Shown here: positions 1-64,000 of the stretch, one piece after another
Numbering within the stretch: the stretch's first letter is position 1
How the letters are laid out: the number at the start of each line of letters is the position of its first letter
The notes under the pieces: model-generated
Seen by the model: the letters and a program-made list of their open reading frames with translations, nothing else
What the model was told of the DNA's origin: nothing
Databases searched by the model: none
Assembly (NCBI RefSeq): GCF_021401245.1
Contig: NZ_JACBFY010000005.1
Span: 124,001 to 188,000, forward strand
Length of the DNA stretch: 64,000 nt
DNA from: Pseudacidovorax sp. NFM-22
Lineage (GTDB): Bacteria; Pseudomonadota; Gammaproteobacteria; Burkholderiales; Burkholderiaceae_C
Reading direction: 5' to 3'
Program-made: the position numbers and the translations under genes

Positions 1-1
1 C

Positions 2-577
2 AACAACGTGACCATGCTGGCCATCGTGCTCACCGGCGCGGCGCTGATCCGCGAGCGCGAGCACGGCACCATCGAGCACCTGCTGGTGATGCCGGTCACG
101 CCCACCGAGATCATGCTGGCCAAGGTGTGGTCCATGGGCGCGGTGGTGCTGGTGGCCGCGGCGGCCTCGCTGCAGTTCGTGGTGCGCGGGCTGCTGGGCG
201 TGCCGGTCGAAGGCTCGGTGCCGCTCTTCCTGGCGGGCACGGCGCTGCACCTGTTCTCGACCACCGCCATGGGCATCTTCATGGCCACCGTGGCGCGCTC
301 GATGCCGCAGTTCGGGCTGCTGCTGATGCTCACCCTGCTGCCGCTACAGATGCTGTCGGGCACCGTCACCCCGCGCGAGAGCATGCCCGCGCTGGTGCAG
401 GACCTGATGCTCGCCGCGCCCAACACCCACTACGTGGAGCTGAGCCAGGCCATCCTGTACCGCGGCGCCGGCCTGTCGGTGGTGTGGCCGTCCTTCGTGG
501 CGCTGTTCGTCATCGGACTCGTGCTCTTCGTCATGGCGCTCTCGCGTTTTCGGCGCACCATCAGCCAGATGGCCTGA
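2..577 (+). CDS. ABC-2 type transporter permease, C-terminal part (5' end outside window)
   Basis: The reading frame is open to the left edge, so only the last 191 residues are present; the GTG at 8 is probably internal. The segment starts in a membrane helix (TMLAIVLTGAALI) followed by REREHGTIEHLLVMPVTPTE, a stretch typical of ABC-2 permeases of the YhhJ/RbbA type, then about four more hydrophobic helices and a short basic tail (SRFRRTISQMA). Such permeases form the inner-membrane part of exporters driven by a separate ATPase, presumably encoded upstream of the window. The substrate cannot be told. A 35-nt gap with a good ribosome site leads to the phasin-like gene. Confidence 0.85.
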   Translation, partial: NNVTMLAIVLTGAALIREREHGTIEHLLVMPVTPTEIMLAKVWSMGAVVLVAAAASLQFVVRGLLGVPVEGSVPLFLAGTALHLFSTTAMGIFMATVARSMPQFGLLLMLTLLPLQMLSGTVTPRESMPALVQDLMLAAPNTHYVELSQAILYRGAGLSVVWPSFVALFVIGLVLFVMALSRFRRTISQMA

Positions 578-612
578 ACGTCTTTGTGTTTTTCATCGGC
601 AAGGAGATTTCC

Positions 613-999
613 ATGCATGACGCCCCCCTCACCCCACCCGCCGTGGCGCTGGCCACGGCCAACACCGCGCTGGCCCTGCGCACCTTCGCCCTGCTGCAGC
701 AGGCCGGGCGCGAGGCCTGGGAGCGCCGGCTGCGGCTGCTCTCCGACACCGAGGAAGCGGCGCTGTCGCACGTCGGCCACGTGGCCAACACCGGCGACTG
801 GCAGGCGCTGGGCGCCTGGCCCGCCGACCTGATCTGGCGCGGCACGCAGCGCAACCTGGAAGCCTGGCGCACGCTGGTGCAGGGCGGCCTGGCCACCCAG
901 ACCGAGCTGGCCCAGGGCCTGCGCGAAGCCTGGGCGCAGTGGCAGAAGAGCACGGCCGAGGCCCTGGCCCCGCAGGGCCGCGCCAAGGAAGGCGCATGA
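613..999 (+). CDS. phasin-like small protein
   Basis: 128 residues, predicted soluble and mostly alpha-helical, rich in Ala, Leu, Trp and Gln, with no signal peptide. The ATG at 613 is preceded by AAGGAG at 601-606. Composition, length and helical pattern match the phasin family, which coats polyhydroxyalkanoate granules. Its stop overlaps the start of the next gene by 4 nt (ATGA), so it is translationally coupled to the MaoC-Pta fusion. Similar neighbourhoods (phasin, phosphotransacetylase, acetate kinase, universal stress protein) are known in polymer-storing proteobacteria. Function is inferred from composition and context, not from a diagnostic motif. Confidence 0.65.
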   Translation: MHDAPLTPPAVALATANTALALRTFALLQQAGREAWERRLRLLSDTEEAALSHVGHVANTGDWQALGAWPADLIWRGTQRNLEAWRTLVQGGLATQTELAQGLREAWAQWQKSTAEALAPQGRAKEGA

Positions 1000-2426
1000 G
1001 CACGTCCACCCCGGAACTGGCCGAGGCGCCCCTGGCGCTGGTGCGCAACCGCACCTTCGACGAGATCGCCGTGGGCGACAGCGCCAGCCTGCAACGCACC
1101 CTGACCGCGCAGGACATCCAGCTCTTCGCCGTGCTGTCGGGCGACGTCAATCCGCAGCACCTGGATGCGGAATTCGCCGCCTCCACCCGCTTCCATGGCG
1201 TGATCGCGCACGGCATGTGGGGCGGCGCGCTGATCTCCGCCGTGCTGGGCACGCGGCTGCCCGGGCCCGGCACCGTGTACCTGGGGCAGACGCTGCGCTT
1301 CCTGCGGCCGGTGCGGGTGGGCGACACGCTGACCATCCGCGTGACCGTGGCCACGCGCGATGCGGCCAAGAAGCGCCTCACCCTCGACTGCCGCTGCACC
1401 AACCAGGCCGGCGAGGACGTGATCGAGGGCGAGGCCACCGTGCTCGCGCCCACCGAGAAGATCGAGCGCCCCGCCACCACCCTGCCCGAGGTGCGGCTGC
1501 TGGCCGCCGCCGACGGCCTGCCGCGGCTGCTGGCCCATGTGCGGCCGCTGGGCGCCATCCGCATGGCGGTGGTGCATCCCTGCGACGCGCTGAGCCTGGG
1601 CGGCGCACTCGATGCCCGCGCCGCCGGCCTGATCGAACCCGTGCTGGTGGGCCCGCGCGCGAAGATCGAGGCCGCGGCGCAGGCCGCCGGGCTGGACCTG
1701 GCCGGCATCGCCATCGAGGACGTGCCGCACAGCCATGCCGCCGCCGCGCGGGCCGCGGCCCTGGCCGGTACGCGCGAGGTGGAGGCGCTCATGAAGGGCA
1801 GCCTGCACACCGACGAGCTGATGGCCGCCGTGCTCGACGCCGCCGCCGGCCTGCGCACCGGCCGGCGCCTGTCGCACTGCTTCCTGATGCAGACGCCTGC
1901 CTATCCCCGGCCCTTCATCGTGACCGATGCGGCCATCAACATCGCGCCCGGTCTGGAAGAGAAGGCCGACATCGTGCGCAACGCCATCGCCCTGGCCCAG
2001 GCCGTGGGCGTGGCCACGCCGCGGGTGGCGCTGCTGGCGGCGGTGGAGACGGTCAACCCGCGCATGGCCGCCACGCTGGACGCGGCGGCGCTGTGCAAGA
2101 TGGCCGAGCGCGGCCAGATCACCGGCGGCGTGCTGGACGGGCCGCTGGCCTTCGACAACGCGGTCTCGGCGGCGGCGGCGCGCGTCAAGGGCATCGACTC
2201 GCCCGTGGCGGGCCAGGCCGACGTGCTGGTCGTGCCCGACCTGGAGAGCGGCAACATGCTCGCCAAGCAGCTCGAATACATGGGCGACGCCGCCAGCGCC
2301 GGCATCGTGATGGGCGCGCGCGTGCCCATCGTGCTGACCAGCCGCGCCGACACCCGCGCCGCGCGCATCGCCTCCTGCGCCATCGCCGTGCTGCTGGCCC
2401 ACCGCTGGCGCACCACGCCGCCATGA
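996..2426 (+). CDS. bifunctional MaoC-type enoyl-CoA hydratase / phosphate acetyltransferase
   Basis: 476 residues. Residues about 20-145 are a MaoC hot-dog domain with the hydratase-2 type segment LSGDVNPQHLDAEFA followed by FHGVIAHGMW. Residues about 165-470 are a phosphate acetyl/butyryltransferase domain (VTDAAINIAPGLEEKADIV, LDGPLAFDNAVS, VVPDLESGNMLAKQLEY, VPIVLTSRAD). The second domain would interconvert acyl-CoA and acyl-phosphate; acetate kinase, whose start overlaps this stop by 4 nt, would then make acetate and ATP. The MaoC domain may supply or accept (R)-3-hydroxyacyl-CoA, fitting the adjacent phasin. This two-domain architecture is known in proteobacteria. The relative importance of the two activities is not visible. 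Confidence 0.93.
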   Translation: MSTSTPELAEAPLALVRNRTFDEIAVGDSASLQRTLTAQDIQLFAVLSGDVNPQHLDAEFAASTRFHGVIAHGMWGGALISAVLGTRLPGPGTVYLGQTLRFLRPVRVGDTLTIRVTVATRDAAKKRLTLDCRCTNQAGEDVIEGEATVLAPTEKIERPATTLPEVRLLAAADGLPRLLAHVRPLGAIRMAVVHPCDALSLGGALDARAAGLIEPVLVGPRAKIEAAAQAAGLDLAGIAIEDVPHSHAAAARAAALAGTREVEALMKGSLHTDELMAAVLDAAAGLRTGRRLSHCFLMQTPAYPRPFIVTDAAINIAPGLEEKADIVRNAIALAQAVGVATPRVALLAAVETVNPRMAATLDAAALCKMAERGQITGGVLDGPLAFDNAVSAAAARVKGIDSPVAGQADVLVVPDLESGNMLAKQLEYMGDAASAGIVMGARVPIVLTSRADTRAARIASCAIAVLLAHRWRTTPP

Positions 2427-3649
2427 GCGCCATGGCCTCGACCTCCACCGGCGGCACCTTCATCCTGGTGCTCAACTGCGGCTCGTCCAGCATCAAGTTC
2501 GCGCTCTTCGCCGCGGGCGACGGCGAGCCGCCGCGGCGCCCGGCCTGGAACGGCAAGGTGCAGGACATCGGCGGCCCGGCGCCCGACATCGGCGCCAGCG
2601 ACCTGCCCGTGACGCCGCTGGCGCTGTCGGCCACGCAGCCCTACCACGACGCCCTGGCCCGCATCCGCGACGAGGTGCTGCGCTGGCTGGCCGGCCGGCC
2701 GCTGGCCGCCGTGGCGCACCGCGTGGTGCATGGCGGCGGCCGCTACTTCGCGCCGGTGCGGGTCGATGCGCAGGTGCTGGCCGAGCTGCGCCGCTACATC
2801 CCGCTCGCGCCGCTGCACCAGCCCTTCGCGCTGGAGGCCATGGAGATCCTGCTGGCCGAGCGGCCGGCCCTGCCGCAGGTGGCCTGCTTCGACACCGCCT
2901 TCCACCACACGCTGCCGCCGGTGGAGCGGATGCTGCCGCTGTCGTGGGACGCCTGGGAGCGCGGACTGCGGCGCTACGGCTTCCACGGCCTGTCGTACGA
3001 ATACATCGCCATCGCCCTGGCCGAGCGCCATGGCCGGGCGCCGGCCGAGGCCGCCCGCACCATCGTCGCCCACCTGGGCAGCGGCGCCAGCCTGTGCGCC
3101 ATGCAGGGCCTGCGCAGCGTGGCCACCACCATGGGCTTCTCGGCGCTGGACGGGCTGATGATGGGCACGCGCACGGGCGCACTCGACCCTGGCGCCGTGC
3201 TCTACCTGATGGAGATCGAGCAGCTGAGCCTGCAGCAGGTGGGCCATGCGCTCTACCACCAGTCGGGGCTGCTGGGCATCTCGGGCCTGTCGGGCGATCC
3301 GCGCGTGCTGCTGGCCCGCGAGGCCGAGGACAGCCCCGAGGGCGAACGCGCCCGGGCCGCGCTGGCGCTCTACGTGCGCCGCATCGTGCGCGAGATCGGC
3401 GCGCTGGTGGCCGTGCTGGGCGGGCTGGACCGGCTGGTCTTCACCGCCGGCATCGGCGAGCACAACGCCGTGCTGCGCGCGCGCGTGTGCACGGCGCTGG
3501 GCTGGCTGGGCCTGGAACTGGACGACGCCGCCAACCAGGCCGACCGGCCCTGCATCGCCAGCGCGGCCAGCCGGGTGGATGTGGGCGTGGAGCCCACCAA
3601 CGAGGAATGGATCGCGGCGCGCCACGCGGCGGCGCTCATGACCCCCTGA
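2423..3649 (+). CDS. ackA: acetate kinase
   Basis: 408 residues, the usual family length. It carries the family signatures: LNCGSSSIKFALF near the N terminus, FDTAFHHTLP, YGFHGLSYEYI, AHLGSGASLCAM, MGTRTGALDPG and FTAGIGEHNAVLR. It transfers phosphate between acetyl phosphate and ADP in the cytosol. The ATG at 2423 overlaps the stop of the MaoC-Pta gene (ATGA), so the two enzymes of the Pta-Ack pathway are translationally coupled. The start MSAMASTSTGG gives a short disordered leader before the first beta strand. A universal stress gene follows after 25 nt. Confidence 0.95.
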   Translation: MSAMASTSTGGTFILVLNCGSSSIKFALFAAGDGEPPRRPAWNGKVQDIGGPAPDIGASDLPVTPLALSATQPYHDALARIRDEVLRWLAGRPLAAVAHRVVHGGGRYFAPVRVDAQVLAELRRYIPLAPLHQPFALEAMEILLAERPALPQVACFDTAFHHTLPPVERMLPLSWDAWERGLRRYGFHGLSYEYIAIALAERHGRAPAEAARTIVAHLGSGASLCAMQGLRSVATTMGFSALDGLMMGTRTGALDPGAVLYLMEIEQLSLQQVGHALYHQSGLLGISGLSGDPRVLLAREAEDSPEGERARAALALYVRRIVREIGALVAVLGGLDRLVFTAGIGEHNAVLRARVCTALGWLGLELDDAANQADRPCIASAASRVDVGVEPTNEEWIAARHAAALMTP

Positions 3650-3674
3650 ACACCCAAGGAAGAGGACCTTCTCC

Positions 3675-4163
3675 ATGTACCAACGCCTTCTGGTTCCCCT
3701 CGATGGCAGCGCCACCGCCGCGCTGGCGCTGGGCGAGGCCGCGCAGCTCGCGCGCCTGGCGGGTGCCACCGTCGTGCTGCTGCATGTGGTCGACGCCATG
3801 GACCACGTCACGGGCTTCGAGCCCCCGCTGGTGCACATCCAGGAGGTGCGGCCCACCTTCCTGCGCAACGGCCAGGCGTTGCTGGACGCCGCGCGGCAGA
3901 CGCTCGAAGCACAGGGCGTGACGGCGGAGACCGTGCTGCTGGAAAGCCAGGGCGAACGCGTGTCGCAGCTGATCGCAGACCAGGCCAGTCAGGCCGGCTG
4001 CGACCTCATCGTGCTGGGCACCCATGGCCGCCGCGGCGTCAACCGTCTGCTGCTGGGCAGCGACGCCGAGCAGGTCGCCCGCATCGCGGCGATGCCGGTG
4101 ATGCTGGTGCGCCCGCGGGGGGCAGGAGCGCCCGCCACCCGCACGACACCGACGCAAGGATGA
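3675..4163 (+). CDS. universal stress protein (UspA family)
   Basis: 162 residues with a single Usp domain. It opens with YQRLLVPLDGS and ends the domain with LGTHGRRGVNRLLLGSDAEQVAR, which fits the ATP-binding pattern G-x2-G-x9-G-S. A short Pro/Ala/Thr-rich tail follows. ATP-binding Usp proteins often accompany acetate kinase/PHA genes and respond to low oxygen or energy limitation; that link is from known families, not from this sequence. It is the last gene of the rightward block and is separated from the convergent gene by a perfect GC-rich hairpin. Confidence 0.92.
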   Translation: MYQRLLVPLDGSATAALALGEAAQLARLAGATVVLLHVVDAMDHVTGFEPPLVHIQEVRPTFLRNGQALLDAARQTLEAQGVTAETVLLESQGERVSQLIADQASQAGCDLIVLGTHGRRGVNRLLLGSDAEQVARIAAMPVMLVRPRGAGAPATRTTPTQG

Positions 4164-4171
4164 ACCGCAAG

Positions 4172-4194
4172 GCCGAGCCGCCCCGCGGCTCGGC
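4172..4194. terminator. GC-rich hairpin between convergent genes
   Basis: A perfect 9-bp stem (GCCGAGCCG / CGGCTCGGC) with a 5-nt loop lies between the stress-protein stop and the stop of the opposing gene. There is no clear T run on either side, so it is a plausible bidirectional terminator without a classic intrinsic tail. Confidence 0.5.
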
Positions 4195-4656
4195 TCAGCC
4201 GTTGTCTTCGTCCGCCTCCGCCAGTTCCATCCTCGCTGGCACCTGGGGCCCGCAGCGCCGCACGCACACCATCGGTGCCGTGTCCTCGGCGCCCGGCGAG
4301 AGGGGCCTCGGATCCCGGGCATAGGCCACCCCGGCAAGCGGCCCCACCGCGCCCACGTCGCATTCGATGCGGTCCCGGCGGCGATCCGCGTCATCGAAGC
4401 GGTAGACACACCCCTCCAGGCTCTGCATCCGTCCACCCCTGCGCAGCCAATGCACGGTGACGCGGAGGCTGTTGACCGTGCCTTTGCGACCCAGGAACTC
4501 GCCACCGTGCAGGTACACGCGGAATTCGCTGCGATCGCGGCTGCTGCCCAGGTAATGGGCGGCCAGCGCGCTGACCGCATTTCCGCTGGCCAGCAGTGCA
4601 GCCACGCCCACCATCGCGGCCAAGGCGCTCCTAGACGACCGCCACCGTGAACGCAT
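4195..4656 (-). CDS. small exported or membrane-anchored protein of unknown function
   Basis: 153 residues from the ATG at 4656; an upstream ATG at 4677 is possible. The chosen start gives an Arg-rich N terminus and one hydrophobic segment (SALAAMVGVAALLASGNAVSALA), a signal peptide or anchor. The remainder contains four cysteines, two of them in VCVRRCG, and is acidic at the C terminus. The family is not recognised. The start overlaps the end of the metallo-hydrolase gene, so the two are probably co-transcribed, suggesting a role with that exported protein. Confidence 0.6.
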   Translation of the reverse strand: MRSRWRSSRSALAAMVGVAALLASGNAVSALAAHYLGSSRDRSEFRVYLHGGEFLGRKGTVNSLRVTVHWLRRGGRMQSLEGCVYRFDDADRRRDRIECDVGAVGPLAGVAYARDPRPLSPGAEDTAPMVCVRRCGPQVPARMELAEADEDNG

Positions 4657-6922
4657 AGTGGCTGGTGGTGCTTCCATCGGGCGACACGAGGTCGACGGCG
4701 ATGACCGTGCCCGCCGCCACGGCGACGGTGATGCTGGCGCCCTGGGCGACGGCCACGCCGTTGACCTTCATGGAAGCGATGTTGTTGGACATGGCGGTGG
4801 GCTGGACCGTGATGCTGCGGGTGCCGGCGGGCACATTCACCACATAGGCGTAGGTCCAGGGGTCGAATTTGTTGGGGACCTTGTTGGGCACGCCATTGGC
4901 CGGCGCAGCCCAGTACACATCGACGCCGACCAGGGAACCGCCCGTGAATTCGATGTTGCTCAGCACCGAATATTTCTTGAAGCCATCGGCCGCGTTGTAG
5001 TTCACCGTCGCTCCGCAGGGGTAGGCGGTCGTGGGCGCGGTGAAGTAGTCGACGGGGCTGTCGAGGCCGGTGCCCAGGGCGTTGCCGATGGCCATCCAGT
5101 TCTTGTCGCGCCACATGTCACCGACCATGCTCATGCGCGAGTTCTTGGTGGTCGGGCTCGTCGGATTGCCGAAACGGCCACCGCGGATCGACGGTGCCGT
5201 GGCCGCATCGCCCCGGTCGATCAGCTGCTGGAAGCACTTGAGGAAATTGTTGACACCTTCCATGCCGACCGAAACGTCCTGGTGGGCGTTGGTCACCTCG
5301 GTCACCATGCCAAGCGCACTGCTCTTCCTGTAATTGGCCAGCAATTGCTGGGTCAGCGACAGGAAGATGTCCACCTTGGCCAGGTTGTATTGCGTCGTGT
5401 CCGCCGTATAGGCGCGATTGCAGGCCCACATGTCCGAACCGAAAACCCACCCGGTCTGGTTGACGATGGCCGTCATCAGTCCATGGGTGTGTCCCGGCTG
5501 GGTGTAGGCCGTGATTTGGACATTGCCCAAGTCCAGCACCTGTCCGTCATTGATCGCCGTCGCCGCAGCACCGGCTGCGCGGAAATCGCTTCGGCTGGAC
5601 GCCATGAATGCGGCTTTTTCGATGGCCGAGGCGTACAGCGTGATTCCGGCGCTGGTGAAGTTGTAGATCTGTTCCGCGTGGTCCGGATGGTTGTGGCCAA
5701 CGATGATGTCGTAGGGCTTGGTGGCAATGCTGTCGATGAATGTCTTGAGATTGGCTTTCTGGTAGCCGTATTCGCCGGCATCGAAGACCAGGCCGCGCGC
5801 GCTGCCTTCGATGTAGAAGACGAAGGCCTGGTAATACTCCGCCGGATTGTTGATCTTCCACACCGTGGGCGTGGTGGCGGTGCCCGGATGCATCAATTTG
5901 GCCTGGAATGCGCCCACATTGGGCCGCACGATGTTCCAGGTGAAGTTCTGCACGGCACTTGTGGCCAAGCCGTCTTTCTTGGCGACGGCCTTGAGCCGGT
6001 AAAGGCGGAAGTCGGTGGTCGACGTGAGCGGGTTGACGAATTGCAGAACGCCGTTCTTTTCGAAGTCGTATTCGATGCCCGACACCAGCGGATCGGCCGG
6101 TTCACTGCCGTCGAATGTATAGGTGTAATAGATCTTGGCGTCCGGCGTCGGCGTGCTGATGCGAACATAACGGCGCGGCGCCGTGGTGCCGGACTTGCAC
6201 ATCACCTGGGGCGGCGCCACCAGCTTCGCGGTGATGCTGGCCAGAATGGTCTTGGCTTCGCCGGCGGTGAGTGCGGCAGCGGGTGAGAAAAGCGTCGCAC
6301 TGCTGCCCGACATATAGCCTGCGGCCACGATGGCATTCACACTGGCACGCCGGCTGCTGGTGATGGACGCGGCGTCGGAAAATCGCGCCAGGGCATTGCC
6401 GCTGCTGGCTGGAATCTTGAACGCATTGACGAAGATCTCGGCCGCCTCTTCGCGGGTGATGGAGCGGTCGGGATAGAAGAAGCCCAGCACATTGCTGACG
6501 ATGCCTTCTTCCAGCGCCGTCTCGATTTCCTTGGCATTCGCGGTCACACCCAATTTCACGTCCGCAAAAGTGGGTTGGGTCAGGCGGTAGGGATCGTTGT
6601 ATTCGGAGGAGTGCACCCAGTCGAAATACCGGGAAATTCCCGCCACGAAACTGCCCCGCGAGATGGCGAGGGCATCGGTATCGGGCGGGGGCGTGGTGCC
6701 ACCCGTGTCGCTCGGGCGACCCTCCGTGCCGGCAGCCGGCGCACTCAGCACGACGTTGGCACCCCCGCCGCCGCCGCATGCCGTCACCACGGTGGCGGTG
6801 CTCGCCGACGCAAGCATCTGCCCGAAGAAGCGGCGCGACATGCGGGCCGGAGGCGCATCCCCCTGGACCGCACGCCTGGACTCGGCGACGGCTGTGCCGA
6901 CGGCCATGGTTTCTTCTTTCAT
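4631..6922 (-). CDS. Tat-exported lipoprotein: SLH-like region, metallo-beta-lactamase-fold hydrolase, cadherin-like C terminus
   Basis: 763 residues. The ATG at 6922 has GAGGAG upstream. The N terminus carries a twin-arginine motif (SRRFFGQM, Arg30-Arg31) and a lipobox ending at Cys49 (VVTAC), followed by poly-Gly. Residues about 95-240 hold SLH-like repeats (FYPDRSITREEAAEIFVNAF). A chitobiase/Fn3-like segment follows with DGSEPADP. The catalytic domain has GHNHPDHAEQ (His410, His412, Asp414, His415) and QPGHTHG, the HxHxDH zinc motif of metallo-beta-lactamase-fold enzymes. The last 65 residues resemble a cadherin-like beta sandwich. Substrate is unknown. It is divergent from the PAP2 phosphatase gene across a long spacer. 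Confidence 0.85.
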   Translation of the reverse strand: MKEETMAVGTAVAESRRAVQGDAPPARMSRRFFGQMLASASTATVVTACGGGGGANVVLSAPAAGTEGRPSDTGGTTPPPDTDALAISRGSFVAGISRYFDWVHSSEYNDPYRLTQPTFADVKLGVTANAKEIETALEEGIVSNVLGFFYPDRSITREEAAEIFVNAFKIPASSGNALARFSDAASITSSRRASVNAIVAAGYMSGSSATLFSPAAALTAGEAKTILASITAKLVAPPQVMCKSGTTAPRRYVRISTPTPDAKIYYTYTFDGSEPADPLVSGIEYDFEKNGVLQFVNPLTSTTDFRLYRLKAVAKKDGLATSAVQNFTWNIVRPNVGAFQAKLMHPGTATTPTVWKINNPAEYYQAFVFYIEGSARGLVFDAGEYGYQKANLKTFIDSIATKPYDIIVGHNHPDHAEQIYNFTSAGITLYASAIEKAAFMASSRSDFRAAGAAATAINDGQVLDLGNVQITAYTQPGHTHGLMTAIVNQTGWVFGSDMWACNRAYTADTTQYNLAKVDIFLSLTQQLLANYRKSSALGMVTEVTNAHQDVSVGMEGVNNFLKCFQQLIDRGDAATAPSIRGGRFGNPTSPTTKNSRMSMVGDMWRDKNWMAIGNALGTGLDSPVDYFTAPTTAYPCGATVNYNAADGFKKYSVLSNIEFTGGSLVGVDVYWAAPANGVPNKVPNKFDPWTYAYVVNVPAGTRSITVQPTAMSNNIASMKVNGVAVAQGASITVAVAAGTVIAVDLVSPDGSTTSHYAFTVAVV

Positions 6923-7502
6923 GTCGTACTCCTCGATGGTGTTATGGGTAATGAAGAGGCTTGCCGCGAACGCGTCACGCGTTGCACGACGGCGGAATGT
7001 ACGAACTGGTGCGTTCACCACGAATCGGGGTTAACCCGTGCTTTTGGTCAAGAAAATCACGAAAAATAATTCGGTATTCCGCGCCATGACACATTCACGG
7101 CCCAGGGTTCCGGGTGATTTTTGCAGGGCCAGATGCTTTTCAAATCGGGAAAGCGCCGGCGGAAGAATCGGTACGCGTCAATGCATCCAGATCGCCGCGC
7201 GGCACACATGATCCGGGCTCGCAAAAACGCATCATTGGAATTGGCTGGTATTTCGTCGAAAACATCTTTGGTGTCCGGGCGTCTTTTTTTCTCGGGCCCA
7301 CAGCGTGGCGGCCAGCAGAAATCGGTGGGAGCTTTTTCCGCGACGAGACAGGGAGCCGCGCCCGATCGCCGAGCTGGGCCACCGACCCGACGGCGGGACT
7401 CACGAGCGGACGCCGAGCGTTTCGCGCCATCGCCCACGAAGCCCGTAGAACTGTCACAAACTCTTTCCAGAATCCCGGGCTTTGTCCCCGCCCGAGATTC
7501 CC
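6923..7502. other. long intergenic spacer between two divergent exported-protein genes
   Basis: 580 bp without a convincing gene and visibly richer in A and T than the flanks, especially 7036-7300. It contains the palindrome GGGTTAACCC near 7028-7037, a TTGACC on the minus strand (7046-7051) that could be a weak -35 box, and a T7 run at 7284-7290. Both outward promoters should lie here. The small open frames inside have no coding character. Confidence 0.5.
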
Positions 7503-9548
7503 ATGGTCCCCGTACCGAACCTGCGCCTTCGCACCCTCGTCCTCGCCGTCGCCAGCGCCGCCGCCCTCATGGCCTGCGGTGGGGGCAACGGCAGCAATGT
7601 CAGCTTCACGCCCGTCGGCACGAGCGCCGCGTCGTCCGGCAACGGCAGCACCTCCGCCGCCGAGACGGTCACCGTTCCGGCCGAACCCGCCGGCCTGGGC
7701 AGCGCAGACACCGCGCCCATCCCCAGCGCCGTCGCCTATGTGGACACCGGCGCCACCAACCAGCGCGACAACCCCTGCAACGTCACCCTGGCCACCAATG
7801 CCGGCGCGCGCGTGCTGCAGGGCTTCCTGGACATCTGGACGCCCAGCTCGCTCATGGTGGATGCGGGCGTGACCCTGGCCGCGGCCAATGGCTGTCCGGC
7901 CGTGAGCCCGTCGACCTGGAGCGGCGTCCCCGGCGACAGCACCGACGGCACGGTGAAGAACGCCACCCTCCACGCCGCCAACATCAACTACGTCAAGACC
8001 GCCACGCAGGCGCGCACCACGGCCCAGGGCCTGGCGGCCTACATGGACGACCGCCGCGGCAAGGGCTACAGCGTGAGCGATGGCATGGGCCCGCTCACCA
8101 GCGCCTGGCGCGCCGGCACGCAGCAGACCACCACCATCACGGCCGTTGACCCCTACACGGCCCTGAGCCCGGCGGTGAACGACGGCGGCAACAACGTGGG
8201 CGTGGGCGCCTCGGGCGGCAACGCCAACATGGGCCTGGCCGTGGACTTCATCAACGGCCTGGCCGCCGGCTCCACCGAGCCGCCCAAGCGCTTCTACAAG
8301 TACGCCCGCCCCTGGCGCTGGAGCGGCGACGTGAAGGTCGTGCCCGCGCTCGAATCGGCCAAGAGCACCACGCCGGCCACCGACGGCGGCTTCCCCAGCG
8401 GCCACACGGCCGAGGCCTGGCGCGACACGCTGGCCATGGCGTACCTGGTGCCGCAGCGCTACCAGGAACTGGTGGCCCGCGCGATGGAGATGGGCGAGAA
8501 CCGCATCCTGGCCGGCATGCATTCGCCGCTGGACGTGATGGGCGGTCGCGTGCACGCCACCGCCGTGGTGGCCTACAACCTCTCCAGCGTGGCCAGCTAC
8601 ACGCCCGCCGTGAAGAAGGCCGCCTATGACCAGGCCCAGGCCTGGCTGCGCACGCAGAGCGGCAGCGCCGACTTCAACGCCCTGAACACCTATGCGCACA
8701 CGCCGCGCACCCAGGACAGCACGCAGCCCGACTTCGACCGCTTCAGCGACAGCGCCGCCTGGCGCAAGACCTACCTGCAGCGCCTGACCTACGGCCTGGA
8801 CCGCACCGGCGCTGCCGGCCAGCCCGCCACCGTGCCCAAGGGCGCCGAGGTGCTGCTGGAGACGCGCCTGCCCTACCTGAGCGCCGACCAGCGCCGCGTG
8901 GTGCTCAAGAGCACGGCCATCGACTCGGGCTATCCGCTGGGCAACGACGGCGAAGGCTGGGGCCGGCTGAACCTCTTCGCCGCCGCCGACGGCTACGGCC
9001 GTTTCGACGGCGACGTGGCCGTGACCATGGACGCCAGTCTGGGCGGCTTCAACGCCATCGACCGCTGGCGCAACGACATCGCCGGTGCGGGCAAGCTGAC
9101 CAAGGCGGGCACGGGCACGCTGCGCCTGTCGGGCAGCAATGGCTACACCGGCGGCACGGTGCTGGCCGCCGGACTGCTGGGCGCCGACTCCGCCACCGCG
9201 CTGGGCAATGGTGACGTCTTCATCAAGGGCGGCACGCTGGAGAGCACCGTGGCCGCCGCACCGCTGACGCTGGCGGGCCGCTACACGCAGACCGCCGGCA
9301 CGCTGAGCGTGGTGGCGGGCGCCAACGGTGCCGGCCTGCTGAAGGTGGGCGGCAATGCCGTGATCGCCGGCGGCGACCTGGCCGTGCGCTTTGCCACCGG
9401 CTACGTGCCGAAGGTGGGCGACACGCTCACCGTGGTCCAGGCCGCCGGCCGCCAGGGCCGCTTCGGCAATGTGACGGTGCAGGGCTTCGGCAAGGTCAGC
9501 GTGAGCTACACGGCCAACGCGGTGCTGGTGCGCATCGACGGGGTCTGA
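7503..9548 (+). CDS. PAP2-type acid phosphatase lipoprotein with autotransporter-associated beta-strand tail
   Basis: 681 residues from the ATG at 7503; a TTG at 7482 is less likely. The signal peptide ends in a lipobox-like ALMAC. The three PAP2 phosphatase motifs are present: K262-x6-R-P (KRFYKYARP), PSGH with His301, and R334-x5-H340-x3-D344 (RILAGMHSPLD). Residues about 525-681 carry beta-strand repeats of the autotransporter passenger kind (AGTGTLRLSGSNGYTGGT), but no beta-barrel translocator follows. It probably dephosphorylates phosphomonoesters outside the cytoplasm. Known relatives are class A acid phosphatases and larger PAP2 proteins; substrate range cannot be read from the sequence. 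Confidence 0.9.
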   Translation: MVPVPNLRLRTLVLAVASAAALMACGGGNGSNVSFTPVGTSAASSGNGSTSAAETVTVPAEPAGLGSADTAPIPSAVAYVDTGATNQRDNPCNVTLATNAGARVLQGFLDIWTPSSLMVDAGVTLAAANGCPAVSPSTWSGVPGDSTDGTVKNATLHAANINYVKTATQARTTAQGLAAYMDDRRGKGYSVSDGMGPLTSAWRAGTQQTTTITAVDPYTALSPAVNDGGNNVGVGASGGNANMGLAVDFINGLAAGSTEPPKRFYKYARPWRWSGDVKVVPALESAKSTTPATDGGFPSGHTAEAWRDTLAMAYLVPQRYQELVARAMEMGENRILAGMHSPLDVMGGRVHATAVVAYNLSSVASYTPAVKKAAYDQAQAWLRTQSGSADFNALNTYAHTPRTQDSTQPDFDRFSDSAAWRKTYLQRLTYGLDRTGAAGQPATVPKGAEVLLETRLPYLSADQRRVVLKSTAIDSGYPLGNDGEGWGRLNLFAAADGYGRFDGDVAVTMDASLGGFNAIDRWRNDIAGAGKLTKAGTGTLRLSGSNGYTGGTVLAAGLLGADSATALGNGDVFIKGGTLESTVAAAPLTLAGRYTQTAGTLSVVAGANGAGLLKVGGNAVIAGGDLAVRFATGYVPKVGDTLTVVQAAGRQGRFGNVTVQGFGKVSVSYTANAVLVRIDGV

Positions 9549-9556
9549 CGATCCCC

Positions 9557-9580
9557 GAGGCGGCGCCGCGGCGTCGCCTC
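9557..9580. terminator. hairpin between convergent genes
   Basis: GAGGCG / CGCCTC stem with further G-C pairs inside (one G-T) immediately after the phosphatase stop and overlapping the end of the opposing gene. No T run is visible; it is a plausible shared transcription end. Confidence 0.4.
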
Positions 9581-10715
9581 ACCAATCGCCGCCGTTGCGG
9601 TTGGGCCCCAGCTGCAGGCCGTCGATGCCCGCCACCGGCCAGGCGCCGATCGCGTGGCAGGCATGGCCCGGCGCGACCAACGGTCCGCGCCGGGGCACGC
9701 CGTCGGCCGCGCGCACCAGCACCTCGACGGAATCCGCCGCACGGCCACAGCTCACGTCGATGCGGTGCAGGCCCGGTGCCTCCACCGGCAGGTCGATCTC
9801 CCAGAAGCCCGGGGCGCCCGGCCACATGGGCTGCGGGGCGGCATCGTCCAGCGCGGCCAGCATGGGTTCATGGGCCGCGCCGAAGCGCCGCGCCACCACA
9901 CGCACCCTGCCCGGCCGCGGCACCTGCCGGGCCTGCGAAGGCCGCGTGACCAGCCGCAGGTCGCAGGGCGCCACGATCTGCACATGGGGCCATGCCGCGC
10001 CCAACGGACGGAAGCGCCAGCTCGGCACGCCGTCGTGCACGCACACCACCGAGAAGCCCGGCAAGCCGCCGCCCTCCTCGATCTGCGCCGTCGAGCGGGT
10101 GGCCCCGTAGACCACCGCGCCGTCGTTGAGCAGCTCGTTGTAGTGCGTGTGGCCGGTGTCGACGAAGGGCACGCGGGCATCGGCCAGCAGCCGCGCCAGC
10201 GCCTCGCCATCGGCCGCCATGTCGCCGGGATAGCAGTGCATGAACACCAGCGGCACCTCGCCCGCCGCCTCGGCCAGCGCCAGCTGGCGGGCGATGCGAT
10301 GGCGGTGGTGCGAATTGAGCCGGAAGTCCGGCCCGCCGGCACCGCTGCCGACCACATCGACAAAGATGCAGCGGTGGCCGGCGATCACCTCGTGCTCCGG
10401 CCGTTGTGCCGGCGCAAACGCGGCCTCGTAGGCGGCCAGGCTGCCGCCTTCGAAATCGTGGTCGCCCGGGATCACGCGCCAGGGCAGCGCGAGCGGCGCC
10501 AGCGCCTCGGTGATGGCGGCGTACTGCGCGGGCGTCGCATGGTTGGCGTTGTCGCCGGGCAGGTAGACGAAGTCGGCATCGCGCGCATGGGCGTTGAGCT
10601 CTTCCACGATGGCCTGCAGCCGCGGCCGGGCGGCCCAGCCGTCGGCCTCGTCCATGTGCAGGTCGCCGATGTGGATCCAGGCGATGGACGGCGGGTAAGC
10701 GGACCTGTCTTTCAT
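9579..10715 (-). CDS. calcineurin-like metallophosphoesterase
   Basis: 378 residues, no signal peptide. The N-terminal half carries the metallophosphoesterase ligands in order: IGDLHMD (D-x-H), YLPGDNANH, VIPGDHDFEGG (GDHD in place of the usual GNHD), FMHCYPGD and DTGHTHYNEL (GHTH). The C-terminal 130 residues form an extra beta-rich domain of unknown role. Family members include cyclic-nucleotide and other phosphodiesterases; the substrate is unknown. The ATG overlaps the stop of the upstream MFS gene by 4 nt, so the enzyme is translationally coupled to a transporter, which suggests it processes an imported phosphorylated compound. Confidence 0.9.
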   Translation of the reverse strand: MKDRSAYPPSIAWIHIGDLHMDEADGWAARPRLQAIVEELNAHARDADFVYLPGDNANHATPAQYAAITEALAPLALPWRVIPGDHDFEGGSLAAYEAAFAPAQRPEHEVIAGHRCIFVDVVGSGAGGPDFRLNSHHRHRIARQLALAEAAGEVPLVFMHCYPGDMAADGEALARLLADARVPFVDTGHTHYNELLNDGAVVYGATRSTAQIEEGGGLPGFSVVCVHDGVPSWRFRPLGAAWPHVQIVAPCDLRLVTRPSQARQVPRPGRVRVVARRFGAAHEPMLAALDDAAPQPMWPGAPGFWEIDLPVEAPGLHRIDVSCGRAADSVEVLVRAADGVPRRGPLVAPGHACHAIGAWPVAGIDGLQLGPNRNGGDW

Positions 10716-12040
10716 GACGAAGCAACGCCCAGGGCGGGCTGACCGGCCCGCGGTTCACACACGCCCGCGCAGGCCGGCCGCAGCATCGTGGCGAAGCCGA
10801 TCCACAGCGCCAGCGACGCGAGCGCGAAGCCGCCCAGCACATAGAAGGCGATCTGGTAGCCGAAGAGCTGCGCCAGCCAGCCGCCGATGGCGGGCGACAG
10901 GCTGGCGCCCAGGCCCTGCACGGTCATCACCGCGCCCTGGCCGACATTGACGCGGCCGGTGCCGTCGAGCAGGCAGGCCACCAGGCCGGGCACGGCCACG
11001 CTCTGCAGGCCGGCGCCGATGCCATCGAGCGCCTGCACGGGCCACACGCCCCAGCTGTCGATCACGCTGCCGGCGATCAGGCCGCGCAGTGGCAGCGAGG
11101 CGAAGGAGACCAGCATCACCAGCCAGTAGCCGCGCGTGGCCGACAGCCGCATGGCGGCCAGGGCGGTGACGATCATGACGGCCTGCGCCACCACCACCGT
11201 GAGCGCGGTGAACATGGCCGGGTTGCCCTTGCCGGCGCCGACCACCGCCAGGCCGTACAGCGGCAGCATGGCGCCGTTGCCCAGGTGGAAGCAGGCCAGC
11301 GCCGCGGCCAGGATCAGGAGCGGCCGGTTCTGCAGCAGCGTGCGCAGGCCCTGGGCCTGGCTGTCGTCCGCCGCGGCCGCCTTGCCGTCGTGCGGCCCTT
11401 CGAGCCCTCGCGCGGCGCGGTGGTCGATGGTCCGCTCCGGAATGGTCAGCACCGAGACGATGGCGAACACGCCGAACAGCGCCGCCAGGAAGAAGATGGC
11501 CGGCATGCCATAGCGAAAGCCCAGCCAGCCGGACAGCGCCGCGCCCACCATGTTGCCCGCATGATTCCAGGCCTGGTTGCGCCCGTTCTGCGCATTGAAG
11601 CCACGCTGGCGCACCACGCCCAGCGTGATGCCCGCCACCGCCGGCCCGATGGCCGCGCCGGCGATGGCCGTCGCCACCTGGCTCACGGTGACCACCCACC
11701 CCGCCTGCGACCAGAGAATCAGAAAGGAAGCCAGCACCGTGCAGATGCCGGTGATCACCACCACCCAGCGCTTGCGCGCCGTGTGGTCGATGAAGGCGCC
11801 CGCCGGCACCGTCATGAGCATGCCGGCCACGCCGCCGGCCGTCATCACCGAGCCGATGGCGCCCGGCTGCCAGCCGCGCTGCTGCAGGAAGACGCCCAGG
11901 AAGGGCCCGATGCCGGCCTGCATGTCGGCCATGAAGAAGTTGAGCGCGCACAGCGCGCGTGTGGCGCGGCGCTCGTCCCCGCCCGCCCCACCTTCGTCTG
12001 CTGCATTCGCGGAAGCCGCGAGGGTGGGCGAGGGATTCAT
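10712..12040 (-). CDS. major facilitator superfamily transporter
   Basis: 442 residues with about twelve hydrophobic segments and the MFS signature region between helices 2 and 3 (AGAFIDHTARKRWVV). A central hydrophilic loop (residues about 205-230, DHRAARGLEGPHDGKAAAAD) separates the two six-helix halves. It is the first gene of a two-gene leftward operon with the metallophosphoesterase. Direction and substrate of transport cannot be told. The 25 nt between its start and the stop of the ArsB-type gene means all four leftward genes up to 14010 could be one transcript. Confidence 0.9.
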   Translation of the reverse strand: MNPSPTLAASANAADEGGAGGDERRATRALCALNFFMADMQAGIGPFLGVFLQQRGWQPGAIGSVMTAGGVAGMLMTVPAGAFIDHTARKRWVVVITGICTVLASFLILWSQAGWVVTVSQVATAIAGAAIGPAVAGITLGVVRQRGFNAQNGRNQAWNHAGNMVGAALSGWLGFRYGMPAIFFLAALFGVFAIVSVLTIPERTIDHRAARGLEGPHDGKAAAADDSQAQGLRTLLQNRPLLILAAALACFHLGNGAMLPLYGLAVVGAGKGNPAMFTALTVVVAQAVMIVTALAAMRLSATRGYWLVMLVSFASLPLRGLIAGSVIDSWGVWPVQALDGIGAGLQSVAVPGLVACLLDGTGRVNVGQGAVMTVQGLGASLSPAIGGWLAQLFGYQIAFYVLGGFALASLALWIGFATMLRPACAGVCEPRAGQPALGVASS

Positions 12041-12065
12041 GGCGGGGTGTCTCCAGGTGCGTGGA

Positions 12066-13319
12066 TCAGCCGATCAGGAGCCGCGCCCCGATGGCCAGGA
12101 CGAGGGCGGGCGGCATGACCAGAACGCCCACCTTCAGGAAGCGCCAGAAGCCCACGTCGTCGCCCTCGCGGCGGATGGCGGCCAGCCACAGGATGGTGGC
12201 CAGCGAGCCGGTGATCGACAGGTTGGGACCCAGGTCCACGCCGATCAGCGTGGCATCGATCACCACCTGCGGCGGCTTCGCCTGCTGCAGCACCGTGCTG
12301 GCCAGCAGGCCCGCCGGCAGGTTGTTGACGACGTTGGCGCCCACGGCCAGCACCGAGCCGGCCACGGCCGCAGCGCCGTGGACGCTGCCCTGCACGCCGG
12401 CCATGAGCCAGTGGGCCAGCGTGGCGATCACGCCCGTCTGGCGCAGCGCCTCCACCAGCACGAAGAGGCCCGCCACCAGGGGCAGCACGCTCCACGAGAT
12501 GTCCTTGACCAGCGGCCAGGGGTTGGCCCGGTCGCGCACCAGCACCACGGCCGCCGTCAGCCCGCCCATGATGGCGGTGGGCAGCCCCAGGTCGATGCCC
12601 TTGAAGGACACCGTCATCAGCACGACGGCCGTGACCACCAGCGCGCCCAGCGCCGTCCAACCACCGGCATGCAGGGGCTCGACCTCCACGCGCGGCTCGC
12701 AGGCGCCGGCCAGCTCCTTGCGCATGACCAGGCGCAGACAGACGTAGGTGGCACCGATGGCCAGCAACGAGGGCAGGCCGAAGCTCTTGATCCACGGCCA
12801 CAGCGAAGGCACATGCGCGCCATAGAGCACCAGGTTGGCCGGGTTGGAGATCGGCAGCACGAAGCTCGCCGCATTGGCGATGAAGGCGCAGATGAACAGG
12901 TACGGCAGCGCCGGCGTGCAGGCCTTGCGCGCCGCCGCATACACCGCCGGCGTCAGCACCACGGCCGTGGCGTCGTTGGAGAGGAAGGCGGTGATGACCG
13001 CGCCGATGGCGTAGACCAGCGTGAACAGCCGCATCGGCGAGCCGCCCGCCATGTTGACGGCATGCCCGGCCACCCAGTCGAACAGGCCCTCGCGCCGCGC
13101 CGTCTCGGACAGCAGCATCATGCCGATGAGGAAGAGGTAGACATCGTTGCCCTTGGCCACGGCGCCCAGCGCCTGCTGCGCCGGCAGCAGCCCGAGCACG
13201 ACGACAAGGGCCGCGCCGGCCACGGCCCAGATGGCCTCGGGCAGCTTGAAGGGCCGGATCAGCACGCCGGCCGTGGTGGCAGCGGCGATGGCCCAGATGG
13301 TGAGGTGGGAAGACAGCAT
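12066..13319 (-). CDS. ArsB/NhaD-type ion transporter family membrane protein
   Basis: 417 residues from the ATG at 13319; the longer open frame starts inside the neighbouring gene. About eleven hydrophobic helices, with NDVYLFLIGMMLLSE, AFLSNDATAVVLTPA and GANVVNNLPAGLLAS, conserved elements of the ArsB/SLC13 ion-transporter superfamily. ArsB members export arsenite; others move citrate, sodium or silicate. No arsR or arsC gene is nearby, so arsenic resistance is not supported by context. The gene starts 7 nt after the CHASE3 gene stop, indicating an operon. Confidence 0.85.
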   Translation of the reverse strand: MLSSHLTIWAIAAATTAGVLIRPFKLPEAIWAVAGAALVVVLGLLPAQQALGAVAKGNDVYLFLIGMMLLSETARREGLFDWVAGHAVNMAGGSPMRLFTLVYAIGAVITAFLSNDATAVVLTPAVYAAARKACTPALPYLFICAFIANAASFVLPISNPANLVLYGAHVPSLWPWIKSFGLPSLLAIGATYVCLRLVMRKELAGACEPRVEVEPLHAGGWTALGALVVTAVVLMTVSFKGIDLGLPTAIMGGLTAAVVLVRDRANPWPLVKDISWSVLPLVAGLFVLVEALRQTGVIATLAHWLMAGVQGSVHGAAAVAGSVLAVGANVVNNLPAGLLASTVLQQAKPPQVVIDATLIGVDLGPNLSITGSLATILWLAAIRREGDDVGFWRFLKVGVLVMPPALVLAIGARLLIG

Positions 13320-13326
13320 GGAAGGG

Positions 13327-14010
13327 TCAGGGGGCGCAGGTGGCCGGCGCAGCGGGAGCAGCCGGCAGCGACGCGCGCGAAACATGGAAGCGGGCGATCA
13401 TCGCAAGCCCGAGCCGGGCCAGCACCGACAACGCCGTGCAGGCCAGCGTGATGGCGAGCAGCCAGCGCTCGGTGGCATGGGCCTGGGCGTTGCGCTGGTC
13501 GAGCAGTTCGGACTCGGCGGCGCGCATCTCGGCGACGACGGCGCGCACGTCGTCCATGGTGCGCTTGCCCTCGTCGCGCAGCACCAGGGCGCGGGCGGCC
13601 TCCAGGCCCTGGGTGCGGCGGGCCTGAACCGTCGCGTGCAGCTCGGCCAGCTTGAGGGCCACCCGGTATTCCAGCCGGTCCACGCGCCGCTGCTGCACCG
13701 CGCTGTCGCTGACCAGCGCGCGCAGCCGGTTGGCCAACGGCGCGATCTGCGCCAGGGCGCGGTCGTAGGGCTCCAGGTAGCGGTCGTCGCCGGTGATGAT
13801 GAAGCCGCGCTGGCCGGTCTCGGCATCGATGGCATGCACGAGCGTCGATTCCAGCGTGGTCAGCACCTGGTAGGTGTGCTCGATGGAGCCGCGCTGCGAC
13901 AACAGCAACTGGTGGTAGCGGAAGGACATCAGGCCGGCCACCACCAGCAGCGCGACGAAGGGCGCCGAGCGCAGCAGGCTCCGGAGGTCGATGGCGCCGG
14001 GGAGTCGCAT
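13327..14010 (-). CDS. stand-alone CHASE3-domain membrane sensor protein
   Basis: 227 residues from the ATG at 14010. A first membrane helix (PFVALLVVAGLMS, residues about 16-28) is followed by a periplasmic four-helix CHASE3 domain with the diagnostic HAIDAETGQRGFIITGDDRY, then a second membrane helix (WLLAITLACTALSVLARLGL) and a short cytoplasmic tail. CHASE3 normally sits in front of a kinase, methyl-accepting or diguanylate cyclase domain; none follows here. The next gene, the ArsB-type permease, begins 7 nt downstream, so the pair may work together. The signal sensed is unknown. Confidence 0.85.
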   Translation of the reverse strand: MRLPGAIDLRSLLRSAPFVALLVVAGLMSFRYHQLLLSQRGSIEHTYQVLTTLESTLVHAIDAETGQRGFIITGDDRYLEPYDRALAQIAPLANRLRALVSDSAVQQRRVDRLEYRVALKLAELHATVQARRTQGLEAARALVLRDEGKRTMDDVRAVVAEMRAAESELLDQRNAQAHATERWLLAITLACTALSVLARLGLAMIARFHVSRASLPAAPAAPATCAP

Positions 14011-14096
14011 GGCGGGATGGGAAGAAGGGCTCGTGCGGAATGCCCTGCTGCCGTCCAAGAAGCATGCCAGCCGCGCCGGCATGCCGGATCAAGCAC

Positions 14097-15299
14097 TTAG
14101 CCTTCCGCCCGGGCGCACCCTGCATGAACGTCGGACGTACCGCTGTCCGCTTTCTGGACAAGGCGGCCCGCCGCCAGCCCTGCGGCCAGCAACACCAGCG
14201 CGGCCAGCGCCAATGCGCCCACGCCTGGCCCGCCCAGCAGCAGGCCGCCGACCACGCCACCCCCGGCGATGGCCGTGTTCCACACCGTCACCAGCACGGA
14301 CTGCGCCACGTCCGCCGCCTCGCCGGCTGCGCGGGCCAGTGCCGTCTGGAACAAGGTCGCCGCGCCGCCGAAGGCCAGGCCCCATGCCACCACCGCCGCC
14401 TGCAGCACCGGCGCCCGGTCGCCCGCCATCGCAAGCGCCCCGGCGGCCAGGCCGAACACCACCGTGCTGCCCAGCAGCAGCGGCCGCAGATGGCGGTCGA
14501 TCAGCACGCCGACGACCCAGATGCCCAGCAGCGCGCTGCCGCCGAACACCAGCAGCACCCGGTCCGTCTGTCCCGCGAGGCCCGCCGCGGCCGCCAGCGG
14601 CGCGATGTAGGTGTAGAGGATGTTGTGCGCCAGCACGAAGCTCAGCACCATGAGCAGCACCGGCCGCACCCCGGCCAGCCGGAGCACCTGCCGCAGGGGC
14701 AGCCGCCGGCCCGCCGCCTCGCCGGCGAAGTCGGGCACCCCCAGCCGCACCCAAAGCATCAGCGCCAGGGCCAGCAGGCTCATCAGGCCGAAGCAGGCGC
14801 GCCAGCCCACGAGGCCGCCGAGGAAGGTGCCGGCCGGCACGCCCAGCGACAGCGCCAGCGGCGTGCCGACCATGGCGATGGCGATGGCGCGGCCCTTCTG
14901 GTGCGCCGGCACCATGCGTGCCGCATGCCCGGCCAGCAGCGCCCACAGCAGGCCCGCGCACACGCCGGCCAGGAAGCGGGCCACCAGGGTCAGGGCATGG
15001 CTGCCGGACCAGGCCGTGACGGTGTTGGCGACGACGAAGCCCGCCAGCGCAGCCAGCAGCAGCGGACGGCGGCGCACGCCCCGGGTGGCAGCGGTGAGCG
15101 GAATCGCCGCCCCCAGGGAGCCCACGGCGTAGACGGTGACGGTCTGCCCGGCCCACGCTTCGGAGACGCCCAGGCCCCGGGCCATCTGCGGCAGCAGGCC
15201 GGCCGGCAGCGCTTCGGTCAGGATGGTGATGAAGGCCGCCGATGCCAGCGCCAGCAGCGCCGCCACGGGCAGGCGGTCCGCGGCCCGCGCGGCGCTCAT
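14097..15299 (-). CDS. MFS transporter, drug:H+ antiporter / arabinose-efflux-like type
   Basis: 400 residues, twelve predicted helices. The start LPVAALLALASAAFITILTE, then LPQMARGLGVSEAWAGQTVT and the helix 2-3 loop TRGVRRRPLLL, fit DHA1-type sugar/drug efflux permeases of the AraJ/YdhP kind. Start at 15299 overlaps the stop of the serine hydrolase gene by 4 nt (ATGA). A divergent LysR regulator lies upstream of the operon. Efflux of a small organic compound is inferred from the family; the substrate is unknown. Confidence 0.9.
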   Translation of the reverse strand: MSAARAADRLPVAALLALASAAFITILTEALPAGLLPQMARGLGVSEAWAGQTVTVYAVGSLGAAIPLTAATRGVRRRPLLLAALAGFVVANTVTAWSGSHALTLVARFLAGVCAGLLWALLAGHAARMVPAHQKGRAIAIAMVGTPLALSLGVPAGTFLGGLVGWRACFGLMSLLALALMLWVRLGVPDFAGEAAGRRLPLRQVLRLAGVRPVLLMVLSFVLAHNILYTYIAPLAAAAGLAGQTDRVLLVFGGSALLGIWVVGVLIDRHLRPLLLGSTVVFGLAAGALAMAGDRAPVLQAAVVAWGLAFGGAATLFQTALARAAGEAADVAQSVLVTVWNTAIAGGGVVGGLLLGGPGVGALALAALVLLAAGLAAGRLVQKADSGTSDVHAGCARAEG

Positions 15300-16504
15300 C
15301 GCCCCGCCTCCCCGACGCCATAGACCGCATCGCGCAGGTCCGTGACGAAGCGGCCCGACATGCCCTCGTACAGCGTGTTGGTGAGCGCCACCACGCTGAG
15401 GCCCTGCGCCCGGTCCACGAACCAGGCATGGCCGTAGGCACCGCCCCAGCGCCAGGTGCCCGCCGTCTCGGGCGAGGCCGCGCGCCGCGCGTCCCTCAGC
15501 ACCGAGAAGCCCAGGCCGAAGCCGAAGCCCGGCGCCGTGGGCAGGTCCGGGCCCGTGAGCTGGTCGCGCCCCATTTCTTCCACCCAACGCGCCGGCAGCA
15601 GCGGGCCGCCGCCCTGGCGCAGTGTTTCCAGCAACCTCAGCAGGTCGCCGGCCGTGCCCGCCATGCCGGCGCCGCCCGAGGGGAAGGCCTGGGCGTCGAA
15701 GATCCGCGCCGGGCTGAAGGCGATGCCGACCGCGCCTTCGAAGGGCGACACCGTCTCGCCTTCCGCCAGCGGGTGCGGCTGCGAGCTGCCGTTGACATAG
15801 GCCGTGGCCACGCGCTGCGCATCGCGTGCGACGAAGCCGGTGTCGTGCATGCCGAGGGGGCCGGTCACGAGTTCCTGGACGGCCTGGTCCAGCGGCGCGC
15901 CGTGCACGCGCTCGATCAGCGCGCCCAGCACGTCGGTCGCCAGCGAGTAGCCCCAGGACGTACCGGGGGCGTACAGCAGCGGCACGCTGGCGATGCGGCG
16001 CAGGTTCTCCGCCAGGTCGATCCCGCTGGCATCCAGCCCGTCGGACACGCCGGCCCGTGCATAGGGGCCCTGCGCGTCCGCCTCCAGAAAGCGGTAGCCC
16101 AGCCCCGCCGTGTGGCTGAGCAGTTGCCGCGCGCTGATGCGCGCAGGCCGGCCGTCGGGCCCCAGCGGCCGGAATGCCGGCAACCAGCGGGCGATGTCCT
16201 CGTCCAGGTCCAGGCGGCCCTGCGCCACCAGCACCATCGCCGCGGTCGACACGATGGGCTTGCTCGCCGAGGCCAGCCGGAAGACGGTGTCGAGCGCCAT
16301 GGGGCGGGCGCGCTCCCGGTCCGCCCAGCCGGCGGCTTGCTGGTGGATCGGCTCGCCATCGCGCGCCACCAGCACCACGGCGCCGACCAGGCGGTGCGCG
16401 TCCAGCGCCTGCCGGACCGCGGCCCGGATGCGGGCGGCGACCTGGGCGGGTGTGCCGCCCGCGCGGGGAAAAACTGTGTGCGTCGTCACGGAACGTCCTT
16501 TCAT
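15296..16504 (-). CDS. serine hydrolase of the beta-lactamase class C / EstB family
   Basis: 402 residues from the ATG at 16504. The catalytic S-x-x-K is RLASASKPIV, the Tyr motif is GYSLATDV, and the third region is WRWGGAYGHAWF. There is no signal peptide, unlike periplasmic AmpC enzymes, so an esterase or D-aminopeptidase-like role in the cytoplasm is more likely than penicillin resistance. It heads a two-gene operon with an MFS transporter and is divergent from a LysR regulator, a typical regulator/enzyme/transporter unit. Confidence 0.9.
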   Translation of the reverse strand: MKGRSVTTHTVFPRAGGTPAQVAARIRAAVRQALDAHRLVGAVVLVARDGEPIHQQAAGWADRERARPMALDTVFRLASASKPIVSTAAMVLVAQGRLDLDEDIARWLPAFRPLGPDGRPARISARQLLSHTAGLGYRFLEADAQGPYARAGVSDGLDASGIDLAENLRRIASVPLLYAPGTSWGYSLATDVLGALIERVHGAPLDQAVQELVTGPLGMHDTGFVARDAQRVATAYVNGSSQPHPLAEGETVSPFEGAVGIAFSPARIFDAQAFPSGGAGMAGTAGDLLRLLETLRQGGGPLLPARWVEEMGRDQLTGPDLPTAPGFGFGLGFSVLRDARRAASPETAGTWRWGGAYGHAWFVDRAQGLSVVALTNTLYEGMSGRFVTDLRDAVYGVGEAGR

Positions 16505-16605
16505 CGATGACCGTTCCCGTGACCTTAAGCAGCCCGGCACTGGAGATAAAGACGGCTACAGTTCCCGGCTCTGCGGAACGCGGTGTCCGCAATGGAGGAT
16601 GCAGG

Positions 16606-17538
16606 ATGGACAGCCTGAATGGCTTCGTGGTGTTCGTGCAGGTGGCGGAGACGCGCAGCTTCGTGGCGGCCGGCCGCCAGTTGGGCGTGTCCGCCTCCGC
16701 CGTGGGCAAGAGCATCGCGCGGCTGGAGCAGCGGCTGGGCGTGCGGCTGTTCCACCGCAGCACGCGCAGCATCACGCTGACCTCGGAAGGCACGGTGTTC
16801 CTGGAGCGCAGCCGGCGCATCCTGGCCGAGATCGAGGCGGCGCAGCTGGAGCTGTCGCAGTCCAGCAGCGCGCCGCGCGGCCGCCTGCGGGTGAGCCTGC
16901 CGCTGGTCAGCGCGCTGGTGCTGCCGGTGCTCGCCGACTTCATGCGCAGCTACCCCGAGATCGAGCTGGACCTGGACTTCAGCGACCGGATGGTGGACGT
17001 GATCGAGGAAGGCTTCGACGCCGTGGTGCGCACCGGCGAGCCGGCCGACTCGCGCCTGCGGGCGCGCCGGCTGGGGGCCTTCCGGTCGCTGCTGGTCGCC
17101 TCCCCCGACTACTTGGCGCGGCGCGGCACACCCCGCAAGCCCGTCGACCTGCTGCAGCACAGCTGCCTGCACTACCGCTTTCCCACCAGCGGCAAGCTGG
17201 AGCCCTGGGCGTTGCGGCGCGCGCCCGGCGACGCCGAACTGGCCCTGCCCGTCTCCATGGTCTGCAACAACATCGAGACCCGGCTGTGCTTCGCGCTGCA
17301 GGGCCTGGGCATCGCGTACCTGCCGGACTTCTCCGTGCGCGAGCTGCTGGCCGACGGCCGGCTGCAGACCGTGCTGGACGGCCATGTGGCGCGCGAAGGT
17401 GTGTTCCATGTGCTCTGGCCGGCGAGCAAGCATCCCTCGCCCAAAGTGCGCGCGCTGGTGGACTTTTTGTGCGAGCGGCTGCTGCCACCGCCCGTGAAGG
17501 GCCCGGGCGTCCGGGCCCGGCGACGGCCGGGTCGCTAG
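16606..17538 (+). CDS. LysR-family transcriptional regulator
   Basis: 310 residues. The winged helix-turn-helix is at residues 1-60 (FVQVAETRSFVAAGRQLGVS, VGKSIARLEQRLGVRLFHRS), followed by the effector-binding domain. The ATG at 16606 has GGAGG at 16594-16598. The protein resembles the AaeR/DmlR subgroup. It is divergent from the serine hydrolase-MFS operon across 101 bp and is the probable regulator of it. The Arg-rich C terminus contains a perfect GGGCCCGG...CCGGGCCC hairpin in its DNA near 17503-17522. Confidence 0.93.
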   Translation: MDSLNGFVVFVQVAETRSFVAAGRQLGVSASAVGKSIARLEQRLGVRLFHRSTRSITLTSEGTVFLERSRRILAEIEAAQLELSQSSSAPRGRLRVSLPLVSALVLPVLADFMRSYPEIELDLDFSDRMVDVIEEGFDAVVRTGEPADSRLRARRLGAFRSLLVASPDYLARRGTPRKPVDLLQHSCLHYRFPTSGKLEPWALRRAPGDAELALPVSMVCNNIETRLCFALQGLGIAYLPDFSVRELLADGRLQTVLDGHVAREGVFHVLWPASKHPSPKVRALVDFLCERLLPPPVKGPGVRARRRPGR

Positions 17539-17621
17539 GCCCGCGTCCGGCCGGCGCGCCGGTCTCTCACCGCCGCAGGGCAGGCAGGCACCGGCCACAG
17601 ATGTTTGGCTCATGAAGAACC

Positions 17622-17636
17622 AACGATTCGGTCGTT
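17622..17636. promoter_or_regulatory. AACGA-N5-TCGTT dyad before the CysB-type gene
   Basis: A perfect inverted repeat AACGATTCGGTCGTT lies 91 bp before the start of the CysB-type regulator. On the minus strand the left arm extends to TCGTTGG, the core of the 18-bp motif found before sulfur genes elsewhere in the window. An autoregulatory LysR-type operator is plausible but unproven. Confidence 0.35.
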
Positions 17637-17727
17637 CGTGCCGCGCCCCGTTCTTTCCACAATGGATGGCCCAGCGCCTTGACCCGCATCAGGAGCGCGA
17701 AGAACACATCCACAGGGCCCCGCCGCC

Positions 17728-18744
17728 ATGAATTTCCAGCAACTGCGTTCGGTCCGCGAGGCCGTGCGACGCAACTTCAACCTCACCGAGGTGGCCCAGG
17801 TGCTGCACACCTCCCAGCCCGGCGTGAGCCGGCAGATCCGCGAGCTGGAGCAGGAACTGGGCATCGAGCTGTTCATCCGCGTCGGCAAGCGGCTGACGGG
17901 CCTCACCGAGCCCGGCGGCCATGTGCTGCCCATCATCGAGCGGCTATTGATCGAGAGCGGCAACCTGCGCAAGGCCGGCGAAGAGTTCGCCACCCAGAAC
18001 GAAGGCCTGCTGTCCATCGCGGCCACGCATTCGCAGGCGCGCTACGCGCTGCCCGAGGCGGTGCAGGACTTCCGCCGCCAGTTCCCCTCGGTGCGGCTGC
18101 ACATCCACCAGGGCTCCCCGCGGCAGATCGCGCAGATGCTGCTGGAGGGTGAGGCCGACGTGGGCATCGCCACCGAGGCGCTGGCCGACTATCCGCAGCT
18201 GGCCGCCCTGCCCAGCTACCGCTGGACCCATGCCGTGATCGCGCCGCCGGGCCATCCGGTGCTGGCCGAGCCGCTCAGCCTGCAGTCGCTGGCGAAGCAT
18301 CCGCTCATCACCTACGACAACGGCTTCACCGGCCGCCAGCGCATCGACGACGCCTTCGCCCAGGCGGGCGTGCAGGCCGACATCGCCCTGGCCGCCATGG
18401 ACGCGGACGTCATCAAGACCTATGTGCAGTTGGGCATGGGCGTGGGCATCGTGGCCGGCGTGGCCTTCGAGGCCGAGCGCGACACCGGCCTGCGCGCGGT
18501 GGATGCCGGCGCCCTGTTCGGCATCAACCACACGCGGCTGGCCGTTCGCCGGGGCAGCTATCTGCGGCGCTATGTGTATGCCTTCATCGAATCCTTTTCA
18601 CCGACGCTGACGCGCGAGGTGGTGGAGGCCGCGGTGCGCGGCGAGTCGGGCGAAGCCACCGCCGTGGTGCCGCCGGGCGATGGTGCGGCCGATGCCCTGG
18701 AAGAGGCCGCGGGGCAGCGCCAACCCTGGCCCCTGGCCGCTTGA
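17728..18744 (+). CDS. CysB-family LysR transcriptional regulator
   Basis: 338 residues. The N terminus (MNFQQLRSVREAVRRNFNLT, LHTSQPGVSRQIRELEQELG, LFIRVGKRLTGLTEPG) is characteristic of the CysB/Cbl branch of LysR proteins rather than the general group. The co-inducer domain follows with ATHSQARYALPEAVQDF, as in CysB. A low-complexity acidic tail of about 30 residues is added at the C terminus. CysB-type proteins activate sulfate, sulfonate and thiosulfate assimilation genes when sulfur is limiting. No sulfur gene is immediately adjacent, but several sulfur operons occur 13-46 kb away in the window. Confidence 0.93.
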   Translation: MNFQQLRSVREAVRRNFNLTEVAQVLHTSQPGVSRQIRELEQELGIELFIRVGKRLTGLTEPGGHVLPIIERLLIESGNLRKAGEEFATQNEGLLSIAATHSQARYALPEAVQDFRRQFPSVRLHIHQGSPRQIAQMLLEGEADVGIATEALADYPQLAALPSYRWTHAVIAPPGHPVLAEPLSLQSLAKHPLITYDNGFTGRQRIDDAFAQAGVQADIALAAMDADVIKTYVQLGMGVGIVAGVAFEAERDTGLRAVDAGALFGINHTRLAVRRGSYLRRYVYAFIESFSPTLTREVVEAAVRGESGEATAVVPPGDGAADALEEAAGQRQPWPLAA

Positions 18745-18823
18745 GTCGTGCCTGCGTGCGCGCAGGGCACGCCCACCCCCGCCAGCATCGGCTTGGCCCC
18801 GGCGCACGTCGCCGGCCGCGGTC

Positions 18824-20017
18824 TCAGGCCTGGCCGCGCTCCTTCAGGATGCCGCCTGCGATGCCCATCGCATGGTTCGCGGCCGGCACGCCGCAATAGA
18901 TCGCGGCCATCAGGATCACTTCCTTGATCTCGTCGGGTGTGAGGCGCGAATCGTCCTGCCCATCCAGCGCCGCGCGCACATGCAGCGCGAACTCGTCCCA
19001 GGCGCGCAGGCCCAGCATCATCGACAGCACCATGAAGCGCCGCGTGCGGTCGCCCAGGGCCGGACGGCCCCAGATGTCGTTCCAGGCATGGCGCGTGATC
19101 AGCGCCTGGAACTCGGTGTTGAAGGCGGTGCGCCCGGCCAGCGATCGGTCCACCCACGCATCGCCCAGCACGCGGCGCCGCTGCTGCAGGCCGCGCGCGT
19201 AGCCGTCGGCGCCGTCCTCGCCGGCCTCGGCAAGGCCGGGCGCGCAGCGATCACGCACGAAGGCGCGCAGCAGGCGCGCGAAGGCCTCGGGCTGCTCGAC
19301 GGCGCCGATGTGCGAGGCCTGCGGCAGCACGGCCAGCTCGGCCCCGGGGACCGCCTGCGCGATGGCCTGCGACAGGCCCAGCGGCGTGCCTTCGTCCCGC
19401 GCACCGGCGATCACCAGCACGGGGCAGGCGATGGCCGGCAGCCCTTCGCGCCAGTCCACGTCGCGCACCGCCTCGCAGCAGGCCGCATAGCCGGCGGGCG
19501 AGGTCGCCAGCAGCGTGGAACGGGCCTGCGCCACGGCCTCGGGCCGGGCCGCACGGAAGTCGGCATGGAAGTAGCGGCCCATCACCGCGTCGGCAATGGG
19601 GCCGATTCCCTCGCGGCGCACGGTGGCGATGCGGGCGTCCCAGAGCGCGCGTGCGGCATCGGGATAGTGCGCGGCACTGTGGGCCACCACAAGGCCGCGC
19701 AGCAGCGACGGATGGCGGATGGCCAGGCCCATGCCGACCATGGCCCCCATCGAGAGGCCGACCCACACCACGGGTTCGTGCGCCACCTCGCGCAGCAAGG
19801 CGGCGGCGGCCTCCACCAGCGCGTCCATGGTGGCGGGGCCCTGCAGCGGCGGCGAGCCGCCGTGGCCCGGATGGTCGAAGGCCAGGATGCGGGCCTGCGG
19901 ACCCAGTTGCGCGCGCACGGGCGCCCAGGCCTCGCGGTCCATGCCCAGGGCATGGCTGAGCACCAGCAGCGGGCCGCTGCCGCCGTCGTGCAGCGTGTAG
20001 GAAAGCAGGGAGGTCAT
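18824..20017 (-). CDS. fused 3-oxoadipate enol-lactonase / 4-carboxymuconolactone decarboxylase
   Basis: 397 residues. Residues 1-260 form an alpha/beta hydrolase with nucleophile elbow GLSMG, oxyanion-region LSHALGMDREAW and the late histidine in QASHIGAVEQPEAF, as in PcaD. Residues about 285-395 are a carboxymuconolactone decarboxylase domain (RRRVLGDAWVDRSL, NTEFQALITRHAWNDIWGRP, YCGVPAANHAM), as in PcaC. The fusion (PcaL type) performs two successive steps of the protocatechuate branch of the beta-ketoadipate pathway. It follows pcaB by 22 nt in the same operon. Known in actinobacteria and some proteobacteria. Confidence 0.93.
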   Translation of the reverse strand: MTSLLSYTLHDGGSGPLLVLSHALGMDREAWAPVRAQLGPQARILAFDHPGHGGSPPLQGPATMDALVEAAAALLREVAHEPVVWVGLSMGAMVGMGLAIRHPSLLRGLVVAHSAAHYPDAARALWDARIATVRREGIGPIADAVMGRYFHADFRAARPEAVAQARSTLLATSPAGYAACCEAVRDVDWREGLPAIACPVLVIAGARDEGTPLGLSQAIAQAVPGAELAVLPQASHIGAVEQPEAFARLLRAFVRDRCAPGLAEAGEDGADGYARGLQQRRRVLGDAWVDRSLAGRTAFNTEFQALITRHAWNDIWGRPALGDRTRRFMVLSMMLGLRAWDEFALHVRAALDGQDDSRLTPDEIKEVILMAAIYCGVPAANHAMGIAGGILKERGQA

Positions 20018-20039
20018 GATGTTCCGGGTGTCGGGAAGG

Positions 20040-21437
20040 TCAGGGCAGGCCGGCGGGATGATCGCCGTCCTCGCGCAGGCACTGCCAGCACTGCCGGGCC
20101 GAGGCCTCGACGGCCCGGTCCAGGTCACAGGCTGCATGCAGGGCCGCCTGCAAGGCCGCGCGTCGTTCGGGCGGCAGCGCCAGCACGCTGGCGTCCGCAC
20201 ACAGCAGGTCTGGCACGGGCGTCTGCGTGGCCACCGCCTGCGGCCCCAGCGCCTGGATACGCGCCCTCGCGGCCTGCGGACCCAACGCCTCGGCCAGCGC
20301 CTGCGTGAGCGACTCCGAATGCACCAGGCCCTGCGTACGGCCGATGTTGGCGGCCATGCGGGGCGCATTCACCCGCAGGCCGGCCAGGGCGTCGCGGATG
20401 GCGCTGGTGGCACCGAAGACCTGGATCCACAGCTGAGGCCACACGGCCACCTCGGCCTGCCATTCGCCCAGCGCCCGTTCATGCGCCTGCGCCATGGTGG
20501 CCAGCAACGTGGCCGCGATGCCGGGCACGGGCGCGCAGGCCGCGATGGCCTGCATGCAGGCGACCGGGTTGCGCTTGTGCGGCATGGCGCTGGAGCCGCC
20601 GCGGGCCGTGCCCTGGGCCGCATCGCCGGGGCCCGGTCCCTCGGCCACCTCGTCCACCTCGGCCTGCGACAGCAGGGCCAGGTCCTTGGCGATCTTGGCC
20701 AGCGAGCCCGCCAACACGGCCGCCTCCAGGCCCAGGCGCAGCCAGGTGTCGCGCTGCGTGTGCCAGCTGCCCACCGGCGCCGCCAGGCCCAGCAGAGCCG
20801 CCATGCGGGCCGCGACGCGCTCGCCTGCCTCGCCCATGGCCGAGCGGTTGCCGACGGCGCCCCCGAGCTGCAGCGCCAGGGCCTGCGCCGCCAGCGCCTG
20901 CAAGCGGGCATGGCTGCGCTGCAGCGGCAGCAGCCAGCCGGCGCACTTGAGGCCCCAGCTGGTCACCTGGGCCGGCTGCAGCAGCGTGCGGGCCAGCATG
21001 GGCGTGCGCGCATGGTCCGCCGCCTGCTGCCGCAGCAGCGCGATGGCCTCCTGCAGCGCCGCGAGCAGCGGCGCCAGCGCGGCGCGCGTCATCAGCACCT
21101 GCGCGGTGTCGACCACATCCTGCGTGGTCGCGCCCTTGTGCAAGTGGCGGGCGGCATCGCCCGCGCCCCGCGCCTGCAGTGCCTGCGTCACCATGGCGAC
21201 CAGCGGCACGGCCATGGCCCCGCCATGGCGGGCGGCATCGGTGAGCGCCTGCGCGTCCAGCACGAGGCCGGCGCAGGCATCCGCAATCGCCTCGGCCGCG
21301 TCGGCGGGGATCAGGCCCTCCTCGGCCTGGGCGCGGGCCAGGGCCGACTCGAAGTCGAGCATGGCGCGGCACAGCGCCGCGTCGTCGAACAGGCCGCGGG
21401 CCGCGGCGGGCAGGAGGGCATGGGCGAAGGCGTTCAC
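20040..21437 (-). CDS. pcaB: 3-carboxy-cis,cis-muconate cycloisomerase
   Basis: 465 residues from a GTG at 21437; the frame remains open upstream but that part is a shadow of the Bug-protein gene. The fumarase/aspartase superfamily signature GSSAMPHKRNPV is present, with KGATTQDVVDTAQ (the TTQD region) and VGSWHTQRDTW. Together with the downstream PcaD-PcaC fusion it defines the protocatechuate pathway. The ring-cleaving dioxygenase genes pcaGH are not in the window, so they must lie elsewhere or the operon starts with cycloisomerisation of an imported or otherwise produced intermediate. Confidence 0.93.
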   Translation of the reverse strand: MNAFAHALLPAAARGLFDDAALCRAMLDFESALARAQAEEGLIPADAAEAIADACAGLVLDAQALTDAARHGGAMAVPLVAMVTQALQARGAGDAARHLHKGATTQDVVDTAQVLMTRAALAPLLAALQEAIALLRQQAADHARTPMLARTLLQPAQVTSWGLKCAGWLLPLQRSHARLQALAAQALALQLGGAVGNRSAMGEAGERVAARMAALLGLAAPVGSWHTQRDTWLRLGLEAAVLAGSLAKIAKDLALLSQAEVDEVAEGPGPGDAAQGTARGGSSAMPHKRNPVACMQAIAACAPVPGIAATLLATMAQAHERALGEWQAEVAVWPQLWIQVFGATSAIRDALAGLRVNAPRMAANIGRTQGLVHSESLTQALAEALGPQAARARIQALGPQAVATQTPVPDLLCADASVLALPPERRAALQAALHAACDLDRAVEASARQCWQCLREDGDHPAGLP

Positions 21438-21465
21438 GGGCGGCCGGTGCGTACGATGAAGGCCG

Positions 21466-22446
21466 TCAGATGCTCGCGCCCGAGGCGCGGACCACGGCGG
21501 CCCACTTTCGCGACTCCTGCTGGATGCGCGCGGCGTACCGGGTGGCGTCGCCGAGCAGCGGCTCGGCGCCTTCGACGCCCAGCTTGGACTGGAAGGCCGG
21601 CGTGCCCGCCACCTGCAGGATCTGTCGGCCCAGCTCTGCCACCTGCGCTGCCGGCGTGGCGCGCGGCGCCAGCAGGCCATAGGTGAGCGTGCTCTCGAAG
21701 CCGGCCAGCGCCGCAATGCCCGATTCCGCCAACGTGGGCACCTGGGGCAGCTGGGCCAGGCGCCGGCTGCTGGTCACCGCCAGGGCGCGCAGCTTGCCGC
21801 CGGCCACCAGCGTCTGCGCAGGCGGGATCACGCTGAACATCATCTGCACCTGGCCGCCCACCAGGTCGGTCAAGGCGGGGCTGGTCCCCTTGTACGGGAT
21901 GTGGCTCATCTTCACGCCCAGGGCATCGGCCAGCATCTCGGCCGTGAGATGGCCGCCCGTGCCGGAGCCGCTGGAGGCGAAGGCGTACTGGCCGTTGGCC
22001 TGGCGGATCGCCTCCACCAGCTGCGGCACCGTGCGCACCGGCGAGCTCTCGGGCACCACCAGCATCAGCGCCGAACTGGCGAACATCGCCACCGGTGCCA
22101 GGTCCTTCTGCACATCGAACTTGAGGCCCTTGTAGAGCGCCGGGTTGATGGAGACCGTGCCGGTGTGCCCCAGCAGCAGCGTGGTGCCGTCGGCCGGCGC
22201 GCGCACGACGGCCTCGGTGCCGATGTTGCCGCCCGCGCCCGCCTTGTTGTCGACCAGCCAGGTGCGGCCGAAGGTCGAGCTCAATCCATTGGCCAGTTGC
22301 CGCGCCAGCACGTCGTTGCCACCACCGGGCGCGAAGGGCACCACGATGCGCACGGGCCGGCCGCCCTCCTGGGCCCAGGCCGGCGCAGCGGCCAGGGCAG
22401 ACAGGGCCAGCCACTGGCGGCGGGTGCAGGAAGGGATGGGGCGCAT
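21466..22446 (-). CDS. Bug-family periplasmic substrate-binding protein (tripartite tricarboxylate type)
   Basis: 326 residues with a signal peptide (RRQWLALSALAAAPAWAQ). Family motifs are PVRIVVPFAPGGGNDVLAR, NKAGAGGNIGTEAV and ASSGSGTGGHLTAEML. Bug proteins bind carboxylates and related compounds and are greatly expanded in Burkholderiales. Being first in the pca operon, it may bind an aromatic or muconate-type acid. No TctA/TctB membrane genes are nearby. It is divergent from a LysR gene. Confidence 0.92.
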   Translation of the reverse strand: MRPIPSCTRRQWLALSALAAAPAWAQEGGRPVRIVVPFAPGGGNDVLARQLANGLSSTFGRTWLVDNKAGAGGNIGTEAVVRAPADGTTLLLGHTGTVSINPALYKGLKFDVQKDLAPVAMFASSALMLVVPESSPVRTVPQLVEAIRQANGQYAFASSGSGTGGHLTAEMLADALGVKMSHIPYKGTSPALTDLVGGQVQMMFSVIPPAQTLVAGGKLRALAVTSSRRLAQLPQVPTLAESGIAALAGFESTLTYGLLAPRATPAAQVAELGRQILQVAGTPAFQSKLGVEGAEPLLGDATRYAARIQQESRKWAAVVRASGASI

Positions 22447-22514
22447 GGCGGTCTCCGGGGTCGTTCTTGGGATGGCCAGAGTCTGCGCGGTTCGGAACCA
22501 GGAAAAAACTGAGT

Positions 22515-23426
22515 ATGACGACTTTCACACCACACATAATGTTGGAAGTGGAGACCGCCTTCCTGAACACCTTCCTGCTGGTCGCGCGCCACGGCTCCAT
22601 GTCCGAGGCCGCGCGGCAGCTGGACCTGAGCCCCACGGCCGTGGCGCAGCAGATGCGGGTGCTGGAGCGGGAGCTGGGCACGCCGCTGCTGCTGCGCGCC
22701 GGCCGCACGGTGCGCCCCACCGAGGCGGGCGACCGGCTCATCGAGCGGGCCGAAGCGCTGGTGCGCGACGCTGGCCAGCTGCGTGCCTGGGTGCATGGCC
22801 AAGCGCTGCAGCACGAGCTGCGCGTCGGCACCCTGGCCACCGTGCTGCACAGCGCGCTGCCCGACATCCTGCAGGCTTTCACGCAGCGCCATCCGCACAC
22901 CCGGGTGTCGATCCGCGCGGGGCTGGCCAGCCAGCTGTACGAGATGGTGGCCGAAGGCGCGGTGGACCTGGCCCTGACGCTGCGGCCGGCCTTCGACCTC
23001 GCCAAGACCTTCTGCTGGCAGCCGCTACGCGAGGAGCCGCTGGTCCTGCTCGCGCCTGCCGCCCTTGCCGGGCAGGACCCGATGCAGCTGCTGCGGGATG
23101 AGCCCTTGATCCGCTACGACCGGACGCTGGGCGGCGGCAAGCTGGCGGACCAGTTCCTGCGCGATGCCGGCATCGCGCCCCGGGAGCGCTTCGAGCTGAA
23201 CTCGCTGCTGGCCGTGGCCATGATGGTGGCCCGCGGGCTGGGCGTGTCGATGGTGCCGGACATCGACGCGCCCTTCATGCGCGAGCCGACCCTGGCACGC
23301 ATCGCGCTGCCGCAGGCACGCGCGCGTCGTGCCCTGGGCCTGCTGTGGCTGCGTGCCTCGCCGCGCCAGACGCTCGTGTTGAACTTCGGCGAATGCGCCA
23401 CCGCAGCCATGCGGCCGGCGCCTTGA
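22515..23426 (+). CDS. LysR-family transcriptional regulator
   Basis: 303 residues from the ATG at 22515; 22539 (MLEVETAFL) is an alternative start and neither has a strong ribosome site. The helix-turn-helix is at residues about 12-70 (FLLVARHGSMSEAARQLDLS, AVAQQMRVLERELGTPLLLR), then a typical effector domain. Only 68 bp separate it from the Bug-pcaB-pcaDC operon on the other strand, so it is the likely regulator of that operon, perhaps responding to a pathway intermediate. Confidence 0.92.
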   Translation: MTTFTPHIMLEVETAFLNTFLLVARHGSMSEAARQLDLSPTAVAQQMRVLERELGTPLLLRAGRTVRPTEAGDRLIERAEALVRDAGQLRAWVHGQALQHELRVGTLATVLHSALPDILQAFTQRHPHTRVSIRAGLASQLYEMVAEGAVDLALTLRPAFDLAKTFCWQPLREEPLVLLAPAALAGQDPMQLLRDEPLIRYDRTLGGGKLADQFLRDAGIAPRERFELNSLLAVAMMVARGLGVSMVPDIDAPFMREPTLARIALPQARARRALGLLWLRASPRQTLVLNFGECATAAMRPAP

Positions 23427-23432
23427 GACGGT

Positions 23433-23466
23433 GTGAGCGAACCCGCCATGTCCGCACGGTCGCTCA
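23433..23466. repeat. short copy of a palindromic repeat arm
   Basis: 23433-23455 matches 55073-55095 at 21 of 23 positions (GTGAGCGAACCCGCCATG here). It forms its own hairpin, TGAGCGA (23434-23440) with TCGCTCA (23460-23466). It lies between convergent genes and may end transcription. Confidence 0.5.
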
Positions 23467-23691
23467 TGGGCGCTTGCCGACGGACTTGGCCACCTCGCGC
23501 AGGATGCGCTTGCGCACCTTCTTGCCCTGGGTGACCAGCAGCCGGATGTTCACGTCATGGCGCTGCTCCGGCGCCATGGACTTCCAGGACTTGATTTCGG
23601 AGCGAAGGCGTCCGCATCCCAGGCATCGCGCCTTGTCCGGGCTCAGTTCGCATTGCCCGATGCAGGGCGTCGCCGTCAGAAGAATGGTCAT
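23464..23691 (-). CDS. DUF1289 family small cysteine-containing protein
   Basis: 75 residues from the ATG at 23691. The N-terminal half has the DUF1289 pattern CIGQCELSP...CLGCGR (four cysteines, CxxxC and CxxC spacing, probably metal binding), followed by EIKSWKSMAPEQRHDVNIRL. The C terminus is strongly basic (KKVRKRILREVAKSVGKRP). The frame is open far upstream, but that part covers a hairpin array and has no coding character. The start is 50 nt after an intrinsic terminator, so the upstream structured RNA may control it. Molecular function is unknown. Confidence 0.8.
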   Translation of the reverse strand: MTILLTATPCIGQCELSPDKARCLGCGRLRSEIKSWKSMAPEQRHDVNIRLLVTQGKKVRKRILREVAKSVGKRP

Positions 23692-23740
23692 TGCCGAACA
23701 CGCTGCCACTGGGCAACGGGCAGCGCAATCGGACACGGCC

Positions 23741-23767
23741 AAAAAAAAGACCCGCACGAGGCGGGTC
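23741..23767 (-). terminator. intrinsic terminator, leftward
   Basis: Read on the minus strand: GACCCGC, loop CTCGT, GCGGGTC, then T8. A perfect 7-bp stem followed at once by a U tract is a strong factor-independent terminator. Confidence 0.9.
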
Positions 23768-23866
23768 CAAGGAGACAGCCGACGTTCGTCGGCCCCGCGA
23801 ATTCGCGGCCCGCTCGCCAGCGGGACCCCGAAGATTCCGGCGGGTGCGCCATGCACCCTGGCAGCC
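23741..23866 (-). ncRNA. candidate structured RNA or leader: five tandem hairpins ending in an intrinsic terminator
   Basis: On the minus strand five hairpins follow each other almost without gaps: GGGTGC/GCACCC (23842-23858), CCCGCT/AGCGGG (23809-23824), CCGCG/CGCGG (palindrome 23795-23808), GCCGAC/GTCGGC (23778-23793), and the terminator stem at 23749-23767. A possible -10 box (TAGATT) precedes the first hairpin near 23867-23872. The array could be a small RNA, or a leader controlling the DUF1289 gene, whose ATG is 50 nt past the terminator. It does not resemble tRNA, 4.5S, 6S, tmRNA or RNase P RNA. Confidence 0.55.
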
Positions 23867-24012
23867 AATCTAAACCGCAACACCGCGCAGGCCTACGAAG
23901 GAAAGCGTGCTTGGATATGCGGCGGATGGCGGGTCCATCATGCGCGCGTGGCCGCGGATCGTTCTGCGCCAGATCAAGGGGCACCCGCGACGGCGAGGGC
24001 CTCCTGCCCGCC

Positions 24013-24402
24013 TCAGCGCCGCGCCACGAAGTCGATCTCCACCCGCGCGCCCCTGGCCAGCCCGGTCACGCCCACGCAGGTGCGCGCCGGCAGGCGGCGG
24101 GGCGGGAAGTGGCTGCGGTAGGCCTCGTTCATGCGCGCGTAGTCCTCGTCGAAGTGGGTCAGGAAGATGCGGGCCGACAGCACGTGGGCCAGGCCCAGGC
24201 CGCAGCCTTCGAGCACCGTCTTCAGATTGGCCATCACCGCATGGGTCTGGGCCTCGATGCCCTCGGGATAGCCGCTGTCCAGGTCCGTGCCGGTGAAGGG
24301 CATCTGGCCCGTCACGAAGACCCAGCCGTCGCATTCGACGGCGTGGCTGAAGGGCGCGACCGGGTCCGGTGCGCCGCTGATCATGTGGAAGATGGGGTTC
24401 AT
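24013..24402 (-). CDS. RidA/YjgF-family enamine/imine deaminase-like protein
   Basis: 129 residues, the usual length. Family features are FVTGQMPFTG, GIEAQTHAVMANLKTVLEG, and FPPRRLPARTCVGV near the C terminus with the arginine that binds substrate carboxylate in RidA. It hydrolyses reactive enamine/imine intermediates or, in catabolic clusters, related ring-opened products. A good AGGAG precedes the ATG. It is divergent from the AraC-amidase fusion and may share its promoter region, suggesting a role in the same amide or amino-acid catabolism. Confidence 0.92.
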   Translation of the reverse strand: MNPIFHMISGAPDPVAPFSHAVECDGWVFVTGQMPFTGTDLDSGYPEGIEAQTHAVMANLKTVLEGCGLGLAHVLSARIFLTHFDEDYARMNEAYRSHFPPRRLPARTCVGVTGLARGARVEIDFVARR

Positions 24403-24534
24403 GGGTCAGGCTCCTGAAAGTGAGTCGATAGAGGGAAGAGAAGGGATGGCGTGCCCGCACGGTGGAAGGCCGGCGCCAGGGTGCGTGGCATGTGTCTTGC
24501 GACGCGGTCCCGTTGCCTTGCAGGGATCCCGACG

Positions 24535-26925
24535 TTGCAGCTCGAACAGTTCACGACCGAGTCCTACCCGGTGCACCAGCGCCCGCAGGCGTGGCGGGCC
24601 GCACTCGAGCCGCACCAGCTTCGCGCCTGCGAGACGCCTTCGGCCGCGCCGCTGCATGGCCGGCTGGCCGCGGCACGGACGGCGCGCGGGGTCGGCCTGG
24701 CGCGCGTGGCTTCGTCGCCGCAGACGCTGGAGCCCCTGCACGGCGACGCGGGCCATGTGTGGATCGCGCTGCTGCAGGCCGGCCAGGCGCATCTGCAGCC
24801 CGGCGACGGCCAGCCAGCCCTCGCCCTCGCCGCGGGCGACGTGGTGTGGGGCGCCACGCGCAGCGCGGCGCAGCTGGTGTTCCAGACGGACTTCCGCCAG
24901 TTCCACGTCTCGCTGCCTGCGCGCGCCTTCCCCGCCGGCCTGCGCGGCGCCCAGGGCACGGCCCTGGGCCACCTGCCCGGGCGCAGCGGCATGGGCCGCC
25001 TGCTGGCCGGCACCCTGGGCGCGCTGGAGGACGCCCTCGACAGCCTGGGCGACGACGACATCGCGCCGCTGGAGCATTCGCTGTCCGAGCTCATCGCCGC
25101 CCGCATGGCCGCGCGGCCCGACGATGCCCCCGCCGGCATCAGTAGCACCCAGGCCGCCACGCTGCGGCGCGTGTGCCAGTTCATCGAAGGGGCGCTGAGC
25201 GATTCCGCGCTCTCGCTGGCGGCCGTGGCGGCGCAGGAGCGCGTCTCCGAGCGCCTGGTGCAGAAGCTCTTCGAAGGCCAGGGCCTGACCTTCACCACCT
25301 ACCTGCGCCAGCGCCGGCTGGAGCGCTGCCGCGCCGACCTGGCCAACCGGCAGTACGGCCATCTGTCGATCTCGGACATCTGCTTCCGCTGGGGCTTCAA
25401 CGACGCGGCCCATTTCAGCCATGCCTTCCGCGACCGCTACCGCATGTCGCCACGGCAGTACCGGCAGCAGGCCAACGAGGCCAGCCAGCAGAGCCTGCGC
25501 AAGCGCATCCAGCGCGGCTGGCCCTCGGGCTATTTCGAATCCGGCGGCCGGCCCGAGCCGCAGGCCGATGCGCCGCGCGGCACGACCGCCGGCCACGCCA
25601 GCGTACAGGCACCGGCCCATTCCGCCGCAGCCGGGCCGACCGGCCGCCACCACCACCTGCCGGCCACGCCCGAGACCATCCACTGGGGCTACTTCAGCCG
25701 CACCATCCCGCCGGTGCTCACCGTGGCTTCGGGCGACATCGTGACCATCGAGACGCTGACCCAGCATGCCTACGACGACCACGAGCGCATGATCAAGGGC
25801 GACTCGGGTGCCGAGCGCGTCTTCCACTGGACGCGCGAGCACAAGGCGGTGGACCGGCGCGGCGCCGGCCCCACCGACGCCTCGATCTACGGCCGCGGCA
25901 ATGGCGAAGGCTTCGGCGTGCACATCTGCACCGGCCCCGTGGCGGTGCAGGGGGCCGAGCCGGGCGACGTGCTGGAGGTGCGCATCCTCGACCTGGCGCC
26001 GCGCCTGGCCGCCAATGCGCGCTACGAGGGCCGCGCCTTCGGCAGCAATGCGGCCGCGTGGTGGGGCTTCCATTACGACGACCTGATCGAGGAGCCCAAG
26101 CCGCGCGAGGTCATCACCATCTACGAGGTGGACTGCCACCCCGAGCGCATGTGCGCCCATGCCGTCTACAACTTCCGCTGGACGCCGCAGCGCGATCCGC
26201 ACGGCGTGCTGCACACCACCATCGACTATCCGGGCGTGCCCATCGACCGCAGCGCCATCGTCGAGAACCACGGCGTGCTGGAGGGCGTGAAGATCCCGGT
26301 GCGGCCGCACTTCGGCGTCATCGCGCTGGCGCCGGCCGAGACGGGGCTGGTGGATTCGATCCCGCCCTCCTCCTTCGGCGGCAACCTCGACAACTGGCGC
26401 ATCGCCAAGGGCGCCACGGTGTACCTGCGGGTGGCGGTGGACGGCGGCCTGCTGTCGGTGGGCGACCCGCATGCCTCGCAGGGCGACAGCGAGCTGTGCG
26501 GCACCGCCATCGAATGCTCGCTGACCGGCGTGTTCCAGCTCGTCCTGCACAAGGCCAAGGACCTGCGCGATGAGCCCTACGCCGACATCGACTACCCGCT
26601 GGTCGAGACGGCCGACGAATGGGTGCTGCACGGCTTCTCGCATCCCAACTACCTGCAGGAGTTCGGCGACCGGGCGCGCAGCCTGGTGTACGAGAAGTCC
26701 TCGCTCGACCCGGCCATGCGCGACGCCTTCCGCAAGACGCGGCGCTTTCTCATGACGGCCATGGGGCTGACGGAGGACGAGGCGATCTCGCTGATGTCGG
26801 TCGCCGTGGACTTCGGCGTGACGCAGGTGGTGGACGGCAACTGGGGCGTCCATGCCGTGATCCGCAAGGCCCTGTTCGCGGAACGGCTGGCGAAGGCCCG
26901 AGCCAGCGCCGCTTCCGGCCCCTGA
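24535..26925 (+). CDS. AraC-type regulator fused to acetamidase/formamidase
   Basis: 796 residues from a TTG at 24535 with AGGGA upstream; GTG 24451 (AAGGGA upstream) and ATG 24490 are alternatives, but the added residues are Arg/Cys rich and look non-coding. Residues 1-195 form an AraC-binding-like sensor domain (ESYPVHQRPQAWRAALEPHQ). Residues about 208-320 are an AraC helix-turn-helix pair (LSLAAVAAQERVSERLVQKL; LSISDICFRWGFNDAAHFSH; MSPRQYRQQ). After a 50-residue linker, residues 372-790 are a full acetamidase/formamidase (HHHLPATPETIHWGYFSRTI, SVGDPHASQGDSELCGTAIE, DFGVTQVVDGNWGVHAVIRK). The frame is continuous with no stop or frameshift. It probably both binds DNA and hydrolyses or senses a short amide. 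Confidence 0.88.
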   Translation: MQLEQFTTESYPVHQRPQAWRAALEPHQLRACETPSAAPLHGRLAAARTARGVGLARVASSPQTLEPLHGDAGHVWIALLQAGQAHLQPGDGQPALALAAGDVVWGATRSAAQLVFQTDFRQFHVSLPARAFPAGLRGAQGTALGHLPGRSGMGRLLAGTLGALEDALDSLGDDDIAPLEHSLSELIAARMAARPDDAPAGISSTQAATLRRVCQFIEGALSDSALSLAAVAAQERVSERLVQKLFEGQGLTFTTYLRQRRLERCRADLANRQYGHLSISDICFRWGFNDAAHFSHAFRDRYRMSPRQYRQQANEASQQSLRKRIQRGWPSGYFESGGRPEPQADAPRGTTAGHASVQAPAHSAAAGPTGRHHHLPATPETIHWGYFSRTIPPVLTVASGDIVTIETLTQHAYDDHERMIKGDSGAERVFHWTREHKAVDRRGAGPTDASIYGRGNGEGFGVHICTGPVAVQGAEPGDVLEVRILDLAPRLAANARYEGRAFGSNAAAWWGFHYDDLIEEPKPREVITIYEVDCHPERMCAHAVYNFRWTPQRDPHGVLHTTIDYPGVPIDRSAIVENHGVLEGVKIPVRPHFGVIALAPAETGLVDSIPPSSFGGNLDNWRIAKGATVYLRVAVDGGLLSVGDPHASQGDSELCGTAIECSLTGVFQLVLHKAKDLRDEPYADIDYPLVETADEWVLHGFSHPNYLQEFGDRARSLVYEKSSLDPAMRDAFRKTRRFLMTAMGLTEDEAISLMSVAVDFGVTQVVDGNWGVHAVIRKALFAERLAKARASAASGP

Positions 26926-26933
26926 CCCGGCCG

Positions 26934-26951
26934 CCCCGCCGCCGGGCGGGG
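26934..26951. terminator. hairpin between convergent amidase genes
   Basis: CCCCGCC, loop GCCG, GGCGGGG: a perfect 7-bp stem filling the 28-bp gap between the two convergent genes. No T run is visible. Confidence 0.45.
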
Positions 26952-26953
26952 GC

Positions 26954-28192
26954 TCAGCGCGGCCCGAAGACGCACTTGCGGATGGACCCGTGCACGCCCC
27001 AGTTGCCGTCCACCACCTGCGTCACACCGAAGTCGGCCGCCACGGACATGAGGGCGATGGCCTCGTCCTCGCTGAGCTTGTGCACCGTCATCAGGAAGCG
27101 CCGCAGCTTGCGGAAGGCATCGCGCATGGCCGGGTCGAGCGAGGCGGTCTCCGCCACCGTGGTCTGGCCCTCGGGGCCCAGCGTCGCCAGGTAGTTGGCA
27201 TAGGTGAAGCCGTACACCGACCACAGCTCGTCGGTCTCCAGCAGCGGATGGTCCAGGCCTTCGAGCAGGGTTCCGGGCAGGTCGGCCTTCTTGTGCAGCA
27301 CCAGCTCGAACTCGCCCGTCAGCGAGCATTCGATGGCCGTGCCGCCGAGTTCGCTGTCGCCCTGGGCCGCGTGTGGGTCGCCCACCGAGAAGTAGGCGCC
27401 GGCCACTGCCACGGGGTAGTACATGCGCGCGCCCTTGCCCACGCGCCAGTCGTCGATGTTGCCGCCGCTGTAGCTGGGCGGAATGGAGCTGACGAAGTCG
27501 GCCTCGGCCGGGGCCAGCCCCATGGTGCCGAAGTGCAGCCGGGCCGGCACCTGCACGTTGCGCAGGATGTCCTCGCGCCGGCGCACCGTGGCCGGGTCCA
27601 CCTTCACGCCGGGATAGTCGATGGTGGGATGCACCACGCCGTCGGGGTCGGTCTGCGGCGTCCACACGTAGTTGTAGACGGCGCGTGCCGTGGGCTCGGC
27701 GGTGGTGTCCAGCTCGAAGATGGTGATCACCTCGCGCGGCTTGGGCTCCTCGATCAGGTCGCGGTACTGGAAGCCCCAGGAGGCCGCCGCGTTGGAGCCG
27801 AAGCTGCGGCCCAGGAAGGCATGGTTGCAGCTGGGGCGCGGCATCACGTCGAGGATGCGCACCTCCAGCACGTCGCCCGGCTCGGCGCCTTCCACCACCA
27901 CCGGCCCGGTCAGCAGGTGCACACCCACGCCCTCGCCTTCGCCGTAGGTGAAGGGGCCGGTGGTGGGCCCGGCGCCACGGCGCGGCACGGCCTTGTGCTC
28001 GCAGGTCCAGGCGAACACCGACTCGGCGCCCGGGTCGCCGGCCACCATGCGCTCGTGGTCGTCGTTGGCATGGTGGGTCAGCGTCTCGATGGTGACGCGG
28101 TCGCCCGAGCGCACCGTGAGCGCAGGCGCCACGGCCTTGCTGAAGTAACCCCAGTGCACCGTTTGGGGAGAGACACGGAGAAGGTGATGCAT
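26954..28192 (-). CDS. acetamidase/formamidase family enzyme
   Basis: 412 residues covering the whole FmdA/AmdA family domain, with no N-terminal regulator. Shared segments with the fused paralogue include TVHWGYFSKAVAPALTVRSG, FSVGDPHAAQGDSELGGTAI and DFGVTQVVDGNWGVHGSIRK. The enzyme would release ammonia and a short acid from an amide in the cytosol. It starts 34 nt after the stop of the fused ABC permease-ATPase and is the last gene of that operon, so its amide substrate is probably what the transporter imports. It is tail to tail with the AraC fusion. Confidence 0.93.
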   Translation of the reverse strand: MHHLLRVSPQTVHWGYFSKAVAPALTVRSGDRVTIETLTHHANDDHERMVAGDPGAESVFAWTCEHKAVPRRGAGPTTGPFTYGEGEGVGVHLLTGPVVVEGAEPGDVLEVRILDVMPRPSCNHAFLGRSFGSNAAASWGFQYRDLIEEPKPREVITIFELDTTAEPTARAVYNYVWTPQTDPDGVVHPTIDYPGVKVDPATVRRREDILRNVQVPARLHFGTMGLAPAEADFVSSIPPSYSGGNIDDWRVGKGARMYYPVAVAGAYFSVGDPHAAQGDSELGGTAIECSLTGEFELVLHKKADLPGTLLEGLDHPLLETDELWSVYGFTYANYLATLGPEGQTTVAETASLDPAMRDAFRKLRRFLMTVHKLSEDEAIALMSVAADFGVTQVVDGNWGVHGSIRKCVFGPR

Positions 28193-28226
28193 CGTCGGTT
28201 CTGCAGGAAAGGAGGGGGATCGATGG

Positions 28227-29822
28227 TCAGCGCTCGGCCGCCATCACGTTGAGGAAGCGGGCCGTCTGCGGATGCTGCGGCCGGGTGAGGACCTCGCGCG
28301 CGGGCCCGCTCTCGACGATGCGGCCGCCCGCCAGGAAGACCACGCGGTCGGCCACGTCGGCCGCGAAGTGCAGCTGGTGCGTGGAGATGACCAGCGCCAG
28401 CCCGCCGTCCTGCGCCAGGGCGCGGATCACCTCCAGCACCTCGTTGACCAGCGCCGGGTCGAGCGCGGAGATGGGCTCGTCCATCAGCAGCACGCGCGGC
28501 CCGGGCGCGATGGCCCGTGCGATGGCGACGCGCTGCTGCTGGCCGCCCGACAGGTGCCGCGGCAGCGCATCGGCGCGGTGCGACAGGCCCACGCGTGCCA
28601 GCAGCTCGCGCGCCCGCCGTTCGGCCCGCTCGGCCGTCCAGCCATGCACCCAGCGCAGCGGCCCGGCGATGTTCTCGAGCGCCGACAGATGCGCGAACAG
28701 GTTGAACTGCTGGAACACCATGCCCACGCCCACCCGCGCCCGCTCGCGGGCCAGGTCGGCCGGGCTCATGCGCTCGCCGCCGGCCTGGTAGCCCAGGCGC
28801 TGGCCATCGACCACGATGTGGCCGGCGTCCCAGTCCTCCAGGTGGCTGATGCAGCGCAGCAGCGTGCTCTTGCCCGAGCCGCTGGGGCCCAGCAGGGCCA
28901 CCACCTCGCCAACGGCCACGTCGAGCGCCAGGTCGGCCAGGACCGTCTGCCCGCCGTAGGTCTTGCTGAGCCCACTCACGCGGACCACGGTCGGCGCCTC
29001 GGCCAGGACGGCTGCGCGTTCGGCGCGGGCGGCGTCCGAGGCGGCCGCGGCGCCGGTGGTCGTGCGCGGACTTTCATCGTCATGCACGACTGACAGCTCC
29101 GGGGCCGGCGTGGCCGCGAGCACCGGCGCGCGCCGCCAGGGCAGCCAGCGCGCCAGGCCCTGCAGCGTGGCCTGCCGGTCGAGGTCGAAGCGTGCCTCCA
29201 GGCACAGCTGCACCAGGCTGATGCCGCCGGTCAGCACCAGGTACAGCAGGCCCGAGGCGAAGAAGACGGAGAAGAAGTCGAAGGTGGACGAGGCCAGCTG
29301 CGTGCTGCGCAGCGTCAGCTCCTGCACCGCGATGACCGAGGCGAGCGACGAGTTCTTGAGCGTGCTCACCGCCTCGTTGCCCATGGCCGGCAGCATGGCG
29401 CGCAGGGCCTGCGGCGCGATGATGCGGCGCATGAGCATGCGCGGCGTCAGGCCCAGGGCCTGGCCGGCCAGCACCTGGCCGCGCTCCACGCCCAGCACGC
29501 CAGAGCGCACCATCTCGGCGATGAAGGTGGCCTCGTTGAAGGCCAGCGCCAGCCCGGCGGCCACCAGGCCCGGCATGCGGATGCCCACATGCGGCAGGGC
29601 GTCGTAGAAGAACACCATCTGCAGGATCAGCGGCGTACCGCGGAAGATCACCGCATAGGCGCGGGCGAAGGCGGCCAGCGGGCGGAACCGGCTGAGCTGC
29701 ATCGCCGCCAGCAGCAGCCCGATCAGGGCACCGCCGGCCAAGCCGATGCCTGTTGCCGCGAGCGTGAATCCGATGCCCCACAGCAGGTAGGGCATCGTCA
29801 GGTAATGAAGAAACAGGTCCAT
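28227..29822 (-). CDS. amino-acid ABC importer, permease and ATPase fused
   Basis: 531 residues. Residues 1-215 are a HisMQ/GlnP-type permease with about five membrane helices, the segment FRGTPLILQMVFFY and an EAA loop near 111-140 (GQALGLTPRMLMRRIIAPQA). A Pro/Ala-rich linker of about 65 residues leads to a GlnQ-type ATPase: Walker A GPSGSGKS (312-319), Q loop VFQQFNLFAHL, signature LSGGQQQR, Walker B VLLMDEP, and ISTHQ for the switch histidine. These functions are usually two genes. It lies between the binding-protein gene and the amidase gene in one operon. A homodimer would form a complete translocator. Confidence 0.92.
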   Translation of the reverse strand: MDLFLHYLTMPYLLWGIGFTLAATGIGLAGGALIGLLLAAMQLSRFRPLAAFARAYAVIFRGTPLILQMVFFYDALPHVGIRMPGLVAAGLALAFNEATFIAEMVRSGVLGVERGQVLAGQALGLTPRMLMRRIIAPQALRAMLPAMGNEAVSTLKNSSLASVIAVQELTLRSTQLASSTFDFFSVFFASGLLYLVLTGGISLVQLCLEARFDLDRQATLQGLARWLPWRRAPVLAATPAPELSVVHDDESPRTTTGAAAASDAARAERAAVLAEAPTVVRVSGLSKTYGGQTVLADLALDVAVGEVVALLGPSGSGKSTLLRCISHLEDWDAGHIVVDGQRLGYQAGGERMSPADLARERARVGVGMVFQQFNLFAHLSALENIAGPLRWVHGWTAERAERRARELLARVGLSHRADALPRHLSGGQQQRVAIARAIAPGPRVLLMDEPISALDPALVNEVLEVIRALAQDGGLALVISTHQLHFAADVADRVVFLAGGRIVESGPAREVLTRPQHPQTARFLNVMAAER

Positions 29823-29866
29823 CGGGTCACTCCCGGGCGGCCGGGGCCGCCCGGGACCAGGTCATC

Positions 29867-30799
29867 TCACTTGGCCAGGACCAGGCGCGGGGCTTCGAGG
29901 TTCTCGACCGGCAGGCCGTTCTTCTTGAGCATCTCGGTGTGCGCGCCGGACTTCTGCAGCGCCACCAGCGCGGCCATCACGGCATCGCGGAAGTCGGTCT
30001 TGCCCTTGGGCACGGCGATGCCCACCGAGTACGGAATGGTCACGGCCAGGGCCTTCTCCAGCTTGTCCGGGTAGGCCTTGACGGCGCTGTCGACCGTGTT
30101 GACGTCGTTGATGTAGGTGTCGGCGCGGCCGGCCAGGATGGCCTGGATGCAGTTCTGGTTGTTGTCGTAGAGCTGGATCTGCGGCTCGGGCTTGCCGGCG
30201 GCCTTGCACTGCGCGGCCAGGGCCTGGATCAGCGGCACCTCCACATAACCCGTGTTCTCGGCCGCGACGGTGCCGCACAGCGAGGTGTCGATGCCGGTGA
30301 TCTTCTTGGGATTGCCCTTGGCCACCAGCACGCCGTCGAACACCTTGGAGTAGGTGATGAAGTCGGCCGCCTTGGCACGCTCCTCGGTGGCGTAGATGTC
30401 GGAGATGACGATGTCGGCCTGGCCCGACTGCAGGGTGGTGAGCAGCGCCGCGAAGGTCACGGGCTTGTAGCTGATCTTGAAGCCCAGGCAGGCGCCGATC
30501 GTCTCGCCCAGGTCGATGTCGAAGCCGATGTAGCGCTCGGGGTTCTTGGGGTCGATGGTCTCGTAGCCGGGCGTGTGCGGATTGATGGCGTTGACCAGCG
30601 TCTTGCCCTTGAACTGCGGGTACTTGGCCTGCAGCGCCGCGCATTCGCTGGGCGTGGGAAAGACCTCGGCATGGGCCGCGCCGACGGCACCCAGCGCCAG
30701 GGCGACGGTGCCCAGGGCAGTGGCCAGCAGGCGGCGCAGACGCATCGGCCAGGCATGGCGGGACGGGCGCTGGCCCGGGACGACGAGGGGGCTGTTCAT
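29867..30799 (-). CDS. amino-acid-type ABC importer periplasmic binding protein
   Basis: 310 residues from the ATG at 30799, which has AGGAG upstream; an ATG at 30745 lacks one. The signal peptide ends AHAEV. The family-3 binding-protein signature is YIGFDIDLGETIGACLGF, followed by FAALLTTLQSGQADIVISDI and TEERAKAADFITYSKVF. Lobe 2 contains YDNNQNCIQAILAGRADTYI. This family binds polar amino acids, opines and related amides. It begins the three-gene operon binding protein, permease-ATPase, amidase. The 242 bp upstream should hold the promoter; nothing else was recognised there. Confidence 0.92.
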   Translation of the reverse strand: MNSPLVVPGQRPSRHAWPMRLRRLLATALGTVALALGAVGAAHAEVFPTPSECAALQAKYPQFKGKTLVNAINPHTPGYETIDPKNPERYIGFDIDLGETIGACLGFKISYKPVTFAALLTTLQSGQADIVISDIYATEERAKAADFITYSKVFDGVLVAKGNPKKITGIDTSLCGTVAAENTGYVEVPLIQALAAQCKAAGKPEPQIQLYDNNQNCIQAILAGRADTYINDVNTVDSAVKAYPDKLEKALAVTIPYSVGIAVPKGKTDFRDAVMAALVALQKSGAHTEMLKKNGLPVENLEAPRLVLAK

Positions 30800-31041
30800 G
30801 GGACGGGAACTCCTGGTGAGGCGGCCCGCCGGACCCCATGTCCGGCTTTGCTGCACCGCGTCAAACCAGTTTAGGAACGGCCTCCCGAAGGCACTTGTCT
30901 GGGAGCGCACGAGTCCTTGTGTGGGGGCCGGCGCGGCTGAACCGGCATGGATGGCGGTTCCTTGCCCGGGGACCTACCCGTTGCCGGCGGCCCTGCATCC
31001 AGCCTGCAGGCCGCTGGCGTCGAACGACGGGGCCGCCCACT

Positions 31042-32415
31042 TCATGCAACGGCGCGCACCCTGGCGGCCGACGCGGCGCCCGCCGCCGGGTGCGCCGGCC
31101 GCGCCAGCCCCAGGTGCCCGCGCAGCGTGCGGTGGGCGTACTCGCGGCGGAACAGCCCGCGGCGCTGCAGCTCGGGCACCACCAGCCGGGCGAAGTCCTC
31201 CAGCCCGTGCGGCAGCGTCGGCGCCAGGATGTTGAAGCCGTCGGCGGCCTCGTTGTGGAACCAGTGCTCCATCTGGTCGGCGATGGATTCGGGCGTGCCC
31301 ACCACGGTCCAATGCCCCCGCGCGCCGGCCACGCGCTCGTAGAGCTGGCGGATGCTCAGGCCCTCGCGCCGGGCCAGGTCGGCGAAGAGCTGCTGCCGGC
31401 TCTTCCAGCCTTCGGTCACGGGCAGGTCCTGCGGGAAGGGACCGTCCACCGGATAGGCCGACAGGTCGACGTTGCCCAGGAAGGTGGACAGCAGCCCGAC
31501 GCCCAGCACCGGGTCGATCAGCGACTGCAGCTGCTCGAACTTCTCCTGCGCCTCCTGCGCACTGCGGCCGACGAAGGGCGACAGCCCGGGCAGGATCTTG
31601 AGCGAATCCGGTGCGCGGCCATGGGCCGCAAGCCGCGCCTTCAGCCCGCGGTAGAAGGCCTGGGCCTGCTCGGGCGTCTGCTGGGCCGTGAACACCAGCT
31701 CGGCGGTCGCCGCCGCCAGGTCCTGGCCATCGTCGGAAGAGCCGGCCTGCACCACCACCGGTCGTCCCTGGGGCGAGCGCGGCGTCTGCAGGCCGCCCTG
31801 CACCCGGTAATGCGCGCCATCGACGTCCACGCGGTGCAGCTTCGCCGGATCGAAGAAGCGGTTGGCGCCGCGGTCGTGGACGAAGGCGTCGTCCTCCCAG
31901 GTGTCCCACAGGCCCTGCACGATGCGCACGTACTCGCGGGCACGCGCATAGCGCTCGGCATGCGGCAGTTGCTGGGTCAGGCCGAAGCTGCGGGCTTCGA
32001 AGTCGCTGCCGGACGTGACCAGGTTCCAGCCGCTGCGGCCGCCGCTGAGCTGGTCGAGCGTGGCGAACTTGCGCGCCAGCTGGTAGGGCGGCAGGTAGGT
32101 GGACGAGACGGTGGCCACCAGGCCGATGTGCGTGGTGGCCTGCGACAGTGCGGCCAGCGTGAGCGTGGGCTCCATCGGATACCAGAGCGCGTTGCGGGCC
32201 AGCACGTCGTCGGGACCGCCGGGCAGGCCCACGTTGTCGGCGAAGAAGATGGCATCGAACCTGGCGTCCTCGGCGATGCGTGCCCACTGCGTCAAGGACG
32301 CGATGCGGCTGGCCGCGCCGGCATCCACCCGCGGATCGCGCCATGCGGCCAGGTGGTGGCCGACGCCGAAGAAGAAGGCACCCAGGTGCAGCTGGCGGGA
32401 AGGGGAACTCGGCAT
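31042..32415 (-). CDS. LLM-class FMN-dependent monooxygenase (NtaA/SnaA/DszA type)
   Basis: 457 residues from the ATG at 32415. A bacterial-luciferase-like TIM barrel with the NtaA/DszA pattern: QLHLGAFFFGVGHHLAAWR, DAIFFADNVGLPG, LDQLSGGRSGWNLVTS, SPQGRPVVVQAGSS and the late GTPESIADQMEHWFHN. Members use FMNH2 from a separate flavin reductase to oxidise sulfones, dimethyl sulfide or chelators. It is the last gene of the metN-metI-metQ-mtnD operon, so a sulfur substrate is likely. No flavin reductase is encoded in the window. The C-terminal tail is Ala-rich. Confidence 0.92.
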   Translation of the reverse strand: MPSSPSRQLHLGAFFFGVGHHLAAWRDPRVDAGAASRIASLTQWARIAEDARFDAIFFADNVGLPGGPDDVLARNALWYPMEPTLTLAALSQATTHIGLVATVSSTYLPPYQLARKFATLDQLSGGRSGWNLVTSGSDFEARSFGLTQQLPHAERYARAREYVRIVQGLWDTWEDDAFVHDRGANRFFDPAKLHRVDVDGAHYRVQGGLQTPRSPQGRPVVVQAGSSDDGQDLAAATAELVFTAQQTPEQAQAFYRGLKARLAAHGRAPDSLKILPGLSPFVGRSAQEAQEKFEQLQSLIDPVLGVGLLSTFLGNVDLSAYPVDGPFPQDLPVTEGWKSRQQLFADLARREGLSIRQLYERVAGARGHWTVVGTPESIADQMEHWFHNEAADGFNILAPTLPHGLEDFARLVVPELQRRGLFRREYAHRTLRGHLGLARPAHPAAGAASAARVRAVA

Positions 32416-32467
32416 GGGGATGAGGGAACGGACGGATCGGAAGGAACGGCGGGACGGACGGCGGTGT

Positions 32468-33049
32468 TCACTCCGGCTCGTCGAGGGCCTGGCCATTGAG
32501 GCGGAGCAGCTGCTCGACAAAGTCGTCGAGCAGGGGCAGGCGCAGGCGCCCGGCACCGGTGGGCCGGGCCACCCAGCCTTCGGTGCCACCGAAGAGGCGC
32601 AAGGCATCGAAGTCGGGCTGCTCGCCGCCGTCGAATGCGTGGGGCATGCCGGCCGGCACGCTCACCCAGTCGCCGGCTTCGCACAGCAGGCCGATGAAGC
32701 CCTGCGCATGTCGAACATGGAACAGGCCGGTGCCCGACAGGAAGAGCCGGATCTCGGCCTCGCCGTGGGTGTGCTCCGCCAGGAAGCCGCGGCGCAGCCG
32801 GGCCCAGCCCGGATGGCCGGGCCGCAGCACGAGGCGGTCCATGCTGTGCACGTCGAGCCGCTGCCGCAGTTCGGCGAGCTCGGCCGCATAGGCGTCGCAG
32901 GCCGCCTCCAGTCCTTCGCCCACGTCCTCACGCACCGGCACCTGGCCGCTGTGCAGGCCCAGGACCGCCAGGGCGTCGGCGATGCGGTGCTCGCACACGA
33001 GGGTCTCGCCCCAGCGACCGTGCGCGTCGAAATGCACCAGCACCGCCAT
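32468..33049 (-). CDS. mtnD: acireductone dioxygenase (ARD) family protein
   Basis: 193 residues, a cupin. The metal site is HTHGEAEIRLFLSG (H-x-H-x4-E) plus the distal histidine in VPAGMPHAFDGG, and DRLVLRPGHPG precedes it. ARD oxidises acireductone in the methionine salvage pathway, giving the methionine precursor (Fe form) or an off-pathway product (Ni form). Here it sits between metQ and a monooxygenase gene, not with other salvage genes (mtnA, mtnB, mtnC are absent). It may complete salvage of an imported methylthio compound. Gaps to its neighbours are 32 and 52 nt. Confidence 0.9.
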   Translation of the reverse strand: MAVLVHFDAHGRWGETLVCEHRIADALAVLGLHSGQVPVREDVGEGLEAACDAYAAELAELRQRLDVHSMDRLVLRPGHPGWARLRRGFLAEHTHGEAEIRLFLSGTGLFHVRHAQGFIGLLCEAGDWVSVPAGMPHAFDGGEQPDFDALRLFGGTEGWVARPTGAGRLRLPLLDDFVEQLLRLNGQALDEPE

Positions 33050-33081
33050 GCCGCCGCCTGTGTGGACGTCGCCGCGCCGCC

Positions 33082-33897
33082 CTACTGCAGCGCGGCCGGC
33101 CGCGCGTAGCCGGGGAAGTCGCGGTCCAGCACCTGCTTGAAGAAGGGCGACCGGAAGGCCGCCTGCAGGTCGGCCACCCAGGGCGCGCCCTTGTCGGCCG
33201 TGCGCACGGCCGCCACCAGCAGGTAGTAGTCGGGCGTCTTCTCCAGCGCCACCGCATCGGTGAGCTTGAGGCCGGAGGAGATGGCGAAGTTGCCGTTGAT
33301 GACCGAGAAGTCGGTGTCGTCCAGCGCACGCGGCAGCTGGGCGGCTTCGAGTGGCACGAAGCGCAGCTTCTTGGGGTTGTCGGCGATGTCCTTCTCGGTC
33401 ACCTTGAGCGGGTCGACGCCGGCCTTGGTCTTGACCAGGCCGTACTGCTCCAGGAAGACGAAGGTACGGGCCAGGTTGGTGGGGTCGTTGGGCACGGCGA
33501 TGCGCGCGCCCTCCTTCACCTCGGCCACGGTCTTGAACTTGCGCGAGTACAGGCCCAGTGGCGCGATGGGGCCTTGCACCACGTCCGCGAGGTCCAGCTT
33601 GTTCTTCTCGGCGAAGTTCTTCAGATAGATGATGTGCTGGAAGTAGTTGGCGTCCAGCGAACCCTGGGCCAGGGCATGGTTGGGCTGCACGTAGTCGCTG
33701 AACTCGACGAGCTTGACCTTGTAGCCCTTCTGTTCGAGCTGCGGCTGGATGCCACGTCGCAGCACCTCGATGTTGGAGCCCGCGGTGGTGCCGATGACCA
33801 GCCCCTTCTTGCTGGCGACAGGCTGCTGCGCCAGCACGGGCAGCGCCAAGGAAGCGGCCAGGCTGGCCAGGAGAACGTGACGACGGAACAGGGACAT
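33082..33897 (-). CDS. metQ: MetQ/NlpA-family methionine-type binding protein
   Basis: 271 residues. The signal peptide ends LPVLAQ with no lipobox cysteine, unlike E. coli MetQ, so it is free in the periplasm. Family segments are LVEFSDYVQPNHALAQGSLD, ANYFQHIIYLKNF, LGLYSRKFKTVAEVKEGARI and AVPNDPTNLARTFVFLEQYG. It delivers methionine or a related sulfur compound to the MetNI translocator encoded just upstream in the same operon. It is clearly related to the proteins at 35792-36607 and 56389-57204, which are the same length. Confidence 0.9.
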   Translation of the reverse strand: MSLFRRHVLLASLAASLALPVLAQQPVASKKGLVIGTTAGSNIEVLRRGIQPQLEQKGYKVKLVEFSDYVQPNHALAQGSLDANYFQHIIYLKNFAEKNKLDLADVVQGPIAPLGLYSRKFKTVAEVKEGARIAVPNDPTNLARTFVFLEQYGLVKTKAGVDPLKVTEKDIADNPKKLRFVPLEAAQLPRALDDTDFSVINGNFAISSGLKLTDAVALEKTPDYYLLVAAVRTADKGAPWVADLQAAFRSPFFKQVLDRDFPGYARPAALQ

Positions 33898-33938
33898 GGG
33901 AGAGGGCCGAGGGGAGAGGAAGGAAGGGAGGGAAGCCT

Positions 33939-34601
33939 TCAGCGCTTGTCCAGCCGGTGCGCGATGGCATTGCCACCGAACTGGATGATCTGCACCAGCA
34001 CCACGAGCAGGGCCACGGTCAGCAGCATCACGTCGGTCTGGAAGCGGTAGTAGCCATAGCGGATGGCCAGGTCGCCGATGCCGCCGCCACCCACCACGCC
34101 GGCCACGGCCGAGTACGACAGGAAACTCACGGCCAGCACGGTGAGGGCCAGCACCAGGCCCGAGCGGGCCTCGCGCACCAGCACGCGCCACACGATCTGC
34201 AGCTCGGAGGCGCCCATGGCATGGGCCGCCTCGATGACGCCGCGCGGCACCTCGCGGATGCTCTGCTCCACCAGCCGCGCGAAATACGGGATGGCCGCCA
34301 CCGACAGCGGCACGGCCGCGGCCAGCGGCCCGATGGAGGTGCCCGCGATCACCCGCGTGAAGGGCACCAGCGCCACCAGCAGGATGATGAAGGGGAAGGA
34401 ACGCACGGTGTTCACCACCCAGCTCAGCACCAGGTAGGCCGGCCGGTGGTCCAGCGACTGGCCGGGACCGAGCAGGAAGAGCAGCACGCCCAGCGGGCCG
34501 CCCAGCACCAGGGCCGCGCCGAGGCCGATGGCCAGCATCAGCAGGGTCTGCTGCGTGGCGGTCCAGAGCTCGGGAAGGATGGCGAGGATGTTCTCAGACA
34601 T
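33939..34601 (-). CDS. metI: MetI-type methionine ABC permease
   Basis: 220 residues with five predicted membrane helices, the usual MetI size. Typical segments are TQQTLLMLAIG, VNTVRSFPFIILLVALVPFT, the EAA loop EVPRGVIEAAHAMGASELQI, and YSAVAGVVGGGGIGDLAIRY, a near-invariant MetI stretch. It overlaps the end of metN by 8 nt, so the two are translationally coupled. It forms the homodimeric pore of the MetNIQ-type importer. Confidence 0.95.
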   Translation of the reverse strand: MSENILAILPELWTATQQTLLMLAIGLGAALVLGGPLGVLLFLLGPGQSLDHRPAYLVLSWVVNTVRSFPFIILLVALVPFTRVIAGTSIGPLAAAVPLSVAAIPYFARLVEQSIREVPRGVIEAAHAMGASELQIVWRVLVREARSGLVLALTVLAVSFLSYSAVAGVVGGGGIGDLAIRYGYYRFQTDVMLLTVALLVVLVQIIQFGGNAIAHRLDKR

Positions 34602-35520
34602 GGGCGAGGCGGGCGATGGAGAGGGACGCCGTGGCAGCGTCGGCCGCAGGCGATGGGCGTGCCGCCGACGCCGGCGCAGCGGCGGTGGCGGCGTCGGCGG
34701 CAGCAGACGCCGCGGCCGGGGGCGACCAGGGCCGCTGCGCCATCTGTTCGGCCAGCTCGCGGCCCAGGCTGCTCAGGCGCGGCTCGGCCGCGACCTGGTC
34801 GACGTCGAACTGCTCCACCAGCGCGCCCTGCTCCAGCACGGCGACGCGGCGGCACAGCTGCTGCACCACGGGCAGTTCGTGCGTGACGATGACGATGGTC
34901 ACGCCCAGGCGTGCGTTGATCTCGCGCAGCGTGTGCAGCAGGGCCCGCGTGGTCTCGGCGTCGAGGGCCGAGGTGGGCTCGTCGCACAGCAGCACGTCGG
35001 GTCGCGGCGCCAGCGCACGGGCGATGGCCACGCGCTGCTTCTGCCCGCCCGAGAGCTGCGCCGGATAGGCGCCTGCCTTGTCGCCCAGGCCGACCAGGGC
35101 CAGGCATTCCTGTACCCGCGCCTCGATGTCGGCGCGCGAATGGCGGCCGTGGATGCGCAGCGGAAAGGCCACGTTCTCGGCCACGGTCGCGTTCTGCAGC
35201 AGATTGAACTGCTGGAAGATCATGCCGATGGACTGGCGCGTCTCGCGCAGTTCGCGGCGCCACAGGCGGGTCAGGTCGCGGCCGTTGACCAGCACCCGGC
35301 CGCCATCAGGCCGTTCCAGCAGGTTGATGAGGCGCAGCAGCGTGGACTTGCCGGCGCCGCTCTTGCCGATCAGGCCGAAGACCTCGCCGCGGCCGATGGC
35401 CAGCTGCAGCGGCTGCACGGCGGTGAAGCGGCGGCCATCGGGCAGCGCGAATTGCTTGTGCACGCCGTCGAGCCGGATCAGGGGTTCGGGGGCGGCAGCG
35501 TTGGGAGGGGCAAGGCTCAT
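34594..35520 (-). CDS. metN: MetN-type methionine ABC ATPase lacking the usual C-terminal regulatory domain
   Basis: 308 residues. ATPase motifs: Walker A IGKSGAGKST, Q loop IFQQFNLLQNATV, signature LSGGQKQR, Walker B VLLCDEPTSALD, switch histidine VTHEL. The core matches MetN, but after about residue 245 there is an Ala/Pro-rich stretch (AAASAAADAATAAAPAS) instead of the 100-residue NIL/ACT-like domain that senses methionine in E. coli MetN. Uptake may therefore not be shut off by internal methionine. It is first in metNIQ-mtnD-LLM and divergent from a second sulfur operon. Confidence 0.93.
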   Translation of the reverse strand: MSLAPPNAAAPEPLIRLDGVHKQFALPDGRRFTAVQPLQLAIGRGEVFGLIGKSGAGKSTLLRLINLLERPDGGRVLVNGRDLTRLWRRELRETRQSIGMIFQQFNLLQNATVAENVAFPLRIHGRHSRADIEARVQECLALVGLGDKAGAYPAQLSGGQKQRVAIARALAPRPDVLLCDEPTSALDAETTRALLHTLREINARLGVTIVIVTHELPVVQQLCRRVAVLEQGALVEQFDVDQVAAEPRLSSLGRELAEQMAQRPWSPPAAASAAADAATAAAPASAARPSPAADAATASLSIARLAHV

Positions 35521-35635
35521 GGGTCCGGGCAAGAGGGGCCGGCACGGTGAAGCACCGCACGGCCCGGCATGGCGAAGAGCACGACTGTGGGCCGACCCGC
35601 TGCCAAACCAAACGAATGAATCCGGCGTTGCTCAT

Positions 35636-35653
35636 GCGAAAAACATCCTTGGC
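35636..35653 (+). promoter_or_regulatory. copy A of recurrent 18-bp motif (GCGAAAAACATCCTTGGC)
   Basis: Lies in the 271-bp divergent region between metN and the NlpA-type gene. It matches copy B at 53715-53732 at 16 of 18 positions. A 15-nt match to the arm of the 55-kb palindromic repeat lies 7 bp to its left (35614-35628). It may be a shared operator for both operons. Confidence 0.4.
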
Positions 35654-35791
35654 ACGCCACGGCACCCCATGCCGCGCCGTTATGCGTCGCCCGGCTAAGC
35701 AATGGCGGAATGCTTCGTTCGCGACGGGCGGGCGGCCACGCACAGTGCGCCTCCCGGGCTGCTCCAGGCCTCATTCCCGACGATCCGCGCC

Positions 35792-36607
35792 ATGTCCTCC
35801 CCCTTCCGTCCCCGCCGCCTTGCGGTGCTCTCGCTCCTCGGCCTGGCGGCCTTCGCCGCGCACGCGGCCGAACTGGCCGTGGGCTTCATGCCCGGCCCCT
35901 ACCGCGACGCCTTCGCCAAGGGCATCGCGCCCCAGCTCGAAAAGAAGGGCTACCAGATCCGCTATGTCGAGTTCAGCCAGGGCGTGCAACCCAACGACGC
36001 GGTGCAGCGCGGCAACATCGACGCCAACATCTTCCAGCACACGCTCTACCTGCAGGCCACCAACAAGAGCCAGGGCTTCGACCTGGTGCCGGTGGTGCAT
36101 GTGCCCACCCCGCCGATGGGGCTGTATTCGCAGAAGCACCGCAAGCTGGCCGACGTGCCCGACGGCGCCACGGTCACCCTGCCGGCTGACCCGGTCAACG
36201 CAGCGCGCGCGCTCAACATCCTGGCGGGGCTGGGCTGGGTGCAGCTGAAGCCGGGCGTGGACCCGATCAGCGTCTCCGAGCGCGATGTCGTCGCCAATCC
36301 CAAGCGGCTCAAGCTGGTGCCGCTGGACGCGGCCCAGGCGCCGCGCTCGCTGGCCGATGCCGACCTGGCGGCCGTGCAGGGCAACTTCGCCGTCGCCTCG
36401 GGGTTGAAGCTCACCGAGGCGCTCAAGCTCGAAGACATGACGCTGCCCTACGTGAACGTGGTGGCCGTCAAGCGCGGCAACGAGAACGCGGCCTTCGCCC
36501 GCGACATCGCCGAGGCTTACCGCTCGGCCGAGTTCCAGCGCTTCTTCCGCGCCAACCCGGTGTGGGCCGGCTACCGGCTGCCCGACTACTTCACCGCGGC
36601 CCAATGA
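35792..36607 (+). CDS. NlpA/MetQ-family periplasmic binding protein
   Basis: 271 residues from the ATG at 35792; the open frame begins upstream without coding character. The signal peptide ends AAHAAEL with no lipobox. Segments YVEFSQGVQPNDAVQRGNID, ANIFQHTLYLQA and GLYSQKHRKLADVPDGATVT place it in the MetQ family. It starts the four-gene operon with two acyl-CoA-dehydrogenase-like flavoproteins and an LLM monooxygenase. No permease genes are in this operon; the divergent MetNI pair could serve it. Probably binds an organosulfur compound other than, or in addition to, methionine. Confidence 0.9.
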   Translation: MSSPFRPRRLAVLSLLGLAAFAAHAAELAVGFMPGPYRDAFAKGIAPQLEKKGYQIRYVEFSQGVQPNDAVQRGNIDANIFQHTLYLQATNKSQGFDLVPVVHVPTPPMGLYSQKHRKLADVPDGATVTLPADPVNAARALNILAGLGWVQLKPGVDPISVSERDVVANPKRLKLVPLDAAQAPRSLADADLAAVQGNFAVASGLKLTEALKLEDMTLPYVNVVAVKRGNENAAFARDIAEAYRSAEFQRFFRANPVWAGYRLPDYFTAAQ

Positions 36608-37887
36608 CCGCCCGCACCCTGGCCACCACCCAAAGCAACCCGTCGAGCGCCAGAACCCAGGCCGTCACCGTGAGCACGCCCCCCTTCTTCGACCAGCCGG
36701 GCGCCGACACCTGGCAGGCCCGCGCCCATGGGTTGCGACAGGCGCTGCAAGCGGACGCGCCCACGCGCGACCAGGCCGGCGGCCGGCCCGTGGCCGCGCA
36801 GGCACTGCTCAAGGGCAGCGGCCTGCTGCCGGCCCTGGTGCCCGTGCATCAGGGCGGCGGGGGCGCCGCGGTGTCCAGCCTGCTGCGCGCCGTGCGTGAG
36901 CTGGCTCGCACCGATGCCTCGGTCGCCTTGCTGCTGGGCCATCACATCGCGGCCGTGCTGGGCCTGGCGGTGCACGGCAGCGCACAGGCCCAGGCCCTGC
37001 TGGACGCCACGGCCCGGCAGCGCTGGCTGTGGACGCATCCGCTGGACACCGACCTGCCCACGCTGGGCGCCCGGCGCATCGGCGCGGGCTGGCTGCTCGA
37101 CGGCCAGCTGCATGCCACGGCCGGCCTGCATGCCGCCGACCGCCTGCTGCTGAGCTGGCCCGATGTGCGCGGACCGCGCGTGACGGCCAGCCTGCGGCTG
37201 GACCATCCGGGCGTCGGCGAAGCCCTGCTGGACGACGGCTTCGGCCTGCGCCAGGCCGGCGGCGGCAGCCTGCGCCTCTCGGCCGTGCAGCTGGGCGAGC
37301 CCGAACTGCTCGGCCCCGCGGTCCGTCCCACCTCGCCGCGCGCCGACCTGCCGGCCCTGCTGCAGCAGGCCGCCCAGCTGGAGGTCTTCATCGGCAGCGC
37401 CTGGGGTGCGCTGGACGAAGGCCGCGCCTACACCCTCACCGCCTCGCGGCCCTGGATCCATTCCGGCGTCGAGCGCCACGAGGACGATCCGTGGATCCAG
37501 CGCCGCTACGGCGAACTCGCGCTGCGCGTGCAGGCGGCCACCGAGCTGGCCGACCGCGCCGGCCGGGCCTTCGACCTGGCCCAGGCCGCGGGCGACGACC
37601 TGGAGGCCGCCACCCGCGATGCGCTGGCGGTGCAGATCGCCACCGCCCATCTGGAGGCGGCCGAGGCGGCCGACGCCGCCGGCAGCGGCATCTTCGAGCT
37701 GATGGGCGCACGCTCGGCCACGGTGGCCAATGGCTACGACCGTTTCTGGCGCGACACGCGCACGCTGCGCCTGCCGCAGCGCACCGACGCACGCCAGCGC
37801 GCCCTGGGCCGCTGGCTGCTGGGGGGCGCCGTGCCCCTGTCCACGCCGGCCACGCCCACGGCCGTCTTCGCGCCCCCATCGCCATGA
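36604..37887 (+). CDS. acyl-CoA dehydrogenase-like flavoprotein, divergent SfnB/DszC relative
   Basis: 427 residues; the ATG at 36604 overlaps the previous stop (ATGA). It has the acyl-CoA dehydrogenase plan: helical N terminus, central beta domain (WLWTHPLDTDLPTLGARRIG, LHATAGLHAADRLLLSWP) and helical C terminus (AAEAADAAGSGIFELMGARS, NGYDRFWRDTRTL). Where its partner has FTSGSHVADWLSIAW it has ATAGLHAADRLLLSWP, so the flavin/substrate pocket looks altered. Relatives (DszC, SfnB, SoxC) are flavin-dependent sulfur oxygenases. It may be a second enzyme or a non-catalytic partner subunit of the next gene product. Confidence 0.85.
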   Translation: MTARTLATTQSNPSSARTQAVTVSTPPFFDQPGADTWQARAHGLRQALQADAPTRDQAGGRPVAAQALLKGSGLLPALVPVHQGGGGAAVSSLLRAVRELARTDASVALLLGHHIAAVLGLAVHGSAQAQALLDATARQRWLWTHPLDTDLPTLGARRIGAGWLLDGQLHATAGLHAADRLLLSWPDVRGPRVTASLRLDHPGVGEALLDDGFGLRQAGGGSLRLSAVQLGEPELLGPAVRPTSPRADLPALLQQAAQLEVFIGSAWGALDEGRAYTLTASRPWIHSGVERHEDDPWIQRRYGELALRVQAATELADRAGRAFDLAQAAGDDLEAATRDALAVQIATAHLEAAEAADAAGSGIFELMGARSATVANGYDRFWRDTRTLRLPQRTDARQRALGRWLLGGAVPLSTPATPTAVFAPPSP

Positions 37888-39155
37888 GCGCGCGCCGCAC
37901 AGCCCACGCCGGAGGTCTTCCCTTGAGCGCCGTCATCCTGCCCCACCCCACCTTGCAAGAACAGGCACCGCCCGCGCTGTTCGAGCCCGAAAGCGCCAAC
38001 CCCTACATCACGCGCGCTGCCGCGCTGCGCCCGCTGTTCGCCCGCGACGCGGCCGAGCGCGACCGCGCCGGCGGCCGGCCCTCGGCGCAGATCGCCCTGC
38101 TGCGCCAGGAAGGCCTGCTGGCCCTGCTGCTGCCCACGGCCGTGGGCGGCGAGGCCCAGCCCTGGTCCACCGCCCTGCGCATCACGCGACTGCTGTCGCA
38201 GGTGGACAGCTCCGTCGGCCACCTCTATGGCTACCACTACGTCAGCCTGCTCGGCCTGGGGCTGCGCCAGGTGCCGGCCCAGGTCGAGCCGCTGTGGCGC
38301 CGCTCCGCGCAGGCGCAATGGTTCTGGGGCAACACGGCCAACAGCTTCTCCAAGAGCCTGTTCGGGCGCCGCGAGGGTGACCACTTCGTGCTCGACGGCT
38401 TCCGGCCTTTCACCTCGGGCTCGCACGTGGCCGACTGGCTCTCCATCGCCTGGGAGGACGCCGCCACCGGCGAGCGCCGCACCGCCGCCATCGAGGCCGG
38501 CCGCGAAGGCGTGGTGATCGAGGACGACTGGGATGGCATCGGCCAGCGCCAGACCGGCAGCGGCCGGGTCAGCTTCCATGGCGTGCGCGTGCATGCCGAC
38601 GAGGTTCTTGGCCCGCCCGCCCCGCTGGACCCGACCCGCGCGCCGGCCGAGCCCTGGCGCACCGTCACGCCGCTGTTGCAGCAGAGCGTGCTGCTCAACG
38701 TCTTCGTCGGCATTGCGCAGGGCGCCGTGCGCATGGCGCGCGACACGCTGCTGGACGCGCCCGCCTCGCGCCGGCTGCAGCATGACCCCGGCGTGCAGCG
38801 CCTGCTGGGCGAGCTGTGGAGCCGCACCCGCGCCGCCACCGCGCTGGCCGACCGCGCCCTGCGCGCCCTGGACGCCGCCACCGCACGCGGCGTGCACCTC
38901 ACGGCCGAGGAGCGCGGCGAGGCCGCCGTCGCCATCGCCGCGGCCAACGTGCTGGCCGGCGAGGTCGCGCTGCAGGCCGCCACGGGCCTGATCGAAGCGC
39001 TCGGACCGCTGGCCGCCGACCGCGGCGCCGGGCTCGACCGTTTCTGGCGCAACGTGCGCATCCACACCCTGCACAACCCGGCCGAATACAAGGTCCGCAA
39101 CGTCGGACGCCACTTTCTTTCGGGCCAGCCGCCCGCCCCTGGAACCTTCCAATGA
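37884..39155 (+). CDS. SfnB/DszC-like flavin-dependent sulfur oxygenase (acyl-CoA dehydrogenase fold)
   Basis: 423 residues; starts inside the previous stop (ATGA at 37884-37887). Typical DszC/SfnB segments are RITRLLSQVDSSVGHLYGYH, WFWGNTANSFSKSLFGRR, FRPFTSGSHVADWLSIAWED, DDWDGIGQRQTGSGRVSF and the C-terminal RFWRNVRIHTLHNPAEYKVR. DszC oxidises dibenzothiophene to the sulfone; SfnB-type proteins work in dimethyl sulfone and related sulfur scavenging. Its product could feed the NtaA/DszA-type monooxygenase encoded next. Exact substrate is unknown. Confidence 0.9.
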   Translation: MSARRTAHAGGLPLSAVILPHPTLQEQAPPALFEPESANPYITRAAALRPLFARDAAERDRAGGRPSAQIALLRQEGLLALLLPTAVGGEAQPWSTALRITRLLSQVDSSVGHLYGYHYVSLLGLGLRQVPAQVEPLWRRSAQAQWFWGNTANSFSKSLFGRREGDHFVLDGFRPFTSGSHVADWLSIAWEDAATGERRTAAIEAGREGVVIEDDWDGIGQRQTGSGRVSFHGVRVHADEVLGPPAPLDPTRAPAEPWRTVTPLLQQSVLLNVFVGIAQGAVRMARDTLLDAPASRRLQHDPGVQRLLGELWSRTRAATALADRALRALDAATARGVHLTAEERGEAAVAIAAANVLAGEVALQAATGLIEALGPLAADRGAGLDRFWRNVRIHTLHNPAEYKVRNVGRHFLSGQPPAPGTFQ

Positions 39156-40495
39156 CCGCTCCCCGTCCCCGCCAGCTGCACCTCAACATCAACGCCCTGC
39201 ACTCCGGCTTCGTGCCCTCGGCCTGGCGCCTGCCCGAAAGCGAGCCCGGCGCCTTCATCGACGTGCACCACTACGTGCGCCTCGCACGCATCGCCGAAGC
39301 CGGGAAGCTCGACGCGATCTTCCTGGCCGACAACGCGGCCATCGTCGACCAGATCGACTTCCGCCCCATCACCGCGCTTGAGCCCACGGTGCTGCTCACC
39401 GCCGTGGCCGCCGCCACCACCCACCTGGGTGTGATCGGCACCGCCTCCACCAGCTACAACGAGCCCTACAACATCGCCCGCCGCTTCGCCTCGCTCGACC
39501 TGGTCAGCGGCGGCCGCGCGGGCTGGAACGTGGTCACCACCGCCGACCTGCCCTCGGCCCGCAACTTCGGCCTGGAGGCCGTCCCCGACCATGCCCAGCG
39601 CTACCGCCGCGCCGACGAGTTCACCCAGCTGGTGAAGGACCTGTGGGACAGCTGGGAGGACGACGCCTTCATCGGCGACAAGGCCGCCGGCCGCTTCGTG
39701 GACCTGGCAAAGGTGCATCCGGTGCGCCACCGCGGCGAGTTCTTCTCGGTGCAGGGCCCGCTGAACCTGCCGCGCTCGCCGCAAGGCCGGCCGGTGCTGG
39801 TGCAGGCCGGCGCCTCGGCCGACGGCCGCGAACTGGCCGCGCGCCACGCCGAGGCCGTGTTCAGCGCCTCGCAGTCCTTCGAGGAATCGCTGGACTACGC
39901 CCGCGGCCTCAAGCAGCGTGCCGAGGCCCTGGGCCGCGGCCCCGACGCGGTGAAGGTGCTGGCGGGCCTGACCACCATCATCGGCAGCACCGAGGCCGAG
40001 GCCCGCCGTCGGCGCGACCAGCTGGTGGACCTGATCCCCTGGAACTACAGCCTTACCCGCCTTGCCGGCACGCTGGGCGTGCCCGTGGACAGGCTGAAGC
40101 TGGACGAGCGCCTGCCCGACGACCTGAGTCTTCCGGGCAGCGGCAATGGCAACCACACCTTCTTCCACGCCACGCTGGCGCATGCGCGACGCGGGCAGTT
40201 CACGGTGCGCGAGCTGATCCGCGAGCTGGCCGGCGGCGGCGGCCACCGCGTCATCGTCGGCACGCCCGAGCAGATCGCCGACGACATCGAGCACTGGTTC
40301 AAGGCTGGTGCGGCCGATGGCTTCAACCTGATGCCCGACCAGCTGCCGGGCGGTCTGCAGGACTTCGTGGACGGCGTGGTGCCGATCCTGCAGCGCCGGG
40401 GCATCTTCCGCACCGCCTACGAGGGCCGGACGCTGCGCGAGCACCTGGGGCTGGCGCGGCCGGCCGGCCGGGAGGCGACGCGTCGGGCCGCCTGA
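39152..40495 (+). CDS. LLM-class FMN-dependent monooxygenase (NtaA/DszA type)
   Basis: 447 residues; the ATG overlaps the previous stop by 4 nt. Family segments: QLHLNINALHSGFVPSAWRL, DAIFLADNAAIVDQIDF, LDLVSGGRAGWNVVTTADLP, SPQGRPVLVQAGASADGREL, GTPEQIADDIEHWFKAGAAD. It is a paralogue of the monooxygenase at 31042-32415 across the divergent region. With the DszC-like proteins it resembles the DszC-DszA order of reactions (S-oxidation, then C-S cleavage). Reduced FMN must come from a reductase outside the window. The LysR gene downstream is convergent, 60 bp away. Confidence 0.92.
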   Translation: MTAPRPRQLHLNINALHSGFVPSAWRLPESEPGAFIDVHHYVRLARIAEAGKLDAIFLADNAAIVDQIDFRPITALEPTVLLTAVAAATTHLGVIGTASTSYNEPYNIARRFASLDLVSGGRAGWNVVTTADLPSARNFGLEAVPDHAQRYRRADEFTQLVKDLWDSWEDDAFIGDKAAGRFVDLAKVHPVRHRGEFFSVQGPLNLPRSPQGRPVLVQAGASADGRELAARHAEAVFSASQSFEESLDYARGLKQRAEALGRGPDAVKVLAGLTTIIGSTEAEARRRRDQLVDLIPWNYSLTRLAGTLGVPVDRLKLDERLPDDLSLPGSGNGNHTFFHATLAHARRGQFTVRELIRELAGGGGHRVIVGTPEQIADDIEHWFKAGAADGFNLMPDQLPGGLQDFVDGVVPILQRRGIFRTAYEGRTLREHLGLARPAGREATRRAA

Positions 40496-40555
40496 GCGCG
40501 CTGGTACGCACCCGCCCCCCGCTAAGCCCTACGGGCGCCCCAGCCGCGCACCCCT

Positions 40556-41524
40556 TCAGCCAGGGGCCGGCTGGCCTTGCTCCTGCGCCGCTGCCTCCAG
40601 CATCCAGTCGCGCAGTGCGGAAACCGCGGCGTCGGCTTCGCGTTCGGCGTTGAGCACCAGGGTGTAGTCGGGCGCACGCCAGGTCGTTGCGCGCAGTGGG
40701 CACACCAGCCGACCGGCCGCAAGATCGCGTTGGACCAGAGGCAGGGAGACCAGCGCCACGCCCAGGCCTTCCACCGCGGCGGCCTGCTGCAGGAACACAT
40801 GCTCGAATTCCATCTGGCGCTCTGGCAGGAGCCGGGGCACGCCGGCCTCGCGCAGCCACTGCGCCCAGGCGCCCCGGGTGCTGGCGGAGTGCAGAAGGGT
40901 GTGCTGGCGAAGATCCTCCACGCTGCCGATGGGATGGTCACGCAGCAGCGCCGGACTGCAGGCCGGCAGCCGCTCGTCCGCCATGAGCCTGAGCGAGACC
41001 AGACCGGCGCCCTGCTCAGGCCCGGACCGCACGCCGATGTCGAAGGCATCGCCCACATAGCGCAGCTTGCGTGAGGTGGTCGACACCAGCACGTCGACGT
41101 CCGGAAAGCGCCGCTGGAACGCGGGCAATCGCGGCAGCAGCCAGCTTAGCGCGAAGCTGACCAGCGCATTGACCTTGACGGTTCCAGACACATGCGCAGC
41201 GAGCCTGCGATTGCGCAGCCGGGCGGAGCCCGCCGCCAGCCGGTCGAAAGCGGCGCCCACATCGGCGAACAGGGTCGCGCCCTCTGCGGTCAACTGCACA
41301 CCGCGCGCGCGGCGCTCGAACAAGGGCTTGCCGAACCATTGCTCCAGCAGGCGGATCTGCTTGCCGACCGCCCAATGGGTCACGTTGAGCGCCACCGCCG
41401 CAGCCGCAAAGCTCCCGTGCGTGGCCACCGCTTCAAAGCTGCGCAATGCGTTGAGGGGCGGCACTTGACCACGGCCCGGCGCGCGCTCGGCAATCTCAAC
41501 GGAAGAGGGACTTTTTCTCCCCAT
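40556..41524 (-). CDS. LysR-family transcriptional regulator, GcvA type
   Basis: 322 residues from the ATG at 41524. The helix-turn-helix region (PPLNALRSFEAVATHGSFAA, HWAVGKQIRLLEQWFGKPLF) starts after a 25-residue leader, and LSWLLPRLPAFQRRFPDVDV follows; this arrangement is that of GcvA-like regulators. It is divergent from the MFS gene with 55 bp between starts, so it probably controls that transporter, and convergent with the sulfur operon. Confidence 0.92.
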   Translation of the reverse strand: MGRKSPSSVEIAERAPGRGQVPPLNALRSFEAVATHGSFAAAAVALNVTHWAVGKQIRLLEQWFGKPLFERRARGVQLTAEGATLFADVGAAFDRLAAGSARLRNRRLAAHVSGTVKVNALVSFALSWLLPRLPAFQRRFPDVDVLVSTTSRKLRYVGDAFDIGVRSGPEQGAGLVSLRLMADERLPACSPALLRDHPIGSVEDLRQHTLLHSASTRGAWAQWLREAGVPRLLPERQMEFEHVFLQQAAAVEGLGVALVSLPLVQRDLAAGRLVCPLRATTWRAPDYTLVLNAEREADAAVSALRDWMLEAAAQEQGQPAPG

Positions 41525-41579
41525 AGGCGCGAGATTATGTCTGTGGTGAGGCAGGCCACGCGGACTTAGCATCGAGCCC

Positions 41580-42800
41580 ATGACGACACATCGCCTCCTC
41601 CCCGCCGACATGGCCGAAGGACGGCGAACCCTGTCGCAGCCGAAGCGCGTGCTCTGGGTGTCGTGCGTCGCCCATGCGCTGCACGACGGCTACACCGACC
41701 TGATCTATGTGCTGCTGCCGCTATGGCAGAGCGAGTTCGGTCTCGGCTACGGCGCGCTGGCCGTCCTGCGTGCGGTCTACGGTGGCACGATGGCCAGCCT
41801 GCAGCTTTCGGCAGGGCGGCTGTCGCAATGGATCGGACGGCGCACCACGCTGGCACTGGGTACGCTGCTTGCCGCCCTGGGCTACGCGGTCGCCGGCCTG
41901 TCGGGCAGCCTGCTCGGCCTGTGCGTGGCGCTGGCGATCTCGGGCGTCGGTTCGAGCACGCAGCACCCCCTGGCTTCGGCCGCCGTCTCCCAGGCGTACG
42001 GCGCGCGCGCCCGTGGTCCCCTGGGCATCTACAACTTCGCCGGCGATCTGGGCAAGGCCGCCCTGCCGGCCGCCATGTCCTTCCTGCTGGTCTGGATGCC
42101 CTGGCGACATGCGCTGTGGACGGTGGCCGGGGCAGGCCTGCTGGTTGCCATTGCCATTGCACTTCTGCTCCCGTCACAGGCGCGGCCTGCGCCGGCCGGG
42201 CATGCGCAGGAGCGCGGCCGCGGCCTTCCGGCATCGAACACGGGCTTCCGGCTTCTGCTGGCCATCGGCGTGCTCGACACCGCCGTGCGCATGGGCATGC
42301 TGACCTTCCTGCCCTTCCTGCTGCAGAGGAAGGGCATCTCACCGGCCATGCTCGGCACCGCCCTGGCACTGGTGTTCATCGGCGGCGCGGCGGGCAAGTT
42401 CCTCTGCGGCTGGCTCGGCGAGCGTCTCGGCCTGACCGGCACCGTGCTCGTCACCGAAGGTGGCACCGCGGTGTGCATCGTGGCCGTGATGCTGTGCCCC
42501 CTGTGGCCAGCGCTGGTCCTGCTGCCCCTGCTGGGGCTGATGCTCAACGGCACCTCGTCGGTGCTCTACGGCAGCGTGCCGGACATGGTGCCGCCCGATC
42601 GAACCGAGCGCGCCTTCGCGGTGTTCTACACCGGCACCATCGCCTCGGGGGCCGCGTCGCCCATCGCGTACGGCCTGCTGGGCGACCAGGTCGGCATCGT
42701 TGCGGCGACCTTCGCCACCGCGCTCACGGCCCTGGCGATCATTCCCCTGGCCTGGGTCCAGCGCTCGCACATGCGGTCAGAAGGTCCAGCGGGCCGATAG
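41580..42800 (+). CDS. MFS transporter of the fosmidomycin-resistance (Fsr) type
   Basis: 406 residues, twelve predicted helices. The opening HALHDGYTDLIYVLLPLWQS and ISGVGSSTQHPLASAAVSQA are typical of Fsr-like and related MFS proteins. A hydrophilic loop near residues 200-220 divides the halves. It overlaps the last 24 nt of the convergent TonB-receptor gene. It is divergent from a GcvA-type LysR gene. The compound exported is unknown. Confidence 0.9.
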   Translation: MTTHRLLPADMAEGRRTLSQPKRVLWVSCVAHALHDGYTDLIYVLLPLWQSEFGLGYGALAVLRAVYGGTMASLQLSAGRLSQWIGRRTTLALGTLLAALGYAVAGLSGSLLGLCVALAISGVGSSTQHPLASAAVSQAYGARARGPLGIYNFAGDLGKAALPAAMSFLLVWMPWRHALWTVAGAGLLVAIAIALLLPSQARPAPAGHAQERGRGLPASNTGFRLLLAIGVLDTAVRMGMLTFLPFLLQRKGISPAMLGTALALVFIGGAAGKFLCGWLGERLGLTGTVLVTEGGTAVCIVAVMLCPLWPALVLLPLLGLMLNGTSSVLYGSVPDMVPPDRTERAFAVFYTGTIASGAASPIAYGLLGDQVGIVAATFATALTALAIIPLAWVQRSHMRSEGPAGR

Positions 42801-44888
42801 CCGCACGCTGCGCGGCTCCATCGGATGCACGTGGCGGTCGGCGATGCCGCCGCCGCAGCGGTCGGACAGCACCTCGCTCGCCGTGCACGAGGCATAGAAG
42901 TACTCGATGTCGTTGCCCTTCCTGCCCGCCAGGTTGAAGACCTGCAGTCCCAGCGTGAGCTGCCGGTTGACGGCATAGCTGCCGCCGAAGTTGAGCAGCA
43001 CGACCGACCGGGATCGCACGCTGTCCAGCGTGTCCAGCGCCCGCCCGCCCATGTAGCGCAGCCGCAGCGTGGCTGTCCATGGACCCTGCTCCCACATGAC
43101 GCCCGCGGCGGCCACCCGCTCGACGGCGTTGTCCACGAAGTTGCCCTCACCTTCCGGCGCTGCGCCGCGGAACCGGGCCCGGGACCAGGCCGCGTCGGCC
43201 TCCACGCGCCAGCGGCTGTCGATCCGCCAGCGCAGCGTCGCTTCCACGCCATGGCGCTTGCTGGCGCGCCCGGGCTCGGTGCTGCCGGCATCGCCGACAT
43301 ACACGAGCTCCGAGCCCAGTTGCAGCTGCCAAAGCGCCGCCGTGACGCTCAGACTGTCGTCGGGCTGGAAGCGCCAGCCCAGCTCCGAGCCGGTGCCCTT
43401 GACCAGCGCCGGCACCCGCTCGGCCGGCAGGCCGGTCTGCGGATCGAGCCGGATGGTGGCGCCGCGCACATCGTTGCTGTGGAAACCCTGCCCGACGTTG
43501 AGGTAGAGCTCGTGGGCCGGCGCGACGGTCCAGGCCAGGCCGGCCTTGGGCGACAGCAGCGACTGATGGCCGCGCCCACTGTTGAGGGCGCCGTACACCG
43601 GCTCGCGGCCCTGCACGTCGTAGCCCAGCCAGGTACCGCGCATCCCCACGTAGCCACGCACGTTCGCGCCGAACTCGACGAGCTGCTGGACATGCAGTGC
43701 GATTTGGTCCTCGGCCACCTTGTCGTTGCGAACGCTGCCCAGCCGCTGGCGGAACTGGGTCGGATAGAGCCCCACCTCGCCGATGCGATCGCCCCGCCAT
43801 TCGGCGCCGAAGCTCAGCACGCCGTCCAGACCACCGATCCGGTTCGCGCGTCGGTGCGCGGCCTGCACGCCATAGATGCGGCGCCGGTCGGTCTGCTCGA
43901 ACTGGTCGCCCTGCGCCGGGTTGGCCAGGAAGTAGGTGAAGTCGGAGAACAGATCGAAGCGGTAGTCGATGGCGTAGGCACTCAGTTCGGTGTCGCCCTC
44001 GGGCCCTTTGTCGAACCAGTTGGCCGACAACGACAGCCGGCGCGTACGCCCACCATCGGTAGGGTTCAGGCTGCCGAAGCGCGACAGTTCGCCGCTGTCC
44101 ACCAGCCGCTGAGGGATCTGGTCCGTCGATGTCCATCGGCTCTGGTAGGCCATGCCCGTGACGCTGAAGCCACGGCTGGCGGAGCCCTGCGAATAGCGCA
44201 GCACGGCATTGGCCTTTCGAAGGCCTTCGGGCACCTGCCAGGGACCGTCATTGCCCTCCAGTTCCACAGCGCCCAGCCAGGTCCGGTCGTCCACCGTCTG
44301 CGAGCCTGCGGCCAGCAGGCGCCGCAGGCCGTTCTGCCCCAGCGTCAGTTCGGCGAAGGGCCGGTCGAGCACGCTGACGTAGTCCAGGCTGGCGCTGCCG
44401 GCCAGGGAGAAGTCGCCGCTGTCGGCAAAGTACGGACCCTTGCGATAGCGCACGCCCGAGACCAGCTCGGGAATCAGGAAGTTGAGATCCGCAAAGCCCT
44501 GGCCGTGGCCGTGCGTGGGCATGTTGACCGGCATGCCGGCCACCCGCACCGCGAAGTCGGTGCCGTGGTCCAGGTTGAAGCCCCGCAGGAAGTACTGGTT
44601 GGCCTTCCCGTCGCCCGAATGCTGGGTGGCCACCACGCCGGGCACCGCCTCGACGATGTCGCCCGGGCGCAGCTTGGGCCGACTCTGGAAGGAGGCCTGC
44701 TCGGCAGCACCTTCGCTGGCGCTGTCGGCCGTGCCGATGCTGGCATCGCGCGGCCCCTTGACCGCGATCTCGGGAAGATGGCCCTGTTCGGCAGTCTGGG
44801 CCTGCAGGGCCGGCGGATGGAGCAGGCTACAGGCGGCGGCCATCCAGGGCGATAGACGCGCAGCGGAAATCGGAGAAATCTTGAGCAT
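42777..44888 (-). CDS. TonB-dependent outer-membrane receptor, candidate nickel or metallophore receptor
   Basis: 703 residues from the ATG at 44888. This start gives a signal peptide (MAAACSLLHPPALQAQ), while ATGs at 44921 and 44939 would read through the NikR-like operator. The plug domain has LRPGDIVEAVPGVVATQHSG, YFLRGFNLDHGTDFAVRVAG and a His/Gly loop (MPTHGHGQGFADL). The barrel runs to the C-terminal RSVRLSARWTF with terminal Phe. A disulfide-size loop near the end has CTASEVLSDRC. It follows nikR by 78 bp on the same strand. Energised uptake of a nickel complex is inferred from that context. Confidence 0.88.
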   Translation of the reverse strand: MLKISPISAARLSPWMAAACSLLHPPALQAQTAEQGHLPEIAVKGPRDASIGTADSASEGAAEQASFQSRPKLRPGDIVEAVPGVVATQHSGDGKANQYFLRGFNLDHGTDFAVRVAGMPVNMPTHGHGQGFADLNFLIPELVSGVRYRKGPYFADSGDFSLAGSASLDYVSVLDRPFAELTLGQNGLRRLLAAGSQTVDDRTWLGAVELEGNDGPWQVPEGLRKANAVLRYSQGSASRGFSVTGMAYQSRWTSTDQIPQRLVDSGELSRFGSLNPTDGGRTRRLSLSANWFDKGPEGDTELSAYAIDYRFDLFSDFTYFLANPAQGDQFEQTDRRRIYGVQAAHRRANRIGGLDGVLSFGAEWRGDRIGEVGLYPTQFRQRLGSVRNDKVAEDQIALHVQQLVEFGANVRGYVGMRGTWLGYDVQGREPVYGALNSGRGHQSLLSPKAGLAWTVAPAHELYLNVGQGFHSNDVRGATIRLDPQTGLPAERVPALVKGTGSELGWRFQPDDSLSVTAALWQLQLGSELVYVGDAGSTEPGRASKRHGVEATLRWRIDSRWRVEADAAWSRARFRGAAPEGEGNFVDNAVERVAAAGVMWEQGPWTATLRLRYMGGRALDTLDSVRSRSVVLLNFGGSYAVNRQLTLGLQVFNLAGRKGNDIEYFYASCTASEVLSDRCGGGIADRHVHPMEPRSVRLSARWTF

Positions 44889-44896
44889 GCGCAAAT

Positions 44897-44956
44897 GTAT
44901 GAAGAATTGCCGGTTCCTCATACGTTTCGGCCGCCCCATACGCCATCGGACGTATG
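44897..44956. promoter_or_regulatory. NikR-operator-like inverted repeats
   Basis: GTATGA (44897-44902), 15 nt, TCATAC (44918-44923) resembles the E. coli NikR operator GTATGA-N16-TCATAC, with one base less between arms. A second pair, CATAC (44937-44941) and GTATG (44952-44956), follows. The sites lie 9-68 bp upstream of the TonB-receptor ATG and just after nikR. Confidence 0.65.
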
Positions 44957-44966
44957 TGACGCCGGC

Positions 44967-45461
44967 TCAAGTCAATGGGCTGAAGTGCCGGTGCGGCGCC
45001 TGGTCGCGCTTGCCGTGACGGTGGGCCTGACCTGCCGCCAGCGGCACCAGGTGGATATTGCCGTGCCGCACGCCACGCTGGGCCACCAGTTGTTCGGCCA
45101 ACGCCTGTACGGCCGCTGTCGGCCCCCTCAGCACTGCGGTCTCCATGCAATGGTGATGGTCCAGATGGGTGTGAAGACTGGTGACGACCAGATCATGGTG
45201 GTCATGCTGCAGGTCGAGCACGCGGCTGGTGACGGTCTGCTCGTGGTGGTCGTACACATAGCTCACGTTGGCCACGCAGGCGGCGACACGGGCACGCGCG
45301 GTGCGGCGCTGCGCTCCGGCCTCCGCCAGCACCGCATCGCCGAGGCGCGCGCGGATCAGGTCGCGCACCGCCTCGGAACGGTTGGCATAGGCCTTGGCGG
45401 CGATGAAAGCGTCGAACTCTTTGGCGAGATCGTCGTCCAGGGAGATGGTGAAGCGCTGCAT
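44967..45461 (-). CDS. nikR: nickel-responsive regulator NikR
   Basis: 164 residues. The N terminus is a ribbon-helix-helix (MQRFTISLDDDLAKEFDAFI, NRSEAVRDLIRARLGDAVL). The C-terminal ACT-like domain contains the nickel site pattern: a histidine in QHDHHDLVV, then SLHTHLDHHHCMETAVLRG, which aligns with His87, His89 and Cys95 of E. coli NikR. About 25 extra residues at the C terminus include several histidines (AHRHGKRDQAPHRH). NikR represses or activates metal-uptake genes when nickel is bound. It lies between an ABC importer operon and a TonB receptor gene. Confidence 0.95.
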   Translation of the reverse strand: MQRFTISLDDDLAKEFDAFIAAKAYANRSEAVRDLIRARLGDAVLAEAGAQRRTARARVAACVANVSYVYDHHEQTVTSRVLDLQHDHHDLVVTSLHTHLDHHHCMETAVLRGPTAAVQALAEQLVAQRGVRHGNIHLVPLAAGQAHRHGKRDQAPHRHFSPLT

Positions 45462-45521
45462 GGCGCCGATTCTTGCGCACCAGCGTGCGTCCCGCGCCTT
45501 TGCGGACGGTCGAACGGCGCT

Positions 45522-47216
45522 TCAGCCCACCAGCGCGGGCGGCACCGCGGCCAGCAGGCTTCGCGTGTACGCATGCGCCGGCCGCGCCAGCACTTCGTCC
45601 ACCGGCCCCTGCTCCACCACGCGGCCCTGGTCCAGCACCACCACGCGGTCGGCCACATGCCGCACCAGGTTGATGTCGTGCGAGATGAACAACAGCGCCG
45701 TGCCGAGCCGCGACTGCAGTTCGCCGATCAGGTCGATCACCTGGGCCTGGATGCTGACGTCGAGCGCGGAAACCGGCTCGTCGCACACGATGAGCTGGGG
45801 CTCGGCCGCCAGCGCGCGGGCGATGGCCAGGCGCTGGCGCTGGCCGCCGGAGAGGGTGCGCGGCAGGCGGTCCAGCAAGTCGGCGGCCAGGCCCACCTGG
45901 GCCAGCAGCCCGCGCACGCGGGCATCCCGCACTTCGCCACGCAGCCCGGGCAGGTTCTGCGTCACCACGTCGCGCACGCAGTAGCGCGGATCGAAGCTGC
46001 TGAGCGGATCCTGCGGGATGTACTGCAGCTTGGGCCGCAGGGCGCGCCGTGAAGGCTCGGGCCGGCCCGACCAGGGCTGGCCCAGCAGCTGCACATTGCC
46101 CGCGTCGGGCTCGTCCAGCCCGAGCACGATGCGCGCACAGGTGGACTTGCCGGAGCCCGAGGCACCGACCAGCCCCAGCACCTCGCCGGCCCGCACCTCG
46201 AAGGACACATCCGCCAGCGCCACGAAAGCCGGCTGCGCCCGCAGGCCACGTCGCCGGTAGCGCTTGCCGATGCCCTGCACGCGCAGCACCGGTTCGCCGG
46301 CCGGCGGCTGCCGGGGTGGCAGCGGCTCGCGCTCGATGCGCACGCGCGGCGGCACCGAGCCCTCGTCGCGCACGAAGCGGGCCGAGGCCAGCCGGTTGCC
46401 GCGCGAGGACGCCGAGGGCACGGCGGCGATCAGCTGCCGGGTGTAGGCCTCGCGCGGCCAGGCCAGCACCTCGGGGGTCGGGCCAGACTCCACCACACGA
46501 CCGGCGCGCATCACGATCATCCGGTCGGCAATGCCGGCCACCGCCGACAGGTCATGGCTGATCAGCAGCAGCCCCGCCCCGCTCGCACGCACGCGTTCGG
46601 CCAGCAGGCCGATCACCTGCTGCTGCAGCGCGGCGTCCAGCGCGGTGGTGGGCTCGTCGGCAATGATCAGGCGCGGCCCGGCGGCGATGGCGGCCGCGAT
46701 CAGCGCGCGCTGGCGCAGCCCGCCGGACAGCTCGTGCGCATGCTGGTGCAGGCGCTCTCCGGGCTCGGGCATGCCCACCTGCGACAGCGTGTCGATCACC
46801 CGGCGGCGCACGGCCGCGCGGCCGCGCAGCAGGCGGTGCTGGGTCAGCACCTCGCCCACCTCGGCGCCGATGGGCCGCAGCGGATCGAGCGAGACCAGCG
46901 CGTCCTGCATCACCAGCCCCGCGAAGGTGCCGCGCAGGCGGCGCCAGTCGGCCGCGGCGAAGGCGCGCGCGTCGGCACCATCGATCAGGAAGCGCTCGGC
47001 CTGCACCTGCGCGCCCGGGCCGGCCAGGTCGATCAGGGCGCGGGCGGTGACGCTCTTGCCCGAGCCCGATTCGCCCACCAGGGCCACGCATTCGCCGGCC
47101 TCGATGCGCAGGTCCAGCCCCTCGACCACGGTGCGCAGTCCGCCCGCGACGGGAAAGCGCACCTGCAGGCCGCGCACGTCCACCAGCGGTGTTGCCGCCT
47201 GTGCTTCAACGCTCAT
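45522..47216 (-). CDS. peptide/nickel-type ABC importer ATPase, two ATPase domains fused
   Basis: 564 residues with two complete nucleotide-binding domains. Domain 1: Walker A GESGSGKS, signature LSGGLRQR, Walker B LIIADEPTTALD, LISHD. Domain 2 from about residue 310: GASGSGKST, YIPQDPLSSFDPRYCV, LSGGQRQR, LIVCDEPVSALDVS, FISHDINLVRHVADR. Both carry the DppD/DppF or NikD/NikE type features, including PxxAYTRxLxAAVP ends. GsiA of the glutathione importer is a known single-chain example. It ends the four-gene operon and is 60 bp upstream of nikR. Confidence 0.93.
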   Translation of the reverse strand: MSVEAQAATPLVDVRGLQVRFPVAGGLRTVVEGLDLRIEAGECVALVGESGSGKSVTARALIDLAGPGAQVQAERFLIDGADARAFAAADWRRLRGTFAGLVMQDALVSLDPLRPIGAEVGEVLTQHRLLRGRAAVRRRVIDTLSQVGMPEPGERLHQHAHELSGGLRQRALIAAAIAAGPRLIIADEPTTALDAALQQQVIGLLAERVRASGAGLLLISHDLSAVAGIADRMIVMRAGRVVESGPTPEVLAWPREAYTRQLIAAVPSASSRGNRLASARFVRDEGSVPPRVRIEREPLPPRQPPAGEPVLRVQGIGKRYRRRGLRAQPAFVALADVSFEVRAGEVLGLVGASGSGKSTCARIVLGLDEPDAGNVQLLGQPWSGRPEPSRRALRPKLQYIPQDPLSSFDPRYCVRDVVTQNLPGLRGEVRDARVRGLLAQVGLAADLLDRLPRTLSGGQRQRLAIARALAAEPQLIVCDEPVSALDVSIQAQVIDLIGELQSRLGTALLFISHDINLVRHVADRVVVLDQGRVVEQGPVDEVLARPAHAYTRSLLAAVPPALVG

Positions 47217-48105
47217 GACGACCGCCCCGCCCCTCGAAGCGCCGCTGCAGCGCCTGCCCCAGCACGGTGAAGGCCACCACGGTGAGCGTGATCGCCACGC
47301 CGGGGAACACCCCGGGCCACCAAGCCACGCGCAGCACGTCGCGGCTTTCGGCCAGCATCACGCCCCATTCGGGCGTGGGCGGCTGCGGGCCCAGGCCCAG
47401 GAAGCTCAGGCCCGAGGCGGCCAGGATGGCGGAGCCCACATGCACCGTGGCGGTGACAGGCACCGCCACCAGCACGTTGGGCAGCAGGTGGCCCACGAAC
47501 ACCTGCCAGCGGCTGCGGCCGTAGATGACGGCCTGCGTCACGTAGTCGGCGCGGCGTACCAGCTGCGTCTGCGCCCGCACCACGCGGCCGAACTTGGGGA
47601 TGCCGGCGATGCCCACGGCGATGGCGATGTTGGCCAGGCCCGGCCCCAGGAAGACCACCACCAGCATGGCCAGCAGCACGCCGGGAAAGGAGGAGATCAC
47701 GTCGAAGACGCGCGACAGCCCCTCGTTGGCGAGGCGATGGCGCTGACCCGCCAGCAGGCCCAGCAGCACGCCCACGCCCACGGCCAGCGCGGTGCTGCCC
47801 AGGCCGATGGCCAGGGAGTAGCGGGCGCCATGGACGGTGCGCGCCAGCACGTCGCGCCCGAGCCGGTCGGTGCCGAAGGGATGCTCGACCGACGGCGGCT
47901 GCAGCACGGCCAGGAAGTCGCCCTCCAGCGGATCGTGCGGCGTGAGCCAGCGCGGCGCCAGTGCCGCCACCGCAAGAAGCACCAGGAAGGCGGCCGACAG
48001 CAGCACGGCCACGGCCGTGGCGGAGGGACGGCGCAGCCGCCAGCCAGCACGCCGCGGCGCATCCGTGCCGGCGCCGGGCAGAAGAAGTTCGGGAATCGCA
48101 CTCAT
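47206..48105 (-). CDS. peptide/nickel-type ABC permease (DppC/NikC family)
   Basis: 299 residues, about six helices. Typical DppC segments: HPFGTDRLGRDVLARTVHGA, GYLSR-like region replaced by ISSFPGVLLAMLVVVFLGPG, GRSRWQVFVGHLLPNVLVAV (EAA loop) and LSFLGLGPQPPTPEWGVMLA. Its end overlaps the start of the ATPase gene by 11 nt and its start overlaps the NikB-type gene by 4 nt. Confidence 0.93.
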   Translation of the reverse strand: MSAIPELLLPGAGTDAPRRAGWRLRRPSATAVAVLLSAAFLVLLAVAALAPRWLTPHDPLEGDFLAVLQPPSVEHPFGTDRLGRDVLARTVHGARYSLAIGLGSTALAVGVGVLLGLLAGQRHRLANEGLSRVFDVISSFPGVLLAMLVVVFLGPGLANIAIAVGIAGIPKFGRVVRAQTQLVRRADYVTQAVIYGRSRWQVFVGHLLPNVLVAVPVTATVHVGSAILAASGLSFLGLGPQPPTPEWGVMLAESRDVLRVAWWPGVFPGVAITLTVVAFTVLGQALQRRFEGRGGRHER

Positions 48106-49031
48106 GGGGAAGACGCCAGACGGGGATCGATGAGCAATGCCAGCAGGTCCAGCAGCGTGGAGGCCACCACATGGACGAAGGCCGCCAGCAGCACCACGGC
48201 CAGGACCACCGGCACGTCGTGGCTGAGCACCGCGTTGAGGGTGACGGTGCCCAGGCCGGGCCGGCCGAACACCTTCTCGGTGATCACGGCGCCGCCCAGC
48301 AGCCCGCCGATGATCCAGCCGCCCAGCGTGAGCAGCGGCAGCGCCGCATGCCGCAGCACATGGCGCAGGCGCACCGCCGCCTCGCCCAGGCCGCGGGCCC
48401 GCACGGTGACCACGAAGGGCTGCTCCAGCGCCTTGTCCATGGCCTCGCGCAGCACCTGGGCCAGCAGGCCCGCCGTCGGCAGCGCCAGCGCCAGGGCCGG
48501 TAGCACCAGCGAACGCCAGCCCTCCGCGCCCGACACCGGGAACCACGGCAGCGTGAACGAGAAGCCGATCAGCAGCAGGATGCCCAGCCAGAACACCGGC
48601 GTGGAGGCGAAGGTCAGTTCCAGCGCACCCGCCACGCGACGGCCCAGGCGCCCCGGCCCGGCCGTGAGGCTGCCCACCAGCACGGCCAGCACCAGCGCGA
48701 TCAGCCCGGCCGCCAGCGCCAGCTCGACGGTCGGCCCGACCTGCGAGGCCACCAGCCCGGCCACCGGCTGCCGCAGCGCATAGGAGGTGCCGAAGTCGCC
48801 CTGCGCGATGCGACCCAGGAAGGCCAGGTACTGCGCGCCCATGCTGCGGTCCAGCCCCCATTCGGCGGCGATGGCCTCGCGCAGGCCGGGATAGTCCAGG
48901 TCGCCCGCCAGGATGTCCTGCACCTCACCCGGCAGCGCATGCAGCGCCACGAAGGCGGCGGTGGTGCTGCCCCAGGCCACCAGCAGGCCGGCGGCCAGAC
49001 GCGAGAAGACGATGCGCCACATGCCCGTCAT
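48102..49031 (-). CDS. peptide/nickel-type ABC permease (DppB/NikB family)
   Basis: 309 residues. DppB-type features: an N-terminal helix, then GDFGTSYALRQPVAGLVASQ, TFASTPVFWLGILLLIGFSF, the EAA loop TVRARGLGEAAVRLRHVLRH and the conserved ITEKVFGRPGLGTVTLNAV. It starts 4 nt after the binding-protein stop and overlaps the NikC-type gene by 4 nt, so all four importer genes are tightly coupled. Forms a heterodimeric pore with the NikC-type protein. Confidence 0.93.
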   Translation of the reverse strand: MTGMWRIVFSRLAAGLLVAWGSTTAAFVALHALPGEVQDILAGDLDYPGLREAIAAEWGLDRSMGAQYLAFLGRIAQGDFGTSYALRQPVAGLVASQVGPTVELALAAGLIALVLAVLVGSLTAGPGRLGRRVAGALELTFASTPVFWLGILLLIGFSFTLPWFPVSGAEGWRSLVLPALALALPTAGLLAQVLREAMDKALEQPFVVTVRARGLGEAAVRLRHVLRHAALPLLTLGGWIIGGLLGGAVITEKVFGRPGLGTVTLNAVLSHDVPVVLAVVLLAAFVHVVASTLLDLLALLIDPRLASSP

Positions 49032-49035
49032 CGGC

Positions 49036-50685
49036 TCAGGGCGCGGTGGCCAGCCACACGTCGTGGAAGTTCGATGGCGAGTCGAGCTGCGTCTCGAACG
49101 AGAGGCCGCGCACCGTGCTCTTGGCCGCCAGCTGGTAGTTGGCCGCGAACAGCGGCACGATGATGGCTTCGTCCACCGCGTGACGCTGGGCCTCGTCCAC
49201 CAGCTTCTTCTTCTGCGCCGGGTCGGTGGCGGCCAGGGCGTCGTTGATGTAGCCGAACAGCACCTTGTCGCCCTTGTCGGCCACCGCGCGGATGAAGCCG
49301 CCGTCACCGATGTTGCCCTGCAGCTCCTGCGCCGCATCGGCCGGCAGGTAGGTGTTGGGATAGATGGTCCAGGTGCCCTTCTGCAGCTGCTGGGCCCATT
49401 CGCCGGCGGTGATGAAGCGCAGGCGCAGGTCCAGCCCCACGTTCTTGCGCAGCTGCGCCTGCAGGCCCTGGATCAGCACCTCGCGGTTGTCGCGCACGAA
49501 GGGTTGCGGATAGCCGACCTCGATGGCCAGGCGCTGCCCCTCCTTGCTGGTGCGGAAGCCCTCGGCATCGCGGCCCGTCCAGCCGGCCTCGTCCAGCGCG
49601 CGGTTGGCGGCCTTGGCATCGAAGCGCCAGCGGCCCTCCAGCGCCTCGTTGTAGAAGTGGTTGTCCGGGCCGATGTTGGACCAGGCCCGGCGGTAGGTGC
49701 CGCGGTAGACGCTCTTGACCAGCGCATCGATGTCGGCCCCGTCGCGCAGCGCGCGACGCACCCGCACGTCGGTGGCCGGCGCGATGGTGTAGTTGATGTT
49801 GAGCGTGAAGGCCGTCTGCGCGCCGGCCGGCCCCACCAGGAACTGGAAGCCCGGCTGGTCCTTGAACAGGCCGATGTCGGTGGGCTGCACGCCCTCGATC
49901 ACGTCCACCTGGCCCGACTTGAGCGCACCGGCGCGCACCGCGTACTCGGGCAGGAAGCGCACCGTCACCTTGTCGAGGTAGGCCGGCCCCTGGTGCGCCG
50001 CATAGCCCGGCGCCCAGTCGTAGCGCGGGTTGCGCACGAAGGTGGCCGACTGGCCACGCGTGTAGCTCTCGAACACGAAGGGTCCGCTGCCGGCCAGGGC
50101 CGGGCCGCCGCCGCACAGCCCGTCGCCCGAGCGCAGCGACTTGGGCGAGATCAGCCCCAGCCGCACACTCGCGATGGACTCCAGCAGGCTCGAATCGGGC
50201 CGGGACAGCTTGAGCTGCACCTCGGTGGGCGACAGCACCTGCACCTCTTCCACCGCCCGCAGCAGCTCGCCCGAGCCATTGGTGTTGCGCGTGTCGCGCA
50301 CGAAGTCCAGGTTGAACTTGACGGCCTCTGCATCGAGCGGCGTGCCGTCGTGGAACACGATGCCCGGCTTGAGCTTGAAGCGGTAGGTGCGCCCATCGGC
50401 CGACACCGACCATTCGCGCGCCAGCCAGGGCAGGAACTTGCCGCCCTGCCCCTTGGCCACCAGCGAGTCGATGTAGTTGCGGATCAGGATGTAGGAGTTC
50501 TGCTGCGACGAACGGTGCGGGTTGAAGCAGATGGGGTCGGTGGTGACGCCGAAGGCGATCTCGCCGCCGCTGCGCGGCGCCTGGGCGTGGGCAGCCGCCG
50601 TGCCGGACAGCAGCATGGCGCCGGCGAGCGCGCGCCAGACGGATGCGCCGGGGCGCCGGGTCGGGGAGGAAAGGGGAGAAGACAT
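49036..50685 (-). CDS. peptide/nickel/opine-type ABC importer binding protein (family 5)
   Basis: 549 residues from the ATG at 50685. The signal peptide ends AAAHAQAP. Family-5 segments are LAREWSVSADGRTYRFKLKP, IVFHDGTPLDAEAVKFNLDF, GSGPFVFESYTRGQSATFVR and TDVRVRRALRDGADIDALVK. This family includes DppA, NikA, GsiB and opine binders; the sequence alone does not decide. nikR downstream favours nickel, while the sulfur-type 18-bp motif 84 bp upstream favours a sulfur peptide. It starts a four-gene importer operon. Confidence 0.92.
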   Translation of the reverse strand: MSSPLSSPTRRPGASVWRALAGAMLLSGTAAAHAQAPRSGGEIAFGVTTDPICFNPHRSSQQNSYILIRNYIDSLVAKGQGGKFLPWLAREWSVSADGRTYRFKLKPGIVFHDGTPLDAEAVKFNLDFVRDTRNTNGSGELLRAVEEVQVLSPTEVQLKLSRPDSSLLESIASVRLGLISPKSLRSGDGLCGGGPALAGSGPFVFESYTRGQSATFVRNPRYDWAPGYAAHQGPAYLDKVTVRFLPEYAVRAGALKSGQVDVIEGVQPTDIGLFKDQPGFQFLVGPAGAQTAFTLNINYTIAPATDVRVRRALRDGADIDALVKSVYRGTYRRAWSNIGPDNHFYNEALEGRWRFDAKAANRALDEAGWTGRDAEGFRTSKEGQRLAIEVGYPQPFVRDNREVLIQGLQAQLRKNVGLDLRLRFITAGEWAQQLQKGTWTIYPNTYLPADAAQELQGNIGDGGFIRAVADKGDKVLFGYINDALAATDPAQKKKLVDEAQRHAVDEAIIVPLFAANYQLAAKSTVRGLSFETQLDSPSNFHDVWLATAP

Positions 50686-50768
50686 GGAAGCCACCGCAAG
50701 GAAAGAGCGCGTGCAGCCACGGGGTGCCTGCCGCAAAGCCTGCGATTGTTGAAAGCGTCGACCGAGTG

Positions 50769-50786
50769 GCCAACGAAGGCTTTCGC
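50769..50786 (-). promoter_or_regulatory. copy D of recurrent 18-bp motif (GCGAAAGCCTTCGTTGGC)
   Basis: On the minus strand, 84 bp before the ATG of the family-5 binding protein. It matches copy B at 15 of 18 positions. It lies within the 204-bp gap between the uvrA-like gene and the importer operon. Confidence 0.4.
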
Positions 50787-50889
50787 AGAAGCATCCTCGC
50801 GCCGGGCAGAAGCAGCGCACTTCGCCCGCCGTCGCGATCTCGCAGATGTCTCTCCGGCCCGAAGGGCGAAGCGCCCGTCGATCGCCGCC

Positions 50890-53622
50890 CTACCCGGCGA
50901 GCGCCTGCCGCAGGTAGACGGCCGTCGCGCTCTCCGACGAGGTGGCAGCGACCTGCGCGGGCGTGCCCTGCGCCACGATGCGTCCGCCTTCGGCGCCCGC
51001 GCCGGGCCCCATGTCGATCACCCAGTCGGCCGCCGCCACCACACGCATGTCGTGCTCGACGACCAGAACCGTGTTGCCGGCGTCCACCAGCCTCTGCAAC
51101 GGCGCCATCAGCCGCTCGACATCCGCCGGGTGGAGGCCGGTGGTGGGTTCGTCCAGGATGTAGAGGGTGCCCCCACGCGGCACGCGCTGCAGTTCGGTGG
51201 CGAGCTTGATGCGCTGGGCCTCGCCGCCCGACAGCTCGGTCGCCGGCTGGCCCAGGCGCAGGTAGTCCAGCCCGAGTTCCCCGAGCAGTTGGAGCGGTGC
51301 CGATATGCGGGGCTCCCCCTCGAAGTGCACCCGTGCCTCCTCGACCGTGAGGTCGAGCACCTGCGCGATGTTCTTGCCATTCCAGGTGACGGCCAGGGTG
51401 TCGGCGTTGTAGCGCGCGCCGTGGCAGGTGGGGCATGGCGCATACACGCTCGGCATGAACAGCAGTTCCACGCTGACCGAGCCCTCGCCCTCGCACGTCT
51501 CGCAACGCCCCTTGGCGACGTTGAAGGAGAAGCGCCCCGCGTCGTAGCGCCGACGACGCGCCAACGCCGTCGAGGCGAAGAGCTGCCGGACGGCGTCGAA
51601 CAGTCCGGTGTAGGTCGCGAGGTTCGACCGGGGCGTGCGACCGATCGGCTTCTGGTCCACCTGCACGAGCCGGCGCACCGCCTCGGCGCCGGCGCCCAGC
51701 TGGCCCGCCATGGGCGTGGCCCAGGCTTCGGCGCCGACCTCCGGCACGTCCTCGTCGGACGCCGGGCCTTGGCCGAGCCGCTGGCCCAACAGGTCGGCCA
51801 GCGCCTGGCTGACCAGCGTGGACTTGCCCGAGCCGGACCGGCCGGTGACAGCACACAGCACGCCGAGCGGAATGCGGACGTCGAGGTCGCTCAGGTTGTT
51901 GCGGCGGATGCCTTCGAGCGCCAACCAGTGGGTGGGCGAGCGGCCGCGACCGACCGGGGGATGCCGGTCCGCGCGGAGAAAGCGCGCGGTGACTGAGCGC
52001 TCGACGGCCGCGAGCCCCTCGGGCGGTCCACTGTAGAGCACTTCGCCACCGCGGCTGCCGGCCCCGGGCCCGACGTCGACGATCCAGTCGGCGCGCCGCA
52101 TCGTCTCCACATCGTGCTCCACCACGAACACCGAATTGCCGTTGCGCCGGAGTTGCGCCAGCGCATCCAGCAAGGCTTCACCGTCGGCCGGGTGCAGGCC
52201 GGCCGATGGCTCATCGAGCACGTAGACCACGCCGAACAGGCTCGAGCGGATCTGCGCCCCGAGGCGCAGGCGCTGCAGTTCGCCGGGCGAGAGCGTCGGC
52301 GTCGACCGGTCCATGGTCAGGTAGCCCAGGCAGAGCGCGAGCAGGGTCTGGATGCGCTCGCGAATCTCCGTGGCCAGCCGTTGCGCGGCCAGGCGCTTCT
52401 CCTGCGACCCTTCGGGTGTGCGGCGCACGTCGGGCGCCGTGGCGTGGGACGCCTCGCCCCTTGCAGACCGGGCAGCGCGCGCCGCGCGGGACTGCGCCGC
52501 GCCGAGCGTCTGCGAGGGGCGCGTCGTCGCCGCAGCCCGCCCTTGCGCCGCCGCGTCCAACAGGTCGTGCACGGCCGCCAGCGGCAAGGCGGCGACCTCG
52601 CCGATGTCGTGCCCTTCGAAGGTCACCGACAGCGCCTCGGCTTTCAGGCGCTTGCCCTGACACGCCGGGCACAACCCGCCGACCATGAACCGCGACACGC
52701 GCCGCTTCATGAGTTCGCTCTGGCTGGTGGCGTAGGTGTGGAGCACGTAACGGCGTGCGCTGGTGAAGGTGCCCTGGTAGCTCGGCGCCAGCTTGCGACG
52801 CAGCGCCTGGCGGGTCTCGGCCGGCGTGAAGCCGGCATAGACCGGGACCGTGGGCTGCTCGTCGGTGAACAGGATCCAGTCGCGGACCTTCTTCGGCAGC
52901 TGGTGCCAGGGCGTGTCGACGTCATGGCCGAGCGTGACCAGGATGTCGCGCAGGTTCTGGCCCTGCCAGGCCGTGGGCCAGGCGGCCACGGCGCGCTCCC
53001 GGATCGTCAAGGACGGGTCGGGCACCATCGACGCCTCGGTGACGTCGAAGACGCGGCCGAGGCCGTGGCAGGTCGGGCAGGCCCCCTGGGGCGTGTTGGG
53101 CGAGAAGTCCTCGGCATAGAGCATGGGCTGGTCGGCCGGGTAATGCCCTGCGCGGGAAAACAGCAGGCGCAGCAGGCTCGACAGCGTGGTCAGGCTCCCG
53201 ACCGTGGAGCGCGAGCCCGGCGTGCCGCGCGACTGCTGCAGCGCCACGGCGGGCGGCAGGCCGTCGATGCGGTCGACGTCGGGCACGCCCACCTGGTCGA
53301 TCAGGCGCCGGGCGTACGGCGCCACGGAGTCGAGGTAACGCCGCTGAGACTCGGCGAAGAGGGTGCCGAACGCCAGTGACGACTTGCCCGAGCCGGAGAT
53401 GCCCGTGAACACCACGAGGGCGTCGCGCGGAATGTCCACGTCGACGTCGCGAAGGTTGTGCTCGCGCGCGCCGCGCACGCGCACGAAGCGATCGATATCC
53501 GTGTGCTCTGGCGCGCTGGTGCGTGCCGACGTCTTCGACGCGCCCGCGTCCGCGGCTGCGCCTGGCGCTGGCCTGGCGGGGGATTTCTGGCTTGCAGGTC
53601 TTTGCATGTGCCCACTGTGCAT
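50890..53622 (-). CDS. UvrA-like excinuclease ABC subunit A
   Basis: 910 residues from the ATG at 53622; 53607 is an alternative and neither has a clear ribosome site. Two ABC ATPase modules: [20 protein letters not shown] near the N terminus and [20 protein letters not shown] in the middle. Zinc-finger pairs CPTCHG, CPACQG, CETCEG and CPTCHG, and signature [12 protein letters not shown] / [17 protein letters not shown] are present. Residues about 360-410 are a basic Ala/Arg/Ser insert. The 40-residue disordered N terminus and the relatively short DNA-binding part suggest a UvrA2/UvrA-like paralogue rather than the housekeeping protein. It may act in damage tolerance or drug resistance. Confidence 0.88.
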
Positions 53623-53714
53623 GCGGGCCGCCGTGGCAGGGACGGAACATGCCGGCTACTGCTATAGGAAATGGCGCGGCCTGCCGCGCTTATGCGCGCC
53701 CACAGCAAGCAAGC

Positions 53715-53732
53715 GCGAAAAACGTCGTTGGC
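53715..53732 (+). promoter_or_regulatory. copy B of recurrent 18-bp motif (GCGAAAAACGTCGTTGGC)
   Basis: Lies 114 bp before the ATG of the SfnB-like flavoprotein gene, in the 223-bp divergent region with the uvrA-like gene. Matches copy A at 16 of 18 positions. Confidence 0.4.
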
Positions 53733-53845
53733 GGCGCAGGCCGCCCCACCTAGGCTTCGACGCTTTACACACTGCACGGATGCGCCGCACGCCACCGCCT
53801 ACGGGCCTCGCGCATTCGCGGCCGCGCCGACCCGCCTGCCTTCCC

Positions 53846-55066
53846 ATGTCTTCAGACCGCCCCGACGCCGAGTCCCTGGCGCAACGCTTCCGCCCCCTCT
53901 TCCAACAGATCGCCGAGGCCGCGCCGCGCCGCGAGCACGAGCGCCGCCTCGCGCACGACGCCATCGATGCGCTTCGGCAGGCCGGCTTCGGCGCGCTGCG
54001 CGTACCGCGCGAGCACGGCGGCCTGGGTGCCAGCCCCGAGCAGCTGTTCGATCTGCTGATCGAGCTGGGCGCCGCGGACTCCAACCTCGTCCAGGCATTG
54101 CGGGCGCACTTCGGCTTCGTCGAACGCCTGCTGTCCGAGATCGACGAAGGCCATCGGGCGCCCTGGCTGCGCCGGGTGGCCGACGGCGCCATCTTCGGCA
54201 ACGCCACCACCGAAGCCGGCGACGGCCAGCTCGGCCGGCTGCAGACCCGGCTGTTCCGCGAGGACGGACGCTGGCTGCTGGAGGGCGAGAAGTTCTACAG
54301 CACCGGCACGCTGTATGCCGACTGGGTGGGCGTGACGGCGCGCATCGACGGCCCCGAAGCACGCGAAGGCTGGCGCACCCTGGCCCTGGTTCGCACCGAC
54401 ACGCCGGGCGTGGAGCGCATCGACGACTGGCACGGCTTCGGCCAGCGGCTCACGGCCTCGGGCACCACCCGGCTGCATCGCGTGCCAGTGCCCGACGACC
54501 AGGTGCTGCAGTTTCCAGCGCAGGGCGCCACGTCGCAGACGGCGGTCTTCCAGCTGGTGCACATCGCCACGCTGGCGGGGATCGCCCAGGCCATCGTGCG
54601 CGACGCCACGGCCTTCGTGCAGGCACGCCGGCGCAGCTTCAGCCATGGCAGTGCCGCCTCCCCGCGCGAGGATCCGCTGGTGCAGCAGGTGGTGGGCCAG
54701 TTGGCCAACGCGGCCTGGCTCGGCCGCCTGGCCGCACAGGACGTGGCGCGCGGCCTCGGCGATGTCGACCGCCTGCGCCGTCGCGGCGAGCCGGTGCCCG
54801 AGTCGCTGCTGGTGGACGTGGAACTGCGCGCCAGCCATGCGCAGGTGGCCACCACCGAAGCGGTGCTCAACGCGGCGACACGCCTGTTCGACGTGGGCGG
54901 CGCCAGCGCGCTGAACGAAGACCTGCGGCTGGACCGCCACTGGCGCAATGCGCGCACCCTGGCTTCGCACAACCCGTCCATCTACAAGGCCCGCGCCATC
55001 GGCGACCACGCGCTCAACGGCAGCCGGCCCACCTTCTACTGGTCGGTGGGCACGGCGGCGGGCTAA
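53846..55066 (+). CDS. acyl-CoA dehydrogenase-fold flavoprotein, SfnB/DszC-like
   Basis: 406 residues from the ATG at 53846. Plan of acyl-CoA dehydrogenases: FGALRVPREHGGLGASPEQL, IFGNATTEAGDGQLGRLQTR, GEKFYSTGTLYADWVGVTAR, WHGFGQRLTASGTTRLHRVP, and C-terminal RLFDVGGASALNEDLRLDRH, ARTLASHNPSIYKARAIGDH. The GFGQRLTASGTT and HNPSIYKAR stretches are those of the SfnB/DszC sulfur-oxygenase branch. It is alone on its strand before a palindromic repeat. The motif upstream links it to the sulfur operons. Confidence 0.9.
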   Translation: MSSDRPDAESLAQRFRPLFQQIAEAAPRREHERRLAHDAIDALRQAGFGALRVPREHGGLGASPEQLFDLLIELGAADSNLVQALRAHFGFVERLLSEIDEGHRAPWLRRVADGAIFGNATTEAGDGQLGRLQTRLFREDGRWLLEGEKFYSTGTLYADWVGVTARIDGPEAREGWRTLALVRTDTPGVERIDDWHGFGQRLTASGTTRLHRVPVPDDQVLQFPAQGATSQTAVFQLVHIATLAGIAQAIVRDATAFVQARRRSFSHGSAASPREDPLVQQVVGQLANAAWLGRLAAQDVARGLGDVDRLRRRGEPVPESLLVDVELRASHAQVATTEAVLNAATRLFDVGGASALNEDLRLDRHWRNARTLASHNPSIYKARAIGDHALNGSRPTFYWSVGTAAG

Positions 55067-55070
55067 GGAG

Positions 55071-55222
55071 GCGTGAACGAACCCGTCATGTCCGCTCTTC
55101 CTGCCAAAACGCGCCCACTCCGCGTTGCAAATGCTCGCCATAGCCCGAGCTATGGCTGCGCTTTGCGCCTTGATTGGCCGCGTTTTCGCAGCCCGCTCGG
55201 CCACGCCGGATTCATTCACACC
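55071..55222. repeat. 150-bp imperfect palindromic repeat
   Basis: The outer arms GTGAACGAACCCG (55073-55085) and, on the opposite strand, GTGAATGAATCCG match at 11 of 13. Inner arms CCAAAACGCG and GCGAAAACGCGG pair next, then GCAAATGC with the complement of GCGCTTTGC, and at the centre a perfect CCATAGC / GCTATGG stem. The whole element can fold into one long hairpin. It fills most of the 237-bp gap between two rightward genes; a partial copy is at 23433. Confidence 0.75.
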
Positions 55223-55303
55223 TTCTGAGGCGGCGGATCGCGCAAAGCTGCTTTTCGGCGGCCGGCGCGCCGCCGCTGCGGGGCGCGCCCACACTGGCGC
55301 GCC

Positions 55304-56272
55304 ATGAACAAACGCGACCTGTTGCGCGCGCTGGGCGGCGCCGCGCTCCTGCCCGCGCCTGCACTGCTGCATGCGCAGACGCCCTTCCCGAGCCGCCCCG
55401 TCACCCTCGTCGTGCCCTATGCCGCCGGCGGACCGACCGATGTGCATGCCCGCGTGATCGCCAACCGGCTCTCAGCCATCTGGGGCCAGCCCGTGCTGGT
55501 CGAGAACCGGGGCGGGGGCGGCACGCTGATCGGCACCCAGTACGTGGCCAAGGCGCCCGCGGACGGGCACACGCTGCTGCTCACCGCCTATGCCTACACG
55601 TCCAACCCCATCCTGCGAAGCAGCATGCCCTATGCGGCCGATGCGTTGAAGCCGCTGGTGAAGATCGGCGCGAACGGACTGATCCTGTTCGTCTCGGGGC
55701 GCTCGTCGATGAAGTCGCTGGCCGACGTGGTGGCGCTTGCGCGCTCGGGGCCGGATCGCCTGCGCCTGGCGTCGTCGGGCAATGCGTCGAGTCCGCACAT
55801 TGCGCTGGAGCTGTTCGCCAGGGCATTGAACACGCGCATCACCCACGTGGCCTACCGCGGTGCGGCACCGGCCAAGAACGACGTCATCGCCGGCGTGGTG
55901 GACGGCATCTTCGACGGCACCTCGTCGATGCCGCTGGCCCGCGCGGGCCAGCTTCGCGCCATCGCCATCGCGGCGCCGCAGCGCCATCCGGCCGCGCCCG
56001 ACGTGCCCACCTTCCGCGAGCAGGGCGTGGACCTGCTCTATGCCACCTGGTACGGCATGCTGCTGCCTTCGGGCGTGCCCGACGCGCTGACGCTGAAGAT
56101 CAACGCCGACATCCGGCGCGCGCTCGACGATCCGGGGGTACGCGCCGCGATTGCCGAAACGGGCCTGCAGCTGTCCCCCGGCACGCCGCAGCAGTTCGCC
56201 AGCTTCCTGGACGGGGAGTCGCGCAAGCTGCGCGCGCTGGTGGACAGCGGGGTGCGCATCGACGTCGAGTAG
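55304..56272 (+). CDS. Bug-family periplasmic substrate-binding protein
   Basis: 322 residues with signal peptide (LLRALGGAALLPAPALLHAQ). Family motifs: PVTLVVPYAAGGPTDVHARV, NRGGGGTLIGTQYVAKAPAD, LASSGNASSPHIALELFARA, YRGAAPAKNDVIAGVVDGIF. Binds an unknown, probably carboxylate, ligand. No tripartite tricarboxylate membrane genes are nearby. It lies 82 bp after the palindromic repeat. Confidence 0.92.
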   Translation: MNKRDLLRALGGAALLPAPALLHAQTPFPSRPVTLVVPYAAGGPTDVHARVIANRLSAIWGQPVLVENRGGGGTLIGTQYVAKAPADGHTLLLTAYAYTSNPILRSSMPYAADALKPLVKIGANGLILFVSGRSSMKSLADVVALARSGPDRLRLASSGNASSPHIALELFARALNTRITHVAYRGAAPAKNDVIAGVVDGIFDGTSSMPLARAGQLRAIAIAAPQRHPAAPDVPTFREQGVDLLYATWYGMLLPSGVPDALTLKINADIRRALDDPGVRAAIAETGLQLSPGTPQQFASFLDGESRKLRALVDSGVRIDVE

Positions 56273-56307
56273 CCGGCAGCCGCCATGCGCTGCGCGGCTA
56301 TCGACAT

Positions 56308-56325
56308 GCGCTTTGCTTCGTTGGC
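56308..56325 (+). promoter_or_regulatory. copy C of recurrent 18-bp motif (GCGCTTTGCTTCGTTGGC)
   Basis: Lies 63 bp before the ATG of the NlpA-type gene. It matches copy D at 13 of 18 positions, with TTCGTTGGC intact; like copy A it is preceded by CAT. Confidence 0.3.
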
Positions 56326-56388
56326 GCGGCGTAAGGCGCAACGCACAGTGGCGACCCCGTGTTCGCACACTCTGCTCTTCGCTGCTTC

Positions 56389-57204
56389 ATGCCTTTCTCC
56401 CTTCGCCGCCGTGCCGCCATCGCCGCGCTCTCGCTGTTCTCCCTCGCCACCCTCGCGCCCGCCACGCATGCCCAGGACAAGGCGGCCATCAAGGTCGGCA
56501 TCTCGGTCGGCAATGCCGAGAAGATCTTCGAGGTGGTCAAGAAGGTCGCGGCCCGCGACGGCCTCGACGTGCAGGTCGTGGTCTTCAACGACTACCAACT
56601 GCCCAACGCGGCACTGGCCGCCGGCGATCTTGACGCCAACGCCTTCCAGCACCAGCCCTTCCTGGACAACCAGATCAAGGCCCGCGGCTACGACATCGTG
56701 CCCGTCGGCCTGACCATCACGGCGCCGCTGGGCTTCTACTCGCGCAAGGTCAAGTCGGCGCAGGAACTGCCCGAGGGCGCCTCGGTGGGCATCCAGAACG
56801 ACCCCTCCAACGGCAACCGCGCGCTGCTGCTGCTGCAGTCGGCCGGCCTGCTCACGCTCAAGCCCGAGGCCGTGAAGAACAACACCGCCACCCCACTGGA
56901 CGTGACGGCCAACCCCAGGAAGCTCAAGCTGGTGCCGCTGGACGCCGCGCAGTTGCCGCGCTCGCTGGACGACCTGACCATCGCCTCGATCAACAACGAC
57001 TACGCCGAGAAGGCGGGCCTGTCCTTCGTGCGCGATGCGGTCATCAAGGAATCGCCGCAGGGCCCCTATGCCAATCTGATCGCCGTGCGCCGGGCCGACA
57101 AGGACAAGCCGTGGGCCAAGAAGCTGGTCGCGGCCTACCAGTCGGCCGAGGTGCGGCGGTTCATCGAGACGACCTTCAAGGGCGCGCTGATCCCGGCGTT
57201 CTGA
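56389..57204 (+). CDS. NlpA/MetQ-family periplasmic binding protein
   Basis: 271 residues from the ATG at 56389. The signal peptide ends PATHAQDK without a lipobox. Segments VVVFNDYQLPNAALAAGDLD, ANAFQHQPFLDNQIKARGYD, LGFYSRKVKSAQELPEGASV and IQNDPSNGNRALLLLQSAGL are those of MetQ proteins. No permease or ATPase gene is adjacent, so it must share a translocator, perhaps the MetNI pair at 34-35 kb. It lies between a Bug protein and a CoA-transferase gene. Confidence 0.9.
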   Translation: MPFSLRRRAAIAALSLFSLATLAPATHAQDKAAIKVGISVGNAEKIFEVVKKVAARDGLDVQVVVFNDYQLPNAALAAGDLDANAFQHQPFLDNQIKARGYDIVPVGLTITAPLGFYSRKVKSAQELPEGASVGIQNDPSNGNRALLLLQSAGLLTLKPEAVKNNTATPLDVTANPRKLKLVPLDAAQLPRSLDDLTIASINNDYAEKAGLSFVRDAVIKESPQGPYANLIAVRRADKDKPWAKKLVAAYQSAEVRRFIETTFKGALIPAF

Positions 57205-57339
57205 CGCCGCCCCCTGCGCGCCTGGACGTCCCGGCCGACACCCGCGCCGGGGCCGAGGGCTAGACTCCTGCCCCTCTGCCGCCGCATGGCCACGCCGCCG
57301 TGCGGCGTTCGTCATTCAGCCTTCCTGGAGTCCCGTCCC

Positions 57340-58854
57340 ATGCCCGCGTCCGGCCGCATCCTCAACCCCCTGCTCGCCTCGCGCGTGGTCTCGGCCGACG
57401 AGGCCGCCGCCCTGGTGCCGCCGGGTGCCAACATCGGCATGAGCGGCTTCACCGGCGCCGGCTATCCCAAGGCTGTTCCGCAGGCGCTGGCCGCCCGCAT
57501 CGGCCAGGCCCACGCGCGGGGCGAGTCCTTCCGAATCGGCCTGTGGACCGGCGCCTCGACCGGCCCCGAGCTGGACGGCGCACTGGCCGCGGTCGATGGC
57601 ATCGAGATGCGGCTGCCCTTCCAGTCCGACCCCACGCTGCGCAAGCTCATCAACAGCGGGCGCATGCACTTCACCGACATGCACCTGAGCCATGTCGCGC
57701 CGCAGGCCTGGTTCGGCTTCCTGGGCCGCATCGACACGGCCGTGGTCGAGGTCGCGGGCGTGCTGCCCGACGGCCGCCTCATTCCGTCCTCCTCCATCGG
57801 CAACAACAAGACCTGGCTGGACCAGGCCGACCGCATCATCCTGGAAGTCAACAGCTGGTTCAGCGATGGCTTCGAGGGCATGCACGACGTGTATTACGGC
57901 ACCCGGCTGCCGCCCCACCGCGTGCCCATCCCGCTGGTGGGCGCGGGCGACCGCATCGGCGAGCCCTACCTGCACTGCGACCTGTCGAAGGTGGTCGCCG
58001 TGGTCGAGACCCATCAGCCCGACCGCAACACCGCCTTCGCGGCGCCCGACGCCGTGTCGCGCGCCATCGCCGGGCACATCATCGACTTCCTGCAGCACGA
58101 GGTGGCCAAGGGCCGCCTACCGGCGCGCACGCTGCTGCCGATCCAGTCGGGCGTGGGCAACGTCGCCAACGCCGTGCTGGCGGGCCTGAACGAAGGCCCT
58201 TTCGAAGGCATGTCCGCCTATACCGAGGTGCTGCAGGACGGCATGCTGGCCATGCTCGACAAGGGCACCCTGGCCCAGGCCTCGGCCACGGCGCTGTCGC
58301 TGAGCCAGCCCGTGGCCGAGCGCTTCAATGCCGGCGCGGCGGCCTACCGCGACCGCATCGTGCTGCGCCCGCAGGAGATCAGCAACCACCCCGAAGTGAT
58401 CCGCCGCCTGGGCACCATCGCCATGAACGCGATGATCGAGGCTGACATCTACGGCAACGTCAACTCCACGCACGTGATGGGCTCGTCGATCATGAACGGC
58501 ATCGGCGGCTCGGGCGACTTCGCGCGCAACGCCTACCTGTCGATCTTCGTCACGCCCTCGGTGGCCAAGGACGGGGCCATCTCCTGCATCGTGCCCTTCG
58601 CCTCCCACGTGGACAACACCGAGCACGACGTGCAGGTCATCGTGACCGAGCAGGGCCTGGCCGACCTGCGCGGCCTGTCGCCGCGGCAGCGGGCGCAGTG
58701 CATCATCGAGCGCTGCGCCCATCCGGACTACCGGCCGGCGCTGCGCGACTACGTGGCCCGGGCCGCGCTGCACGCCCCCGGCCAGCACACGCCGCACCTG
58801 CTGGACGAGGCCTTCTCCTGGCACACGCGCTACCTGCGCGAAGGGCACATGTAG
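57340..58854 (+). CDS. succinate/acetate CoA-transferase (acetyl-CoA hydrolase/transferase family)
   Basis: 504 residues from the ATG at 57340 with GGAG at 57327-57330. Family motifs: GANIGMSGFTGAGYPKAVPQ, SGVGNVANAVLAGL, the catalytic glutamate expected in YTEVLQDG (Glu296), and VIVTEQGLADLRGLSPRQRA. These are class I CoA-transferases moving CoA between acetyl-CoA and succinate or propionate (AarC/Cat1/ScpC type). Located alone between an NlpA-type gene and the convergent sulfatase operon. Link to neighbours is not evident. Confidence 0.93.
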   Translation: MPASGRILNPLLASRVVSADEAAALVPPGANIGMSGFTGAGYPKAVPQALAARIGQAHARGESFRIGLWTGASTGPELDGALAAVDGIEMRLPFQSDPTLRKLINSGRMHFTDMHLSHVAPQAWFGFLGRIDTAVVEVAGVLPDGRLIPSSSIGNNKTWLDQADRIILEVNSWFSDGFEGMHDVYYGTRLPPHRVPIPLVGAGDRIGEPYLHCDLSKVVAVVETHQPDRNTAFAAPDAVSRAIAGHIIDFLQHEVAKGRLPARTLLPIQSGVGNVANAVLAGLNEGPFEGMSAYTEVLQDGMLAMLDKGTLAQASATALSLSQPVAERFNAGAAAYRDRIVLRPQEISNHPEVIRRLGTIAMNAMIEADIYGNVNSTHVMGSSIMNGIGGSGDFARNAYLSIFVTPSVAKDGAISCIVPFASHVDNTEHDVQVIVTEQGLADLRGLSPRQRAQCIIERCAHPDYRPALRDYVARAALHAPGQHTPHLLDEAFSWHTRYLREGHM

Positions 58855-58901
58855 CCTTCGGGCGACTGGCGGGGCGCCCCCGCGAAGCCCCGGCCGTGGG
58901 C

Positions 58902-60233
58902 TCACAGCGCCCGCGTGGCCCGCTCCGGCACGTAGCGGTCCGCCTGCACGTCGGGCGTCACGCCATGGGTGAACACCTCGTCGGTGATCGGCAGGAAGCC
59001 CTCGTTCCAGTCCACCCACTGCTGACGCAGCCGCGCGCACACCTCGGGCTGCCGCTCACGCAGGTTGGCGCGCTCGCGCGGGTCGACCGCCACGTCGAAG
59101 AGGAACTCGTTGTCGTTGATCTTGAGGTACTTCCAGTCCCCGTCGCGCACGGCGCGCTGGGACTGCGCCTTGTAGCGCCAGTACAGCGTGCGCGGATGCA
59201 CGGGTGCCTGGCCTTCGAGCACGGGCAGCAGGTTCTCGCCGTCGCTCGGATAGTCGGCATGCGGTGCACCGCCCGCCGCGGCCAGCAAGGTCGGCAGCCA
59301 GTCGGCGGTGATGGCCACCTGGTCCTGCACCTGCGGCGCGATGCGGGCCGGCCAGCGCAGCAGCGTGGGCACACGCAGGCCGCCTTCGAGCAGCTCGGTC
59401 TTCTGGCCCACCAGCGGCCAGGTCTTGGAGAAGCGCTCGCCGCCGTTGTCGCTGGTGAAGACCACCACGGTGTTCTCCGCCTGCCCCGTCTGCGCCAGCG
59501 CTGCCAGCACCTGGCCGATGGCGGCGTCCAGGGCTTCGACGATCTCGCCGTACTTGCGCAGGCTGCCGCCGTCGTAGTGGAACAGGTCGCGCAGCTCGCG
59601 CGACACCGCTTCGTCGCCCGGCCCTTCCCAGGGCCAGTGCGGCGCGGTGAAGTGCAGCGACAGGAAGAAGGGCCGGGCCTGGCCGGCCCGGCCGCGCACA
59701 TGGGCCTCTGCCTCGTCGGCCAGCACCTGGGTGTAGTAGCCCACGCGCTCGACCGGCACCTCGCCTTCCCACAGGTCGGTGGGCACGGCAACGCCGACGC
59801 CGGGCTTGTGGGTGAAGTAGTCCACCGCCCCGCCCAGGTTGCCGAAGAAGCGGTCGTAGCCGCTCTTCAGCGGCCCGAAGGCCGGCGGGTGGCCCAGGTG
59901 CCACTTGCCGATGAGCGCGGTGTCGTAGCCCTGCGCCTTGAGCAGCGAGGGCAGCGTGGGATGCTCCGGCGGCAGGCCATGCACATGGCCGCTGCGGGCG
60001 ATGGGCTCTTCGAGCCCGCCGCGCAGCCGGTACTGGTAGCGGCCCGTCATGAGCGCGAAGCGTGTCGCCGAGCACACCGCCGAGTTGGCATAGGCCTGGG
60101 TGAAACGCACGCCCTGGCCGGCCAGCGCGTCCAGGTGCGGCGTGGCGAAGTCGGTGGCGCCATAGACGCCGAGGTCCGCCCAGCCCAGGTCGTCGGCCAG
60201 GATGAAGAGGATGTTGGGCGCAGAGCGGCTCAT
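58902..60233 (-). CDS. sulfatase (arylsulfatase type)
   Basis: 443 residues without a signal peptide, so cytoplasmic. Metal ligands are in FILADDLGWADLG (Asp14, Asp15) and FTSDNGGERF. The formylglycine motif is C54-S-A-T-R (AVCSATRFALMTGRY), i.e. the C-x-A-x-R form, which needs a formylglycine-generating enzyme encoded elsewhere. IGKWHLG and LHFTAPHWPW are further active-site segments. It cleaves sulfate esters to release sulfate. The ATG overlaps the binding-protein stop by 4 nt, making it the last gene of a sulfate-ester import operon. Confidence 0.95.
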   Translation of the reverse strand: MSRSAPNILFILADDLGWADLGVYGATDFATPHLDALAGQGVRFTQAYANSAVCSATRFALMTGRYQYRLRGGLEEPIARSGHVHGLPPEHPTLPSLLKAQGYDTALIGKWHLGHPPAFGPLKSGYDRFFGNLGGAVDYFTHKPGVGVAVPTDLWEGEVPVERVGYYTQVLADEAEAHVRGRAGQARPFFLSLHFTAPHWPWEGPGDEAVSRELRDLFHYDGGSLRKYGEIVEALDAAIGQVLAALAQTGQAENTVVVFTSDNGGERFSKTWPLVGQKTELLEGGLRVPTLLRWPARIAPQVQDQVAITADWLPTLLAAAGGAPHADYPSDGENLLPVLEGQAPVHPRTLYWRYKAQSQRAVRDGDWKYLKINDNEFLFDVAVDPRERANLRERQPEVCARLRQQWVDWNEGFLPITDEVFTHGVTPDVQADRYVPERATRAL

Positions 60234-61342
60234 CGGGACGCGGTGGTGGCCGCACGCGCACTGGCGGCGCTGGTCGGCGTCCAGAAGCCTTCGAGCTTGA
60301 GCTCCTTGAGCGCCTGGTTGACGAAGCGCGCATCGGCCCAGGTCTTGGGGTCGAAGCTCTGGCGCACGATGCCGGCGGCCTTCGCGCCTTCGATCACGTC
60401 GTCGAAGTGGGCCACGTAGCCTTCGTCCAGCAGCGGCGAATAGCGGGCCTTGATGTCGGTGCCCTCGAACTCGCTGGAGAAGAGCGGCACCGGCAGCCCG
60501 CTGATGTCGGCAAAGCGCTGGAACAGCGCGTCACGCGCGATCGCACCGCTGCTGGCGGCATGCGCCTGCTGCACCAGCACCTTGACGATGCGGGTCAGCG
60601 CCTCGGGATGTTGGGTGGCGAAGGCGTCGGTGGCGATCACGGTCGAATGGATGGCGTACAGGTCGCCACGGCCCTTGGTGCTGACCGGGATGTCGGCCGT
60701 GCCCGCCAGCTTGAGCAGCTGCAGGTCCGAGCCACCGAAGGTGGCGTCGATGTCCTTGCTCACCAGGGCCGCCTTGGAAGTGGGCCAGTCGAGGTTGGTG
60801 AAGCGCACGTCCTTCTCGGTCAGGCCCTCGGCCTTGAGCAGCCGGTCGAAGGGCAACTGGTAGGCGGTGCCGCGCAGCACGGCCACCCGCTTGCCCTTGA
60901 GGTCCTTGAAGCCCTGGATGTTGCTGCCCAGCGCCGTGGCCAGGTAGCTGTTGGCGCTGCGGCCGGAGGCGGCCACCAGCCGGGTCTTGAGGCCACTGGC
61001 ACGGCCGATGACGGCGGCCAGGTCGCCCAGGAACACCACGTCGAGCTGGCCGGTGGCGATGCCCTCGTTGATGGCGGGGCCGGCACCCTTGAAGAACTTC
61101 CACTCCACCTGCACGCCGTCCTTGGCGAATTCGGCCTCGATTGCCTTGGCCGCATAGGCCAGCGAAACGGGGCCGGCACCGGCGAAGGACTTGCCCTGGC
61201 TGCCCTGCTCGGGCGCGGCCAGGCGGATGACCTTGGGCAGGGCTGCGCCACTCTGGGCATGGGCGAGGGGCCAAGCCGTGGCGGCGAGGGCGAAGGCACC
61301 GGCGGCCAGGAAGGGGCGGCGACGGAGGAATGCGGCGGTCAT
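60230..61342 (-). CDS. ABC importer periplasmic binding protein, TauA/SsuA/AtsR-like
   Basis: 370 residues from the ATG at 61342. The signal peptide ends WPLAHAQS. Segments GAGPAINEGIATGQLDVVFL, LGDLAAVIGRASGLKTRLVA, LKGKRVAVLRGTAYQLPFDR and WPTSKAALVSKDIDATFGGS are typical of aliphatic sulfonate/sulfate ester binding proteins. It starts 94 nt after the dioxygenase gene stop and is coupled to the sulfatase gene. Ligand is probably a sulfate ester or sulfonate. Confidence 0.9.
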   Translation of the reverse strand: MTAAFLRRRPFLAAGAFALAATAWPLAHAQSGAALPKVIRLAAPEQGSQGKSFAGAGPVSLAYAAKAIEAEFAKDGVQVEWKFFKGAGPAINEGIATGQLDVVFLGDLAAVIGRASGLKTRLVAASGRSANSYLATALGSNIQGFKDLKGKRVAVLRGTAYQLPFDRLLKAEGLTEKDVRFTNLDWPTSKAALVSKDIDATFGGSDLQLLKLAGTADIPVSTKGRGDLYAIHSTVIATDAFATQHPEALTRIVKVLVQQAHAASSGAIARDALFQRFADISGLPVPLFSSEFEGTDIKARYSPLLDEGYVAHFDDVIEGAKAAGIVRQSFDPKTWADARFVNQALKELKLEGFWTPTSAASARAATTASR

Positions 61343-61436
61343 GCGGATGGGAGGAAGGAAGGAGTCGGGAATGCGGAACAGGGCGCTCGCCGGCCGCACG
61401 CGGCGCGAGCGCCTGCCGACCGGGCGGCGCGAAGGC

Positions 61437-62378
61437 TCAGGCGGTGGCCGTGGCCTCGTCGACCACCGCAGCGCGGGTGGTCTGCGTGGTGGGCGCGGTG
61501 CCGAAGGCGTTGAAGGTCACGCGCTGCGTCACCCGGCGATGCGGCCAGTAGTCGGTCAGGGCGTAGTGCTGGGTGCTGCGGTTGTCCCACACGGCGATGC
61601 CGTGGGGCTCCCACTTGTGCTGATGGACGAACTCGGGCTGCACGATCCATTCGCGCAGGAACTCGAGCAGCCCGCGGCCCTCGCGGAAGTGCACGCCATC
61701 GATGTGCTGGGTGAAGTTCTCGTTGACGAACAGCACCTTGCGGCCCGATTCGGGATGCACCTGCACCACCGGCCGCGACACCGGCGGGTACTTGCGCAGC
61801 GCATCGGCCACGCCCTGCAGGCCGGCGTACTTTTCCAGCGCCTGGCGCCAGCCGCTGATCTCCCAGGTGTGGGTGGCGGTCAGGCCTTCGAGGTAGGCCT
61901 GCAGGCCGGGCGACAGGGCCGCGAAGGCCTTGCTCAGGCTGGCCCACGCCGTATTGCCGCCCTGCGCCGGCAGCTCGGTGATCTGGATGACCGTGCCGTT
62001 GGGCGGCTGCGGCAGCCAGCTGAGGTCGCTGTGCCAGATGTTGATCTCGGGCGGGCGCTTCTCGTCGAACTCGATCACCTCGACGAAGGGATGGCCGTCC
62101 TTGCGCGGGAAGAAGGCGCCGGGCGCCAGCTCGCCGAAGACGGCGGCCAGTGCCACATGCTGCTCGGGCGTGAGCGGCTGGGCCGGGAAGAACAGCACCT
62201 CGAAGTCCAGCAGCGCCTGCTGCAGCTCGCGCCGCACCTCGGGGCCGATGGGCTGCGTCAGGTCCACGCCCTCGATGCGCGCCGCGAAGTTGGGCTGCTG
62301 CGGCTGCGGCCGGATGTGGCGGTAGCGCCCGGCGATGTCGACGGGCTCGATGCGGACGGGAAATTTCTGGACGGACAT
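61437..62378 (-). CDS. TauD/AtsK-type Fe(II)/2-oxoglutarate dioxygenase
   Basis: 313 residues from the ATG at 62378, AGGAG upstream. The iron triad is WHSDLSW (His116, Asp118) with distal His271 (DNRSTQHYAL); Arg282 or Arg286 in RRVTQRV would bind 2-oxoglutarate. FAARIEGVDLTQPI and WDNRSTQHYA are characteristic of TauD/TfdA proteins. TauD releases sulfite from taurine and AtsK cleaves alkyl sulfate esters. With a sulfatase in the same operon the AtsK-like role is more likely, but sequence alone does not decide. Confidence 0.92.
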   Translation of the reverse strand: MSVQKFPVRIEPVDIAGRYRHIRPQPQQPNFAARIEGVDLTQPIGPEVRRELQQALLDFEVLFFPAQPLTPEQHVALAAVFGELAPGAFFPRKDGHPFVEVIEFDEKRPPEINIWHSDLSWLPQPPNGTVIQITELPAQGGNTAWASLSKAFAALSPGLQAYLEGLTATHTWEISGWRQALEKYAGLQGVADALRKYPPVSRPVVQVHPESGRKVLFVNENFTQHIDGVHFREGRGLLEFLREWIVQPEFVHQHKWEPHGIAVWDNRSTQHYALTDYWPHRRVTQRVTFNAFGTAPTTQTTRAAVVDEATATA

Positions 62379-62403
62379 GGACCTCTCCTGTTGACGAAAC
62401 GAA

Positions 62404-63204
62404 TCAGGCCGCGACGGCGGCCTTGCCCTCCGCCACGGCCTCGGCAGGACCGGCGAACTCGGCCAGCACGGCATCCTTGATCTGCACGAAGGCCAGGTCG
62501 GCGCGGCGCCGCGGATGGGGCAGCGGCACCGGCACCACGCGCTGGATGCGCCCGGGCCGCGGCGCCATCACGACCACGCGGTCGCCGAGGAACACGGCCT
62601 CTTCCACGTCGTGCGTGACCAGCACGGTGGTGATGCCCTCGGCCTGCCAGATGCGCTGCAGCTCCTGCTGCAGGTGGGCGCGCGTCATGGCGTCGAGCGC
62701 GCCGAAAGGCTCGTCCAGCAGCAGCACCTCGGGCCGGCTGACCAGCGCGCGCGCAATGGCCACGCGCTGCGACATGCCGCCCGACAGCTGGTGCGGCCAG
62801 GCCCGCTCGAAGCCGCGCAGGCCCACCAGGGCGATGTGGTCGGCCACCTGGCGGGCCTTCTGCGCCTCGGTGAGCGGGGCGTTGATCAGGCCCAGCGCCA
62901 CGTTGTCCTGCACGGTGAGCCAGGGGAAGAGCCGGTGTTCCTGGAACACGATGCCGCGTTCCAGCCCGGTGCCGGCGATGGGCTTTCCGTCGAGCAGCAG
63001 CTGGCCGTCGAAGCCCGCCTCCAGCCCCACGATGAGCCGCAGCAGCGTGGACTTGCCGCAGCCGCTGGTGCCGACGATGCTGACGAATTCGCCGGGTGCG
63101 ATGTCCAGCGAGATGTCCTGCAGCACCGGCAGCGGCTGGCCCTCGACCTCGTACTGCTTGGAGAGATGGCGGATGGCCAGCGTGCCGGCTTCGGAACGGC
63201 TCAT
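62404..63204 (-). CDS. TauB/SsuB-type ABC importer ATPase
   Basis: 266 residues. Walker A GTSGCGKST, Q loop VFQEHRLFPWLTVQDNVALG, signature LSGGMSQR, Walker B VLLLDEPFGALDAMTR, switch VTHDVEEAVFLGDR. The EHRLFPWLTV and DEPFGALDAMTR wording is typical of nitrate/sulfonate/taurine importers. It starts 40 nt after the permease gene stop and precedes the dioxygenase gene by 25 nt. Confidence 0.95.
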   Translation of the reverse strand: MSRSEAGTLAIRHLSKQYEVEGQPLPVLQDISLDIAPGEFVSIVGTSGCGKSTLLRLIVGLEAGFDGQLLLDGKPIAGTGLERGIVFQEHRLFPWLTVQDNVALGLINAPLTEAQKARQVADHIALVGLRGFERAWPHQLSGGMSQRVAIARALVSRPEVLLLDEPFGALDAMTRAHLQQELQRIWQAEGITTVLVTHDVEEAVFLGDRVVVMAPRPGRIQRVVPVPLPHPRRRADLAFVQIKDAVLAEFAGPAEAVAEGKAAVAA

Positions 63205-63244
63205 GGGGAACCCGGATCGAAGAAGAAGGATGAAATGGGCGCCA

Positions 63245-64000
63245 TCACTGGAAGCGCGCCACGGACTGCCCGCGCCAGGCGAGCAGGCGCCGCTCGATGC
63301 GGGTGGCGATCCAGTTCAGCGCGAAGCCGACCAGCCCGACCACCACCACGCCGAAGAGCACCAGGTCCATCTTGAAATGCTCGCGGCCGTCGATCATGGT
63401 GTTGCCGATGCCCTGGCCCGAGACCAGCAGGTACTCGGCGCCCAGCGTGGCCAGCCACGCATAGATGAGCGCCAGGTGGATGCCCGCGAAGATCGATGGC
63501 GTCGCGCCCGGCAGCACCACGCGCCACAGCAGCTGCCAGCGGGTGAAGCGCAGCACTCGCGCCACCTCCACCAGCTCGCGCGGCACGCTGCGGATGCCTT
63601 CGTAGGTGTTGAGCACCACCGGGAAGAAGGCGGCCAGCGACAGGAAGGCGACCTTGGCCGCATCGCCCAGCCCGAACCACACGGAGATCAGCGGAATCCA
63701 GGCGAACAGCGAGATCTGCTTGAGCGTGTGGAAGCTTGGGCCCAGCGCGCGCTCTGCCGGCCGCGACAGGCCCAGCAGCAGCCCGAAGACAAGCCCGCCA
63801 CCGGCGCCGATGGCAAAGCCGGCCAGGTCGCGCCACAGGCTGGCGCCCAGCGCCACGCGCAGCTCGCCGCTGACGGTGTAGTCCACCGCGCGCTGCCACA
63901 CGGCCTGCGGCGACACCAGCAGGGGCGAATCGATCCAGCGGAACTGCACCGCCGCCCACCAGAGCAGCAGCAGGCCCAGGGGCAGCACCCAGCCGCGCAG
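63245..64000 (-). CDS. TauC/SsuC-type ABC permease (5' end outside window)
   Basis: The frame is open to the right edge (252 residues present); the GTG at 63988 is probably internal. About six helices, with LKQISLFAWIPLISVWFGLG, the EAA loop EVARVLRFTRWQLLWRVVLP and ATLGAEYLLVSGQGIGNTMI, the usual signature of SsuC/TauC permeases. First visible gene of the sulfate-ester operon; its promoter lies outside the window. Confidence 0.93.
   Translation of the reverse strand: MRGWVLPLGLLLLWWAAVQFRWIDSPLLVSPQAVWQRAVDYTVSGELRVALGASLWRDLAGFAIGAGGGLVFGLLLGLSRPAERALGPSFHTLKQISLFAWIPLISVWFGLGDAAKVAFLSLAAFFPVVLNTYEGIRSVPRELVEVARVLRFTRWQLLWRVVLPGATPSIFAGIHLALIYAWLATLGAEYLLVSGQGIGNTMIDGREHFKMDLVLFGVVVVGLVGFALNWIATRIERRLLAWRGQSVARFQ

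Follow-up and report, generated by a model that had tools for sequence, protein, structure and literature searches.

An AraC-type regulator fused to an acetamidase/formamidase domain, and a candidate operator ahead of its free amidase partner

Introduction

What does a complete amidase do when it is joined, in one polypeptide, to a transcriptional regulator? The question is raised by a 64,000-nucleotide stretch of DNA from Pseudacidovorax sp. NFM-22, referred to here as the window, in which a single gene on the plus strand (24535..26925) encodes an AraC-type regulator followed by an acetamidase/formamidase (FmdA/AmdA) domain, 796 aa in all. The amidase half of such a protein could hydrolyse an amide, sense one, or serve the regulator as a structural part. 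Here we compare the gene with its relatives, their neighbouring genes and the sites upstream of them, and weigh these readings against each other.

Results

The reading frame of the fusion is open from 24451 to the TGA stop at 26923-26925, and its coding part runs from a TTG start at 24535 to 26922. Across 15 aligned sequences from type-A neighbourhoods (described below), the codon at the position of this start is GTG in 10, TTG in 4 and ATG in 1. A GTG at 24451 was also considered and rejected as the start; the upstream extension of the frame that it would translate contains a conserved promoter-like block (24486-24500), which supports the start at 24535.

The protein opens with an AraC-type domain (residues 1-195; 24535..25119, plus strand), a candidate cupin-like sensor suggested by a weak AraC_binding_2 match below the Pfam cut-off (21.4 bits against 27) and by the strands of a region that is beta-rich in the AF2 model. 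A double helix-turn-helix DNA-binding domain follows (residues 205-316; 25147..25482, plus strand), where Pfam places HTH_18 at residues 232-312 (70.9 bits, cut-off 33.6) and HTH_AraC at residues 277-311 (30.4 bits, cut-off 26.6). A linker (residues 317-370; 25483..25644, plus strand) then leads into the FmdA/AmdA domain (residues 371-784; 25645..26886, plus strand), which matches FmdA_AmdA (PF03069) with 98 bits against a cut-off of 27. The AF2 model, built with 61 sequences (mean pLDDT 76.9, pTM 0.65), contains two folded halves and, at residues 328-368, a stretch with pLDDT below 50. Foldseek relates the N-terminal half to AraC-type structures, CuxR for example, and the C-terminal half to structure 3b9t, with 62% identity and a target TM-score of 0.91. 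The uninterrupted order of AraC-type domain, double helix-turn-helix, linker and complete amidase that the initial annotation had read in this frame is thus borne out by the open frame and by Pfam, with an N-terminal match that stays below cut-off.

The same architecture recurs in other proteins. The database search that had been proposed for proteins combining an AraC helix-turn-helix with an FmdA/AmdA domain was run with phmmer (7996 candidates scored, 3107 at E <= 0.001); among the 120 matches listed, at 57-97% identity, HTH_18 and FmdA_AmdA are both present in 120/120. Some are named accordingly, as 'AraC family transcriptional regulator with amidase-like domain' or 'Transcriptional regulator, AraC family with acetamidase/formamidase activity', so the architecture has been noticed before through automatic database names. 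Since both domains occur in all 120 listed homologues, a frameshift near 25550-25650, which the initial annotation had allowed for, is excluded, and an assembly artefact was rejected on the same ground.

A scan of species genomes gave 79 loci, taken from the 80 best among 126 confirmed stretches, and 78 of these 79 have the fusion architecture, the exception being the unfused L084. Three of the fusion loci are cut by contig ends, and L077 is broken near the C-terminus; two loci, from Pseudacidovorax, are 97-98% identical to the window's fusion. Fusions occur in Comamonadaceae, Burkholderiaceae, Oxalobacteraceae, Pseudomonadaceae, Alteromonadaceae and several alphaproteobacteria, and plasmid sequences add rhizobia. 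Their spread is patchy: 11/150 genomes of the order match at 1e-60, two with fusions and nine with free FmdA only, and 8/299 genomes of the family match, seven with fusions and one with a C-terminal fragment (G181).

In a quick maximum-likelihood tree of FmdA sequences, for which 168 rows were thinned of near-copies to 62, the 24 fused amidase domains all fall on one side of a single branch (SH-aLRT 94), a distribution that needs one change. Given this grouping, the amidase was probably captured in a single fusion event. In L084 a close relative of the AraC half is encoded as a separate protein, near a Tat-type FmdA, and the AraC tree is compatible with a locus that either predates the fusion or lost it afterwards (AU p 0.079).

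The free-standing paralogue that had been described as facing the fusion tail to tail is present: frame and Pfam place an FmdA/AmdA protein of 412 aa at 26954..28192 on the minus strand, 61% identical to the fusion over the shared part. It is the last gene of a presumed operon on the minus strand, in which profile matches identify an ABC solute-binding protein (SBP_bac_3; 29867..30799) as the first gene and, between the two, an amino-acid-type ABC transporter with permease and ATPase in one polypeptide (28227..29822). On the other side, a RidA-like gene (24013..24402, minus strand; TIGR00004 at 92 bits, below the cut-off of 106.25) is divergent from the fusion.

Tail-to-tail order is one arrangement among others, the partner lying downstream on the opposite strand in 15/73 partner records. 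A free FmdA of more than 300 residues is found within the fetched flanks (up to 10 kb) of 72/77 fusion loci, beside 7/7 of the fusions found in the 299 genomes of the family, and at 8/8 alphaproteobacterial plasmid fusion loci, which were drawn from 15 plasmid records with 80% coverage. Five fusion loci have no such partner: L059 and L078 are situated at contig ends, the FmdA of L047 is more distant (28%), and the fetched flanks of L028 and L030 (up to 10 kb) hold no free FmdA.

The genes beside the fusion vary with the type of neighbourhood. Type A contains the solute-binding protein, the ABC transporter and FmdA, and in many cases a RidA-like gene as well. Type B combines a distant FmdA and the fusion with a polysaccharide-deacetylase-family gene (PuuE-like, below the model cut-off) and another ABC system; type C has TauD, Rieske and LigB-type dioxygenase genes, a distant FmdA and the fusion; type D consists of a Tat-type FmdA and the fusion. 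The free partners themselves fall into three sets. One is a cytosolic clade of proteins about 413 residues long, to which the window's partner belongs (SH-aLRT 100); another is a distant clade with about 39% identity to the fusion (SH-aLRT 99); the third, a Tat-type group with 3b9t as a relative, is weakly held together (SH-aLRT 80), its label being taken from the 3b9t name and from twin-arginine-like leaders read by eye, with L096 lacking a leader. As judged from these sequence groupings, the fusion is paired with free amidases from at least three enzyme groups.

Alignment of the regions upstream of type-A operons for the solute-binding protein, ABC transporter and FmdA uncovered a conserved 22-bp direct repeat, ACAAG-N17-ACAAG. 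In the window this candidate operator is located at 30894..30920 on the minus strand, ahead of the operon that ends in the free amidase, and is the sole match in a search allowing up to two mismatches (0.06 expected in shuffled sequence). The 6.4-Mb genome holds no second exact match; four further matches appear at two mismatches, and a reversed control pattern gives 0.

A starting matrix was built from 9 type-A sites and scored against a background of 3081 stretches from the same loci, mostly coding DNA. At the 99% background level, this A-only matrix finds the operator in 33/39 type A, 1/1 A0, 8/9 type B and 9/9 type D loci, in 1/13 type C and 0/3 other loci, and in 0/10 FmdA loci without a fusion. 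A matrix refined on all types, and thus trained on the same loci that were scored, finds it ahead of the free-amidase operon in 68/74 fusion loci (A 37/39, A0 1/1, B 8/9, C 11/13, other 2/3, D 9/9) and in 0/10 FmdA loci without a fusion, which are the sole promoter controls (n=10). Leave-one-type-out matrices, for which the sites of the remaining types were chosen with the all-type matrix (a dependence from which the A-only matrix is free), give A 37/39, B 8/9, C 9/13, D 9/9 and controls 0/10. When the threshold is raised to the background maximum of 29.9, the refined matrix retains A 31/39, A0 1/1, B 8/9, C 0/13, other 0/3 and D 2/9, and at the background maximum the left-out types retain A 5/39, B 0/9, C 0/13 and D 0/9; since few C and D sites exceed this level, the weaker sites of these two types are called on position together with score.

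The 74-locus count leaves out 6/80 loci, namely L018 and L026, whose operon start is off the contig, and L030, L047, L059 and L078, which have no partner by its rules. Among its misses, L015 and L019 also have an operon start off the contig and were anchored on FmdA instead, and the sites of L021 and L027 were later located just beyond the stretch scored, leaving L062 and L082.

With the matrix frozen, the 99% background level of 7.1 is exceeded at 7/8 of the alphaproteobacterial plasmid loci (L109 fails), and 4/8 pass the background maximum of 12.4. L111-L113, chosen as presumed fusion-free controls but found to carry fusions, were outside the training set and exceed the 99% level in 3/3 cases. 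These untrained loci are partly dependent, one site being common to L105 and L106 and another to L111 and L112; L114 shares its site with the training locus L088 and was left out of the independent count. At L108 and L110 the operator is positioned between divergent genes, which makes its target ambiguous. By co-occurrence across loci, the candidate operator appears to track the fusion.

Over all loci, 96 operator sites score at least 17.5; 71 adjoin a solute-binding or FmdA gene and 25 do not. A -10-like hexamer can be scored in 36 of the 71, at exactly 25 nt past the second ACAAG in 22 and within 23-26 nt in 32; among shuffled stretches it can be scored in 18, with distances that are spread out. 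The window's hexamer, identified by comparison of sites, is TAAACT (30868..30873, minus strand), 25 nt after the second ACAAG. Placement of the second half-site over the -35 region is the typical geometry of an AraC-type activator. Some of the 25 remaining sites are found ahead of TauD and Rieske genes and, in L063, ahead of an FMN-reductase gene; L064 and L065 have extra operators ahead of genes for porins, which match Porin_4 above its cut-off. A porin gene is also reported in the amide cluster of Methylophilus methylotrophus (PMC10781810).

The fusion gene has a promoter-like element of its own. The conserved block upstream of it takes the form TGGCAY-N5-TTGC, which resembles the sigma-54 -24/-12 consensus, and in the window this sigma-54-like promoter reads TGGCATGTGTCTTGC (24486..24500, plus strand); 0.35 chance matches to the form are expected in a sequence the size of the window. 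Sigma-54-like scores of at least 8.5 of 10 are reached in 63/80 fusion upstream regions versus 37/1600 random stretches of the same length. The site is absent from 17/80 fusion upstream regions, including 9/13 of type C, and from the 8 alphaproteobacterial loci and L111, L112 and L114. RpoN is encoded in the window's own genome. We infer nitrogen control of the regulator gene in many, not all, lineages. In P. phymatum, seven AraC-family genes are reported as RpoN-dependent, and the accessible text of that report does not indicate the fusion among them (PMC5979394).

We then consider the state of the fused amidase half. Both free FmdA classes share 81 invariant alignment columns (>=97%), and at 67 of these at least 97% of 76 fused domains keep the invariant residue, including G616-N617-D619-W621 and the motif GDPHAxQGDxE, present in the window's protein as the core motif GDPHASQGDSE (residues 643-653; 26461..26493, plus strand); 96% of fused domains retain Gly615 from the first of these motifs. 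Residue 410 behaves differently. All 91 aligned free relatives have His there (65/65 and 26/26 in the two classes), but 70/76 fused domains, among them the window's (codon 25762..25764, plus strand), have Gln; the six fused loci that still have His are L027, L057 and L060-L063. Among the listed database matches the residue is readable in 115/120 free sequences, all His, and in 117/120 fused ones, 107 Gln and 10 His, and in the alphaproteobacterial loci it is Gln in 7/8 and His in 1/8. Fusions cut or broken before residue 770 (L021, L077, L082 and L087) and the outlying second FmdA of L034 were left out of the conservation and residue-410 counts.

Within the fusion, mean pairwise identity is highest in the FmdA half (0.75), followed by the helix-turn-helix domain (0.59) and the N-terminal domain (0.39); in 33 type-A loci, conservation of the fused amidase domain falls short of that of the free enzyme (0.78 versus 0.86). 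Loss of catalytic residues had been named as the finding that would undo the reading of an intact enzyme part, and the result is divided: the conserved core largely stands, whereas a His invariant in the free enzymes is gone from most fusions. Because this substitution occurs despite the retention of most core residues, catalysis by the fused half is uncertain. The pattern fits a constrained ligand-binding domain in which catalysis may have been altered.

Discussion

We consider it probable, at a level short of confidence, that the fusion is an AraC activator of an uptake-and-amidase operon, with an amidase recruited as its sensor. In many members, the window's included, nitrogen shortage would raise the level of the fusion protein through a putative sigma-54 (nitrogen-type) promoter. 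The AraC half would bind the direct repeat next to the -35 region and activate the operon, which in the window comprises the solute-binding protein, the ABC transporter and the free FmdA and would provide amide uptake and hydrolysis. The fused amidase half would bind the same amide as the free enzyme, or its hydrolysis product, and control the AraC half, with the free FmdA carrying out the bulk of hydrolysis. A sigma-54 promoter on the regulator would then turn amide use on when nitrogen is short and amide is present.

The initial annotation had suggested such a division of labour, with the fusion sensing and the paralogue doing the bulk work. The operator lends it strong indirect support (68/74 fusion loci versus 0/10 loci without a fusion). 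The narrower claim, that it is the fused amidase half and not the AraC N-terminal domain that reads the ligand, is one that we infer from the shared ancestry of this half with its partner, its conservation and the Gln410 change. A wider history is also conceivable, to which we give slightly less than even credence: the amidase would have been captured once and made a sensor, perhaps largely by the His-to-Gln change, and the resulting regulator lineage would have remained with operons for amide use, with its free partners swapped among at least three groups, cytosolic or exported, under the same operator.

The main competing explanation is a bifunctional protein, in which the fused half is an ordinary, active amidase, the AraC half regulates through its own N-terminal pocket, and their linkage serves only co-expression or localisation. 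The protein does have an N-terminal AraC-type domain, and the 67/81 invariant columns kept by at least 97% of the 76 fusions, GDPHAxQGDxE included, are in line with an active enzyme. Against this, a free amidase is nearby in 72/77 loci, next to which a second copy for bulk work looks redundant; position 410 is Gln in 70/76 fused but 0/91 free sequences; and among the folded parts of the protein the N-terminal domain has the lowest conservation (0.39). On balance we regard a bifunctional protein as unlikely.

We find it more doubtful still that the amidase half is a structural passenger, contributing dimerisation or stability, with the AraC N-terminal domain as the sensor and catalysis without a role. 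AraC regulators usually sense via the N-terminal domain, and the unfused AraC relative near a Tat-type FmdA at L084 implies that the AraC half can stand alone, but conservation of the amidase core as strong as that observed is unexpected for a mere scaffold. Cleavage of the linker after synthesis, so that the halves act as two proteins, would suit the low model confidence at residues 328-368 and the poor conservation of the linker's second half (mean identity 0.17); no split AraC-then-FmdA homologue occurs among the loci examined, the frame of L113, which had been suspected of containing a stop, is continuous, and we judge cleavage very improbable. A sequencing or assembly artefact, or a chance joining of neighbouring genes, is already refuted by the two domains in 120/120 listed homologues and the same architecture in 78/79 genome loci.

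If the sensor reading is correct, it would illustrate how an entire metabolic enzyme can become the sensor of a regulator that governs the enzyme's own relatives. The candidate operator, the target operon and a single diagnostic residue make both the circuit and the enzyme-to-sensor idea directly testable, and the pairing of fusion and free amidase offers a route to the substrates of a large protein group annotated merely as acetamidase/formamidase.

Regulators with enzyme or enzyme-derived domains are a known kind, and Ada, the GATase-like AraC regulators, PutA and NadR resemble the fusion in having an enzyme fold built into the regulator; to our knowledge, none of them uses an acetamidase/formamidase domain. 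If its amidase active site governed DNA binding, the fusion would belong with the trigger enzymes, which are enzymes with control over genes. Among AraC/XylS activators the fusion is closest to FeaR, its best NCBIfam model (117.7 bits, below the cut-off of 199). It shares with FeaR-like activators the double helix-turn-helix and a candidate direct-repeat site beside the -35 region, and differs from them in the extra 414-residue amidase domain beyond the helix-turn-helix. Within the acetamidase/formamidase family PF03069, the domain is full-length and keeps most core residues, its closest structure being 3b9t from Methylobacillus flagellatus; it differs in being fused to a DNA-binding regulator, with His410 replaced by Gln in most fusions, and the formamidase equivalog NF045496 is not reached (61.2 bits, cut-off 500).

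The nearest described gene cluster is fmdCABDEF of Methylophilus methylotrophus, which is amide-induced and ammonia-repressed and, like the loci described here, groups together amidase, regulator, porin and binding-protein-dependent uptake genes; there, in contrast, the regulator is a separate putative positive regulator, and the available text of the study mentions no fusion (PMC10781810). Our literature search, with subscription journals mostly outside its coverage, found no paper on an AraC-FmdA fusion. From comparative sequence evidence, the wiring of this system, with its probable single origin, its swapped partners and an operator that tracks the fusion, looks new.

Candidate operator sites at other genes

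The candidate operator, an ACAAG direct repeat spaced 22 bp apart (30894-30920, minus strand), precedes the operon for the solute-binding protein, ABC transporter and free FmdA amidase. Copies also lie at ~12.7-13.3 kb in three loci (L064, L065 and L069), a short distance ahead of porin genes (Porin_4 was tested in L064 and L065 only). Their position suggests that outer-membrane uptake belongs to the same regulon. Operator-like sites in L037, L041 and L047 precede operons with an NMT1-type binding protein, an ABC transporter or a distant FmdA (~25-28% identity).

Upstream of the operon and on its strand, the window encodes an NtaA/DmoA-family FMN monooxygenase (31042-32607). Because its matches occur beside other fusions in only four loci, at 23-33% identity, this gene is probably unrelated.

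Relatives of the fusion and its operon

Several relatives of the 796-residue AraC-amidase fusion (24535..26925, plus strand) are unfused or broken. Near a Tat-type FmdA in Thalassolituus (L084:9923-12950), a close relative of the AraC half stands alone, and may represent either the state before fusion or a later loss. L115:6744-7664 holds a C-terminal fragment of a fusion, covering residues 483-788 at 76% identity; a RidA-like gene lies ~3 kb away, and the fragment is possibly a decaying copy. In L077:11163-13537 the fusion gene is divided between two open frames, one 684 and the other 95 residues long.

Among the free relatives from genomes lacking the fusion (L089-L097), most carry, as judged by eye, twin-arginine-like leaders and His/Cys-rich N-termini. 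The window's ABC transporter gene (28227-29822) fuses permease and ATPase, a form also annotated in a rhizobial relative. Without fusion or operator, the L096 cluster nonetheless resembles that of the window in its solute-binding (68%), ABC (60%), RidA-like (48%) and FmdA (63%) proteins.
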